64,000 nt of DNA, taken from assembly GCA_903813345.2 (NCBI GenBank), contig CAIIXF020000002.1, positions 22,024,455 through 22,088,454 on the forward strand. Direction: 5' to 3'. How positions within the stretch are numbered: position 1 is the first letter of the stretch; the number at the start of each line of letters is the position of its first letter. Below, one piece after another: positions 1 to 64,000 of the stretch. The DNA is from Owenia fusiformis (lineage: Eukaryota > Annelida > Polychaeta > Sabellida > Oweniidae). The notes under the pieces were generated by a model. That model was not told the DNA's origin. It worked only from the letters and a program-made list of their open reading frames with translations, and made no database searches. The translations under genes were made by a program, and so were the position numbers.

Positions 1-15
1 GAACGTTTCATCCAT
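1..15 (-). CDS. Start of a third tandem decarboxylase paralog (first five codons of exon 1)
   Basis: On the minus strand positions 15 to 1 read ATG followed by codons for Asp-Glu-Thr-Phe. These are the same first five residues as exon 1 of the gene at 24763-29768. The roughly 330 bases upstream (16-340) also match the upstream region of that gene closely. The rest of the gene lies outside the window to the left. It is called only because the start codon and the flanking promoter-like sequence are both duplicated. Confidence 0.75.
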
Positions 16-340
16 TTCTTAGTTTGGATATCTGTTTGTTTTGAATATCCCAATTGACGGCTGTTTGAACTCCTTGCTACAATATTAGAGAATGAGTCCT
101 GGATCCTAGATAACTAATAATAGCAGAAAATATAAACGTACTTCCACTTTTCACTCACTATTTATATACTAGATGTAGTACTTCATTGTTTTTTATTCGA
201 ACCATGTTTTAGTCACATTTAGCATTATAATGCAGATCGTCTTATCATGTTGAACAATTTTACTTATCCTTAAAAGATGTTAATAACAAGGTCAACCATA
301 ATATAAGCATAATTGTCGTGTTGTTTACATAGTGAAGAAA
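16..340 (-). promoter_or_regulatory. Upstream region and TATA-like box of the edge decarboxylase gene
   Basis: This stretch aligns almost base for base with 29769-30093, upstream of copy 2. A TATATAAATA box on the minus strand lies at 159-168, about 145 bases before the ATG, and is preserved in both copies. The conserved block ends near 338, after which the two loci differ. The promoter role is inferred from conservation and position. Confidence 0.55.
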
Positions 341-508
341 CTGATAAAGATTTTGAGTGTGGTTTTTAGGGGCTTTGTATAAAAAACCTCATACCTCATA
401 CCCACCTACCCACCTACGTGGGACATAATACAGTCATTGAAGGGTTCTATTTTAAAGATTTTAAATCTCAAAATAGCTCAAATTATTAACATTTCTACAA
501 TTCCGCCT

Positions 509-735
509 TTTTTTTATGACTAGACGAATGACAGATCCATAAATAAACATATGGGTGCATTGTAATGTGTAATGACCCGAGGGCGCCCCATGGGAATAAC
601 TAACTAACTATCGCGAGCATAGGTCCAACAAGCCAGATAAAGAAATTGAAAGAAAGTGTGCTAAATCCGATGCCCCTAGTGGGAATCGAACCCAGCTGGC
701 CTGTAGTAGCAACTTGCTATCAAGGGTCTAAAGTT
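509..735 (-). repeat. tRNA-derived SINE-like element
   Basis: Read on the minus strand, 693-681 is a perfect pol III B box (GGGTTCGATTCCC) in a T-arm-like setting. It is followed by about 170 bases of unrelated body and an A8 run near 510. This is the layout of a tRNA-headed SINE. No second copy is visible in the window and no target-site duplication was confirmed, so the limits are approximate. Confidence 0.4.
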
Positions 736-1800
736 AGATATTCTTAAAAATAGAGTAAATGCTTATTACACTGAAACAGCAACATTTTAATCTTAAAATG
801 ATCTCCGAGATGAACGTGCATCTGAAAAAGCAAAACTGATTTTTTCGCAATCGACTTATTTTTCCTTAAAAAGTGTTGGATAATAAATACCCATTCGATC
901 AAATACTTGTGTTTAGTACCCCGGACAGGTTGTATGATGCAGTCGTTTTTTTACTCTATATTTGCAATAGAACAACCATTCTTATTGAAATTTTCATATT
1001 TTATTCTGGAGACAATTTCCAACATGGAAAAAATATTCTAACGAAATTCCTAATTTTATGATTTTGATAGACTTTATTCAAAAACACTCCACTGTCAATA
1101 AAATGCAGGTTTTGCTTGGACAATTCAACTTTTAACGTCATTTCAAAAATTGTCTAGCTATTGCATTTTTGACAGCCTAAAGTCTTTCCACATGTATTTG
1201 ATGCCATATTAATTATGGCTGATTATTGTTATTCATTTTTGTCATATTCAATAGGCCTAATATTATTACAGTGCATTAGGTCAATGAAAAACTTGTCACT
1301 CCGGGTCACGTTTTCTCTGAAAACGCACCTTTTTCTCCACTGGGTTTTTCCGCCACCGTCACTCAGCATGCAAGCCCGTAGCACATAAATTGTACCATGC
1401 TTTTAAAATGTCAGGTCTCCCTGCCAATATCATGATAAAATTTGACACAGCTGTATTAACATCTCTGAAGGATCTAATGCCGAGAATACTTCAAATAGGA
1501 GATTCGTAATGTTTTACTTCATTTAATGTGACAGTGACCGGGATGAACTAAGATATTGATCTTTATTATCTAAAAGATTCATGTAATTATGTTAAAAAAT
1601 AGCAAAGTTAGATCGGGGCGCAAATTGTCGATTCGCAAACGCAGCGGAGACGCAAACGCAAGTCTTGCGACGAGCGCGTGAAAAGGCCTTTGGTCTATAA
1701 ATTGCGATTTTCATTTCAAAACGCACTGATTATTATCTCAATTTTCGAAGTTTCAAAAGTTTAAATCCAATTAATTACAGGTAGCTATGTTAACTTTATT

Positions 1801-1826
1801 ATGTCACCACAAAAAAGTGGTGACAT
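1801..1826. repeat. Short perfect hairpin with GTGGTGACAT ends
   Basis: ATGTCACCAC, six A, then GTGGTGACAT form a 10-bp inverted repeat. A related GTGGTGACAT lies near 25470. It is probably the terminus of a dispersed transposon family, but no partner end was identified. Confidence 0.4.
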
Positions 1827-3087
1827 ATTGTGGCGGTCTCCGTTTTTGACGGCGGTTAGCGGTTGGTGGTTGGCGTCTGTAACAAATTCTTAAAGGCGTC
1901 TGTAACAAATTCTTTAGGCTAACTTTAGTTTTTTTCAAAATCATCAAAAATGCCAAAATAAATGATAAATGTGGCATACGTTAACAGAAAAATAGGGTTT
2001 TGGATTTATATCAATCAGTCGGTAAGTCGAACATACACGTTCGTTTGTTCAATGAATACACAAATTGTAACGCTGGTTTCAATTGGCTGCCAGCTAAGAC
2101 ATAATTTACGTGTCACATTACAATTCTTAACGCGTTCAAAATCATTTTTGACGCCGTTCAAAATGTTTTTTTACGCGTGGTTAAAAGTAAGGACGTATAA
2201 ATTGTCTTAGAGCAACACGACTCACATCTGGCAGAGTAAAAAACATATCAGGGATTTATTTTTGAACGAAGGTCACGATATAGTGGCCTTGGAAAAATGT
2301 AACATGGAGCAAGCCATTTGCATTGGCTGCATAACAAACTCTCCCTCCAGTACAGGGTGTTTCATATTGTCCATCTCAAAAGTCAATTTGAGGTAAAACA
2401 GACATATAATGTCTTAATCATATAGTAACCTAGTATTTTATTTTAGACCAAGAAATACAATAAATACAATTTAAAAGTTACAAATGGTACACGCATTTGA
2501 ACTACATTACATTCGGAGAGTTTTTACTAATAGCCCACGTTATGTAACACTTTATAGCGAGACACAGGCAAGTCATGGTAAAGCACTGGGGAGGAACTGG
2601 AAACGAAAATAGGTTCCTTTTATCCTTCCAATATTTGGCAAGTATGTAGTCACGCGTGGTAGTTCCGGTTTCAAAATATGATTAGAACTTAGAAATTGAT
2701 ACTGTAATTCCTCACAAGCATGTCTTATTGAATACCTCACGCTGTGCTTAATGAACACTTAAAAACACATTTTACATTGATTCATATATAAAATTCCCTC
2801 TCTGTTGTGAACATCTACCGACAGTGAACACCTTTTTGTGGCTCCGACGGCCCTTATTTTATCTTCAAGATGACTTCAATAAACTGGAATTTACAAAATG
2901 CAATTATTCACTTTCTACATAGAGTCTTTTTTCAAGCTTTAAAATTGCAGAAAGAGGGGCTAAATATGTCTCTTAAATTACATAACTAATAAACTGGCTC
3001 TTTAAGTTAATGTTCATGAATGAGTGATTGATCCCATGCATATTGCGATCATACTCACTTCACCCCTTGTACATCTAATTAAAAGTT

Positions 3088-3650
3088 TTATATCAGGATC
3101 TTCATCAGAAATTCTTTGATGATTTGCAAAGCTTTTTTAGCATGAGTTGTATGAGATGACATTGAGTTAAAACTCAGCCTAATGTACAATTCCCCATCAA
3201 TTTTGGTAGAGGACAAAAATAATCGACCATCTTGATTTATTTTTGTCAGTAGTTCATCAAGTTTTTTATTATCCTTAGACTTCAACTGGAATGCAACAGT
3301 TGAGAGTTCTGGCACAGGTCCAACTTCAATATCTGGAATTTTCTTCAATTCATCGTAACAGAACATTGTTAGCGCCATCTTTTCTCTAATGCAATCCTCA
3401 AAATGAGAAGTCCCTAATAATCGCAGGGTTAGCCATAGTGGAAGAGCACGGAATGGACGGCTCAACTCCAGGGAATATTCACTAGGGCTATAATGATCAT
3501 GCTGAGTGTCTGCGAGGCAGTTCCCTTGAAAATCTAGGGTCATTGCAGCATGCAGGTAGGCCCCGTGTTTCACCAATAATGCGCATGAACCCCAAGGAAG
3601 ATTCAGTCCTTTGTGAGGACTAATTATCAATGAATCAGAAAGCTCTATCC
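3088..3650 (-). CDS. Copy 1 exon 7: PLP lysine and C-terminal domain
   Basis: The acceptor CTATTTAG precedes GGATAGAG at 3650, and the frame continues from exon 6 as Lys-Gly-Ile-Glu-Leu. The exon holds SPHKG (Schiff-base Lys) and the whole small domain, and ends in a TAA stop at 3088. It differs from exon 7 of copy 2 at about 11 of 187 residues. Confidence 0.92.
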
Positions 3651-6600
3651 CTAAATAGGAAAGCATGTTTGAGTAAACATTGTGTCCCCAAAAAGCGTTA
3701 CACTTTTTGATAAGTATTTTCTCAGCAATTAATGAATCAAATATGTTAAAATTTCTATAAAGAAGCCTAAGGGTATCGCTAGAAAGTTGTACAAAATATG
3801 AAAGAGATCCTTAACCCCCCTATCACACCAAACTAGTTCTTACCCGTTCTTGCCAGTCCTACGAAAACGTCGTAAAACGGGCTCAATCTGGCTGTGGTCG
3901 GGAAATATGTCTGAAATAATTAGCTTCTTCGTTCTTAAACAGTCTTCAATACGTCCATCTCGTTCGCAGTTCGTTCAGGTCGCACCACGTCGGTGTGCAA
4001 CGTAGTAGAACGCGTCCCTTAGTCTAGAAGGTCAACATGACCTGATTACAGAACGGTATGGTCGCCATCGAATTTTGAATCGATTCAAAATTCTAAAATC
4101 ACATTCCCCACTGAGAACGTTCATAAAGTTCGTAAATAGACCTTAGAAAGTTGCAGCTACGTTCATTCCGTTCGCACACAGTTTAAAACCAGTTTTGAAG
4201 AACGCAGTGGCAACTTGTTTGGTGTGATAGCTATATTTTTGCTAACTCGTTCATAAGCAGTGTTAAATACGTTCTTAATCAGTTTAAACCCGTTTGCAAT
4301 TAGTTCTACCTCGTTCTCAACACGTCCTCAGACAGTTCAACTCGTTGTTAAAACGTCCCTAGTAGAATTGAAGTACGACGGTTCCGTTCGTAGTACGTCC
4401 AGCTCGTCGTTAGTACGTTGTCACTCGTTCTAATTGTAGAACGTGGCGACCACGAGAACATTTTGAGCATGTTCTAAGTTCTAGAGGACCTACCTGTTCG
4501 AGTACGTTCGATGAAGTTTGTAAATAGATCCCAAACGGTTCTTAGTATGTCCAGTCCGTTCGTACACAGTTGAAGCACGAACGGACTGGACGTACTTAGA
4601 ACCGTTTGGAGTCTATTTACAAACTTTAGCGAACCTGAGACTAACACGTACTCGAACGGGTAGGTCCTCTAGAGCTTAGAACATGCTCAAAATGTTCTCG
4701 TGGTCGTCACGTTCTACAATTAGAATGAGTGACAACGTACAGACGACGAGCTGGACGTACTACGAACGGAGCCGTCGTACTTCAATCCTACAAGGGACGT
4801 TTTAACAACGAGTTAAACTGTCTGAGGACGTTTTGAGAACGAGGTAGAACTAATTGCAAACGGGTTTAAACTGATTAAGAAAGTATTTAAGACTGCTTAT
4901 GAACGAGGTTGCAAAAATATAGCTATTACACCAAACAAGTTGCCACTGCATTCTTCAAAACTGGTTTTAAACTGTGTGCGAACGGAATGGACGTAGCTGC
5001 AACTTTCTAAGGTGTATTTACGAACTTCATGAACGTTCTCAGACGGGAAGGTGCAATGATTTTAGAATTTTGAATCGATTCCAAATTCGATGGCGACCAT
5101 ACCGTTCTGTAATCAGGTCATGATGGCCTTCTAGACTAAGTGACGCGTTATACGACGTTGCACACTGACGTGGTGCGACCTGAACGAACTGCGAATGAGA
5201 TGGACGTATTGAAGACTGTTTATGAACGAAGTAGCTAATTATTTTAGACATATTTCCCGACCACAGCCAGATTGAGCCCGTTTTACGACGTTTTCGTAGG
5301 ACTGGCAAGAACGGGTAAGAACTAGTTTGGTGTGATAGGGGGGTTACATATTATGTGAGAAATGACAAATTTGAAAATGCAAAATCCAGATTAATGGAAA
5401 GTAACTTATTCTAGTCTGAAAGAAGCTGTTTTTCCCAGCAGAGATGATTTTGTAATCACCATGTGAGCTCTTGTTATCGACATGGTTTAAAGCACATGTT
5501 ATCGCCAACCTGTCTTTGATGTCCGTCTGTTTGTCCGTCTGTCAAAACATTGGTATTGGTAGCTAATTCCAAATCTTCCACGACACTTGGAATGGGTTCA
5601 CTTTTAAAATGTGTCTACCTACATAAGGTCATCAATTGTTCCATAAATGGCGTCTCAAAAGATCACCTCATTTCAACATGGCGGCCATTTTTAATGTGGA
5701 AAATCGGGTTTTCAGCTCTATTTTGGTAATAACTCCACAAGTTTTTCACCAGATTGCTTGAAACTGTACAGGTATTTTTATTTAAGATCAAGATCGGCAA
5801 AACAAGTCACAAACACTCAAAATGGCCACGACTTTTACTCCGGAAAATCGTTTTTGGTCATAACTCCACAAATATCCCATCAATTTGGTTGAATAGAATA
5901 CAGGTACCTTTATTTCTGAACAATGTCCACAAGTTTCGGCAAAATATGTGGCAAAGATTCAAATTGGCCGCCACTTTTAATGCAGAAAATCAGGCTTTCA
6001 GTTCCTTTTTCACCATAACTCTGCATAGGTACCTTAATTTTAAGGTTAATAATGTCTACATGTTACAGCAAAATATGTTGCAAATATTCAAAGTGGTCGC
6101 CAATTTTATTGTAGAATTATTGTAGAAAAATCAGGTTTTCAGCTTTTTTCAGAACATCAATTCCATCAACTTCCATTTTACTTGAAATTGTACAGTTATC
6201 TTAATCTATAGGTCATCAAAGGTGTCTACAAGACAAACGCAGGCAAAACATGTTACAAATTGCAAAATGGCCGCCACTTTTATTGCAGAAAAATCATACA
6301 GCTAGCCAAGTACAGTACACGTGTACAAATCAAAAAACTGATACACAGAGACAAGCTGTTGGATTGACAGATTCTATCACCTTATAGCATGCACAAGCAC
6401 TATGAAGTCTCATTGCGCAGCTCTGATATTGGATTTTTACATGCATTTTTGAATTTGCCAATTCTAACAAAATATGTGACCAATCTATTCCATGTTTGTA
6501 CAACTTGTTAATGATACCATTAGGCTACTTTACAGATTTTTTCCTAAATTTTAGCATGGGCTTTCAAGAGTAATTAATTGCTGAGAAAATACCGTTAACC

Positions 6601-9600
6601 AACCATCTAAATATAATTTATCATGACTTAAAAAGGTTATTCAATTTTTGAATATTGAATTTTTTTGCCATTTTAGCAGCAAATGTTTAATTTATTGAAC
6701 ATCAGATACAACGCCTTACACTAGAGTATACAATATTTTCTCCACTCCACTTGATAGATCAAGTATAGGTTGCAAAATTTCAACAAATGAATTTAATTTT
6801 TAATGCATGGATTTAAATTTTAGAGCACTTTTAAACGTTTGTGATGTCATCAGGTTGTGCAGTGATGTCATTTAGGGTGCAAAAATTATTTTCAAAATTC
6901 ATCAATTTTTTCTCAATATCTTTTCTAAATATTCTAAACTTTCAAAATAAAACAATATGAAAGGTTTATACATGTATGCGTTGAAAAGAAGTGTTTATCA
7001 AGTATAGAATATTTTTGCACCATTGGTTTCAATGAGAATTTATGTTTTGAAATGCAATTTTCTCTGAACCACCTTTCTGCGCCTGTGAGTTCATTTCTTC
7101 TTCAACCAATCTTCTCAATTTTTCAACATAAAATAAATTAGGACTTACGCTATCCATTGGTGGGAATTACTGCTTTTTGATATATGAGGGTGACAACAAA
7201 AAAAAGTATTTGAAATAAGTTGACAATTTTTTTTAACAAAAGGTCCTTCAAAATCACCATTTTGAAATTAAATTGCAAATAAGTTGCACATACCACATTG
7301 TGATAACATCGGGTAAGACTATGATAAATAGGGCCTTTAAAAACTGTAGACTGTCATATAACTGTTACATTCTTCAAATAATATTAGGAATAATGAGGAC
7401 ATATTGTTAAAATGTCTGATTTTCGAAATAAACATTTTTAGATATTACGAAAATAAATAGGTTCACCTCCAGAACATACCTTTAGATTTCTTCATAACTT
7501 CTGTAGACAGCATGTAGAATCCTCCATAGGCTGCATCAACGTGGAACCATGTGTCATGTCGCTTAGCAACTGTTGCTATAGCATCTAATGGATCTATAGC
7601 ACCAGTGTCTGCATTACCCAAATTAGCAATTATCATAAATGGATGAAGACCACTCTGAAAGACAAACATTCAAATGGTTAGAACACCAAGATAACCATTC
7701 CCCTGCCCTTCCATAACTGCACTATAATAGCACTGCATTAGCACATAGCTAGTTATTCCCTATGATACTATTTATAGAATTTTACTCAAATATGAAGCAT
7801 TAGTTTCAATAAAATCTACAAGAAGTGACTGAGGGTGAATTTTTGGTTATATAATGAAATGCAGTTACTTGAAATAGCGTGTTCTGATTTGCTGGAATTG
7901 GACACAGCTTGTCTAGCTTCAAGTTTGAAGTTAGTCTGAAGAAATATGATACTGTATGTTACAGGGTGACACAAAAAAAAGTTTTTTGATTGTCTGTGTG
8001 ATATCTGGATTGTTCTTTTGCAAGTTAATTAGGCTCCATAAAGCAGTGTCTTGCGGACACTAATGTTAGAACCGAATCTATAATTTTGACACGTCTACCT
8101 TCATGTCTTCCTCAATAGATTCTTCAAGATGTCTGGGATCCATACGGGTGCCAGCGTCATGCTTAACAGTTCTCACTTCACATTCAACCATCCCACAGAT
8201 TTTGAGAGCCTTTATGATACAGCGATGAGTATGCTGGGTGATGTACACCACCTGCCTAGTTATGTATACAGATAGCAATTAGTATGTTGAGTAATGTGAA
8301 GTATTAGTGAGTGGCAATAAAGTACAAAGATCTGAAGAATCTTTTAGTTTAGTTTTATTGTAACTGTTATACAATATTTGTACATTGACAGGGCCTCCGT
8401 AAAGATATTAGGGAGTTTAAGCTTGCATATAAAATCGAAACGCCAACCTATACGTATGACCAATCGCCCATACAAATGCATCGATTAAATATTTTCCGTT
8501 CGCCTTTATTTTGTGAAAAACATTGCAAGCTTAAACTCCTTATTATTGACTCTGTAAGCCTACAGTGTATAATGGTCTCAAAAGTTATTTGGAATATACA
8601 TTCTTTACTATGAACTCATCTGATTTCTAAAAGATTATTTGAGATGATTTTATGAAATGAAGTCGGAACTCGTATATTTCTTACCCTACTATCACACCAA
8701 ACTAGTTCTCACTACGTTCTCGAAAACGGGCTTCAACTGTGTACGAATGGACTCAGGACGTACTTAGAACCGCTTGGGGTCTATTTACAAACTTCATCGA
8801 ATGTACTCGAACGGATAGGTCCTCTAGAACTTAGAACATGCTCAAAATGTTCCCTTGGTCATCACGTTCTACAATTAGAACGAGTGACAACCTACTAACG
8901 ACGAGCTGGACGTACTACGAACGGAACCGTCGTACTTCAATCCTACTAGGGACGTTTTTACAACGAGTTGAACTGTCGGAGGACGTGTTGAGAACGAGGT
9001 AGAACAAATTGCAAACGGGTTTAAACTGATCAAGAACGTATTTATCAACGAGTTAGCAAAAATATAGCTATCACACCAAGCAAGCTGCCACTGCGTTCTT
9101 CAAAACTGGTTGTAAACTGTGTGCGAATGGAATGAACGTAGCTGCAACGTTCTACGGTCTGTTTTCGAACTTTTTTTTTTTTTTATTAATCATCTTTATT
9201 GTATTCCATAAAATACAGATATACAAACTTAAACAATTGCCAAAGTCTAATGACATTGACGGCAATTTTGAGTGAAATCCAAAGGAATGTTATTAAGTTT
9301 TTACATAATAAGTTATTTTTATGTCATGTTATTGTTAAAATAGATGAAAAAAAAGTAAAATATCATCACACTACACTCGTATATCACAAAAATGTGTAAG
9401 GTTTTTTTTCCCTTGGCCAGAGGGATTTCAGTTGTAACATGTTGTAATCGATTACATGTCCAAAAGATCTAGACCCTGGTGGATATAATATGCTACTATG
9501 TTCATTAGTTTCTCATTGACATCTATTGGAAATTTATTATCTCCAAAAAGTAAGAACTGGGATATAATGCATATTAAGTCCATCATAGTGGGTACGGATC

Positions 9601-12600
9601 CCTATCGTCTCCAATCCTGCAAGTAGTGTTATTCTCTGTTCTGTCAGCAGTGGGCATTTCAACAGGAAATGTAAAGTTGTCTGGTTTGTATTGTCACATG
9701 TTTTCGAACTTCATGGACTTTACCGGACGGGGAATGTGATCTAGAATTTTGAATCGATTCAAAATTCGATGGCGACCATACCGTTCTGTAATCAGGTCAT
9801 GATGACCTTCTAGACTAAGGGACGCGTTATACGACGTTGCACACCGACCTGGTGCGACCTGAACGAACTGCGAACGAGATGGACGTATTGAAGACTGTTT
9901 TTGAACGAAGTAGCTAATTATTTTAGACATATTTCCCGACCACAGCCAGATTGTGCCCGTTTTACAACGTTTTCGTAGGACTGGTAAGAACGGGTAAGCA
10001 CTACATACTTCGGTGTGATAGGGGGGGTTAGATAATACATTCAAACCTTTGCTAGCAAAAAGTTTAATTTTTCAAAAAGTTTCTTTGTGCTTTATTGCCT
10101 CTTTAGAGATAAACATCTCTGATTTGATCAATCATATTAAAGCATCATACACGTGCCCCCATGTACGTACCTGTGATAGTCCCTGGCCTTTATATGTTTA
10201 GCCTGAACCGCAGTACGTACTGCCATAATTGAAGCAATAGAAGCCCCAGACACTAGGGCCCCTTGGCTAGATGTGGGCAAACCAACAAACTCTACCAACC
10301 ACCTGACCATCTCCTCTTCTAGCTTAACAGCACCTGTAAGAATAGTGCGACCATCCTACACGATGGATATGTAACGTTTGTCAATTAGTTGTTGCAAGGG
10401 GAGAAAGTGCAAAATGTGTCTTGTAACAAATACTGTATACTGTATATTGGAAAATTTGTCTTGCCTATATATAGATCTCAGGTCTAATGATTTTAAATCA
10501 GCATTTGGTCAAACATCCATCAAACACAAAAGCCAAATTATATGAAATGAACTCCCAAACTCCAAGAGAAATAATTAGCAGAAATAAATTTAAATCGGAT
10601 TATAAAAAATACTAATAAAAAATCATTTATCTTTGTCTTTTTGGTGTAGACTTATTATCAATAGAAGCAAAAGAGCCTCTTAAACTTTTTGTAATTTTGT
10701 ATCGCAATGTAAATTATCGTATGCTATGCAAATCCTGCAACTTTCTTTTCTCTTTCTCTCTCGTTTCTTCTTCTTGTTTATTAATTTCTTCATTTTTTCT
10801 TTTGAATATCTAACGTTAAAGCATTAGCTGTATATCTAAATATAAAAGTCAAAAGGCTATATACATCCAAGAGGATGCCAAGCCGAGATATGTAAATTAT
10901 ATGTAATGAGAAGTGTTGATGAATAAAAATAAAAGGTCGTGAGTCCGATTGTAGCACATGGTACACATTGAGCAGAAACCAGCTACAATCGTATTTCTTT
11001 CAGTATATCGAATTCGAAATCATCTGAGTTTTAGGTTCTCTTCACATATTTAAGAAAAATAACTTGATCTTTTGATCCCATCGCATCACATGATGGAGCA
11101 CACTTGATATAAATTTTGGTCCTTTTTTAATTACACTATTAAGTACATGGTATTTGTCACCTCTGTGCCATTTTCTATTCAAAAAGCTATGAGAATTTTT
11201 GTTTTTATACTATTAATTTTACTGAGCGTCATATAAAGAACAATTGTCTTTTCTTTAAAACCTTTTGTTCAAATGATTTACAATAGCCAATCCAGGTTCG
11301 TGACATGTCATCCCAGGTCAGCTTAACCTGGTAAAACTTACTACCGTAGAAAAGTGAAGTAAATATAAAGAATTATATCTAACAGGTAATTCTATCTCAA
11401 TTTCACTGGTGATCTGCTCGATTACGCTGGTTACCGAAACGAACAAAATGTCGGAACGTCGAAGGTACGATTTTTATTTTTTCCTCATTCCACGCGTTGT
11501 AGGCAGAATCCCCACGACATTTTTTCTCACAAACGTGTATCAGGAGTCTATTTCTCCAAACTCCGTAAAACTACGGATCCGCAAGTCTATTGTTCTTTCT
11601 CAAACTTACGGAGAGATTGCTTACGGATGAATTTCCATTCTATTGCATAATGATTACTATGGTTACCTGCATCAGTAAGTTACCACTTACCTGCTATGCC
11701 AAAATGGCAGCTCTTAGGAGGTATATAGAAATTAAAACCCGATTTAGAAGGGTGAGAAGAGTTTTTAGAAAATGTACATGTTTGCGAAAAATAGCTCAGC
11801 AGACAACAGAATCGTCGATTTGAATCCTCACTTGAGTTACATAAACTTGGGTTAACAGTATAGATCTTAAAGGGACAACAAGGACTGTAGAGGGAAAATT
11901 TGAAATTTTTTATTTTTCTGAGCTATCAGGCCAATATTTGGCTAACAAACAACCTCTTAGGTCCTAAAATCTCAGTTTATGCATCTCAGTGTGCTTAGAT
12001 ATACCCTGAGTCTCTTATATTGTAACATGTGCTCCGGCGGCCATTTTGGAAAATGGGTGATAACACCCATTTAGCTACAACTGTTGCAATGCTATCAAAT
12101 ATTTGATGAAGTACGGTATACGTTCGGAGTCGAGTAGGTTATCTCGATTAAAATACGTTGTCACACGATCTAATTACAGAACGGTATTAGCACGCGGTAC
12201 TAGCTTCGACCGTTAATTTGAATTTTTGACCTACCGGATGTTTGAAAATCAAGGATTACGAGTCTCATAATGCACCGTTTTTCTTCAAACTTGTTCCATT
12301 CAAAGCATAACAAAAATCCCTTTCTGTTGGTACATTATTCTTCAAAACAGAGTCCCTACTTCCAGCGGCATTTTGGTCCCCAGTTGTAAGAAGGCCTTCT
12401 AACAGCTGGGAACCAAAACTCTGCTAGAACGAGGAACTCTTTACAATAAAGTAATGCACCGACAGAAAGGCAATTTTATTTTGCTTTTAATGGTATAAGT
12501 TTGAAGAAAAACGGTGCAGTATGAGACACGTAATCCTTGATTTTCAAACATCCGGTAGGTCAAAAATTCAAATTAACGGTCGAAGTTAGTACCGCGTGAT

Positions 12601-15600
12601 TAGGCCATCAGCTTCGCCCCCAAATTTAGGTTATCGGTATCAAGTTAGGGGAATAATCACCATAGTGATTTTTGGGCAGGTTAATACCTCTAGAGTAAGA
12701 AAATATGTGATTGCATTGCAACAGTTGTAGCTAAATGGGTGTTATCACCCATTTTTCAAAATGGCTACGGGTGCGCGAGTTACAATATAAAAGTAGGTAT
12801 ATCATCTAAGCATACTGAAATACAAAAACCGAATTAAAAATGGTCGATTTTTAATGTATTGTACTGAAAAAATGTTACAGTAAAATTGCAATGTTTCTGT
12901 GTTCCGAGCGCGTGAACGATGAACGTTATGTAACTCCCATGGATGACTGAGCAAGCGTGACTTTTATGAAAGGTGGTAAAATCAGCACTGTGCCAAGCTA
13001 ACATTCAAGAAGGATTGACACAATGAATTTTTATGTTCAAAACATTATTAATGTTCAAATTCAAACTTAATCAATGTTCTTCACCCTTTTTGCATAATTT
13101 TCCAGAACTTTGTATTGCTACCTCCCTCTCTCAGGAATAGGATCGCAAGAGCCTCTTGAACAGCAATGAAACGTCTACATGATGATGCAGCTTTGAAGTC
13201 AATTGTATCCCCTGTTTAAGTCAACACACCCTTGCTGAAATCCTCATTTTCTTAGAAGAACTCAAGTTGATTGAGTCTCGAAAACTAGATTCATGTGGGA
13301 CAATCAATTTTCAATAGTAAGAATAGGGTTTCTTAATCAGTACATTGGACTTGCTTTTAGAACTTTTTGTTGGCTCTACTGCTCAGTTGCCATGATCATG
13401 TTTGCAGGCCTTTTTTAGAGTATGTTAAGCCTTTTGCCAAACATTTTTTTCATAAGCACACAGGAAAAGCCTGACAACGGGAAAGTCAGATACCGTCGTC
13501 ACAAATGGCGGACATAACCATCGCTTCAACTCTTTAATCACTTGCTCCTCGTTTCATGGGACTTTATCGTCGCTAATTCTGTGCATGTGTTAAGCTCGTG
13601 TGATAATGTATTATATGAAATCCCAATTTCTATCAAATGGGGTCGTGAATCGCTACAATATAGCGTCTTCGATATCGTCAATGACAACGGAATCTGTATT
13701 TGAAATAATTTACAAAGATAACGGCATATGGTAAGATGTGACAACGAACTATGGTGGATGTATTGCTTTGGAATATTGGAAAATGACAACGGTAAATAGA
13801 CACTTTACCGTTGTCTTAACATATACCGTTGTCAAATATTACCGTTGTCAACTCGATGTTACATCACATTTGACACATAACAAAATGGCATTTGATTGAG
13901 AAATCGAAGGTCGCAGGGTTTTTATAAATGTTTTTATCTAATCATTTTTGGACACCAATAGGTCGCAGGTCGAGGTTCAAGTCGCAGGTCTAATTTTTTT
14001 TTGTTATAAAATTTACATTTGAACCAAATCTGTCCTTCGGTATCAAAGATTACGTTTTTACGAGAATGGAGGCAACTTTTTTATTCAGTGGCCATCTTGA
14101 AAAAAATCTTGGAGAGAGCTTCTACGTTCCCAGGCATCCGCATATAATACTTTAACCAAATTCGTCAACTGGTATTTGAGATATCAAATATTTCATTTTT
14201 TACAAAAAATGGTGGCAATTTTGAATTGAAAATCACTGATGAAAATTCCATCATGAGCAGAGGTCCTACAATTGTATATATAAGGCATAAAGCCTATAGA
14301 ACAAAATCCGTCAACCGGTATTTAGTTATTTTTCATCCAATTTCCTAATTTCTTAAAGCTTAATTTTTGCCTCGCAAATTTAAAATATTGCCAATAGGTT
14401 GGGGATCTGGGTTACGTCCCCGATAAGCATACATTTCTTCTTACCCATATTAATGTTGTGATTTAAAAAAAACTATTCTCTTTCAATCAAAGTGGTAATG
14501 TTAGCTTGAACCTGCATTTGTCCATGGCAGACAAATTCACAGATCCTTTACAGTAAATATGTCGAGGGCGTGATACATATTCTGCTTACATACAGTACCT
14601 GGATTTGAATAAAATAATGCTGTGTGTGGATTGATGATTCGTGCCAGAAATTCACCGAGACAGGATACGACAAGTCCACTACTTTGAATGAAACCCAAGC
14701 GACATCCAACCTTTGCACCTGTAAATGAACTGAGGAATAGTTACGAATAATGACAGTTTCATTATTTTAACCCCTATATCTCCCACGTACGTATATCTCC
14801 CATGTACAGTAAAACCAGTCTAATCCGAACGCCACTTGGACCGGCTAAAAGTGTTCGGATCAGGAGGTGTTCGAATTTCGAGGTTTTTGCATCCGCAGGA
14901 TTCTGGATTTTGAAATATAAATGCATTCTCAATGAATATAAATATTTTACTTTTGTAAGGAATATGTGATATTTTGTGAAATGTGTTCAGATTAGCCAGG
15001 TTGATTTTTCAGATACGAGTGTTCACTCTCCGAATTAGGATGTCAGATTTCAGATTAGAGAGTATTCAGACTAAAGAGCATTCAGAGATTAGAGAGCATT
15101 CAATGCTAGATTATTAGCAATCGTATCAAAGGACAAAATTAGAAATTAAAAGTCACGCACAAACAAATTCATGATAATTTCCCATTATAATACTATTTTC
15201 CTAAAAGGAATAACTACTATCCCTAGAAAACCTACATAATTTGGGGAAAACAGACACGTACCATCTATATTTTCTTTGATCACTTCTAGTGCTCTGTCCA
15301 TTTCCCACTGCTCTGAAAAATCCATCTTTCCCCATCCTTAAAGGTAATTTTACATAAAAAAAGTTAATCGTATACAGCGTAAAAATTATATGACATAAGC
15401 TTATGTGTGATAGCTAGATGACCAAAAATGCCATAAAATGATTGAATTTCTAGTTGAACAATATTATCGCAAGAGATTTCAGTGTTAAAAAATGTTGTTG
15501 CTTCACCTAGTTCTGGTACAAATTATCTTTTTATTAGCTTTGAAAATTCGAATTCATTTTTAAAAATAGAAAAAATGATTTGAAAGCGATCTATTTTCCT

Positions 15601-18600
15601 TTTTTATAACCGCCATTTTTGTTTCAGTCGATTTTTCATATGTTCAAAGCTCCATTCATTTAAAAGCATATTGCACATTTTCTAAAAAATTCAAAAGATA
15701 CTGTTTGGTGACCTTTCCGAAAGTATACCTTTTAACGATTTTTGATTTCAGAGGGCTGAAAAAGCTATTTCATCATGTTAAGGGTCATCCCAGCCATACC
15801 CTTTGTGACCCTGGTCATGTAAATGATATGTTGAACTAGTAAACTGACTAGAGGTAAAAACAGAACTCTGTTATCTTGGTAGGAAAAATTTGAAATATCC
15901 AGCATGTTTATGTCATTTCCTGTTTTGGAATTTCATGACTGAGTCACTGGTAGGGCGCTCTTCAAACTTGTTACCAACCGGATCCGTTTCGGTAACAAAA
16001 TGTCGGAACCTCGAAGGTACGATTTTTCTTTTTTCCTTATTTTACGAGTTGTAGGCAGAATCTCCAAGACATATCATAAACGTATGTCAAATATCATATG
16101 TTTAAGAAAATCTACACGCTAGCGAAGAAATAGTTCAGAAGACTAAATAATCGTTGATTTAATACCTCACCGTTGTTACGTTTACAGAACGGGTTAAAAA
16201 TGCATTTTCGTTTACGTATATGTACACGATGGGGAAACAAAACGATGGCACAGCGCAGTGCATTATGGCGGTAAATCCAAACTTCGAAATCTGCCACAAA
16301 GAATGTAGTTTTGTCAAATGTTGTCCCTTATATACCGATTTAAACAAAGGAATCAGAAATGTCATCGCATACAAAATTCAAGAACTGTTCGCACAATTAC
16401 ATATTCGTGATCTTTGGTAAGCGGAAAACGTGAAAAATTGGAGTTTAGAATAGCCGCAGTTCATCCATCTGCCCAACGCAGTCCGACACTCAGTGTCGCT
16501 TTATAAATAAACCTAGCACAGTCCAGCCAAAGGCAAATAGGACGTTTACTGGACTACGCGTCCACCGTGCGAATGCGCAGTTTGAATCTAATTAAAGAGG
16601 TTTCGCAAAACGATTTTTAGCTCAACGGATCCGTGGCCGTAACGTATTTACCAGATTTATGCGTAGTCAGTTCAATTTATACGTGAAGCGATTCGGAAAA
16701 CACGAAATATGAGGCTTTTCTACGTTGGTCATTTACGTATCCCATTTTATCCTTCGATTATATTAATTTTAGTTCTAAAGGTATCACTATATGAACAAGC
16801 ACAGTGTGTTGTATAATTTGACTTAAATTTGGTGAATGAATTTGTTTATTGTTTGACATAAATCGAGTTTTTCAAATGGTATGTTCTATTCATTTTACAC
16901 TGTATGGAATGGAATTGCAATAATTACAGTGTACATGTTTCGCACAACGTTTTAGCTACCCGTATCAAATTCCGTAACTTATCGATGGAGAAAAAGTGTA
17001 CTCAATACGTTTGTCTAACCGACAGCAATACCGAAAGTACGTAAACTAACGCTTTCTGTGCGTAGTTGTTTCCGCATCTATTTTGTCCTTCAAATCTTGA
17101 TAAATTCCCTGAATGTATACTTTTAGTAACCCACATATGTTATCATGTATCTCGTGCTAATTTTGATGAAGTAATAGGCTTAATTGTCGATAAATTTGAT
17201 TATTAGTGGGTGGCCTGTAATTTTTACGAATAAAGGTTGAGCCATGTTTGTTGGTAGGCAGCCGTACGGTCTATAATTTCTAGGGTCAATAGTGATACCG
17301 TAGTCAATTTCTTAGGGACATCAAACCAGTGGTTAGCAGCTATATAGGCCACCTGAATTTATATTTTGCGCCCCAACTCACGCTCTAAATTCATATAGAG
17401 CAGGGGTTTGGACTTGTTTTAGTATAGCAGCTTGGTCCTGACCTCGGCTATGAATGTGATATTGGGTCTGAAGGTGGCGTCCCGTATCCAGCTTTTGCCA
17501 AGGGGGAGCTTTTAGACAATTTTGGCTAAAAGAACTCCCGAAAAGTGCTCAGGCTGATCATAAAATTTCTAACCAGGGAGCTTCTTCCCCTTGTATGACT
17601 AGAACACGCATCAAGTCATGCGATCTGTGTCAAATAGTAAGTGGCCTCGTTTGGGGGACCAGGGAGACAAGTGCCCTGAAGCCTTAGGTACTGGTATGAT
17701 TGGCCTTAGCTTGCGTCGTTCTCTGATTCTCTGATGAGGGGAGGTCTCCTGTTGTTCAATGAATCCAAGAAAAAACAATGCTAATTTATCTTTTTACATG
17801 ATATATTTTTGTTGATTTTTCATACAAAACAGGGGAGATGCACTTTTATTGCATAAATGATATATTTGTGTCACTTTCTATGATCAAATATGTTACTTTG
17901 CTTCCACCAAGTCAGTATTTTTTACTTATTTGATCTTAAAGTATAACCAAAATATACAGCTGCAAAGACATGAAATTAAAGGTCCATGTGCGGTAGGGCA
18001 AGTGATTTTAGACGGTCATATCTTTCACCATGGGATAGAAATCCAGATACTAAGTAAGAGACCGACTTGAGCAAGGCTTTTGAAGCATAATGCAGTCACT
18101 GCACTTTACTTAATGACCACTATTTCAGCCTATCTGTTTTCAAACCCTTAAATATCCCCCAAACTATAGTTTGACAATGAATTGATTATTGTAAACCTAG
18201 AAATTATCTTTTCTGGCCTAAGGGATATCAGATATTCTTCATTTTGAAATTGATTTCATAAAATTAATAAATGACCCCTTAGGGATGAAAGGGTTAATAT
18301 GTATTTTTGCATTCACCATTAATACTAATGGAGTTGTTTTCACAACTATTAAACACGGATTGAGATGCGTTTATAATTACAAACTTCAAAAAACGACCTG
18401 CGAAACGAAAATTATCGAAATACGTTTCCGTAAACGTAACGAGATACGGATGCGGATACGTTTTAGTTGACCCGTTGTGCGAAACCTCTCTATTTTCTCC
18501 TCGTAAACACATTCTTTTATCACACCATTCCCACAACTCATCTTCGAAGTTTTAATCAAGCTATAGATATCCAGAAACTCGTAAACATTTTCAAATGTGT

Positions 18601-19294
18601 GGTAAAGTTGAATTTTATTATATGTATAGGTTTTAGGTAAAATCCAAATTTTGCTACTGTTTCAGCTTAATCTTGACAACTGCTTATTTTCTTATCAGTT
18701 ATCCACCGAACTATTTAGTGCGAAACCACTTTGAGTTCCAAAAACATGATGCACATACATGTTTGTGCCACGAAGAGATTTGGATGACTTGCTTTATCTT
18801 GAGAAATTAATGAAAAAGAAAAATCTTACCGAAATTTCCGACCAGAACCGCAGTCATCTTGTTACCGAAACGGAAACGGCGTAATCGAGTGCATTGCGTG
18901 GCTGTGATAGTGAAACCTTAAAGTACTTCTGTTTCAGAATGAAAATGCTATTGAATACACCCTAATTAGCACTATCATCCATCATATCTTGAATACGGCC
19001 ATATTTCTTAGGAATTTTACCTTTTGAACGAATAACCTCTTTTGTTTTTTCCACTTCTTCTATGTGTGTCTCACTATCTTCATTTGCATGATCAACTTTA
19101 TTATCCTCGCCCATATATTCATTGTTGATGTATTTTTGTTCAATATCTCTCGCTTTTGTGTCAATTAATGAGGACTTTTGTGTAAAATCTAATGTAAATT
19201 TCTCAATTTTATCGAACCATAATTTGATAGTCTCAGGATCATTTTCAAAATGATCACATTTCTGAGCTACATCTTCCATGAATGTGTCATCCAT
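3088..19294 (-). CDS. PLP-dependent group II decarboxylase, copy 1 (seven exons, 508 aa)
   Basis: Exons on the minus strand in coding order are 19021-19294, 15262-15336, 14599-14718, 10171-10333, 8099-8255, 7480-7654 and 3088-3650. All introns are GT-AG, and phases join to one open frame of 1527 nt including the stop. The product is a pyridoxal-phosphate amino-acid decarboxylase (AADC/tyrosine decarboxylase fold). Visible motifs are SGAS near residue 185 (cofactor phosphate region), QHTHRC with the probable PLP-stacking His at about 221, WFHVDAAYGG with the pyridine-binding Asp at about 303, and SPHKG with the Schiff-base Lys at about 335. The usual Trp after that Lys is Gly. Residues 1-91 form an acidic, lysine-rich extension that I do not recognise. 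The C-terminal part (PSEYSLELSRPFRALPLWL) recalls bacterial members of the family. Substrate is unknown. Introns total over 14 kb because of transposons. Confidence 0.88.
3814..5344. mobile_element. Foldback DNA element, 1.53-kb near-perfect palindrome (family FB-a, copy 1)
   Basis: The left end ACCCCCCTATCACACCAAAC is repeated in reverse complement at the right end. The inverted arms extend to a 13-base loop near 4573, so almost the whole element is hairpin. The flanking TA at 3812-3813 and 5345-5346 fits a TA target-site duplication. The arms are made of loosely repeated CGTTC and ACGTCC phrases. A second TATCACACCAAAC-like end motif lies inside each arm (about 4220 and 4925). No transposase is present, so it is non-autonomous. 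It sits in intron 6 of copy 1. Confidence 0.85.
5640..6300. repeat. Degenerate tandem array, units of about 130 bp
   Basis: Five diverged units each repeat the order: ATGGCCGCCACTTTTA-like, AAAATCAGGTTTTCAGC-like, CATAACTCCACAA-like, ACAGGTACCTTTATTT-like, then GGCAAAATATGTTGCAAA-like. Spacing varies. The array lies within intron 6 of copy 1. No coding frame is conserved between units. Confidence 0.6.
6301..7479. other. Rest of intron 6 of copy 1
   Basis: AT-rich intronic sequence without recognisable genes. A phrase near 7010-7075 (ACCATTGG...ATGAGAA...TTTTCTCTGAACCA) recurs near 30710-30770, so part of it is a dispersed repeat. Confidence 0.5.
7480..7654 (-). CDS. Copy 1 exon 6: WFHVDAAYGG cofactor motif
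   Basis: The 175-nt exon encodes GAIDPLDAIATVAKRH and then WFHVDAAYGG, the family signature with the PLP-binding Asp. The acceptor is TTTCAG and the donor is AAAG|GTATGT. Confidence 0.92.
8099..8255 (-). CDS. Copy 1 exon 5: PLP-stacking histidine region
   Basis: The 157-nt exon opens with VVYITQHTHRC, matching the VVY...AHSS segment of the family. The second His of HTH is the expected PLP-stacking residue. The acceptor is AACTAG before GCAGGTGG, and the donor is ATGAAG|GTAGAC. Confidence 0.9.
8281..8330. repeat. Single degenerate unit related to the copy 2 minisatellite
   Basis: Just upstream of exon 5 of copy 1, AGTATGTTGAGTAATGTGAA and GTGGCAATAAAGTACAAAG match the 64-bp unit found many times at the same place in copy 2. 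This suggests the duplication seed predates the split of the two genes and expanded only in copy 2. Confidence 0.6.
8411..8539. mobile_element. Tourist-like MITE, 129 bp
   Basis: Terminal inverted repeat GGGAGTTTAAGCTTGCA and its reverse complement bound 129 bases, flanked by TTA on both sides (8408-8410 and 8540-8542). A three-base TTA duplication and GGG terminus are typical of PIF/Harbinger-mobilised MITEs. Related ends occur at 21781, 24155, 33888, 34515 and 39755. Confidence 0.7.
8684..10028. mobile_element. Foldback element FB-a copy 2, one arm deleted, split by a LINE
   Basis: It starts CCCTACTATCACACCAAAC and ends with GGTGTGATAGGGGGG, TA on both flanks. Most of the left arm is missing. 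The remainder matches the right arm of the 3814-5344 element, interrupted at 9160-9711 by a retrotransposon insertion. It lies in intron 4 of copy 1. Confidence 0.75.
9173..9698 (-). mobile_element. 5'-truncated non-LTR retrotransposon (LINE) 3' end
   Basis: The insert is flanked by a perfect 13-bp duplication (TGTTTTCGAACTT, 9160-9172 and 9699-9711) and ends in a poly-A read on the minus strand. The minus strand encodes CDNTNQTTLHFLLKCPLL and more at its 5' side. This is the Cys...His...Cys tail typical of LINE reverse transcriptase C-termini, followed by a 3' UTR. It is heavily 5'-truncated and inserted into a foldback element. The LINE clade cannot be set from this fragment. Confidence 0.78.
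10171..10333 (-). CDS. Copy 1 exon 4: substrate loop and SGAS motif
   Basis: The 163-nt exon encodes KLEEEMVRWLVEFVGLP followed by GALVSGASIAS, equivalent to the ELE...WL and SGGSxAN segments of group II decarboxylases. The donor is CACAG|GTACGT and the acceptor TTCTTACAG. Confidence 0.9.
11409..11840 (+). repeat. Dispersed module with ATG and donor-like site, copy A
   Basis: CTCGATTACGC, GGTTACCGAAACG and then ATGTCGGAACGTCGAAG|GTACGA are followed by TTTTTATTTTTTCC. The same order recurs at 15970-16190 and, inverted, at 18835-18905. A second phrase (AGCTCAGCAGAC...ATCGTCGATTTGAATCCTCAC) matches 16125-16172. A short basic ORF starting at 11704 (MAALRRYIEIKTRFRRVRRV) is not conserved elsewhere here. 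It may be the terminal part of a transposon family or a duplicated first exon. Confidence 0.45.
11975..12825. repeat. Nested palindrome (foldback element), about 0.85 kb
   Basis: An inner hairpin spans 12190-12600 (arms start GCACGCGGTACTAGCTTCGA and end in its diverged complement; centre near 12400, AAGGCCTT). Outer arms at about 11975-12095 and 12712-12825 carry CTACAACTGTTGCAATG and TTATATTGTAAC in inverted orientation. Each outer arm also contains AAATGGGTGATAACACCCAT, which is itself a hairpin. No coding capacity. Confidence 0.7.
13470..13860. repeat. Cluster of ACCGTTGTC / GACAACGGT motifs
   Basis: GACAACGG or its complement occurs at least six times, tightly at 13785-13855 where copies face each other and can pair. 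Function unknown. Confidence 0.45.
13905..13990. repeat. GGTCGCAGGG...hairpin repeat, copy A
   Basis: AGGTCGCAGGGTTTTTATAAA, then GGTCGCAGGTCG, resembles 50065-50157 and 51396-51495 (GGTCGAAGGGTTTTT family). It is a short dispersed MITE-like sequence. Confidence 0.4.
14599..14718 (-). CDS. Copy 1 exon 3
   Basis: The 120-nt exon encodes a GCRLGFIQSSGLVVSCLGE segment and then NPHTALFYSNPG. This is the region before the ELE motif that lines the active-site entrance in the family. The acceptor is TTTACAG, the donor CCAG|GTACTG. Confidence 0.87.
14807..15110. mobile_element. pogo/Tigger-like MITE, left end clear
   Basis: It begins CAGTAAAACCAGTCTAATCC after TA (14805-14806). The interior (AAAACCTCG-type, GTTCGGAT phrases) matches the element at 26359-26863. 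The right end is lost or diverged among ATTCAGAGATTAGAGAG repeats, so the end coordinate is approximate. Confidence 0.5.
15262..15336 (-). CDS. Copy 1 exon 2
   Basis: The 75-nt exon encodes WGKMDFSEQWEMDRALEVIK and a few further residues. It is recognised by near-identity with 28839-28919 in copy 2 and by matching splice sites (CTTTAAG acceptor, GATG|GTACGT donor). Confidence 0.85.
15955..18905. mobile_element. Inverted-repeat-bounded segment in intron 1 of copy 1
   Basis: The left end (CCGTTTCGGTAACAAAATG ... GATTTTTCTTTTT) is repeated inverted at 18835-18905. It encloses a second inverted pair (16596 and 18489). No transposase ORF was found. The arrangement looks like one non-autonomous element with another inside it, but target-site duplications are not clear. 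Confidence 0.45.
16596..18489. mobile_element. 1.9-kb element with 12-bp perfect TIRs (AGAGGTTTCGCA)
   Basis: AGAGGTTTCGCA at 16596 faces its exact complement ending at 18489. Similarity beyond 12 bases is patchy (AACG..TCAAC, CGTAACG phrases). The interior has no recognisable ORF. TSD unclear. Confidence 0.4.
19021..19294 (-). CDS. Copy 1 exon 1: acidic N-terminal extension
   Basis: The exon runs from the ATG at 19294 to the donor AAAG|GTAAAA at 19020. It encodes 91 residues rich in Asp, Glu and Lys with a KFTLDFTQK segment. Reading past the donor gives a stop within 20 codons, whereas splicing to exon 2 keeps the frame. It shares only about 70% of residues with exon 1 of copy 2, far less than the catalytic exons. 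Confidence 0.82.
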
Positions 19295-20853
19295 TTTTAG
19301 TTTGGACTTCTCATTTGATAGATGTTACAAACGAAGAACTCTTTGCCACAATACCAGGAAATAAGTCCTAGATCCTCACTTATAAAACCCGTAGTCTCTC
19401 TATATTGGCGTCGGTGAATTCCATTCACCCTTAAACGTGACTTTTTTACCTCAAGCTAGTTGTGAGTGAGTGAGGTGAGTACTTGCTTTTTATGAACACT
19501 TTCGAACGTTTTCTTTTTATCCTACTTGGTCAATGAATGATACTTGGTATACTTATAATGCCAGGCATATCACAAGGGGCCTTAATCAAGAGAAAACGTA
19601 TTAATATTAGATTGAAGCCGTAAAATCCTAGTTTCCAGCATCTTTGATCATTTTTTGTGTAACACAACGCAACTCCGAAGAGGATGACACATCTTATGTA
19701 TTATATATAGCTAGATCTACGAATAAGTCATGAATATTTTAAATAATTTAGCCTGCTCTGTCCAAATATGATACATCTTTGAATTTTTGAGAATACGAAT
19801 GTCACTGGTGACCCATTATTGGAGAATATGGTTGTGAAATGTCTTCCATGACATTTCACAAGCGTATCCTCTGGGAAAAGATAAATCCTTCTCTTGCTCA
19901 CTCTACGGGGGATCATATAAACTGAGATTTGGAGATCTTGTTCAGGTTAGCCATAAAAAGGTTTAGGATTTGTTTTTTTCTACTGTGATATTAATGATTT
20001 GGCTCTAAGGCGAGAAATCTGTACTTTCTGATTGATATTCCATTATGAACAGTTACATTGCTAAAATAGCTCATGTTTAACATTTTTTTGTTACATTACT
20101 ATTAAATACAGCATAAACTATATTCAACAAACACAATTTCAAAAAGGATAATATAGAAGTTAACCTTTATTTTCCATTTTAAGCAGCTGTGCCTCTCATG
20201 ACTTTCCAAAACAGGTCATATTCGTAGCCTAAGAACCGGTCATACTCTATATACGTGGAAACTCTAGTAGCCCGTGATTATGCAGTGTACCCTTCTACCG
20301 TATTGTAGACCCGATTGTAGACTACTACATACGTTTGCCTCTTATTTGCCTAGCCGACTATTTTTGCCTCGTTGACAGAAAACTACCGATAGAAAAAAAA
20401 CTTTTGGAGAACTGGGAATGATAGAGTATAAGTGTATTCTTTTCAAAGGGTTGGTATCGATATGGTGAACTTTTTGAACACGAGTTTCTCTTAAACCAGT
20501 CATCAAAGATTTCTAAAAGTTTTACACATCGTCAATTTAATGGTCGTCCTTTGCATGGTAATAATATAATTTGAAAGAGAAGATATATACTTTTCCCTAT
20601 ATTGTTTTAGAAAACACATCAGACACATCTTTTGTTCTTGGTATCATATCTTCGGAATGAAGAGTCACGTCAAGCTATACAAAGTCTGGGACAGGGTAAT
20701 TTTTAACATTTGATTTTGATACCTTCACTTGGCACTGGGGAACAAGTAAACCAAACAACAACAAAAAAGAAGAAAGCTTTTCTGAACATTTTTTGTAATT
20801 CTAAATATCAATTTTTTTTATTTATCAACATTGTTTCAATATTCATAGATCCC
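19295..20853. other. Upstream region of copy 1
   Basis: The first 100 bases retain partial similarity to the upstream regions of the other two genes (AGTCCTAGATCCT, TTTAGTTTGGA), with a TATAAGTGAGG-like box near 19375-19385 on the minus strand. The remainder shows no recognisable gene. Confidence 0.45.
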
Positions 20854-20943
20854 GGCCAGATTCTTTTGTAGTAGGATCAGTAGCTCAATAAATATTGTAT
20901 TATTCTTTGAGCCTATGAGATCCTACTACAAAACGATCTGGCC
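20854..20943. repeat. 90-bp hairpin (MITE-like)
   Basis: GGCCAGATTCTTTTGTAGTA and its near-exact complement (24 of 25 bases) flank a 40-base loop. It looks like a miniature inverted-repeat element. TSD not resolved. Confidence 0.55.
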
Positions 20944-21537
20944 AATATCTGTGTCAATATTGCTGATAATGTTGTCTTGTCAACAATGGCAATTTGTACA
21001 TATATATTATCTTCATTGCAAAAAATATCTAGAGTGGATTTTGCGAAATTCTGTCAAAAACTAGAGCTAGATGACGGGGGCTGTTGGATCCGATGTATAA
21101 TAAAATAATGAAATTGATGTAGATCATTTGAGGTAGATCTGCATATTTGCAATCTATGGAAAGAATGCAACAACTTTTGGTTTTGCCTGAGTCATTATTG
21201 ATAAAATCAACATTTTTTCTCACCTTGAAAAAATGGCGGTCCAAATTGGCGGGAAACGTCAACGCACAGAAAAACTGTGCGGCGGTATATTTGACACTGT
21301 GCGTTGGTGAAGTTTAGTCGAGTTACAGTCTAACAGTTGTAATCCTTTCTTAGTGGTAGTACGAACTATTGTGTTAAAATAGGTGGAGTGTGTGGATCTT
21401 CTAAACCCTGAAAAGATGGAGTTATGCGGAGTGAGTTTGTGAAAAGAACGATATGATGTACTTGAAACTCAAGCAAATAATTAGACGCAAGTCTTTAAAT
21501 TGTATTTGACTCTCCATTATACGTGCGATTAACACCC

Positions 21538-21655
21538 CAGTCACATTTTCTACGGCGACCGTGCGGTCTATCATTTCTGCGGTCAGTAACATTTCTACAC
21601 TCGCCGTAGAATTTCTGCGGTCGGATACTTTTGCAGTCACATTTTCTACTGTAGC
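21538..21655. repeat. CTACGGCGACCG hairpin cluster, left member
   Basis: Alternating TTTCTACGGCGACCG and GCCGTAGAAATTTCTGCGG phrases can pair with each other. Related sequence occurs at 24330-24480 on the other side of the element at 21781-24155. Confidence 0.4.
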
Positions 21656-21780
21656 CGCAAGGCGAATTTTGGATTTCTGTTGATAAACATTAATTTTATA
21701 TTTAATTTACACCAGTACAATTTATAAAGTTATTTATTGTGCTAGGATATAAAATCAAATAAGTGTTGGGTGAAACATTA

Positions 21781-24155
21781 GGGAGGTTAAGATTAGCGTA
21801 AAAATATAGGTGTTCCTATCCCTATCCGTATATTTGTTACGGATACGTATAGGTTATGCGTATTGCAAAATGAGTTTAAGATTAACGTATAAGGGTACGA
21901 AACCGTATGCTACAATCTATGATAAAATTAACATCTTAATTAAAGAATGAAAACCATGCGATGGCTTATATGGCATATACCAGTACATATGTCACCCCCA
22001 AGAACTGTTATATACTTCAGAGAGAGTGTGGTGTAGCTACTGTAGTTGGGAGAGGGTGTTGCTTGTGGGCCCAATAATGGGGCAGTGACTTAAAGGGGAC
22101 CACCACCATGGTCACATGATCAGTCGCGTGGAGGTAAGCTCCCAGTTGAAATAAAAGCACTGTCCTCCTTTGGTTTATGTGAAAAGTAGCTAATACCCTC
22201 ATGTATTGGTCAGTTTGTGTGTCACACGACTAATCCACACCATATGCTTCATTCAACATATTTTATGCTATTAAGCTGCATATAAAAACACTACTTTGCA
22301 GTAAAAATGTACTACTGGATGAACTAAGGTTATGGTAATTAAATTAGTTGTTTCTCATTCTTGCCCGCGTGTGGCCCAATCCCCCTACACCTTTTTTCTG
22401 CCATTTCTGAGAAAAAAACACTGTACCTCGCGCGCATCCATGGCGTGCGAAACACTTTTTTTAAACTTTTTATGGATCAGGATAATTGACGATATCGTGG
22501 TACTGATATATGATCAAATATACCAGTAAAGTAGGCTAAATTCAACATATAAATTCAACATAAACTCAGTTTATTTCCTTCAAAATTAGTTATTTGTTTT
22601 TACAGTTATTTTAAAGAAAAAAATCATCCCGTCCCTCATCAACATTTTAGATAAACAAAAAAGGGTAATATAAAAACCGTCATTCCCGTATCAATTTTGA
22701 AAAATAGAAGAAAGAGAAACAACAAATTTAATAACCCTGGCCTAACATAAAACTAGCTAGCTAATATACTTACCCCTTGCAAATTGTAATTTATTGAATT
22801 CACAGTAAACCCATCAATTTAAAAAAACATGGATCTATTATTCATGTTAAACTAACTATGAAAATATAAATATGAAATAATATGTTAGCTTGAAGTCATA
22901 TATAAGATGAAAATATATATGTTCATGCATTTGCATTTTTCCAAAGGGAATATATTCCCATGTAAGTAAATACAGGTGCAATATATAATTTATATGTATA
23001 TCTATGTGATCTGTCTATACATGCGCGTATAGTGATACATTTGAACAAGATGATGGTTCTGGAAAGAAATGAGCGTGGCAGATTTGCTAAAAAGCCACAT
23101 ACACCACAAAAGCAAGACCAATTTGAAAGTAAGTTCATTATTCTCAAGGGTACACTTCAAGTGAAAGCTACATTGCTACAGGGTGGCCTATTATTCTGAG
23201 ACAAATGTATTATCCAACGATTGTGATTTTCGAAGCTAAAATATAATATCTTGAGCAGATGGAAATACATTCCTATGAGATATGTATATATAGTCAAAAG
23301 TGATAACTATTTATGTGTGTCATTGATCCTAATCCACCCTGTAGTCTGGTGTTTGTAGAGCATTGCACCTCGTACAACTTATTCTCACAAGTATGAAACC
23401 TCATTTACTAATTAATTTTTTGTGTGAATATGAAGAGTCCAAGCATTGCTTTTTTATGTTTACTGTATAGCTATAATCAGCCTTGATATCCATGATTTTT
23501 TAAAACAAAATCTCACCGTTAGATTTCGAGCTATTCATGTTTACTCATTTTTCTAATTGGAAAACAATGCAAATCTCATTTTTTCAAAGGAAAAAAATTG
23601 AAATTCTAAGACGGTGAAAAATCATTAAAAAATACACAGATTCAGAATCCGGCAAGCATTTTCCCTTATTCCTCTCCGTTAAGAAGTTTTGTAAGGTGTT
23701 GGATCCCTTTAAGGCGAACTGTTAAATTTCTAGCATGATCCAGCAATGAGAGTGACCAAATAGTAAAGTTAAACAATTAAAACCACGAGAAAATGGCTGA
23801 TTTCATACATTTACAATAAGCAAAACTGATGAAGAATGTGAAAATTCAACAATTTCATGCATCATCACATGACATAGTTTATCGCATCAATGAATGTGTT
23901 CGACCACTTAATTTATATGCAGATCGAATGAGAAATGTTTGTTGTTAGTATTTTAAAGTTTGATGGATGATATTTGATCTAGAAATGACATAATTTGTTG
24001 GATAAAAACATACGTTTTCGAATTACCTATCTTCGGCCATTTATAGGTAATTACGTATCGTAAACCCTGTATCTTAGGTAAAATACCGCTTAGTGTAATA
24101 ACAAACTACGTATAGGTATAGGTAAATGGGTTATTTACGCTAATCTTAAACTCCC
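21781..24155. mobile_element. Harbinger-like TIR element, 2.4 kb, non-coding
   Basis: Left end GGGAGGTTAAGATTAGCGTA pairs with right end TACGCTAATCTTAAACTCCC. The terminal GGGAGTTTAA core is shared with the 129-bp MITE at 8411. TTA precedes the left end; TAT follows the right end, so the duplication is imperfect. No transposase is visible inside, and the interior is AT-rich. Confidence 0.5.
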
Positions 24156-24329
24156 TATTGACCAATAGTAACATAACCTTTTGTAATATACGTTACTGTG
24201 ATATCAATGACCTTACCTAAAACAGTATACCTATTGCGTTGCAATTGTGTTCACAGCAAAGATATGACAGCAACCCTGACCTGAAAAACCGTTTCCGTAA
24301 GCCCGGTCCGCCCGGTTAACGTAAGCCCG

Positions 24330-24480
24330 ACGCGGGACCGTTCTACGGCGACCACAGAAATGAACAAATATTATAACTCCGAGTTTTAATTTCTACGGCT
24401 ACCCTGCTGCGGCCTGTAAAAAATTAGATACGCCGTACGGAGACCGCAAGACGGCCGTAGTTTTCCTACGCTCGCCGCAG
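24330..24480. repeat. CTACGGCGACCG hairpin cluster, right member
   Basis: GACCGTTCTACGGCGACCAC and TACGCTCGCCGCAGAAATTC are mutually inverted and related to 21538-21655. It is probably a remnant of an element with GCCGTAG ends. Confidence 0.4.
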
Positions 24481-24762
24481 AAATTCACTGATTCACTGAT
24501 AAACATTCTTCCTCTGTAACTTTCCTGATCCGGGACACCCTCTACATCTTAACATTTCTACTTTAAAACTTTATTTCCTAGACACCCTGTTTATATTCTC
24601 CTCTGTAACTTTATTGACTGGACATCGTTCAGACATTTTTAAATATGTCTTTTAAATTACATAACTACTATACTGGCTCTTTAAGTGAGTGTTCATGAAT
24701 GAGTAATTGATCCAATGCATATTGTAATCATACTTCACCCCTTGTACTTCTAATTAAAAGTT

Positions 24763-25325
24763 TTATATTAGGATCAACATCAGAAATTCTTTGATGATTT
24801 GCAAAGCCTTTTTAACATGAGTTGTATGAGTTGACATTGAGTTAAAACTCAGCCTAATGTACAATTCCCCATCAATTTTGGTAGAGGACAAATATAGTCG
24901 GCCATCTTGATTTATTTTTGTCAGTAGTTCATCAAGTTTTTTATTATCCTTAGACTTCAACTGAAATGCAACTATTGAAAGTTCTGGCACAGGTCCAACT
25001 TTAATATCTGGAATCTTCTTCAATTCATCGTAACAGAACATTGTTAGCGCCATCTTTTCTCTAATGCAATCCTCAAAATGAGAAGTCCCTAATAATCTCA
25101 GGGTTAACCATAGTGGAAGAGCACGGAATGGACGGCTCAACTCCAGGGAATATTCACTTGGGCTATAATGATCATGTTGAGTGTCTGCGAGGTAGTTCCC
25201 TTGAGTGTCTAGGGTCATGGCAGCATGTAGGTAGGCCCCGTGTTTCACCAATAATGCGCTGGAACCCCAGGGAAGATTCAGTCCCTTGTGAGGACTTATT
25301 ATCAATGAATCAGCCAGCTCAACAC
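24763..25325 (-). CDS. Copy 2 exon 7: PLP lysine and C-terminal domain
   Basis: The acceptor CATATTCAG precedes GTGTTGAG, continuing Lys-Gly-Val-Glu-Leu-Ala. It has SPHKG and the complete C-terminal domain with stop at 24763. Confidence 0.92.
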
Positions 25326-28300
25326 CTGAATATGAAAACGCATTTGATTAGTTCAATACATGACAAGGCATTAACATGCAAAGTGTTACCACCTTCCAGT
25401 TGTTACAGACGCCGAACTCCAAACACCAACACCAACCACTATCATGAAAAGTTGGAGACTATATTGACAAAAGTGGTGACATAAAAACAAAAAATAATAT
25501 ACAGTAAAACCTGTCTAAATGGAACACCTTTGGTACCTCTAAAAGGTGTTCCCGTTGGGAGGTGTCCCATAATAAGGCTCATTTAACATTATGTATTTTG
25601 GTCTTGGGACTCTGAAAAGTGTTCAACTAACAGAGGTTTTATCTTTAGAAGTATTCCACTCTACAAGTTTCACTGTAATAGCATGTTGGACTAAAATACA
25701 AAATAATAGGAAATCTCTTTGTAGTAATCAATTCTCTGCCAGATAATATTTTGAAGAAAATCTCAGATGTTGAGGAAAGTGCAGTAGTTTGTGGTATAAC
25801 TGTTACAGCAAAATAGTGCAAATTCTTCAAAATGGGAAAAATGAATGTTAAAATGGGTTTTTCTTGCAATAAGATTTTGGGATGTTAAGAACAAATAGGA
25901 GTACATTAACTACCTTTAGATTTCTGCCTAACCTCTTTAGAAAACATGTAAAATCCTCCATAGGCTGCATCAACGTGGAACCATGTGTCATGTCGCTTAG
26001 CAACAGTTGCTATAGCATCTAATGGATCTATAGCACCAATGTCTACATTACCCAAAGTAGCAATTATCATAAATGGATGAAGACCATTCTGAAAGAGAAA
26101 CATTCAAAAGGGATGGTGTCCGAATGTTGCTATAAGTTAAATGTTCATTTGCTGTCCATGAAATGTCACTTTTTTTTGAAAACCAAAGTTTTAAACTTGG
26201 GGAGTTTTTTATCTACCCCATCCCCTAATAGAATAAACCCTGTGTTATCTCTGGTAACTGTTGACAATTGCGCACTGTCGGTCTTCTCTTAAACAAATTA
26301 AAGTGGTAACTAAGAACAGAGTGGTAACTAAGTACAGACAGTGCCTCTTTAAATGGGACAGTAGAACCTGTATATCTGAACACCTGGCTAATCCGAACAC
26401 CTCCCAATCAGAACACTTTTTTTCGGTCCCATTTTTTCCTCCCATTTACTCCCATGTTAAAAAATACTTGAAATGTGAACACCTCTCAATTTGAACAGTG
26501 AACAGTCTTATTTGAAAAATTAACCTGTCTAATCTGAACACTTTTCATAAAATATCACATGTTTCATATAAATTTGCTCAAATATTTTTATGATATCAAA
26601 ACTTTGGAAAAAACTTGAATGGTCTTGATTATAATAGGGTTTTCCAGCATGACTAGATTCATTTGAATCGAATTTTCAAATTTTTGAAATGCCATAAAGC
26701 TACCGGTATGTGGTCAAATGAACTAGAGTATGTACTGAGAATGTGTTCACATTTCGTCAGAATCCGGAACCTCGCGAATGCAAAAACCTCGAAATGTGAA
26801 CACCTCCTAATTTGAACGTTTTAAGCCGGTCCAAATGGCGTTCGGATTAGACAGGTTTTACTGTACATGTATACTAGTAACCAGAGTTACCTGCATGTCT
26901 TCCTTGAGAGAGGTTTCAAGATGTTCAGGGTCCATTCGTGTTCCATAGTCATGCTTCACAGTTCTCACCTCACATTCTGCCATCCCGCAGATTTTTAGAG
27001 CCTTTAGGATGCAGCGATGGGTATGTTGAGTTATGTAAACCACCTGTCTAATTAAAGTGGCAACAAAGTACAAGAAGGTGATGAGTATGCTGAGTAATGT
27101 AAACCACCTGTCTAATTAAAGTGGCACCAAAGTACAAGAAGGTGATGAGTATGTTGAGTAAAAGTACAAGACAGCGATGAGTATGTTGAGTAATGTAAAC
27201 CACTTGTCTAATTAAAGTGGCAACAAAGTACAAGACAGCGATGAGTATGTTGAGTAATGTAAACCACCTGTCTAATTAAAGTGGCAACAAAGTACAAGAA
27301 GGTGATGAGTATGTTGAGTAATGTAAACCACCTGTCTAATTAAAGTGGCAACAAAGTACAAGAAGGTGATGAGTATGCTGAGTAATAGTAAACCACCTGT
27401 CTAATTAAAGTGGCAACAAAGTACAAAAAGGTGATGAGTATGTTGAGTAATGTAAACCACCTGTCTAATTAAAGTGGCAACAAAGTACAAAAAGGTGATG
27501 AGTATGTTTAGTAATGTAAACCACCTGTCTAATTAAAGTGGCAACAAAGTACAAGAAGGTGATGAGTATGTTGAGTAATGTAAACCACCTGTCTAATTAA
27601 AGTGGCAACAAAGTACAAAAAGGTGATGAGTATGTTGAGTAATGTAAACCACCTGTCTAATTAAAGTGGCAACAAAGTACAAGAAGGCGATGAGTATGTT
27701 GAGTAATGTAAACCACCTGTCTAATTAAAGTGGCAAAAATGTACAAGAAGCCAATGCGTATGTTGAGTAATGTAAACCACCTGTCTAATTAAAGTGGCAA
27801 CAAAGTACAAGAAGCCAATGCGTTTGTTGAGTAATGTAAACCACCTGTCTAATTAAAGTGGCAACAAAGTACAAGAAGGTGATGAGTATGCTGAGTAATA
27901 GTAAATTGTGAATTGCTGTATCCGCCACAGAATCCTGATTACACACATCTCATCTTTGCTCTTTATTACCTCTTTAGAAAAGATCCACAAAGCTATGATC
28001 ATATTAAAGCACCATACATGTGCCCCCATGTACGTACCTGTGATAGTCCCTGGCCTTTATATGTTTAGCCTGAACTGCAGTGCGTACTGCCATAATCGAA
28101 GCAATAGAAGCCCCAGACACTAGGGCCCCTTGGCTAGATGTGGGCATACCAACAAACTCTACCAACCATCTGACCATCTCCTCTTCTAGCTGAACTGCAC
28201 CTTCGGGTATAAGTGGTCATATACATTCAATAATGGTCAATCATTTGTTGCAAGAGGAGAAAATATGTGAGTTTAAAAGCAGATATGAGCTTAAAACTTC

Positions 28301-29768
28301 AAGCTAATAAACCAGTGATCCTTTACCATTGTTGAATTTTGGATGCATTGCAGTATGCTACCAATGAGTAAGCCCATTCGTCTCCAGCTATTGACATCAA
28401 ATCGTGGATAAAAATGATATCGCTCAAATACATGGGATATCCTATACATACCTGGATTTGAATAAAATAATGCTGTGTGTGGATTTATGATTCGTGCCAG
28501 CAATTCTCCGAGACAGGATACCACAAGTCCACTACTTGGAATGAAACCCAAGCGACATCCAACCTTCCCACCTGTAAATGAACGTGCCACTGATAGTTTA
28601 CACATAGGCATGGTGTTCAATGTTCACAGTTGTCAAAAATCATCATGATTCAATCCTCCCCGTATTATATATCACCACCGGCAATTTTTAAAATAATTGA
28701 TAAAAAGTTAACAATCCTTCACGAAAGGACAACATTTAAAATTGAAAGTCACGCACAAATTCTAATAATTTCCCAATATGGTACTATTTTCTTAAAAGGA
28801 ACAACTATTCCCATAATGTTGGGAAAACAGACACGAACCAGTGTAACCCATATTTTCTTGGATCACTCCTAGAGCTTTGTCCATATCCCACTGCTCTGAA
28901 AAATCCATCTTGCCCCATCCTAAAAGGTAAAACATAAAAAAGAATTTATCTTATACAGTGTAAAAGATTATGATAAATATATATGTGATATTGGCGTAGC
29001 TATATTTACGCCAAGTACGCACAAACGTACTCTCAATTTTTAAAGAAAATAACATTTCCCAGATTGGCATATGGGGTGAAAAATAAATATCTCGCAATTT
29101 CATAAAAGATCGGGTTAAAAATAAAATCCAACCCTTGTAAGCTAGGTGAAATACAAACACAATCATCCCCCAACCATCTGATCACTTGGGGATCTACCTG
29201 GAAATTTGACGGGCGTACACTTGAAAAATGGTCATTACGCCTCTGTTATAATATTAGCTTATGTATGATAGCTAGATGACCAGGAATTGCATAAAATAAT
29301 GGAATTTCAGTTGAACAATATCAGCATGAGAGATTTCAGTGTTAAAATGTAAAAGTGCTTTTATTTTGGAATAAAAAGGCTAGATTGAACAGTATGCTAC
29401 CAAGAATATGCCCTTTGTGAATCAATGTCTACCTTTACTATGACTTTACTATCAAATCATCATTGTCTATGGTCATGTTCCTTAAGCGTTTTACCTTTTA
29501 AACGACTAACTTCTTTTGCTTTTCCTAATTCTTCTATATGTGCCTTGTCGTCAATATTTGAATGATCGAGTTCATCCTCCTCGCCCATAGGTTCCTTATT
29601 GGTGTGTTTTTGTTCAACATCTCTAGCTTTTGTGTCAATTAGTGAGCATTTTTGTGTAAAATCTAATGTAAATTTCTCAATCTTATTAAGCCATGATTTG
29701 AAAGTCTCGGGATCATTTTCAAAATGATCACATTTCTGAGCTACATTTTGCATGAACGTTTCATCCAT
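24763..29768 (-). CDS. PLP-dependent group II decarboxylase, copy 2 (seven exons, 510 aa)
   Basis: Exons in coding order are 29495-29768, 28839-28919, 28452-28571, 28038-28200, 26891-27047, 25914-26088 and 24763-25325. The frame is open throughout (1533 nt). Exon lengths equal copy 1 except exon 2, which is six bases longer and uses a GTTCGT donor. The product has SGAS, the QHTHRC stacking-His motif, WFHVDAAYGG and SPHKG, so it should be catalytically competent. The gene spans only 5 kb because its introns are short, apart from intron 4, which carries a 64-bp minisatellite. Catalytic exons are about 94% identical to copy 1 in exon 7, while the N-terminal extension is much more diverged. The acceptor of exon 4 (CCCGAAG) is pyrimidine-poor. 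Substrate unknown; aromatic amino acids are a reasonable but unproven guess. Confidence 0.88.
25502..25675. mobile_element. pogo/Tigger-like MITE, 174 bp
   Basis: Ends CAGTAAAACCTGTCTAAATG and its imperfect complement (...TTTCACTG), with TA on both sides (25500-25501, 25676-25677). CAGT termini and TA duplication are typical of the pogo/Tigger branch of Tc1/mariner. Inside intron 6 of copy 2. Confidence 0.65.
25914..26088 (-). CDS. Copy 2 exon 6: WFHVDAAYGG motif
   Basis: 175 nt, acceptor CTCTTTCAG, donor AAAG|GTAGTT. It holds GAIDPLDAIATVAKRH and the PLP-Asp signature. Confidence 0.92.
26359..26863. mobile_element. pogo/Tigger-like MITE, 505 bp
   Basis: CAGTAGAACCTGTATATCTG at the left faces GGATTAGACAGGTTTTACTG at the right, with TA after the right end. 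Internal GAACACCTC phrases are repeated in both orientations. Located in intron 5 of copy 2; related to 14807-15110. Confidence 0.65.
26891..27047 (-). CDS. Copy 2 exon 5: PLP-stacking His, next to the minisatellite
   Basis: 157 nt, acceptor TTTAATTAG before ACAGGTGG, donor ATGCAG|GTAACT. Its first 36 bases and its acceptor are the unit that is repeated over the next 850 bases upstream (27048-27905). Confidence 0.88.
27048..27905. repeat. 64-bp minisatellite made from a 3' splice site and start of exon 5
   Basis: Twelve further units plus a truncated one follow the genuine exon 5 acceptor. Each has, on the minus strand, TTTAATTAG then ACAGGTGGTTTACATTACTC and codons up to the HTH motif, then TTCTTGTACTTTGTTGCCAC leading into the next acceptor. 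The unit length of 64 is not a multiple of three, and each unit has an in-frame stop after about 20 codons. Units differ by few substitutions, so the expansion is recent. Confidence 0.88.
28038..28200 (-). CDS. Copy 2 exon 4: SGAS motif
   Basis: 163 nt, nearly identical to exon 4 of copy 1 (KLEEE becomes QLEEE). Acceptor ACCCGAAG, donor CACAG|GTACGT. Confidence 0.88.
28452..28571 (-). CDS. Copy 2 exon 3
   Basis: 120 nt, acceptor TTTACAG before GTGGGAAGG, donor CCAG|GTATGT. It encodes GKVGCRLGFIPSSGLVVSCL and NPHTALFYSNPG. Confidence 0.88.
28839..28919 (-). CDS. Copy 2 exon 2
   Basis: 81 nt encoding WGKMDFSEQWDMDKALGVIQ and a few more residues. Six bases longer than in copy 1 at its 3' end, keeping the frame. 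The donor CTG|GTTCGT is weaker than that of copy 1. Confidence 0.82.
29495..29768 (-). CDS. Copy 2 exon 1: acidic N-terminal extension
   Basis: 274 nt from ATG to donor AAAG|GTAAAA. The 91 residues include the shared AQKCDHFENDPET segment and a fast-changing acidic tail. Confidence 0.82.
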
Positions 29769-30100
29769 TTTTAGTTTGAATATCTGTTTGTTTTGAATAT
29801 CACAATTGAAAGCTGTTTGAACTCCTTGCTACAATAGCAATGAGTCCTGGAGAATGCGAATGAACCCTTGATCCTAGATAAGTAGTAATAGTAGAAAATA
29901 TAAACTTACTTCCACTTTTCACTCACTATTTATATACTAGATGTACATGTACTTCATTGTTTTTTATTCGAACCATGTTTTAGTCACATTTAGCATTATA
30001 ATGCAGATCGTCTTATCATATTGAACAATTTTACTTATCTAAAAGATGTTAATAACAAGGTCAACTAGAATGAAAGCATAATTGTCGTGTTGTCTGAAAA
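29769..30100 (-). promoter_or_regulatory. Upstream region of copy 2 with TATA-like box
   Basis: Conserved with 16-340. TATATAAATA (minus strand) at 29927-29936, about 160 bases upstream of the ATG. Similarity to the other copy stops near 30093, which marks the edge of the duplicated block. Confidence 0.55.
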
Positions 30101-31154
30101 CAGATTTCGAGAGTACGTACATAGTCCAGTCCGTGAATTTTGGATGGTAAACTTACCCTATGAATGCAGGCGTTTTTTAGGCACGAATTTTAGTAATTTA
30201 CGTTGTTATGTGCGTAATTCAAGTCTATATTACGAAAAAAGGTCTGCACAACGCGTCCAGCTTTCAACGCGTCCAGCTTTCGATCTAATATGAAGAAACA
30301 ATCAAATGGTTACTCTGACACATTCCAAGTTCATTACAATACCAGCATTAGTGAAATGCAAATATGTATGTACAAGATATATGTTTAAAATAAAATATAT
30401 GATTGTAACAGACGCTACGCCCACGCTATCATGGATTCTAATGATGACATGGAAAGATTGCTGGCTCAGTACCACTATATCAAGGATGTTTTGAGGCAAT
30501 ATGTCACTCTCTTGTGCAAATATCACCATATACATATAAAGATTGAACAAAGGACACACTATTTCAATAATAAAATGTCATGTCTAATGTGCCACTTCAA
30601 TGCATATCAAATTGAAGAAGTGTTTATATTTTCTTAATGTGCTAAACTTGTAAAATAAACCAATGTTGATTGTCTAACTAGGTTGAATATATTATGTTCT
30701 AAATATTATTGTACCATTGGCTTCTATGAGAACTAACATTTTGAAATGCATTTTTCTCTGAACCATTTTCACATGTTTCAAGCATGGATGTTATGAGCCA
30801 TTTTTTAAATAAAAAGTTTGGAGAACAGTCGGTTTGGAGAACAGTCTCCTGGGCTAATAATTTTTTATGAAAAATATAGAAATATCGACCAAATTAAATT
30901 ATAAATATTCAAACGAGGACGTTTAAATCTACAAGATGTAAAAATATCACAATTATCCGAAGCAGGGGTAACGTGCAGAAGACCGATTCAATAAAATACT
31001 ACTTCAGCATTTAACAATATTGCAATCCAATTGCAATATACAAAAACGTTTAGAAATATTGAAGAATATTAAGCAAAGTTGGAGCATATAGTGCATTACT
31101 TCTATAAAGTATATATGTGTCCTACGATACGCGATAATTCACAACAATCACGTC

Positions 31155-31280
31155 ACGCGTTCTTGCCATCCTCCGAACGCAGGGTTCCAGACATCATCCA
31201 CTAAGTTCCTTCCTTCTTCTTTTCGGAAGAAGGAGGTACGGGTTCTGGAGGCCTGTGTTCAGAGGATGGTTTTTGCCCAA
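31155..31280. repeat. Imperfect hairpin
   Basis: TTGCCATCCTCCGAACGCAG on the left pairs with CTGTGTTCAGAGGATGG on the right around a CCTTCTTC/GAAGAAGG core. MITE-like. Confidence 0.45.
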
Positions 31281-32031
31281 ATGACTATTCTTTGTAGAAC
31301 GAAGTTCATCACTCTAATTGAGCGTTACCAGCCCTGCATCGGACTTGATTTTTTTTACATAATACTGTATAGATTTGAATGTCTTCTTTTGAATAGCCTA
31401 GTCATAATTTAATTTGGGTGATATTTCTATGAAGTATTTCTATGATATTTTCATTAAAGAATTTTAGCGCAGGACACTCACGGTGACACTGATGAACTTC
31501 TTTCTCCAAATCGAGACTTGTACGAGGGTTGTCCTAGAAGTAATGCTAAAGTGGTTTAAACTTTATATGGGGGCGTTAAAAATCGCTGTTTTGTTTTTTA
31601 TTTAATATCAATAGATTAATTGTTACAGGGTGAGCTTTGTGGCATCCCGCATTCTGAATTTTCTATACGAATGATATCATATGTTTGCTTGAAAGGGCAA
31701 TATATTGTCTTTGAACATCCTTAATATAGCGGTATGGACACTGTAATGGGGAGCCAGGTTTTTTACATGTCTAAGTTAACGTTTATGATACCTGCATGTG
31801 TATCTTTAAGTTTATGGACCTGACATGTGTATTACGGGTTATGTCTTTTACCTATTGTGTCAAGAAAATGTCAGAACTTTTTTATAAACCTTTTAAATTC
31901 CACTGGTTACTAACATGGTGAGGGGCCCATTGATTCATATACCAATGTCCAATTGTTTTATCCCCGGATAGCATTTTGAATATTTCTCCTCCTCCATTAG
32001 TCAAGTCTCATATTCTTTTAGTTCAACGTCG

Positions 32032-32095
32032 TTAAACTCAATAACGGCGTTATTTATTATTAAGAATTTTCTTGGGGCCATTATTGAGTTTAACC
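32032..32095. repeat. 64-bp hairpin with GTTAAACTCAATAA ends
   Basis: GTTAAACTCAATAA and its complement TTATTGAGTTTAAC bound a 36-base loop. A tiny inverted-repeat sequence of unknown origin. Confidence 0.5.
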
Positions 32096-32782
32096 TCTTT
32101 ACTATTCTTTCCATTGATGCAAGTTTTGGATCCACCGAAACCATTTTTCCGCGATAACATGCAACTGATACTTGACAACAATATAAAAACACATAACATC
32201 AAGCGATTCAACACAATATTATTGTATTAAATGGTCATTTATACAAGTAAAATGAGGTTAAACTTACCAATCTCTAAATTGACATTTCCGCATGTCCCTC
32301 ATTGTGTCTGTTCGTCCCGGGTTAAAATTTAAACTATTGAAACGAAATTGTTGTCAAATAGATTGATAATTATCACGCGATTACTCGGGATAAAATAACC
32401 ATTTTTGAGGATAGCAGGTATCTTTGATTGATTTATATAGCGCTTGTATACACACAAAATCGTTATTAATTGCAAATCTACTGTTCGTTGATGCAGTGTC
32501 GCAATGACGGTTAATTCCTGATACGATTTGCAATTTCGATGTTACCGGAGCTGACCGATATTTTCGTAAAATTCCAAACCTGTCTCCAATAATTGCGTAA
32601 TTATGCATCAATATGGTCTAAGGGGGGTACGGGATGGTGTGTATGTATTTATAAGGTATGTATGCATGCTTGAGCACATTCTTTATGTAATATTACCATG
32701 TTTTCGGAGTTTAATTAGTTCCGCATGTCGAAACCTGCTGAACGATTAAATGATCGCATCAAGGGCAAAATCATCATGGAAG

Positions 32783-32843
32783 TTAGACCTAGCCGGGGCC
32801 ATAAGACATGTCAGATAAGAAACGAGGCCCAGGCTAGGTCTAA
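32783..32843. repeat. 61-bp hairpin with TTAGACCTAGCC ends
   Basis: TTAGACCTAGCCGGGGCC and GGCCCAGGCTAGGTCTAA are inverted with one mismatch. Confidence 0.5.
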
Positions 32844-33339
32844 TGTTGTTGGACTAATATTCTTTCTACCTTCAACTAGAAAGAACCTAATAGATCACGA
32901 TCTCTTATTACGATGCATGTGACATACTATATAAGTGATGGTTTTTATACCAAGTATCTACTGCTAACTGCTAAATGAACTTAATAGTTGGTTGGAAACA
33001 TAGCTCAGTCATTCGCATTCTGGTATGCCAGAGCCCCTCTTATCTGCAGTTTGCGGTTCACTTTGGAAGGAGAAAGACAAAGGGGGCGCGGCTATCGCGA
33101 TGTAGCTCAGTCACTTTATAATAACTAACCATTGCCCATGAACGCTTAGAAAGGGAAATAGTTTAGAAAGACCAAGGAAATTTCATCTATCTTAACATGT
33201 GCTTTCAACTCTAATTGAAAGCCCATGATGTCAATCATCTCACTTTGTCAAGATTCGGGCCACAACGTAGTGACTGAGCGTGGGAACCGACGATGATGTT
33301 CAAACGAACGTGATAAATAGATTCATGTTGTAGTAGAAC

Positions 33340-33675
33340 AGGTGTAAAAGGGTAGGAGGTCCTATCAAATGTTGGTCCTACTCTCTATTGATTTATATGG
33401 TGACCTAATCACAATTATTTTCCTTTTTATTCATACACAATCAGGGTCAGTAAGGGCCGTTAAGAAAGGGGACCATAATCCCTGGGGGACCATCATTTCT
33501 TTCACACCGGTGTAAAAGGGTAGGAGGTCCTATCAAATGTTGGTCCTACTCTCTTGATTTATATGGTGACCTAATCACAATTATTGTCCTTATTATTTAT
33601 ACACAGTCAGGGCCTGTAAGGTCCGTAAGGAAAGGGGACCATAATCCCTGGGTGACCATACTTTCTTTTACACCG
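33340..33675 (+). repeat. Direct duplication of a 168-bp unit plus a partial inverted copy
   Basis: GGTGTAAAAGGGTAGGAGGT starts each unit (about 33340 and 33508), and both units end in a TTTCTTTCACACC-like phrase. A third, inverted and partial version (CCCTGGGAAATCA...) follows at 33680-33760. No coding potential. Confidence 0.65.
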
Positions 33676-33884
33676 TTGTTGAGGGAGTTATGATTTCCCA
33701 GGGATAGCGGTCCCCTCCGTATTCTCTTTGCTGGTCCTGATTTGCTGATTGAGTATACACTATTATATGAGCCTATATAGGAAGGAGGATTTGTCACCTA
33801 ATCACGTAAGATGGCAATACGTTTTCACGTTGCATGTTACTGATCAGAATTACTTTCACGTTTCACATCCTTAATCATCAATAG

Positions 33885-34070
33885 AGAGTTTAAGCTTGCA
33901 ATTTTTACAAGGTAACCGTGTACATGAATCAGAATTTCGTGTTTAGAACGGGAACTTTGTTATGTCATAGTGGTGTCAACGGTAATCATGTCTATTGAAT
34001 ACTATGCTTGCAATTTTGATTTCGATCCACACTCAGTATAATTCTTTCTGAAGAAAATGGTGCATATCAT
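33885..34070. repeat. Harbinger-like end fragment, mirrored at 39540-39775
   Basis: GAGAGTTTAAGCTTGCAATT followed by GTGTTTAGAACG, GTCTATTG and TTTTGATTTCGAT phrases is present inverted at 39540-39775. Both are probably copies of one element family. Confidence 0.5.
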
Positions 34071-34600
34071 ACCTGTATTAGCTCCAAATATCTTGCGAAA
34101 GGAGCTTGTTCATATATGAATCATAGAAAACTAGCTATTTAACTATCGATGGCATAGAACACGATGAAGTGTAGTCAAATAATCACAGTAACCGAACAAT
34201 TCTTTTACCCTACTATCATCACACCAAACGAGTGACAACGTGCTTAAGACGAGCTGGGCGTACTACGAACGGAACTGTCGTACTTCAATCCTAGTAGGGA
34301 CGTAATGAATGTACTGCAACTTACTTGGTCTATTTACGATTTTCATGGATGTGCTCGGACAGGAAGGTGATTTAGAATTTTGAATCATTTCAAAATTCGA
34401 TGGGGACCATGCCTTTCTGCAATGACTTGTAGATCGTGTGTCAACGTACTTCAAACGAGATGAGCTACCTACAGTACTAGGGACGCGTTAACGACGTTTT
34501 TCAATCGTATATCGGAGAGTTTAACCTAGTATATACAATCAAAACGTCAACGTACACGCATAAATTGCCCATATACAAATACATGTAGCTTCCTCAGTTA

Positions 34601-34606
34601 AACAGC
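34601..34606. repeat. Left target-site duplication AACAGC
   Basis: Six bases immediately before the left terminus AGTAGATATA. The identical AACAGC follows the right terminus at 39371-39376. Six bases is the duplication size of Polinton/Maverick integration. Confidence 0.8.
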
Positions 34607-34634
34607 AGTAGATATAAAATGTCAGGTATCAGGC

Positions 34635-34653
34635 CGGGGTGGGCGGGGGTGGG
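34635..34653 (+). other. G-quadruplex motif near left terminus
   Basis: GGGGTGGGCGGGGGTGGG has four G-runs of three or more with one-base loops. The exact complement lies at 39324-39341 near the other terminus. Confidence 0.65.
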
Positions 34654-35554
34654 CAGATTTTCTGGATGTTTTAAGGTCACATGACCATGACATCATCCCT
34701 CAAGCCCCATCAAATTAATTTATCTCCTAATCCCCATCCAATTAATTTATCTCCTGCTCATTTGATGGGGCTTTCATCTTAAATGTGTAAAAATGTTAGA
34801 TAAAATGCGCATGACATCATTGTTATCTTAAATGGGTGAGAAATGTATTTCTTGTCTTAAATGGGTGAGAAATGTATTTCTTGGACTGAATGTCTTTAGT
34901 AAAGTACAAAATAAATCCCTTTAATATTATTTTAAATTTGGTCATTAACAGTGTTTACAATTCTACTTTCAATATTAACCCAACATTGAAAAGAATCAAT
35001 AATCCTATTGAGTTGGTCAAACAAATACTGTTCCCATAAAAGGAAAGAGAACTGGATTTTGAATTAAATATGTGTACAGATGAAAAGGTTTATTTATTTA
35101 AGTCCTATATTGAATTGACCATTTGATCTTACTACTCTACTTGATTTCAACAATAATGGTATTTTAATGTAATAATTGAATGTTGACATTTAATTGTGTC
35201 ATCACAATGTTAATCCTTCATATTCTAGAACATCTTTTGTTTACAGTGTTAATCGCCTTTTTCAAAAACAGATTATAGCGATGAGTCATTATTCTGGAAG
35301 GTTCCAGAAGTTTGACAGAAAAATCTATTGAATGTATGTTAAGAATATAAATAATCTTTCAACTTTCTAATCTGGAATGGTCAATAACAACAAGAACTAC
35401 ATTAATTCACGACATCAGTTTCTAAGAATATCACGACATCAGATGTTGATAAGAAGTTGATATTGATGCCACTTGACAATATATATTGAGTGAAATATTC
35501 AAATCTTTATCATTTCAATCCTTATACTTGATATATACACATCAACTAAAAACC

Positions 35555-35929
35555 ATGAAACTAGTACCATATGTAGACAACCCAGAACACTGGTTGAAAC
35601 TTATTAGAGCTGGTAGACAGAATAGATTGAAAGTATCTCAAACAGGAAGAGGGTGTATAGGCATAGATGACATTAAAGAAGATACTAAACCGGTATTAAT
35701 CATATCACCCATGACTGCAGTTGTCGACAGAGCAAAGGCACAATTGAAACGTCAACATGAAGATATGAAACATGAAGAGTATAGACCATCTAAAGAGAAA
35801 CAACAAAACTCTGTAAATATAAAGAAGAAACATCCATTTAAACAGAAAAAACAAAACACTTCGAATACAAGAAAGAAACGGACATTCTTATACAAACCAC
35901 CTGGTATCCCAGCAAGGATGGACGATTAA
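35555..35929 (+). CDS. Small basic protein of the palindromic element, left copy (124 aa)
   Basis: The first ATG in frame is at 35555 (MKLVPYVDNPEHW...). The protein has a short N-terminal region with NPEHWLKLIRAGRQ, a central VLIISPMTAVVDRAKAQLKR segment and a strongly basic Lys/Arg/Gln/Asn-rich C-terminus (KKHPFKQKKQ, RKKRTF). No membrane segment, signal peptide or enzyme motif is visible. The same protein, identical in every residue, is encoded head-on at 38048-38422. Purifying selection or very recent duplication would explain that. A nucleic-acid-binding or virion-core-like role in the Polinton context is a guess from composition only. Confidence 0.7.
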   Translation: MKLVPYVDNPEHWLKLIRAGRQNRLKVSQTGRGCIGIDDIKEDTKPVLIISPMTAVVDRAKAQLKRQHEDMKHEEYRPSKEKQQNSVNIKKKHPFKQKKQNTSNTRKKRTFLYKPPGIPARMDD

Positions 35930-36031
35930 AGTTATTTGTATATAATACTGAACGATATGAATAAAAATAAATAACTAAAGTTTCAAATGTTGTTGCTATT
36001 TACAGTCATTTACAAATGGTTTGAATATGTA

Positions 36032-36232
36032 TGAGCATTAGTTAGCATTACCTCATTAGCATCTGTTAGCATTATCATTAGCATATGTTAGCATCTGTAA
36101 GCATTATCATGAGTATCTGTTAGCATTACCATTAGCATATGTTAGCATCTGTTAGCATTACCATTAGCATATGTTAGCATCTGTTAGCATTACATCATTA
36201 GCATATGTTAGCATTATTTAGCATTAGTTTTA
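36032..36232 (+). repeat. TTAGCAT-type array, left arm
   Basis: Repeats of GTTAGCATCTG, CATTAGCATAT and TTAGCATTACC. Mirrored at 37746-37948. Confidence 0.8.
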
Positions 36233-36837
36233 CAAATGTTCACTGATGTTCACAAATGTTCACTGATGTTCACAAATGTTCAAAAATGTTCACTAGTATT
36301 GTTCACAAATGTTCACTGATGTTCACAAATGTTCACTAGTATTGTTCACAAATATTCACTGATGTTCACAAATGTTCAAAAATGTTCACTAGTATTGTTC
36401 ACAAATGTTCACTAGTATTGTTCACAAATGTTCACTGATGTTCACAAATGTTCACTAGTATTGTTCACAAATGTTCACTAGTATTGTTCACAAATGTTCA
36501 CTGATGTTCACTAGTATTGTTCACTGATGTTCACATATGTTCAAAAATGTTCACTAGTATTGTTCACTGATGTTCACAAATGTTCAAAAATGTTCACTAG
36601 TATTGTTCACAAATGTTCACTGATGTTCACAAATGTTCACTAGTATTGTTAACAAATGTTCACTGATGTTCACTAGTATTGTTCACAAATGTTCACTAGT
36701 ATTGTTCACAAATGTTCACTAGTATTGTTCACTGATGTTCACTGATGTTCACAAATGTTCACTAGTATTGTTCACAAATGTTCACTGATGTTCACAAATG
36801 TTCACAAATGTTCACTGATGTTCACAAATGTTCACAG
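36233..36837 (+). repeat. TGTTCAC-type satellite, left arm
   Basis: About fifty 11-14-base modules of three kinds: TGTTCACAAA, TGTTCACTGA and TGTTCACTAGTAT. They alternate irregularly. The matching array of the other arm is roughly 200 bases longer. Confidence 0.85.
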
Positions 36838-36936
36838 GGAATGAGGAGGAGGAGGAGGAGGGGATGAGGAGGAGGGAATGAGGAGGATGGAATGAGGAGG
36901 AGGATTAGGAGGGAATGAGGAGGAGGAGGAGAGGGA
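36838..36936 (+). repeat. Polypurine (GGA/GAGGA) centre of the palindrome
   Basis: About 99 bases of nearly pure G and A on the plus strand with GGAGGA and GGGAATGA motifs. It is the only part without a mirrored partner and would form the loop of the hairpin. Confidence 0.8.
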
Positions 36937-37745
36937 TTTGTGAACATCAGTGAACATTTGTGAACATTTGTGAACATCAGTGAACATTTGTGAACAATAC
37001 TAGTGAACATTTGTGAACATCAGTGAACATTTGTGAACATCAGTGAACAATACTAGTGAACATCAGTGAACATTTGTGAACAATACTAGTGAACATTTGT
37101 GAACATCAGTGAACATTTGTGAACAATACTAGTGAACATTTGTGAACATCAGTGAACATTTGTGAACAATACTAGTGAACATTTTTGAACATTTGTGAAC
37201 ATCAGTGAACATTTGTGAACAATACTAGTGAACATTTTTGAACATATGTGAACATCAGTGAATATCAGTGAACAATACTAGTGAACATCAGTGAACATTT
37301 GTGAACAATACTAGTGAACATTTGTGAACAATACTAGTGAACATTTGTGAACATCAGTGAACATTTGTGAACAATACTAGTGAACATTTGTGAACAATAC
37401 TAGTGAACATTTTTGAACATATGTGAACATCAGTGAATATCAGTGAACAATACTAGTGAACATCAGTGAACATTTGTGAACAATACTAGTGAACATTTGT
37501 GAACAATACTAGTGAACATTTGTGAACATCAGTGAACATTTGTGAACAATACTAGTGAACATTTGTGAACATTTGTGAACAATACTAGTGAACATTTTTG
37601 AACATTTGTGAACATCAGTGAATATTTGTGAACAATACTAGTGAACATTTGTGAACATCAGTGAACATTTGTGAACAATACTAGTGAACATTTTTGAACA
37701 TTTGTGAACATCAGTGAACATTTGTGAACATCAGTGAACATTTGT
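36937..37745 (-). repeat. TGTTCAC-type satellite, right arm
   Basis: Inverted counterpart of the left array. About 809 bases versus 605, with a different module order, so the arrays have changed length independently. Confidence 0.85.
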
Positions 37746-37948
37746 AAAACTAATGCTAAATAATGCTAACATATGCTAATGATGTAATGCTAACAGATGC
37801 TAACATATGCTAATGGTAATGCTAACAGATGCTAACATATGCTAATGGTAATGCTAACAGATACTCATGATAATGCTTACAGATGCTAACATATGCTAAT
37901 GATAATGCTAACAGATGCTAATGAGGTAATGCTAACTAATGCTCATAC
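37746..37948 (-). repeat. TTAGCAT-type array, right arm
   Basis: Inverted copy of 36032-36232 with the same module order. Confidence 0.8.
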
Positions 37949-38047
37949 ATATTCAAACCATTTGTAAATGACTGTAAATAGCAACAACATTTGAAACTTT
38001 AGTTATTTATTTTTATTCATATCGTTCAGTATTATATACAAATAACT

Positions 38048-38422
38048 TTAATCGTCCATCCTTGCTGGGATACCAGGTGGTTTGTATAAGAATGTCCGTT
38101 TCTTTCTTGTATTCGAAGTGTTTTGTTTTTTCTGTTTAAATGGATGTTTCTTCTTTATATTTACAGAGTTTTGTTGTTTCTCTTTAGATGGTCTATACTC
38201 TTCATGTTTCATATCTTCATGTTGACGTTTCAATTGTGCCTTTGCTCTGTCGACAACTGCAGTCATGGGTGATATGATTAATACCGGTTTAGTATCTTCT
38301 TTAATGTCATCTATGCCTATACACCCTCTTCCTGTTTGAGATACTTTCAATCTATTCTGTCTACCAGCTCTAATAAGTTTCAACCAGTGTTCTGGGTTGT
38401 CTACATATGGTACTAGTTTCAT
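38048..38422 (-). CDS. Small basic protein of the palindromic element, right copy (124 aa)
   Basis: Exact inverted counterpart of 35555-35929, with ATG at 38422 and stop at 38048. All 124 residues match the left copy. The two genes point towards the centre of the palindrome, so transcripts would run into the repeat arrays and could anneal to each other there. Confidence 0.7.
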   Translation of the reverse strand: MKLVPYVDNPEHWLKLIRAGRQNRLKVSQTGRGCIGIDDIKEDTKPVLIISPMTAVVDRAKAQLKRQHEDMKHEEYRPSKEKQQNSVNIKKKHPFKQKKQNTSNTRKKRTFLYKPPGIPARMDD

Positions 38423-39370
38423 GGTTTTTAGTTGATGTGTATATATCAAGTATAAGGATTGAAATGATAAAGATTTGAATATTTCACTCAATATATATTG
38501 TCAAGTGGCATCAATATCAACTTCTTATCAACATCTGATGTCGTGATATTCTTAGAAACTGATGTCGTGAATTAATGTAGTTCTTGTTGTTATTGACCAT
38601 TCCAGATTAGAAAGTTGAAAGATTATTTATATTCTTAACATACATTCAATAGATTTTTCTGTCAAACTTCTGGAACCTTCCAGAATAATGACTCATCGCT
38701 ATAATCTGTTTTTGAAAAAGGCGATTAACACTGTAAACAAAAGATGTTCTAGAATATGAAGGATTAACATTGTGATGACACAATTAAATGTCAACATTCA
38801 ATTATTACATTAAAAGACCATTATTGTTGAAATCAAGTAGAGTAGTAAGATCAAATGGTCAATTCAATATAGGACTTAAATAAATAAACCTTTTCATCTG
38901 TACACATATTTAATTCAAAATCCAGTTCTCTTTCCTTTTATGGGAACAGTATTTGTTTGACCAACTCAATAGGATTATTGATTCTTTTCAATGTTGGGTT
39001 AATATTGAAAGTAGAATTGTAAACACTGTTAATGACCAAATTTAAAATAATATTAAAGGGATTTATTTTGTACTTTACTAAAGACATTCAGTCCAAGAAA
39101 TACATTTCTCACCCATTTAAGACAAGAAATACATTTCTCACCCATTTAAGATAACAATGATGTCATGCGCATTTTATCTAACATTTTTACGCATTTAAGA
39201 TGAAAGCCCCATCAAATGAGCAGGAGATAAATTAATTGGATGGGGATTAGGAGATAAATTAATTTGATGGGGCTTGAGGGATGATGTCATGGTCATGTGA
39301 CCTTAAAACATCCAGAAAATCTGCCCACCCCCGCCCACCCCGGCCTGATACCTGACATTTTATATCTACT

Positions 39371-39376
39371 AACAGC
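39371..39376. repeat. Right target-site duplication AACAGC
   Basis: Matches 34601-34606 exactly and directly abuts the terminus TATATCTACT. Confidence 0.8.
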
Positions 39377-40510
39377 CGTTCGGGCTTCAGTGTTTGTTTA
39401 AACTACACCGCAGTATGTGATATGCAGCCCCGGTATGTAGCATGTACATGTAATACGCCATTGGTAGTTCTATAGTTGGTTTTCTGATACATATTTCAAT
39501 CAAGCTCGTTTGGTAAGATAGTCGGAGCTAAAACATGCATGACATACAATACAGTACATGTACATCATCTTCTTTAGAAAGAATTTTACTATATATCGAA
39601 ATCAAAATTACTAGTCTAGTATGGCAATAGACACGAGTATAATGATTTCCGTTGAAACCAACGTGAAACTTAGAATTTCGCGTTCTAAACACGAAACTCA
39701 GAAGCTTAACGTGTATCTGAAGGTTGCGTTGTGAAAAAAATTGCAAGCTTAAACCAGAGACATATAAAACATATGTGGCTCTACTAAACTCTTCATTAAC
39801 TGCATGCAATACGTCTACACATCGACATGGTGCGACCTGAACGAACTGGGACGTACATGTATTGAAGACTGTTTATGAACGAAGTAGCTGATTGTATTTA
39901 GACATATTTCCCGACCACAGTCAGATTGAGCCCGTTTAATGGCTTTTTGTAGGACTGGAAAGAACGGTTGAGAAGTAGTTTGGTGTGATAAGGGGCGGGT
40001 TAGTGAGAAAACGACATGCATTTGTATTACCTTCTTCTAAGGCCATTGTATCGTGGCCAAGTATTGGCTTGAGACTCGAGTAACATTTGTATATGGGCGA
40101 TTTATACACATAGCTTACCGTTTCGATTTTGATTTTATATGCAAGCTTAAATAATTTTTTTTGTATTATAGAGTTGGCAGTTTCATGTAAATAGCAACCC
40201 GGTACCATCCCTGAAAATCTGAAATCCATCACAAAACAGCATTCATAGGGTGCTATAAAAACACAGAAAATTATCATGTGCATGTATATATTTAAATTTC
40301 ACACACTCAGTGCAAAGAAAAATGTACAGCAATAAATAAATTATAGATAAATATTTAGGCTATTGAACTCGTATTAAAAGGAAGTATGAGGGAGGACAAT
40401 AAAGTTGACCCACTGACTTCAAGTCTACGATTCCCCCACGTGCACATAAGTACAGTGTAGACTCACATTATATGTTAACCTCTTGTTCAAACAAACACAA
40501 ACAAGTATAT

Positions 40511-42193
40511 TCAACAATAGCAACTATGGAGATATTGTTTTAACTGTCCTGGTAGTGGTATCTGGTCTATCAGCTTGTAGTTTTGTTTAAGATGCTGCCT
40601 TATGCTGAACTTAACTAAATGCTTCAGAGACCTAACCTTGGGCCTCATCAACTCTTCGACGACATCCCTATATTCCACCAAGGCCTGTTCATTTGATGTA
40701 TATGTATCATACAGACACACAGTGATTGGTGAAGTTACATGAGAGCCACCAATATCCAATTTACATATCAGATCCTCAGACATAAAATCAAGGATAGATT
40801 GAAGGAAGACTTTTGGAAGTCCCTGAGACCAAGCTCGTTCAAATGGATACTCTTCAGCATAGCCGACTAGGTTAGGATCTGCCCCATTTATTAGAAATAG
40901 CTCTAATAGGGATATCGCAGCAACAGGATCCTCAGTGTAAACATCTGGGAGGCGAGTAATGAGGTGAGATAATGCTCCCATGTAGCTGTATTGAAAAAGT
41001 CGCACGTTTGGATCGGCACCATGATGTAGCAATATTTCAAAACACTGATGGACGGATTTCAATACAGAGCTGTTGGATGTTTCAAACTCAAACACTAATT
41101 CATGCAAGAGTGACTTAGTAACGGATCCTTCTTGATCTTCAAGCGCAAATTCTGCTCCATTGACTAAAAGGTACTCAATACTATCTAGTATCTGTGATCT
41201 TAACTCAGGAATGTTAACGTCTGGTGCCATTGACAACAGTTCAATTAAACCTTTTTCATTGACGCAAGTCATGGCAGCAAGTTCCAAAGGTGAGAAGCCA
41301 ATACTGTTTAGTGCACTCACATTGATTCCACTCTCTACGAGTAACCATACAAGTTTGATCCAATCTTTACATGGTTTTGCATAGAAATGCATCAATGTGT
41401 GCAACGCATTGTTTTTGTACCCATCTAATGCATTAACATTGGCACCTGCATCCAACAGCATAGTGATACACTCAACACTGTTTGCCCAAGCTGCTATATG
41501 GATGGGACTGTTTGATAGACTGTCTTTCAAATCCATGCCTTTTCCATAACATGCTTGTCTACATTCAATCAAGAACTTCAAGCAGTCTGCATTTCCAAGA
41601 AAGCATGCCCTATGGATGGAACTGAAGTTCGAATCATACTCCGGATTGATGTAAAATGTTGGAAATGATTTAGATGATTCCAGTACATGAATTGTTGTTG
41701 GTTCCAATAGATACAAAACACACTCAAGTTGTTTTCCATATATGGCAACATCTAGAGGAGTCAATTTATTGTTGAATGAGGGTATCACAATATGACAATA
41801 AGCGCGACAGTATCTCATAATTGACTCCCTATTTATGTGTACATTCCTTTCTTCAATGAAATATTTCACAATGGCTAACGCACCCACGTAACAGGCAAGA
41901 TGTATAGGCTCATTGATTCCAGTATGTGCGCTTCGATTAAGTTGTTCATCCCATTCACATAAAAATCTAACAGCTTCAGCGTGTTTATGAATAACTGCAT
42001 GCTGAAGAATATTCAAATCAGTCACTTCATCCTCCCAGCTTCTCAATTCTTGACGGAATGCAAGAGAATCAGTGAACATGGTTTCAATATCTTCCAATGG
42101 CTCATTGTCACTAATAGCAACTGCAATACTATTTATGATGGCAAGGCTCAGCTCTGAGATTCGTGATTTTGCTTCAATTGTTGATGACGCCAT
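40511..42193 (-). CDS. Ankyrin repeat and SOCS box (ASB-like) protein, 560 aa
   Basis: One uninterrupted coding exon. Roughly residues 60-450 contain ankyrin repeats, for example NSPIHIAAWANSVECITMLL followed by DAGANVNALDG, and LLHHGADPNVR and FLINGADPNLVG. The last 44 residues form a SOCS box with a BC-box-like SLKHLVKFSI and a Cul5-box IPLPGQLKQYL. By family knowledge such proteins are substrate receptors of cullin-5/Elongin B-C ubiquitin ligases. The substrate is unknown. The ATG at 42193 is preceded by ACGAAAAATGG and lies 18 bases from a good 3' splice site (CCCTTTTTGCAG at 42212), so the 5' UTR is probably spliced. Which ASB subfamily it belongs to cannot be decided by eye. Confidence 0.9.
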   Translation of the reverse strand: MASSTIEAKSRISELSLAIINSIAVAISDNEPLEDIETMFTDSLAFRQELRSWEDEVTDLNILQHAVIHKHAEAVRFLCEWDEQLNRSAHTGINEPIHLACYVGALAIVKYFIEERNVHINRESIMRYCRAYCHIVIPSFNNKLTPLDVAIYGKQLECVLYLLEPTTIHVLESSKSFPTFYINPEYDSNFSSIHRACFLGNADCLKFLIECRQACYGKGMDLKDSLSNSPIHIAAWANSVECITMLLDAGANVNALDGYKNNALHTLMHFYAKPCKDWIKLVWLLVESGINVSALNSIGFSPLELAAMTCVNEKGLIELLSMAPDVNIPELRSQILDSIEYLLVNGAEFALEDQEGSVTKSLLHELVFEFETSNSSVLKSVHQCFEILLHHGADPNVRLFQYSYMGALSHLITRLPDVYTEDPVAAISLLELFLINGADPNLVGYAEEYPFERAWSQGLPKVFLQSILDFMSEDLICKLDIGGSHVTSPITVCLYDTYTSNEQALVEYRDVVEELMRPKVRSLKHLVKFSIRQHLKQNYKLIDQIPLPGQLKQYLHSCYC

Positions 42194-42211
42194 TTTTCGT
42201 GATCAGCATCA

Positions 42212-42540
42212 CTGCAAAAAGGGATTATAGAGTAGAATGATTGATGTTCATTTTGCTATTCAAGAAAATTAATATGGATTGAAATAATACATGAAAATGT
42301 CAACAAAAGACAAAACAAAAAATTCAAAATAAAAAAAAGAAATTTACCTATAAAAATTGGTGGAAAAGAAACCTCTTGTCGTAATTCAAATCAGTATTAT
42401 ACAATTCTTCATAGCATTTTACACTTACACTTGGAATAAGTGTTTTCATTTTGAGAGTACTGGCTTCATTTAACACTAAAATATCACATTTTGTGGAAAA
42501 TTATAAAACTTTCGCTGCCATGTTGTTTTCACTGGACTCC
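42212..42540 (-). promoter_or_regulatory. Probable 5'-UTR intron and upstream exon of the ASB-like gene
   Basis: Acceptor CCCTTTTTGCAG ends at 42212. A consensus donor CAAGT|GTAAGTGT lies at 42428. The inferred noncoding exon (about 42429-42540) contains ACAACATGGCAGC, a YY1-like element with a six-codon upstream ORF. Transcription start not determined. Confidence 0.5.
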
Positions 42541-43241
42541 GAAATAACCATATTGGTATGATATAATTTCCTCAAGAAAAAAGCCTTGTTATTCTTAACA
42601 TATAAACATAAACTGAAAGTAACTTACTCCTTGTATATTACTTCGAATAAATTTGATCATAATGAATAAATGTGCTTTATGAGTAGTTAAAATTTCATTT
42701 GAATTAATACCACATTGGTCTCTTGTGCACCGGACGAAAGAGATGTCATATTCCCGGGGATTTTGGCGAGTATTTAATTAGGCGATTCTTTAATTTGCAA
42801 AACTTGCCATATTTAAACGCTCAATAAGCATGAGCTTATCCAAAATCCAGTAATACATACAACTGGTCCAATAACACAACATAGTATGTGGAAGTATATG
42901 TAGCTTAAGCTTATCATTTAACAGTTTAATGATTCTGTTTGCATCCGGCATCTAAGCAGCGCAATAACATTGATGGAAACATGTCTTCATATTATAACAG
43001 GGCGAAAAAAACACGCACAAAATATTTCGTGAATGTTTGGATGTACATATTGTAAAAATTATTTGCCAGAAGTATATTTGTATCGTTCATAAAAGAATTT
43101 GCACTGGAGAAAGACCATTAAATACAGTGATTGAAAATAAAGTTAAATTCGTGCATCCTCAAAGAACAATAAACCAATAACTGGATGCACGAATAAGCTC
43201 ATTTATTGTCGTATATATTGTTCCTTTTGAATATTGTACAA

Positions 43242-43688
43242 CAGAACCTGTCTTGGTGGAACATCTTTGGTAACTCTAAAATGTGTTCCACTTGAGAGGT
43301 GTTCCGCTTATCGAGGTTCATTTAAGTGATATTCCTTGCCAGGCTGTCTCTCCTTAAACTATAACCATTAAATCATGACACAATTTTGAAAAATGAAGTG
43401 CTCCCATCTTATGACATTTCACGTCAGGAGTGATGTCATCGACCCCAACTTTGCAAAATAGCATTAGATAACAAGCTATTAAGAATTACAAAACCAGTTG
43501 AATATTCTTATTCAATTTTGTCTATGATTTAATTCTTTTGAAAATCCGGAAAGTATATATACATGTATTATTATAGGTACTGGCAAATGATCTGGCAAGA
43601 AACATCCCTTTAATATTAAGTCAGTTAGTCTTGGAACGTCTGAAAAGTATTTTACTCCTAGAGGCGTTTCATTTTAATTATTTCACTG
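43242..43688. mobile_element. pogo/Tigger-like MITE, about 447 bp
   Basis: Starts CAGAACCTGTCTTGGTGGAA and ends TTTCACTG before TA. The interior GGTAACTCTAAAATGTGTTC resembles the element at 25502. Confidence 0.55.
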
Positions 43689-44098
43689 TATTTTTTTAAT
43701 AAAATTGCTATTTGATAATGTTCTAGTTTCTCTATTCCTCGCTGTTTTCTGTCGTTTCCACCTCATTTCTGAATGTTAAATTATATTTGTTATATATTTT
43801 ATAAATCTTATACAGTTTTAAAAAAACTAAACGAACTTAAAATCTCTTTCTTTCGCCAAATGTAATTTTACGATTTTGAACATACATGTACGCTAAGGTT
43901 GTCATAGTAGAGAGTAATTTGCCTGATTTGCAGGATGTACCAGGTACATACACGTATGTTGGTTTGAATATCGACGTTCCAAAATTGGTCCACTCCATCT
44001 ACCTTAAGAAAATATGATAACATGTGCTACTTGGCATTTGAAGGTCAATGTTGTTTCATTGCCAATAACTAAAAAAACACGTTTTATTCTCAATGATT

Positions 44099-44184
44099 AT
44101 GGATCAGAAAACCCGGTTGCCAGTCAAGCAATGGACTGACTGCCAATCTGGCAAATTGTGGCAACCATGTTTTCAGATTAAGTG
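44099..44184. repeat. Imperfect hairpin, MITE-like
   Basis: ATCAGAAAACCCGGTTGCCA pairs with TGGCAACCATGTTTTCAGAT around TGGACTGACTGCCA. Confidence 0.45.
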
Positions 44185-44749
44185 TACACGGACGCTATTT
44201 TGCCACTTTTCAATTTGGCAAATTCTAAGTCAATATCAGTACCATTACTTTGTGGTTCGTCAATCTTGATCACGTTTTAGTTAAAATGAATCAATTTTAT
44301 CAGGTCAATACAAATTTAATTGCTGCATGGAAGCAATGGCAAATTGTCCATTTCTCTAAGAGCACTCAATAAAATGGATGCTATGTTACCAAAGTGGTTA
44401 CAACACAGCGTTGTTAAATTGACATCTCTAGTCTTACATGTATTGGAACTGAAGGTTGAAAATGTAACATTGAAAAAACTAACCTATGTGCCTATCAAAA
44501 CGTAATAATTTGTATTTCATTCCATGTTGATATACATTAAGTTTTTCTTTGAATTATACAAGTATATGGCAATAATTTTAAATCATAATACAGACAAAAC
44601 ATATCAGATCAAAGTAGTTGACGCAGTATTCTAAATTCCAACATTGTATATACATGAACAATATACCCTAGCTACGATATATTCACTCAGACATATTCCA
44701 GGATGAAAAATACTGAATCTAATCATATGGCTCCCTTTAGCCCTACTCA

Positions 44750-46354
44750 TCATTTTTTGCTAGTATGTGTCGATTGATGTTTCACAAGATAGGCAGGTTT
44801 AGAAAACTTCTTGTGACATTCTTTGCATTCGAAAGGTTTTTCATGTGAAAACTCATGTTGTCTCCTACCAGTTAGGGATGAAAAACATTTTTCACAATGT
44901 TTGCATTGGTAGGGCTTCTCACCAGTGTGAACCCTCATATGCTCTCTTAATCTCGACAATAATGAAAATGACATTTTACAATGTTCACATTTCTTATGTT
45001 TCTTACTATCTGTATTCTTTCCTTTTTGATCTGTTATTTTACTACCTCCAGAAATCGGTTTGTTACAAACAGTTTCTTGATGTTTTAACAAATATGCTGG
45101 TTTGGAGAAGCCATGAGAACAAAATTCACATATGAATGGTTTCTCATGACCTAGTTCGTGCTGTTTTTGCCCCCTTTTCCATGAGAAGAATTTATCACAA
45201 TAGTTGCATTTATATGGTTTCTCTCCAGTATGGGTCCTAATATGATTTCTCAATTTATATTTACAATAAAAGGCTCTACTGCAATGTTCACACTTGAACA
45301 GTTTCTTACTTTCTGGAGAATGAATGAACTTATGATGTGATCTAAGTGAAGAGGAAGTTGAAAGTATTTTATTACATAATAGACATCTATAAGTTTTTTC
45401 ACGTGTGTGTATATTTTCATGTAACCTCAAACTTCCTTGCTGAGCAAAACATTTTCCACAATATTTACATTTAAAAGGTTTTTCACCAGTATGGAAATTT
45501 ATATGATTTTTCAACTGTTGCAAACACAAAAATGTTTTGCTACAGTATTCACATAATAATTTTTTTTCTCTTTTTTTTCTGCTAACTGCAACTACTGGTC
45601 TATGTTTCATTTCATGTGGATATAGCTTGGCTTGATTTTTGAAGGGTTTACCACAATATCTGCACTTGAAATATTTGTAACAGTGGATTATTATTTTATT
45701 TTTACAATTAACCTTTGTCTTGTTTTTATTCTTTCTATCCTTAAACTGGACTACTTTTTTGTCAAGTCTGGGATTCTTTTCTTCTCGTTTGATACAGACA
45801 CTTTGGCTTTCAAAATTCTTTACAATTTCTCGTTTGACATCAACACTTTCCCCATTCACATATTTCACATTTTCTGGTTCAACATCAATACTTTTGCCAT
45901 CAAATTTATTTTCATTTTCAGGTTTGATATCAACACCTTTATTATCCACATTTTTCATATGTTCTTGTTGAACATCTAGTCTTTCACCTTCAAAACCTGC
46001 AAGATTTTCAAATTTTATGCCAATATCATCATCACTAGAATCCATTTCATTTTCATGTTTTATGTTCATACTTTCACCATCAAAACTTTTCACATTTTCA
46101 GATTTGACATCAACACTTTCACCATCAAAACCTGCAAGATTTATGCCAATATCATCATTAGAATCCATCTTATTTTCATGTTTTATGTTCATACTTTCAC
46201 TGATAATTTCCTGTTTTACATCAGAACTTTCTTCATAAAAACTTTTCACATTTTCAGGTTTGATATCAACACTTTCATTATCCACATTTTTCATATGTTC
46301 TGGTTTGATATCAAGTCTTTCACCTTCAAAACCTGCAAGATTTTCAAGTTTCAT
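44750..46354 (-). CDS. C2H2 zinc-finger protein with acidic N-terminal repeats (534 aa ORF)
   Basis: Residues 1-190 are an acidic array of units like GESVDVKSENVKSFD and MNIKHENEMDSSDDDIG. A basic linker follows, then ten zinc fingers at about 228-530. Most are classical C-x2-C-x12-H-x3-H with TGEKPY/F linkers. Finger 4 has H-x4-H and finger 7 ends in Cys. Fingers 5-7 and 8-10 are a duplicated three-finger block (both end FSKPAYL[L/V]KHQ). A DNA-binding nuclear transcription regulator is the expected role. Similar acidic units continue upstream (46351-46686) in another frame, so the true N-terminus is uncertain. Antisense ORFs over the repeats are low-complexity shadows. Confidence 0.85.
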   Translation of the reverse strand: MKLENLAGFEGERLDIKPEHMKNVDNESVDIKPENVKSFYEESSDVKQEIISESMNIKHENKMDSNDDIGINLAGFDGESVDVKSENVKSFDGESMNIKHENEMDSSDDDIGIKFENLAGFEGERLDVQQEHMKNVDNKGVDIKPENENKFDGKSIDVEPENVKYVNGESVDVKREIVKNFESQSVCIKREEKNPRLDKKVVQFKDRKNKNKTKVNCKNKIIIHCYKYFKCRYCGKPFKNQAKLYPHEMKHRPVVAVSRKKREKKLLCEYCSKTFLCLQQLKNHINFHTGEKPFKCKYCGKCFAQQGSLRLHENIHTREKTYRCLLCNKILSTSSSLRSHHKFIHSPESKKLFKCEHCSRAFYCKYKLRNHIRTHTGEKPYKCNYCDKFFSWKRGQKQHELGHEKPFICEFCSHGFSKPAYLLKHQETVCNKPISGGSKITDQKGKNTDSKKHKKCEHCKMSFSLLSRLREHMRVHTGEKPYQCKHCEKCFSSLTGRRQHEFSHEKPFECKECHKKFSKPAYLVKHQSTHTSKK

Positions 46355-46686
46355 GCCAGTACATGTATTAGGCCTACCATTTCATTTTCATGTTTAATGT
46401 TCATACTTTCACTGTTTTCCTGTTTTACATCATTACTTTCTTCAACATCTTCACCATCAAAATCTATATCTTCAAGTTTTATGTCAATATTAGCATGATT
46501 AGAAACTGTATCATGTTCATTCATAATGTGCCTGATTTCATTTTTATTTTCATGTTTTGTGTCAATTCTTTCACCATCAGAATCATTCACATTTTCCCAT
46601 TTTACAGTACTTTTATCTTCAAAATTCATTAAACTTTGATGTTCTGTCTCAAATCTTTCATCGTCAAAATTTTTCACATTTTCCAT
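46351..46686 (-). CDS. Upstream part of the zinc-finger gene in a shifted frame (111 aa)
   Basis: Starting at the ATG at 46686, this encodes the same style of acidic repeats (VKNFDDERFETEH, SESMNIKHENEM), then runs to a TGA at 46351. That TGA overlaps the ATG of the 534-aa ORF in the sequence ATGA. Compared with the paralogous unit at about 45990-46060 there is one base fewer between CATTTCATT and ATGCCA, which explains the shift. It is either a sequencing error, a disabled N-terminus, or a two-cistron arrangement. The exon seems to start at an acceptor (ATTGTATTTGCAG) at 46778. Confidence 0.6.
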   Translation of the reverse strand: MENVKNFDDERFETEHQSLMNFEDKSTVKWENVNDSDGERIDTKHENKNEIRHIMNEHDTVSNHANIDIKLEDIDFDGEDVEESNDVKQENSESMNIKHENEMVGLIHVLA

Positions 46687-47139
46687 TTTCCATAACTGGA
46701 AGTTTTAGTCAGGGTTCATTTCCCAGAACAGGTTTCTTCTCAATGTGCTTCTTTATGTGTGCCTTCTTCAAGGATAACTGCAAATACAATAAAAAAATTA
46801 TTTTATTTTTTATTTTTTTATTTCTCTATTCAAACATTACAAGTACAATAATTAGAACAATTCAGATATTTTTCACATGCATAAAAACAATAAATACAAT
46901 AAAAATGAGAAATGAAAAACTAGTAGACAAAATACAACACTAAGTATATGAAGTAACCAAGCATATAATTCTCTCAACTGCAGTATGAAAGACAACTACT
47001 ACACCACATGTACATGTACTACACCACATGTACTACACTAGACAAGATAACATACTAGTAATGGGCAAACTAGTACACAAGAGTAGTATATGGCGGGCCT
47101 TTCGACCCCCTACCTGCACCTGCACTATTCCACTTCCAC

Positions 47140-47172
47140 TTCCACCGGAAGTGACGTCATAGGTCACGTGTT
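47140..47172 (-). promoter_or_regulatory. ETS/CRE composite and E-box, likely zinc-finger gene promoter
   Basis: ACCGGAAGTGACGTCA at 47144-47159 is a textbook ETS-CRE composite; TCACGTG follows at 47164-47170. It lies about 370 bases upstream of the inferred 5' splice-acceptor exon of the zinc-finger gene. No TATA box is evident. Confidence 0.55.
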
Positions 47173-47213
47173 CCTTACACTTACACCTGGTGACATAACT
47201 GGCTCAAAGGTTA

Positions 47214-47650
47214 CTGATAATTGATAAGAGAGTGGTTAAGTGATGATAAGCTATCTGTCTACTTCATGGATGTTTCATTGTTATAGGTCAAAGGTTGATA
47301 ACAAACTGATAAAACAGTGAAAAAGATAACTGCAGAACAATTTCGACCAATCACATGGCTGCAATATATCAATTTAACCAATTATATTTGACACATACTT
47401 CATAGGTTGTATAAGCTGTAGAACCATCATGCCACTTTATATCACTGGTCAAAGGTTACTGATAATTGGTGCAAGATCAAAGGTTTCTGATAACTGATAA
47501 GATATTCAAACAAACACTGTTAAGGTAACCTGGTGACTATGTGATAAGCTATCTTGTCTACTTCATGGATGTGTCATTGTTATAGGTCAAAGGTGAATAA
47601 CAAACTGATAAAACAGTAAAAAGATAACTGCAGAACCATTTCAACCAAAC
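47214..47650 (+). repeat. Imperfect direct duplication (about 305-bp period)
   Basis: GATAAGCTATC..TCTACTTCATGGATG, TCATTGTTATAGGTCAAAGG and ACTGATAAAACAGT occur at 47244-47340 and again at 47550-47640. AACCAATCAGGTTTTGACTTGCAGAAT-like phrases continue to 47830. Confidence 0.6.
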
Positions 47651-47899
47651 AGGTTTTAACTTGCAGAATTATGTTAACCAGTCAGAGTATAGTATATTTA
47701 ACCAATCAGGTTTTGACTTGCAGAATCATTTTAACCAATCAGGGCACAGTATGTTTGGATTATTTTAACCAATTATGTTTAGAGTTTCAGAATAATTTTA
47801 ACCAATCGGGTTGCGGTATATTCTCATCCAATCAGATAAAAGAAAATCACTCAATAGAGGAGAATTTCTGCACAATTTAGACAGGTATTGAATATTTAT

Positions 47900-48300
47900 A
47901 ACCAAAAAGTCTCATGAGTTATTTTAGAATATTTTTAAATTGTCAAGTTGATCAATTTGTGCTAATTTTTTCTCCAAACGATTCTTACTCCTGAGTCATT
48001 TTAGAATATTTTTCCAATCTTCACGCTTGAGTGACTTTCGCTTATTTCTTGAGTTTGAGGTATTTAATCACCAAATGGACACTGTATTCTTACTCCCTAT
48101 ACATTTAAGAGCATTTTTACAATCTTCACGCTACAGTGATTTCTGGAGTTTGAGGCATTCTTTCACCAAACGATCACTTGATTCTTACTCCTAAGTCATT
48201 TAAGAGTATTTTTTCAGTTGTCATGGTTGAGTGATTTCAGTTACGCTTGATCAATTTCTGCTAATTTTTGGAGTTTAGGGCATTTTCACAAAATAGACAC
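47900..48300 (+). repeat. Degenerate tandem array, about 125-bp period
   Basis: GATTCTTACTCCTGAGTCAT, TTTTCAATCTTCACGCTTGA-like and GAGTTTGAGGCATT phrases recur three to four times with drift. Confidence 0.5.
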
Positions 48301-48505
48301 CCACCCACTATACAAAATAACACGCTTTAATAGGCATCTGTTAATTTAACAGGCCACTAAAAAAATATATAAACCGCCACAAGATAAAAAATGCTAACAT
48401 TAACAGTTTTACAGCAGAACATTTTCGACCAATCAAAGTGTATATGCAAATGAGCTGCTGAACCATTTCAATCAATCATATCAGATTATTGCACTCTTTG
48501 ACCCC

Positions 48506-48533
48506 ACCGCCGCCGCCGCCGCCGCCGCCACCG

Positions 48534-48564
<31 letters not shown>

Positions 48565-48572
48565 AGCCGCCA
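48506..48572 (+). repeat. (CCG)n microsatellite
   Basis: About 22 CCG triplets with scattered CCA interruptions, in otherwise AT-rich DNA. Confidence 0.9.
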
Positions 48573-48782
48573 CTATCAACAACAACCCAACAATAACAGT
48601 AAAATGCATTTTAGTGCTTTAGTTGTTTATTTAATATACATATTGTCATTTATACAAATTATTTCATAGTCCATTGTTGATGATCACTGTCTGCGTTGAC
48701 GTTTTCCAGGTGGGCCAGAATACACCATAACATCCCTCTTTTTCTTAGGTTTCTTAAAAAGTCTATTCATCACATTTCCAGG

Positions 48783-49040
48783 CCTGTCAACTGTCCCGCA
48801 ATTTGCGTATTTGTCACGCATTTGCTGAAGAATTTGAAGTCACGCCAGTTTTTTTTGCGTGACAGAAAATGTCACGCAAATACGCATTTTACCTGGTAAT
48901 TGTCACGCAAAAATATTTCTGTAGAAATATTTTCGAAATATGGTTACGATACGGTAAAAATACGAACGTCGGAAAAAACCGAACGCAATTTGTTCGGATT
49001 TGTCACGCGAATCCCGTATATGTCACGCATGTTTATTGGA
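48783..49040. repeat. GCGTGACA-rich repeat, inverted with 51200-51336
   Basis: CACGCAAATACGCATTTTAC and CTGGTAATTGTCACGCAAAA here match, inverted, the sequence at 51200-51336. A third relative is at 53626-53745. These could be the ends of a 2.5-kb element or separate copies of one repeat. Confidence 0.5.
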
Positions 49041-49818
49041 AATTTTCGTACCTACCCCCCCCCCCCCCTCACGAACGCCATAAGTGCAAAGTATTGTTCA
49101 GAATGGAACAGTGTCAAAATATATTTAAGTTTGGCTATTTCTTCAAGACTAACATATACTTTATTATTTTCAGGCGTCGCATTTTTTTCCATTTTTCGTT
49201 TCGTGCCCGGTTACACTCTTTCGCTTTCATGGGGGGGGGGGGGTGTATAGGGTTATCGTATAAGAGGAGGGTGAAAATCTGTTGTGTATGATTGCATAAG
49301 AGGGGGCAACATTTATCGTATATGGCATCGTACAAGTTAAATAAACATATGTTTTAAAAGAATTAAAGAAGCCTATTATGAAATTTAAAGTACAGTTTGA
49401 ACGAATACAGCAGATCCAGCTTATTCCCGTAAATTTGGGGTTGATTTTTCTCTGAATCGCCTCCACAATTACTTGGGTTGGACATAAGCTGGGTAAGTGG
49501 TTACTTAGATAAAATTCAGCTCTGTGTCAACTACTAACAACGTTTTTTTAACTTCAATACACAAGTAGTTGTGGGGGCTTGCCCGGAGCCAGCTTTTACC
49601 AGGAAGGGGAGCCTTTTTCCAGGGGGAGCTTTTTCACAATTTTGGCTAATAATCATGCAAAAAATTCTCAGAATGGTGAAAAACTGCATGATTTTGGAAG
49701 AATTTCTGGCCAGCTCCCTGGCTATGGGCCTGGTTGTGGCGGTGATTTGAAAAATCAGTCCCACATTTTTGGGGGGTAATCCAGATCTCTATAGAGTAGT
49801 CTCTATATGCCATATGCC

Positions 49819-49911
49819 AGGCCCGTAACCAGGATTTCCCAGGGGGGGGGGGCACTTTTTCAAAAATTCCAAAGTCACCCTCCGAACCCCCCCCCCTGGC
49901 TTCGGGCCTGT
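49819..49911. repeat. GGCCCG-ended hairpin with poly-G/poly-C arms
   Basis: CAGGCCCGTAACCAGG and a G12 run face C10, CCTGGCTTCGGGCCTG. A 93-base MITE-like hairpin; remnants with related CCAGCTTTT..CCAGGGGGAGC text occur at 17490, 49590 and 50828. Confidence 0.6.
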
Positions 49912-50064
49912 GTACTGCCTATTTGCCGTATGATTATACATTTGGTACTACGTGGATTCTTGCATTATATTATTTCCTTCTGAATATTATCGCAACTTTT
50001 CCCAACGGTAGTTTCACAATTATCGTAAAGATATATATAGTATTTATCTGGGAATGTTCTAAAA

Positions 50065-50157
50065 ACCCTTCGACCCTTCGACCCTGCGACCTACGACTTA
50101 CAGCGTGTCAAGAATTTTTGAAATATATTTTTATAAAAACCCTTCGACCTTCTAGAT
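50065..50157. repeat. ACCCTTCGACC-ended MITE-like repeat
   Basis: AAACCCTTCGACCCTTCGAC...AAACCCTTCGACC. An inverted relative is at 51396-51495 and an older one at 13905-13990. Confidence 0.5.
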
Positions 50158-50330
50158 AGGCTATTTCTCAGTCAATATGAAGTTGCTGGAAATATTACTT
50201 TGTGTATAGAACTTAAGAATCTGTCCCAAGAGAGTTAAAGATATTTAAAGCTGGAAAGAAGAACGTGACGTCACTTCCGAATCATAGCATTCAAAATAAG
50301 TAGCGTTTAATTACTTCCACCATTCATAAA

Positions 50331-50395
50331 ATCACGGTGGTCTAGCGGAAGAATGCTCGCACGCGGGAGGCCCGGGTTCGAATCCCGCATTCGCC
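50331..50395 (+). pseudogene. tRNA-Gly-like pseudogene lacking the anticodon
   Basis: GGTGGTCTAGCGGAAGAATG, CTCGC then ACGCGGGAGGCCCGGGTTCG and AATCCCGCA follow the order of an animal tRNA-Gly(GCC). About five bases corresponding to the anticodon loop (CTGCC) are missing, and the acceptor stem does not pair. A and B boxes are intact and a T5 run follows at 50396. It may be a dead gene or the head of a SINE. Confidence 0.6.
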
Positions 50396-51199
50396 TTTTT
50401 ATTTTTTTAACTAAATGATTGTTCTTTGACATTACGCAGATAATTTTTTTTTTTTACATAAACTTTATATTAGAGCTTGAAAATGTAAAAACAATACATG
50501 TCAACATATTGCGTTTTGGAGCGATGTGCAGGTTTAATGTATTCAAGCACATTCGAATGTGAACGTTTCTTACCTCCTCAGTAAAAATATTTGTGCTTTT
50601 CCCATCACATTGTAACAGTGGCGCATCGTGCATATTTTCAGGAGGTCAAATTTTTTATATAGTTTAAAGACAACCGTCTTTTGATTTTATCAACTTTGAT
50701 TCAATTTGGATTTGTATAGTTAAGAATCTAATGCCAACTAAATAAGTAGATTCTTTGTTTTGCAAGGAAAATAAAGACAAACCGTCAAGAAAAAGCTTGC
50801 AAGCTAGGTCATATCAGGTTCGTATAACCAGCTTTTGCCAATTTAAGTTTTTCAAAAGGATCAAGGGGTGAACATTTGACAATTTTCAAGTGGCCCAGAA
50901 ATCTTGAAAATGCTCAGAATGGTGAAAAATTGTACTGATTTTGAGATAATATTTGGCCAATGGAGTGGTCCATTTGAACCCACGAATGTCCCCCCCCCCT
51001 GAATATATACATTTTAAGGGCATAAAGGTTATTACAAACACATCTATACAACTATATTTATTAGACATAGATATGAAACATTTCAGAACTAGAAAACAGC
51101 AACGCGAGGTGGAGCAAATCCCATTGAACTTTTGATCTCAAAATCGTTCAACTACTTTTCAAGTTTTAGTAAAAAAGTAAAATAAGACGAAAAATTTCG

Positions 51200-51336
51200 A
51201 CGCGTGAAAAGTCCGAACGAAATGCGTACGTTTTTTTCGGCGTTCGTATTTTTGCTGTGTAGACGAACTTTTTAAGAAATTTTTCTACTGAAACATTTTT
51301 GCTTGACAATTACCAGGTAAAATGCGTATTTGCGTG
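51200..51336. repeat. Inverted partner of the repeat at 48783-49040
   Basis: TTGCTTGACAATTACCAGGT and AAAATGCGTATTTGCGTG are the reverse complement of text at about 48876-48920. Confidence 0.5.
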
Positions 51337-51395
51337 CACAGGGAGCTCAAGTTGGAACTATAATACGTAATCATTTAGTAAACTGGACTGGGAAA

Positions 51396-51495
51396 TCAGA
51401 GGTCGAAGGGTTTTTCAATAAAATATATTCCAAAAATTCTTGACACCCAGTAAGTCGTAGGGTCGAAAGGTCGTAGGTCGAAGGGTTTTTAGTAC
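51396..51495. repeat. GGTCGAAGGGTTTTT MITE-like repeat
   Basis: Begins AGAGGTCGAAGGGTTTTTC and ends GGTCGTAGGTCGAAGGGTTT; inverted relative of 50065-50157. Confidence 0.5.
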
Positions 51496-52709
51496 ATTCC
51501 ATTTATCTGAGCTTTTTGTAAAATATAGTAGTATAGGGAGATGTGAAAAATATTGCATACACTGTATGTTATACATGTTAAAGGCATCATGATAATCCAT
51601 GACATCTCATTTCTTCTCAGCCCTGAGATGCCATGATATAATGAGCTTGATTTGGGGATCCAGGAGAGCCCAAAATTGAGGATTTTTGAGATCTTTCATC
51701 CCAGCTCTAAACTTGTGTACACGTGCCTGTGCTAATATCTGCTGTTAAATACAATGCCCATTATGTAATGTATTGACATTAGGTAAATGATTACATGATA
51801 ACTATCATACTTATTGACAGTTATAACTCTTCCCATCTGATGTGCTCAGATCACAGAATATGCCTCATAATATCAGAGCATGTTTCAGGTGAAACAGAAA
51901 GATGCTATGAGTATCAGAATGTGTTAAAGGGGTGAAAATGCTGTTTATGGTATAAGAGGGGCTAGTGAAAAATAGTGTATATGGATTACAAAGACCCCTA
52001 TAAACCCCCCTTTCAAGTTTGCTTTCGTTTTTCTCAATTTGATTTTAGATTTAAAAAGTTTTGAATCTCTGTCCCAGTGAATTATATTACCTATTTCACC
52101 AGGAATATTGTTAAAAACAGGATTGTATTTTCATTTTATTACATTTTATTTCATGTAGATTGGAATTAAAGTTTTAAAATAAGAGACGATTTAAAAAGTA
52201 ATGTAAACCTGACGAGCGTGTTTTATCATTGCCCGGTAATTGACCGTAAATATCTATTTATTTTAAGTTACTCATGTTCTTTCAGGTCAAATACAGAGAA
52301 AAGTACACGTTCATTTAGTTTTGGAATTATTTCCTAAATTAAAGTTGAATTCTGTTTTTTAACGGTGTGAAGAACATCTTAATTGGTCTTATATTTTTTA
52401 GAGAAATCGTAACTTGAAAAGTATAATTTTCGAGAGGCTTTGTTTATTTCCTGCGGCCGCAAAGTTTACATCAAAGTCTGATTGACAGGTTAGCGGTGAT
52501 TTATACAGTCTTTGAAGTGTCAATGTTTCGACAAGTTCCCAGAGATTCATAACCCTAATTATACATGTCCCTGGGCCAAGGATATGGACCAATCATAAAC
52601 ATGCGCTTAAAACATGCGCACACATCGTGGGGGAAGGATCATTTTCTATTAGTGCTTTGGCGCGTGGCGCGTTAGCGCGTAGCGCGTGTTTTCATTATAA
52701 CCATTTGAG

Positions 52710-52823
52710 GTGATCAAAGTTTGGCAAAGGTGCTCAAACTTTGGCCAAAGGTGTTTAAAAGTTGGCCAAAGGTGTTCAAAATTTGGACAAAAGTGTTCAG
52801 ATTTGGACTTAGGTGTCCAACAT
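52710..52823 (+). repeat. Tandem array of about 24-bp units
   Basis: Five units of the form GGTGTTCAAAATTTGGACAAA with drift (GGTGCTCAAACTTTGGCCAAA and so on), directly following a GCGCGT-rich stretch at 52662-52688. Confidence 0.7.
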
Positions 52824-53277
52824 TTTGAAGTCACTCATATTAGGTGGTCCCAAGTTGACAGCCCTGCATTTCCATTATAGGTGTGGTCAAAGGAATCATT
52901 GTCACTCATTTGTCTGTAAACTCTCTTTGACAGAGCTGTCAAGTGCCCCGCGAATGGCGGGATTATCCCGCGAATTTGATCAAAATTTGGCTAATTCGCG
53001 TGTCCCGCAATGTCCAGCGAAGTCCCGCAAATGTCGGCTTTGACCTCCGCGAATTTTCAAAATTGTAACAATCCCCGAGGCTAAATTAATTGTGATTATC
53101 TTGTGATATACAGTGTAAGAAGCTAAAGGGTACACCCCAGTTGTCCGAAACCCATACTCCAAAAAATATAGTCATAATTTACCAGAGAAAGGTGGACGTA
53201 CCAAGTTAAGCTTACGCCAGTTTCATGCCATGTATTTGGCCAAATTAACGGGATGGACGCATTCTGATGTTTATAGA

Positions 53278-53297
53278 TCTCTCTCTCTCTCTCTCTC
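53278..53297 (+). repeat. (CT)n microsatellite
   Basis: Uninterrupted CT dinucleotides for about 20 bases. Confidence 0.85.
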
Positions 53298-53916
53298 ACT
53301 TACAATTGCACCCATTACATGGTGTTACTAGAATGACAGGAACGGGGGATTTATTTTACATTGTGATCCTAAAAATGGTTATTAAAACACAATATATATT
53401 ACGGAACAGTTTATCTAACTTCTTCAATCTCTTTTATATAGGCAAAATAAAATGAAACATTTTGAAACAGATAAAATAAGTTAACGCATAGAACTTTAAA
53501 AATAAAACAGTCTACATATTACGTTGTCAAAATATTTCGTCGCATTTAATTTCTTAGTCTCTGTCTCTTATCAAATCGTAAAAGAACAAAACATTCTAAA
53601 CGTAATCACTTGGGATTTATTTTTCGGCATTCGTTTCCGGCATTTGTTTTTTATTTTCTTCTCCTAAAATGTATTTGCTTGACAATAATCAGAGAAAGTG
53701 CGTATAAGTATTTTGCGTGGCATATTCTGTCACGCAAACAAACGGGTGTGACTCCAATTTCTTGTTTAATTGTCCAATTTCTTTCGTTTAAAGATATTGT
53801 ATTTTTAGATAAGATCCCCTTATTTTCGAACGACTTGGTTTCGGACAACTGGGTTTCGGAAAACTGGGTTGACCCCAATCGAACCCCTATATGAAAAGGT
53901 ACATTTTAATATATAA

Positions 53917-54885
53917 TGTAACGGTCTGCTTAACGAAATTATTAATACATAAAGCTTTCCCAGTTGCGGTAGTATGATATTTTAAAGTCTATTTCACTGA
54001 AACACAAAAATGGAGCAACACTTTACATATGAATCCTGTGTGGTAGACCAATTGAAAATAAACCGGTTTTGTAACTTCGAAGAAGCAAACCACGACGGAA
54101 AACGCAATTCGAACGCGAGTTGGAAATAATTATCTATAATCTGATTGGTTGATTTTGTATCAACTCACGATTGAATCGAATGTTAGATCGCCAGCGTTGT
54201 AGGGCGTCAGACGATATCGGGAGGCACGACAAGGTAGGGCTATGCACATTTTCTAGGTGAACAACATTCCTGTTTCTGGACTGGGCGTTACTTCGGCTTA
54301 CAGACTTCATCAACAGCAATATGCAGCAATGAGCAACCCAAGATAAGGATTCGTAAGCTGTGAATCTACAGCAGTCCATTGGGGTGCCGTAACGGCTGGA
54401 ATTCGCTGAAGGAATAGCGTCACCTCGGGAGTTGAGACCACACAGTTAGCCAAGCCCATCAAGAGCAGCCAGTCTCCGAAAGTCGAGAACCTACACTCTA
54501 TGCAAGTCCCCTATCATCGTGATCAAGTCCACGACGACTTCAAGGGCCAGTCCCACAACCGGTTGCCTCTTATCGTCTCGCATAGCTTTTATTATCTTTT
54601 ATAGACATTTTAAATAGACATTTCTGTAGTAGTATTTTGAAAGACATTTTATAAAGACCTTTACATATCTAGAGTAATAGATTAAATTAAAAGCATCATA
54701 AATACCATTGTTCTTTCTCTCAGTGCAATATTACTATTTTGATCATTATGTTCTCTATGTTGATTTTAAATAAATAAACCTTGTACATATTGTTATATTT
54801 TATATTGCTTGTCGTGTTGCATGTTATATTTGATATATTAGGTTCTGTGTAAAGTCCCATTCCCTCCCCGTTTCGTCCGGTTACA
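53917..54885 (+). repeat. Candidate 5' LTR (969 bp)
   Basis: Starts TGTAACGG and ends CCGGTTACA, an imperfect inverted terminus of the TG...CA type. AATAAATAAACC near 54770 could be its polyadenylation signal. Immediately downstream is TTTGGTGGCAGC, a PBS-like sequence. The matching 3' LTR is not in the window, so this rests on termini and context. Confidence 0.6.
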
Positions 54886-54903
54886 TTTGGTGGCAGCTTA
54901 CAG
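54886..54903 (+). promoter_or_regulatory. Primer-binding-site-like sequence
   Basis: TTTGGTGGCAGCTTACAG directly follows the CA end of the LTR. TGGTGGCAG starts are common at PBS positions of Gypsy elements. The priming tRNA is not determined. Confidence 0.45.
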
Positions 54904-55982
54904 ACAGCAACAACTACGTCTGCGTCTCCGGCCTTTGAGAGAGGGGGAAAGGTGTCTGCAAGCAGAAACCAGAGATCTGCATTTCCGGCCTGGAACACAT
55001 TAACACGAGGTAAACTGCTCAGCCATACGCATTTTCGTACGCATAGTGAAGCCACGGATATCCATCCACAGTTTCCCACAAGTGACCTGGTTGCCCATGT
55101 TTGGAATTCAAGATTGAGCAAGTTATGGTGAGAGTCAAGATCGCCATTTCCTTTGTGCTTGATCGTGACGTCATCCAACGGTAGTATCATATATTACGGT
55201 AACCAGTAACCAGGTACATTGTAGTTCAAATATGTAAAGTTTGTTAAACACTGTAAACTTTTTGTAAATCTAAAAGTTAGTTTAAATGTAGTGTAAATTC
55301 TAGTATAGCTCAAACTAGTGTAAATCGTACTGTAGCCTGGATGCATGTAGCTTAATTGTAGGCCAGGAATTTGTAGGTCTTTGTACAACAGACGCAATTA
55401 TGCAGTAAAGCAGCACGGCAACACGGCGTCCAAGCAGTCCAGTTTACTCCCATTCTGCATGTTATATCGAGTCAACGCGGTCCAGTGGTTTCAGCTATCA
55501 TCTAGGAATTCAGCAAGTAGCAGTGCATTCTACGCTGATTCACAGTACAGTGCAGTGCAGCAACGTCGATTCATGCTTCAGCGTACTTCGGGGAGCACTT
55601 TAGTCGAGCTAATGCAGTTCAGCAGCAGTGCAGTGTAGTGCAGTGCAGTGTAACGACGCTGTAGTGAGGCAGTGCAGTACATGTACCCTAGCTGATCCGG
55701 AGTATGGTAATGCAATGTAACTTTAAATGTGTTGAAATGAACATTCTATACGTTTGCTGAACTGTCGCATTGTTGTATGTCAGATATTTTACCAGTATTT
55801 TATGTGGTCGTTAATCGTCGCCAGTAGCTATTGAAAATTGATACGACTCCTTGTATAACTCGCCACAGTTTTAGATTTACAAGCCCAGTAAGGATATTTG
55901 TAGCCATTGTAATATTCTCAACAGTTTTAGGTTATTGTATATGTAACCAGTTGTAGGTTGTATTGTTGATGTTCACATTGGG

Positions 55983-56210
55983 TACTTCAAGCATTGACCT
56001 TCAAGTAGTGACCTTGAGCACTTCGAGCAGTGACCTCAATAGCTTCAATCAGTGACCTTGAGCACTTCAAGCAGTGACCTCAACAACTTCAAGCTATCTC
56101 AAGCAGTGACCTTCGATATCTCAAGCAGTGACCTTCGATATGTCAAGCAGTGACATTCGATATCTCAAGCAGTGACCTTCGGCGTCTCAAGCAGTAACCT
56201 TGGTGACCTC
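55983..56210 (+). repeat. Tandem array in the retrotransposon leader, about 21-bp units
   Basis: Some eleven units of TCAAGCAGTGACCTTCGATA type with drift. Preceded at 55540-55680 by CAGTGCAGTG-rich sequence and followed at 56690-56830 by three units around AGTATAGATTGCCAAAGGG. Confidence 0.75.
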
Positions 56211-57770
56211 GAATGGTATAGGCCTGTGTAGCCTGCAGTTGAAACTTCAAGCAACTATGTTTGGAAATGATTTGATATTGAGACAAAACTGATTGAAAAT
56301 GAATTGAAATATCTTGAGAAACGTATGTGTAGTTTTGTCAATGCATCTTGGCAACACAACTTAGAGTTCATGCCGCTTAGAGTCCATGCAGTTCAGACTT
56401 GATGCAAATTTTAATACTGAATCAATGTGATGACATTTTGCAAGTGAATATTGTATAAAACTGACTTAATTTTAGAAGCTGGTACAGTTCAAGCCGATGC
56501 AGTTAGTTGCAGTTTGCAGCTGACAGCCGAGTTGATGAAGTATATTCATGACATATCAATGTGTGTTTTATCATTTTAAAATGGACATCGTTTCAGGTTG
56601 CTGTGATTTAATGTAACATTTAGGTTCAATTGCTGCTGACAATTAATAAAGATACAGATTGTGGAGCATACAGTACAGCAACAAAGAAGCAGTCGCATCA
56701 TCAGCCATTGCCAAAGGGCAATTCCTTCAAACAGTCCAGAAGTGCTTAGCAGTATAGATTGCCAAAGGGTAGTCACGTGAAACGGTGGTGTACAGCAGTA
56801 TAGATTACCAAAGGGCAATCACTTCAGTGAAATCTACAAACTGAACTCTACCAAATCGACTATCAGGTGTCATCTGCAAAGGCAGATGTATTCAGTGAAC
56901 AATAAAATTGCTGTAAATAAATAAATACTTTTGCTGCAAGCATGGTATCTTACCAATCCCGAGAGAATATACGACCCCCTCAAATAAAGTATTTTCCTGT
57001 GAACCTGTAGTGTTTTGATTATTCTGAGGAAATCTTCGACCCAAATTTCTTGTTTTCTTTGCTGTCCTACACACGCACAATATACACACTTGCACATCAG
57101 GATCTCTCCAACCTGATGAAATATTAATTCCTATGGAATTGCAGGCTCCATAATTTGTTTATACATATCACTCCTTGCTGCACCTGTCACAGTAAATTGA
57201 ATTTACCTCAACCGAGCATCGAATATCTAAAAATGAATGGCAGAATGCTTCAACCAAATGCCATTTGAAAATGCTGCATTGATGTTTTTAATGTATTGGT
57301 GCTAAACCATTTATGACCATCAATATATGAAAAATAGTTTACCTGTATAACGTCAAAGAACGTGATTCGGCTAAGACAACATATAATTTAAATGTAAGAG
57401 TAACAAGATCAGTGTGTCTTGCCCCCACATTGTGTTAATTGATCAAGACCTAGTACTGCTCGAATATATTTGACCATCCATTTGTTTGTAAAATAAACGT
57501 CCTTGTAAGAAAGCCTCTTATGTGAATGCATTCATATTACTCTATCGTCGTGAATATTTTGCGGCCATGTCATAAATAGGACATCGGCATACAATGTGTA
57601 TATAGTGCAAAGAACGTTTCGATTTTGTTACTTTGAATTTCCGTGTAATGATAAGATGGTAACAAAGTACGAGGTGGATTGTATGTCATATATTTTTGTA
57701 AAAACAACAACATTGTGTAAGCAGAGAATTTTGTGTTAGGTAGACAATTCTAAAAGTGTTTTATTGTATA

Positions 57771-60700
57771 ATGGAGCCTAAGGATATGCAGCAAAGCAAT
57801 AACGATTTTGAAGACCGGGAGAAACGGCAAATGGAATATAAGAAGGATGCCAAAACTTATCAACTAGCGCCATCTATTAGAAATTTTGATTCTTCGAATG
57901 AAACGGAGAACTACAAAAAGTGTACATACAAGGCTAAGCCTGATACATATAATGGTGAAATTTCATGGCCAGATTATGAGTTACAATTTGAAATATGCGC
58001 AGAGATAAATGGATGGAATATAGTTCAGAAAGCTAAAATATTAGCAATCCATTTAAAAGGTGCTGCTAGAGAGGTTTTGACTGATATACCGTTAGAAAGC
58101 AGATCCGATTATGAAACATTAACACAGAGGCTCAAAACACGATTCTCTCCAGAGCAGAAGGAGATAAACAAGTGTAATTTGAAGAATAAAAGAAGGGGAA
58201 CTTCAGAATCATTGACTGAATTGGGGCAATATCTGCGTAGGCAGACAGCTTTAGCGTATCCTGGATTTGATTTTTCTTTGAGAGAAGAGATTGCCTTTGA
58301 CCATTTCATGGTTGCAATTTCAAAACAGTCAGATATGAAAACTTATATCAGACTCTCGAAAGCAAAAACCCTAGATGAAGCTGTATTAGTTGGCCTAGAA
58401 TGGGAGTCGTACAATGTTCTAGATGGAGCAAACGCCTTCAAGGAAAATGAAATGGAAAAGCCAAATATGATTTTGACTGTAGAAAGGGAACAAACCTACG
58501 TAGAGAAAATACTACAATTAGTAAAAGAGCAACAAGAAGCCATCGATGATTTAAATAGAGAATTGGCAGATATCAGATCATTTAATGGTGGTATTGATCA
58601 AAGCGAGATGTTGAATACTTTACACGATGTCACGTGTTTTAATTGCCAGGGAAATCACACATCGAATATGTGTCCTGATGTTTTATACTGTACAAGATGT
58701 CACGATGAAAGGCACGTTAAAGAATTTTGTACAGCCGATGTGAGTGAAAACGCAAGAGAAAGAAGATCTCCTCATAGAGAATTCTCAAAATACAGCTACA
58801 ACCACAAACTTAGGAGAAGGAGAAGACATTTTGAGAAGTTTGGTGGAAACAGAAACTATTATAGGAACAGTGAATCTGGAAAAAGTAATGTGGACAGAAT
58901 ACCAGGATTGGAGCAAGATTGGCGAAATCAAAACCATTCCAATGACAATGGGACGGTGAATAACTCTGGGACAGAACGAAATGTGAATACTGAATTTACA
59001 CCAGAAATAAACAAGATGATGAAACAAGTAGAGAAATACAAAGATAGAGATATCATAAGCAGCATTCTCGAAGATGGCTTATTTGTAAAAGCAAAACTAG
59101 AATCAGGTACAGTTCAATTTCTTATTGACAGTGGATCCTGCATTTCAATAATCTCTATGGAAAAGTTCATGGAAATTGGAAAAGAGAAAGACATAATTGT
59201 GCCACCTTATAATGGATTCAAAAATGCAGACGGCAGCCAGTTACCTCTGGTTGGATACAGCAACGTTAGCCTTGGAATTGGAGATGGTGTTTTTCAACAT
59301 AAAATATGGATAGCGCACATAAGTGTAGACGCCATTTTGGGAATGGATTTTATGGTCCAGCACAAATGTATGTTAGACATGGGAAATGGACGCATGCGTA
59401 TTGGAGAAAATTATGTAGATTGTTGGACACGAGATTCACAGCCAGTGATAAAAGTACTTGTTAACAGCACGGTGAAAGTACCACCAATGAGCGAATTGAT
59501 TGTAAAAGGTCGGATTAATAGAATAAGTGGTCCATATAATGGAGGCAAGAGGCAGTTAGGTATTGTTGAACCATCACAAACATTTAATGACAAGCATGAT
59601 GTAATGATTGGCAGGTCGTTGGTCGACCTAAAAGATAAAAAGGAACAGTTGATACCATTGAGAGTATTGAATCCAACAGATCAACCTATTGTCATATACA
59701 GGAATACAAGAGCAGCCGAGGTAGAGTTAATTGACAAAATCGACCATGTTCTTGATCAGTATGGGAACAGGATAAATGCAGTATCCTCTTCAGATAGTAA
59801 GCCATCGCAGAAAATTCCAGAATATCTAAAAGATTTACACGAAAGAAGCAGCAAGCATCTTAATACTGACCAATCACAGTTGATAGGAGATTTACTGATT
59901 AGATACAAAGACATATTCGCAAAATCATCAGATGACTTAGGGAAAACATCAATTGTAGAGCACACTATAGATACAGGGAACCATGCACCTATAAGACAAC
60001 CTCCAAGAAGACAAGCATTAGCACAGCAGAAAGTAGTGACAGAGGAAGTGGAGAAGATGTTAAAGAATGGGATTATAGAACCATCAAATAGTCCTTGGTC
60101 ATCACCAGTGGTATTGGTAAAGAAAAAGGATGGAACCACACGCTTTTGCATAGACTATAGGAAACTCAACGAGGTTACGAGGAAAGATGCATATCCAATA
60201 CCTCGGTTGGACACTTGCCTCGATAGCTTAGCTGGGGCACAATGGTTTTGTTCCATGGATTTAGCAAGCGGTTATTGGCAGGTCAAGATGCACGAGGCTG
60301 ATAAAGACAAAACTAGTTTTGTTGTCAAAGATGGGTTATTCTCTTTCAATGTCTTACCATTCGGACTGACAAATGCTCCAAGCACTTTCCAAAGATTAAT
60401 GGAAACAGTACTCCGTGGATTGCAATGGAAAACGTCCCTATTGTACATCGACGACGTCCTTACATGGGGTACAACTTTTGAAAACACCTTGAATAATTTA
60501 CAGGAAGTATTTGAAAGAATCAGGAAGTCTGGAATGAAGTTGAAGCCCAAGAAATGTTCATTATTCCAGAAAGACTTGATCTTCTTAGGACACAAAGTGT
60601 CAAGGGATGGCATTGAAACTGACCCAGTTAAAGTAGAAAGGATCGTGAACTGGAAGACCCCACGTTGCCAGAAAGAGGTACGAGCTTTCAACGGATTTGT

Positions 60701-63011
60701 AGGATATTACAGGAAGTTCATCAAGAATTACTCCTCTATTGCAAGGCCTCTGAATCAACTTTGCGAAAAGACACAGAAATTTGTTTGGACAAAGGAGTGT
60801 GAAACAGCTTTCCAAACACTAAAGACAGCAATAGCATCAGCTCCAATATTGGCCTACCCAGAAGCTGATAGTCAATTTATATTAGACACAGATGCATCTG
60901 ACTTTGGTATCGGTGGTGTATTATCAATTGTTAAAGATGGAGTAGAGAAACCTGTCACATACTCAAGTCGAACACTCAATAAGTCGGAACGTAGATACTG
61001 CGTCACCAGAAAAGAATTGTTAGCCGTTGTTGTGTTTGTCAAGAAATTCAGACCATATCTTTATGGTAGGAAATTCATCATAAGGACTGACCATAAAGCT
61101 CTGAAATGGCTGTTTAAATTCAAAGAGCCAGATGGACAAATAGCAAGATGGCTAGAGATGCTAAGTTCCTATGACATGGAGATCCAGCATCGTGCAGGGA
61201 AATCCCACAGTAATGCAGATGGACTTTCAAGAATGGTATGTCCCCAGTGTGGCATGAAAGATGGTCAAATAAACGCCATACATAAGAATACTTCAGGGCC
61301 TCAAGAAAAACAGATATTGGAAGCATGGACATCAGAAGAAATTCGAAATATGCAACTGAATGATAAGGACATCAGTCCGATCTTGAAAGCATTTGAAAAG
61401 CAGAAACGACCACAATGGAATCAAATTAGCAAGGAGAGTCCAGCAACTAAACATCTGAATTCCCAATGGGATAGATTAGAAATAAAAGGCGGAATTTTGT
61501 ACAGGCGCTTTGAATCTGAAATTGGAGACAAGGTTACATTTCAAATGGTACTTCCCAAGAGACTCCATAGAGATGTATTGTTTCAGTTGCACAGTATGCC
61601 AACAGGAGGACACTTAGGAGTGATGAAAACTGTTGAAAAGATTAGAGAAAGATTTTACTGGCACAGTTTGCGCAGTGATGTCAGAAATTGGTGCCATCAA
61701 TGTGACCAATGTGCATCGCGGAAACCAAATCTAAAGAAAAAAAGAGCAAAGATGAAAGTTTATCAAGTCGGGGCTCCCATGGAGAGGATCGCGACAGACA
61801 TCCTCGGTCCTCTACCCACATCAGAAAAAGGTAACAAATACATCTTGATAGTGGCTGATTATTTTACCAAATGGACAGAGGCCTACGCCATGGCTTATCA
61901 AGAAACAGAAACAATAGCTGAGATAGTGAGCAAGGAATTCATTTGTAGATGGGGTTGTCCAATGGCCATGCACAGTGATCAAGGAAGAAATTATGAGTCC
62001 AAAGTTTTTCAAGAAGTATGTAAGGCTTTTGGAATTGATAAAACAAGAACCACACCACTTAGACCATGCTCTGATGGAATGGTTGAACGCTTTAATCGCA
62101 CACTAGAAAGTATGCTGAGCATGTTTGTAGAAAAGCACCAGCGTGATTGGGATGAGTACCTGCCATATTTGATGTTAGCGTATCGCACTTCAGTTCATGA
62201 AACATCACAGTTTACACCATGTGAAATGATGCTGGGAAGACAATTAAGCTTGCCTGTGGATATGGTATTTGGACCACCACCTGGAAATAATGACAGAGAA
62301 GAAACTGAATATGTAGAAAGAATGAAGAACAGGATGGAAAGTGCACATGCCTTTGCGAGAGAGAGTCTGAAAAAGAACAGTCTGAGACAAAAGAAGAATT
62401 ATGATACGAGAGCAGGAGATACCACAATGCATGAGGGAGATGCTGTTTGGCTGCATTGCCCAATGAGGAAGCCAGGCATCTCGCCAAAATTACAGAGACC
62501 ATATCAAGGTCCTTACATTATCACAAAACAAATAAGTGACATTACATTTAGAATCCAAAGATCAAAAAGGAGTAAGGCAACTGTAGTCCATATTGACAGG
62601 TTGAAACCATATACAGGTGAAGATAAGCCCACTTGGTACAAGAAAAGAGAATCAGATTTAGACCAGACAGTAGCGGAACCAGTAGAGAATCGAGCACATC
62701 AAGATAGGCAGAGAGCGACACAAGCAGAAGAACCTGTAGAAGAAGACAAACGTAATGAAACTGAGAATGATGGTTCAAATGAGGATGAGCCTGATACACA
62801 AACGAATCAAAACGAAGATGACCAGGGAGAATCAGAAGAATTCTATGAAGTAGAGAAGATTCTTGGTAAAAGAAAGAGAAAGGGTAAACTAGAGTATTTG
62901 TGCAAATGGAAAGGATGGGATTCTCGCCATAATACATTTGAGCCATTTACACATTTGAATGAATCTGCAAAGGATTATATTAGGTGTCACGTGATACCAG
63001 ATGTGAAATAA
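57771..63011 (+). CDS. Ty3/Gypsy Gag-Pol polyprotein with C-terminal chromodomain (1746 aa)
   Basis: A single frame without frameshift between gag and pol. From the ATG at 57771: Gag about 1-285; zinc knuckle region CFNCQGNHTSNMC plus CTRCHDERHVKEFC about 289-325; aspartic protease FLIDSGSC about 450; reverse transcriptase with RFCIDYRKLN (about 790), FGLTNAPSTFQRLM and YIDDVL (about 893); RNase H LDTDASDFGIGG about 1040; integrase with an HHCC zinc domain (about 1273-1313) and catalytic D (TDILGP, about 1344), D (HSDQGRNYES, about 1402) and E (GMVERFN, about 1438); a GPY/F-like module (PYQGPYIITK); a chromodomain about 1690-1740 (VEKILGKRKR, YLCKWKGW, NTFEP). Chromodomains can direct integration to histone-marked chromatin. 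The in-frame codon before this ATG at 57756 is GTG, so 57771 is preferred. Confidence 0.95.
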   Translation: MEPKDMQQSNNDFEDREKRQMEYKKDAKTYQLAPSIRNFDSSNETENYKKCTYKAKPDTYNGEISWPDYELQFEICAEINGWNIVQKAKILAIHLKGAAREVLTDIPLESRSDYETLTQRLKTRFSPEQKEINKCNLKNKRRGTSESLTELGQYLRRQTALAYPGFDFSLREEIAFDHFMVAISKQSDMKTYIRLSKAKTLDEAVLVGLEWESYNVLDGANAFKENEMEKPNMILTVEREQTYVEKILQLVKEQQEAIDDLNRELADIRSFNGGIDQSEMLNTLHDVTCFNCQGNHTSNMCPDVLYCTRCHDERHVKEFCTADVSENARERRSPHREFSKYSYNHKLRRRRRHFEKFGGNRNYYRNSESGKSNVDRIPGLEQDWRNQNHSNDNGTVNNSGTERNVNTEFTPEINKMMKQVEKYKDRDIISSILEDGLFVKAKLESGTVQFLIDSGSCISIISMEKFMEIGKEKDIIVPPYNGFKNADGSQLPLVGYSNVSLGIGDGVFQHKIWIAHISVDAILGMDFMVQHKCMLDMGNGRMRIGENYVDCWTRDSQPVIKVLVNSTVKVPPMSELIVKGRINRISGPYNGGKRQLGIVEPSQTFNDKHDVMIGRSLVDLKDKKEQLIPLRVLNPTDQPIVIYRNTRAAEVELIDKIDHVLDQYGNRINAVSSSDSKPSQKIPEYLKDLHERSSKHLNTDQSQLIGDLLIRYKDIFAKSSDDLGKTSIVEHTIDTGNHAPIRQPPRRQALAQQKVVTEEVEKMLKNGIIEPSNSPWSSPVVLVKKKDGTTRFCIDYRKLNEVTRKDAYPIPRLDTCLDSLAGAQWFCSMDLASGYWQVKMHEADKDKTSFVVKDGLFSFNVLPFGLTNAPSTFQRLMETVLRGLQWKTSLLYIDDVLTWGTTFENTLNNLQEVFERIRKSGMKLKPKKCSLFQKDLIFLGHKVSRDGIETDPVKVERIVNWKTPRCQKEVRAFNGFVGYYRKFIKNYSSIARPLNQLCEKTQKFVWTKECETAFQTLKTAIASAPILAYPEADSQFILDTDASDFGIGGVLSIVKDGVEKPVTYSSRTLNKSERRYCVTRKELLAVVVFVKKFRPYLYGRKFIIRTDHKALKWLFKFKEPDGQIARWLEMLSSYDMEIQHRAGKSHSNADGLSRMVCPQCGMKDGQINAIHKNTSGPQEKQILEAWTSEEIRNMQLNDKDISPILKAFEKQKRPQWNQISKESPATKHLNSQWDRLEIKGGILYRRFESEIGDKVTFQMVLPKRLHRDVLFQLHSMPTGGHLGVMKTVEKIRERFYWHSLRSDVRNWCHQCDQCASRKPNLKKKRAKMKVYQVGAPMERIATDILGPLPTSEKGNKYILIVADYFTKWTEAYAMAYQETETIAEIVSKEFICRWGCPMAMHSDQGRNYESKVFQEVCKAFGIDKTRTTPLRPCSDGMVERFNRTLESMLSMFVEKHQRDWDEYLPYLMLAYRTSVHETSQFTPCEMMLGRQLSLPVDMVFGPPPGNNDREETEYVERMKNRMESAHAFARESLKKNSLRQKKNYDTRAGDTTMHEGDAVWLHCPMRKPGISPKLQRPYQGPYIITKQISDITFRIQRSKRSKATVVHIDRLKPYTGEDKPTWYKKRESDLDQTVAEPVENRAHQDRQRATQAEEPVEEDKRNETENDGSNEDEPDTQTNQNEDDQGESEEFYEVEKILGKRKRKGKLEYLCKWKGWDSRHNTFEPFTHLNESAKDYIRCHVIPDVK

Positions 63012-64000
63012 TAAGAGATAATGATCTCCGCACATTGATGACTGTTTAGGACAGTTGTAGTAAGTGAGGAAGTTACATGTAAAGATATATATTGTTGCAG
63101 ATAATTCTGTAAATACGTTTTGATGATAGAATCCAGAGAATTTTTTTTTGAAGAGGATGTATATATTGATGTGTCAAATTACGAGAAGCAACATTTTTTT
63201 ACACTTGAATAAACCAACTTTAAATATTTTCCAAGTGCGTCATGTAATGTTTTAGAGTCAGCAAATGCAGTTCTTGCCGTACTATATGCGTTCATGCAAG
63301 TAACTACTTACCTTAAAGTGAATTGCATAGCTTGAACTAATGTATGTCGAAGTCTCTTTAGCAATGCCGTTAATGATTATTTGGAAAATGTTGAAAGAAG
63401 GTGCTTGGTGATCCAGAATCTATGAAGTGTTTACTTGTCTGGCAGTTGCATTAATGGACAATTGAAGGAACGGTTATTTTAAGAAGCTGAATCTTCGGAG
63501 GTGGTGGATTCGTTTAAGAAGATGACATTATGTATTTTAACTTGATTTGTGTGGTTGTGTATGGGATTGTTACCCATTAAAAAGCGATTGAACAAAGATT
63601 AAATGTGTGCGTGAATGTAAATCATGTGAAAAATATGCTGTCCATTTTCTTTGACGATTTCTTCAACTGATGATAGTGTGGATGTGACATTGTGATCAGT
63701 TAGTGGTACCCTGACTGTGAACAATTTATTTATCATCAATTAATTTTGATCGATGAGTTCTTGTATTGTATATACTAAGTGGATGGGCACGTACAATTGT
63801 GTCATGGGGAGGTGTAGAACCTTATAGGAATCATGCTGAAAGTAAGGACAGACAGTTGGATCTCGATAGATTTGGTAACTGTTAATTCAAGTTTCACGGA
63901 TTATGGTTATGGTGATCCAGGTGATAAAACTTGCATAGAGTTTAAATAGTTGGAAATGATCAATTAGAATAAGAGTATTAGCAAGGAATATATGGATAGA
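63012..64000 (+). other. 3' noncoding part of the retrotransposon
   Basis: No ORF and no sequence matching the candidate 5' LTR. A purine run GAAGAGGA at 63150-63157 followed by TGTATATA was considered as PPT/LTR start but does not match the 5' LTR. Confidence 0.5.

What the first reader, a model, noticed from the sequence alone, without database searches (positions are those of the whole stretch)
34607..39370. A 4.76-kb palindromic Polinton-like element with one gene encoded head-on in both arms
Seen: AGTAGATATA termini, a perfect 6-bp AACAGC duplication, near-identical arms over more than 2.2 kb each, and the same 124-aa gene in both arms. Known: Polintons have 5'-AG ends, long TIRs and 6-bp duplications, and replicate with a protein-primed polymerase. 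Inferred: this is a snap-back or hairpin replication product of a Polinton end, comparable to palindromic defective viral genomes, that was then integrated by an integrase supplied in trans. I know of no described element with this layout.
Basis: partly seen in the sequence, partly recalled or inferred. Interest (0 to 1): 0.88.

Follow-up and report, generated by a model that had tools for sequence, protein, structure and literature searches.

The report
Palindromic satellites of an animal Polinton
This stretch is a mobile DNA element whose second half mirrors its first, one of a small family in this animal genome that seems to depend on a virus-like transposon (a Polinton) to copy and insert itself, and it gives a rare handle on how such elements copy their DNA.

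Summary
Window 34607-39370 is a 4,764-bp AG...CT element with a perfect AACAGC duplication, two near-identical arms and one 124-aa gene in each arm. It is not unique. In the host genome (498 Mb) I found 32 complete elements with related ends, 32 of 32 with a perfect, different 6-bp duplication: one 14.5-kb Polinton (PolB, ATPase, integrase, adenain), seven ~8-kb copies (no PolB where read), nine ~4-kb two-gene copies (packaging ATPase plus the 124-aa protein), one asymmetric copy and fourteen palindromes. All fourteen share a related purine-tract centre; its exact fold-back junction was found only in palindromes (10 of 14). Arms differ between elements (class-2-like, class-3-like, chimeric) yet are 99.6-100% identical within each. 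So this is not a one-off snap-back product but an inherited form whose two arms change together. Best reading: a non-autonomous Polinton satellite that passes through a hairpin (half-length) form in protein-primed replication and is integrated in trans. Trans-mobilisation is well supported. The hairpin step is inferred; gene conversion between arms is its main rival. Foldback transposons, hairpin linear plasmids and snap-back defective genomes are precedents in kind.

The parts
34601..34606 (.). target-site duplication, left (AACAGC)
34607..34634 (+). 28-bp terminal cassette, type a (AGTAGATATAAAATGTCAGG...), 5'-AG end
34607..36835 (+). left arm
34760..35263 (+). subterminal block (element 154-657), matched in 14 of 14 palindromes, 9 of 9 class-2 and 7 of 7 class-3 elements; candidate cis-acting region (function inferred)
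35555..35929 (+). 124-aa basic protein gene, left copy; homologue in the ~8-kb element L030 (126 aa)
36034..36226 (+). TTAGCAT-type tandem repeats, left
36232..36836 (+). 10-bp TGTTCACAAA-type tandem array, left
36836..36939 (.). purine-tract centre (GGGAATGAGGAGG...GGGATTT) without a mirror image; related tract in all 14 palindromes; proposed hairpin loop
36940..37741 (-). tandem array, right (inverted)
37751..37943 (-). TTAGCAT-type tandem repeats, right (inverted)
38048..38422 (-). 124-aa protein gene, right copy (identical protein)
36940..39370 (-). right arm
39371..39376 (.). target-site duplication, right (AACAGC)

Best explanation
The element is a non-autonomous, palindromic satellite of a Polinton family. 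It supplies the Polinton ends and a small basic protein; PolB (with its terminal-protein domain), integrase and, if packaged, capsid and ATPase come in trans from gene-bearing relatives. The palindrome is inherited as such. I propose that it passes through a half-length hairpin: a strand that stops or breaks beyond the purine tract folds back through the 10-bp arrays and copies its own 5' arm, so both arms (including any newly acquired segment) become identical while the purine tract stays as the loop. Displacement synthesis from the terminal protein then opens the hairpin to a full palindrome, which the integrase inserts at 6-bp staggered cuts. Shown: family, ends, duplications, shared centre and junction, symmetric arms, conserved gene, gene-bearing relative. 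Inferred: trans-mobilisation (from absent genes plus perfect duplications), hairpin intermediate, loop role, any packaging.
For: 32 of 32 complete elements found have perfect, mutually different 6-bp duplications (30; L011 and L056). The 14.5-kb copy carries a 1,287-aa frame whose named homologues include DNA-directed DNA polymerases and an adintovirus PolB and, in separately read pieces, ATPase, integrase and adenain ORFs. L030 (~8 kb) has Pox_A32, rve + chromodomain and Peptidase_C5 domains. 14 of 14 palindromes share a related purine centre with the same or closely similar junctions. The junction 16-mer has 15 genome matches, all inside 10 of the 14 palindromes (control 2). The tract was not found in the 8 class-2 elements tested, L030 and L032 or the left 2.3-2.6 kb of 7 of 7 class-3 elements. 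Within-element arm identity over the ~500-bp subterminal block is 99.6-100% in 14 of 14; the nearest other element is at 96.3-99.2% for 10 of 14. Arms of different origin sit on the same centre type: class-2-like (W, L009, L012, L018), class-3-like (L033), class-3 plus class-2 chimera (L010, L020, L021), each time symmetric. L009 has two arms of 2,565 bp at 100% with 109 bp between. The 124-aa frame is open in 14 of 14 arms of the 7 gene-bearing palindromes; mean dN/dS is 0.19 among palindromes.
Against: No extrachromosomal form, transcript or protein was seen; replication is inferred from integrated copies. Chromosomal gene conversion between arms could also keep arms identical. In 4 of 14 palindromes (L010, L020, L021, L033) another element is as close over the subterminal block (99.8-100%) as the partner arm, so that test says nothing for them. 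The arrays on the two sides differ in length in W and several others, which fold-back copying must explain by register shifts. L056 carries the centre in a non-palindromic element (arm - array - purine tract - 3' part of a class-2 ATPase - right end, duplication TGTGGG), so the centre is not strictly tied to symmetry. In L025 (type b/type a) and L011 (type a/type c) the terminal cassettes differ between the two ends, so the very ends need not be copied together. The Pfam PolB model did not match the PolB frame; its identity rests on homologues. Pairwise dN/dS values are not independent.
Confidence: 0.6

Rival explanations
1. Inherited palindromic Polinton derivatives whose arms are kept identical by ordinary arm-to-arm gene conversion in the chromosome, as in sex-chromosome palindromes (recalled), without any hairpin replication form.
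For: Arms are 99.6-100% identical in 14 of 14 while most elements differ; long inverted repeats are prone to conversion (general knowledge).
Against: L-R substitutions in the unique arm parts total 23 over 14 palindromes, 14 of them in L025, of which 13 lie in its terminal 28 bp: little residue of partly converted tracts. Conversion would also have to make every acquired segment symmetric after insertion.
Confidence: 0.24
2. Each palindrome arose separately by one snap-back event on a Polinton end and was inserted at once.
For: Arms resemble ends of non-palindromic relatives (L010 arm against L030 left end 99.2%); L056 shows the centre in a non-palindromic element.
Against: A related centre and fold-back junction occur in all 14 palindromes, and the exact junction 16-mer only in palindromes; the tract was not found in the 8 class-2 elements tested, the 7 class-3 left ends or L032.
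Confidence: 0.1
3. A foldback-type cut-and-paste transposon whose inverted repeats grew by recruiting internal sequence and tandem repeats, as described for Galileo.
For: Long inverted repeats with tandem arrays and a small unshared middle; Galileo shows a two-TIR copy with tandem repeats and TIR extension (PMC4168063, passages).
Against: 6-bp duplications and Polinton ends shared with PolB/rve-bearing relatives, not a P-type transposase with 7-8-bp duplications. The growth mechanism itself could still be similar.
Confidence: 0.05
4. Assembly artefact (inverted duplication).
For: Palindromes are a known assembly hazard; no reads were available here.
Against: 14 palindromes, each with its own 6-bp duplication, several with a few arm differences.
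Confidence: 0.01

Closest known systems
Polinton/Maverick elements (adintovirus-type PolB)
   Same: 5'-AG ends, inverted repeats, 6-bp duplications; same-ended relatives carry PolB, rve integrase, A32-type ATPase, adenain
   Different: This element has only one small gene, twice, and is palindromic except for a 104-bp centre and array-length differences
Foldback-like transposons (Galileo, Tetris, FB)
   Same: Nearly all of the element is inverted repeat, with tandem arrays inside
   Different: Other transposase class and duplication length (Galileo: P superfamily, 7-8 bp); the passages of PMC4168063 that I saw describe TIR extension in individual copies, not one shared centre with symmetric arms. 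Tetris seen only in a listing, FB recalled
Hairpin plasmid derived from yeast linear plasmids (Kikuchi et al. 1985; title seen in a reference list and cited in a review passage; details recalled)
   Same: A protein-primed linear replicon giving a perfect hairpin and its palindromic form (recalled)
   Different: Cytoplasmic plasmid, not integrated; full text was not held
Snap-back defective interfering genomes (PMC6696905, passages); Ad12 symmetric recombinants and adenovirus left-end duplications (recalled only)
   Same: One genome end duplicated in inverted form and propagated in trans
   Different: Those are defective genomes of virus stocks; here the form is integrated, carries a conserved gene and has diversified

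Membership tests
Polinton/Maverick | 5'-AG...CT-3' ends with inverted repeats | tested here: met
Polinton/Maverick | 6-bp target-site duplication | tested here: met
   32 of 32 complete elements
Polinton/Maverick | protein-primed PolB in the element | tested here: not met
   no ATG-started ORF of 70 aa or more in the window element apart from the two 124-aa copies; a PolB homologue is present in the same-ended 14.5-kb relative, though Pfam DNA_pol_B_2 does not match it
Polinton/Maverick | rve integrase, packaging ATPase, adenain in the element | tested here: not met
   domains found in L030, closely similar ORFs in pieces of the 14.5-kb relative
Polinton/Maverick | jelly-roll capsid genes | tested here: inconclusive
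   the 448-aa and 139-aa ORFs of L030 have no Pfam hit; major capsid and penton identities are recalled resemblance only
Non-autonomous Polinton derivative (satellite) | same ends and subterminal sequence as a gene-bearing copy in the genome | tested here: inconclusive
   terminal 20-mer shared with the 14.5-kb copy; beyond it W shares little with that copy's left 3.9 kb but matches the ~8-kb class over 154-657 at about 83% and class-2 elements over long stretches
Foldback (FB/Galileo) elements | very long inverted repeats with internal tandem arrays | tested here: met
Foldback (FB/Galileo) elements | P-type transposase, 7-8-bp duplication | tested here: not met
   6-bp duplication, rve-bearing relatives
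Snap-back/hairpin replicons | extrachromosomal hairpin or palindromic DNA | not testable with these tools
   assembly only

The most novel reading that the evidence does not exclude
A self-perpetuating palindromic lineage of Polinton satellites in which the heritable unit is one arm plus a purine loop: the half-length hairpin is the replicating genome, it can swap its whole arm with other Polinton derivatives, and protein-primed synthesis rewrites both arms at every cycle before integration in trans. In half of its members it carries one homologue of a small Polinton gene, as a packaging or interference parasite might.
Probability: 0.4. Interest if true: 0.8.

Novelty: new variant of a known kind. 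Interest (0 to 1): 0.64.

Why it matters
Polintons are thought to replicate by protein priming as linear DNA, mostly by analogy and from PolB domain structure. A family of integrated palindromes with a shared fold-back junction and symmetric, exchangeable arms would be a record of that replication step in an animal and makes it testable: hairpin forms can be looked for directly. It also shows a layered parasite system in one genome (14.5-kb copy with PolB, ~8-kb copies without it where read, two-gene ATPase satellites, one-gene or gene-less palindromes), with palindromes the most numerous class among those found.

Tried and rejected
Assembly artefact: rejected on the duplications. A multipartite Polinton with PolB on a separate same-ended segment: rejected, since the 14.5-kb same-ended copy holds a PolB homologue together with ATPase, integrase and adenain ORFs. 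The PolB locus L029 has no AGTAGATA motif in the 7 kb read and was set aside. The 124-aa protein found only the window's own record among 5.8 billion proteins at E 0.1 (9 candidates), no Pfam family above its cut-off (MBR1, 17.2 bits against 25) and no PHROG. PDB by sequence gave only weak P-loop, zinc-finger and similar matches for the ATPase (best E 0.05). A viral-contig scan with the ATPase alignment confirmed no relative (28 pattern matches, none by tblastn). Paper searches (listings, some capped): Polinton/inverted repeat/palindrome (24 of 24 listed), segmented genome/adintovirus (27, 20 of 25), Maverick/non-autonomous/mollusc (28, 11 of 11), adenovirus symmetric recombinant (65, 12 of 2,416), six phrases such as 'non-autonomous Polinton' (66, 0 papers), pGKL1/hairpin (72, 12 of 5,385), foldback/Polinton (73, 8 of 8), Owenia/Polinton (74, 12 of 207), hairpin plasmid (109, 9 of 9), adenovirus snapback (110, 1). 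No description of a palindromic Polinton appeared in these titles and abstract openings; the library covers only openly licensed PMC papers. Structure prediction was not used.

Rows dropped: the two stray pattern matches (C8:26892751, C9:32905808) were not counted; L017 (123 aa) was left out of the dN/dS set; five of 14 palindrome centres were given to the shuffle test. Elements whose two ends are both of the third terminal type (as in L056) would be missed by the pattern, so 32 is a lower bound.
Full report
WHAT IS THERE. Window 34607-39370 is a 4,764-bp element with 5'-AG...CT-3' ends and a perfect AACAGC duplication. Its arms are mirror images. In the unique part two substitutions separate them; the other differences are in the tandem arrays next to the centre. 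Each arm carries the same 124-aa ORF pointing inward. Apart from array-length differences, the part without a mirror image is a 104-bp purine tract, 36836-36939.

THE FAMILY. The host genome is held (498 Mb, 525 contigs). The window has an ankyrin/SOCS-box ORF, as in animals; my guess Owenia fusiformis rests on recall of chromosome number and genome size, not on a call. A pattern for the terminal 20 bp gave 63 matches: 30 +/- pairs, one unpaired end (L011) and two strays, against 1 for the reversed control. All 30 pairs enclose an element with a perfect 6-bp duplication, all 30 different. L011 and L056 are complete too, with duplications GTCTAA and TGTGGG and a third kind of terminal cassette at one or both ends: 32 of 32. 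They fall into these classes. (i) One 14,521-bp copy, C3:31497900-31512420, read in separate pieces: a PolB homologue, ATPase and integrase ORFs, adenain ORF. (ii) Seven copies of 7.96-8.54 kb. The one read whole in two pieces, L030/L031, has A32-type ATPase, rve integrase with chromodomain, adenain, a homologue of the 124-aa protein and further ORFs but no PolB ORF. The other six were read at their ends and left 2.3-2.6 kb only; their ATPase starts 1.8-2.4 kb from the left end, and 6.1-6.4 kb follow, as in L030, so a PolB to the left does not fit; the PolB search, which scores only the best candidates, listed none of them. (iii) Nine copies of 3.9-4.5 kb with two genes, the 124-aa protein and a 516-aa C2H2 + A32-type ATPase. 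(iv) Fourteen palindromes of 3.8-7.2 kb, seven with the 124-aa gene in both arms and seven in which it was not found. (v) L056, asymmetric, below.

ONE CENTRE. In all 14 palindromes the two halves are separated by a related purine tract with similar junctions, GTTCACAGGGAATGAGG on one side (L010 one base different, L024 unlike) and GGGGGATTTGTGAACA on the other (W, L012, L018 and L033 variant); L033 and L034 carry the tract more than once. The 16-mer GGGGGATTTGTGAACA occurs 15 times in the genome, all within 10 of the 14 palindromes; the reversed control gave 2. A centre 22-mer has 10 exact matches, 9 in eight palindromes and one in L056; with up to 2 mismatches there are 26, five of them at three places outside these elements. 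The tract was not found in the 8 class-2 elements tested, L030 and L032 or the left 2.3-2.6 kb of all 7 class-3 elements. So the fold-back junction most likely arose once and was inherited.

WHERE THE CENTRE MAY COME FROM. Those three outside places were read in 0.9-1.0-kb pieces. Purine/pyrimidine tracts lie upstream of an ATPase gene start in two of them (L057, L058) and between the end of a PolB (94% to that of the 14.5-kb copy, one stop) and an internal part of an ATPase gene in the third (L060). Local alignment scores of five palindrome centres to these three tracts and to that of L056 exceeded the maximum of 200 dinucleotide shuffles in 20 of 20 comparisons (closest case 58 against 52). 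The tract in L056 has the opposite orientation to its ATPase from that in L057, L058 and L060, so the route is open.

AN ASYMMETRIC RELATIVE. L056/L059 (from C6:19882953, about 3.3 kb) reads arm - array - purine tract - GGGGGATTT and then, in place of the inverted array, the 3' part of a class-2 ATPase (97.4% to L015 over 978 bp) and a right end; duplication TGTGGG. It may be like the progenitor of the palindromes or a palindrome x class-2 recombinant; I cannot tell which.

ARMS CHANGE TOGETHER. Over a shared ~500-bp subterminal block the two arms of each palindrome are 99.6-100% identical in 14 of 14, while the nearest other element is at 96.3-99.2% in 10 of 14; in the other four (L010, L020, L021, L033) the nearest other elements are at 99.8-100%, so the block is uninformative there. 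Arms come in kinds: like class 2 (W, L009, L012, L018), like class 3 (L025, L026, L027, L033, L034), class 3 followed by the class-2 gene (L010, L020, L021), the left end of the 14.5-kb copy followed by a class-3 end (L028; 93.3% over the first 1,066 bp), and L024, which is close to L026 (95.1% over 1.17 kb). Whatever the kind, both arms have it. Substitutions between the arms' unique parts total 23 across all 14, with 4 indel runs; 14 of the 23 are in L025, 13 of these within its terminal 28 bp, where the two ends are of different type. L009 is two arms of 2,565 bp at 100% with 109 bp between.

MECHANISM. Shown: shared ends, duplications, junction and symmetry. From the literature (PMC11071308, passages): Polinton PolBs carry a terminal-protein domain for protein-primed replication. 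Inferred: a strand whose 3' end lies in the far array can anneal to its own near array (10-bp repeats make this easy), copy the 5' arm to the end, and so give a hairpin of one arm with the purine tract as loop. Replication through the loop yields a palindrome with two identical arms and arrays that may differ in register, which is what is seen. Any exchange at the hairpin stage alters both future arms at once. Integration in trans follows from perfect 6-bp duplications in elements that lack an integrase ORF. I put this hairpin step at about 0.55-0.6 and trans-mobilisation by the Polinton enzymes at about 0.9.

THE GENE. The 124-aa protein is kept open in 14 of 14 arms of gene-bearing palindromes and in 9 of 9 class-2 copies (one is 123 aa). 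Mean dN/dS is 0.19 among palindromes, 0.075 among class 2 and 0.185 between them; variable sites by codon position are 6/3/13 in 15 sequences, one per element, L017 left out (pairs are not independent). It resembles an ORF that lies before a 448-aa ORF in L030, a place where virion genes lie in Polintons (recalled). Its role is unknown; a small basic DNA-binding or virion protein is my guess.

CIS REGION. A subterminal block (element 154-657, or most of it) is matched at the left end of 7 of 7 class-3 and 9 of 9 class-2 elements and at both ends of 14 of 14 palindromes, but was not matched in the 14.5-kb copy apart from 154-238 (that copy was not read whole). A packaging or replication signal selected in derivatives, as in defective genomes, is possible and untested.

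COMPARISON. Works like: foldback elements in layout (Galileo passages), hairpin linear plasmids and snap-back defective genomes in proposed mechanism (passages; Kikuchi 1985 itself not read). Membership: a Polinton derivative by ends and duplications, not an autonomous Polinton. In the ten listings searched I saw no palindromic Polinton described; these cover only openly licensed PMC papers and several were capped.

Noticed in passing
C6, from 19882953, about 3.3 kb (L056, L059): Asymmetric complete element (duplication TGTGGG) with the palindrome centre joined to the 3' part of the two-gene element's ATPase; possible progenitor or recombinant.
   Followed up: partly
L025 (C12:31467272-31471943) and L011:2180-6497: Elements with two different terminal cassettes (b/a and a/c) and perfect duplications (GATATC, GTCTAA); in the other 21 elements listed the two terminal 28-mers are the same.
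   Followed up: partly
L011, L013-L017, L019, L022, L023: Two-gene ~4-kb elements carrying an A32-type packaging ATPase plus the 124-aa protein: satellite-like Polinton derivatives in their own right.
   Followed up: partly
window 34760-35263 and relatives: Subterminal block matched in 30 of 30 class-2, class-3 and palindromic elements but, apart from its first 85 bp, not in the 14.5-kb copy as far as searched; candidate cis-acting signal.
   Followed up: partly
L034 (C9:23056677-23060927): Palindrome with several purine-tract/array junctions in both orientations (5 matches of the junction 16-mer).
   Followed up: no
host genome, PolB search: 84 PolB matches (36 of 1,284 candidates scored): four loci at 94% or more to the 14.5-kb copy's PolB and many others at lower identity, so several Polinton lineages.
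   Followed up: no
window 57756-63011: 1,751-aa open frame that reads like an LTR-retrotransposon gag-pol with a chromodomain-like C-terminus (by eye, not searched).
   Followed up: no
window 27012-27905: 64-bp tandem repeat array, about 11.6 copies in the main part.
   Followed up: no
window 3088-3666 and 24763-25305: Two closely similar open frames of 192 and 180 aa (a duplicated gene, decarboxylase-like by eye, not searched).
   Followed up: no
window 33341-33679: Two tandem 166-bp copies about 0.9 kb outside the element's left end.
   Followed up: no
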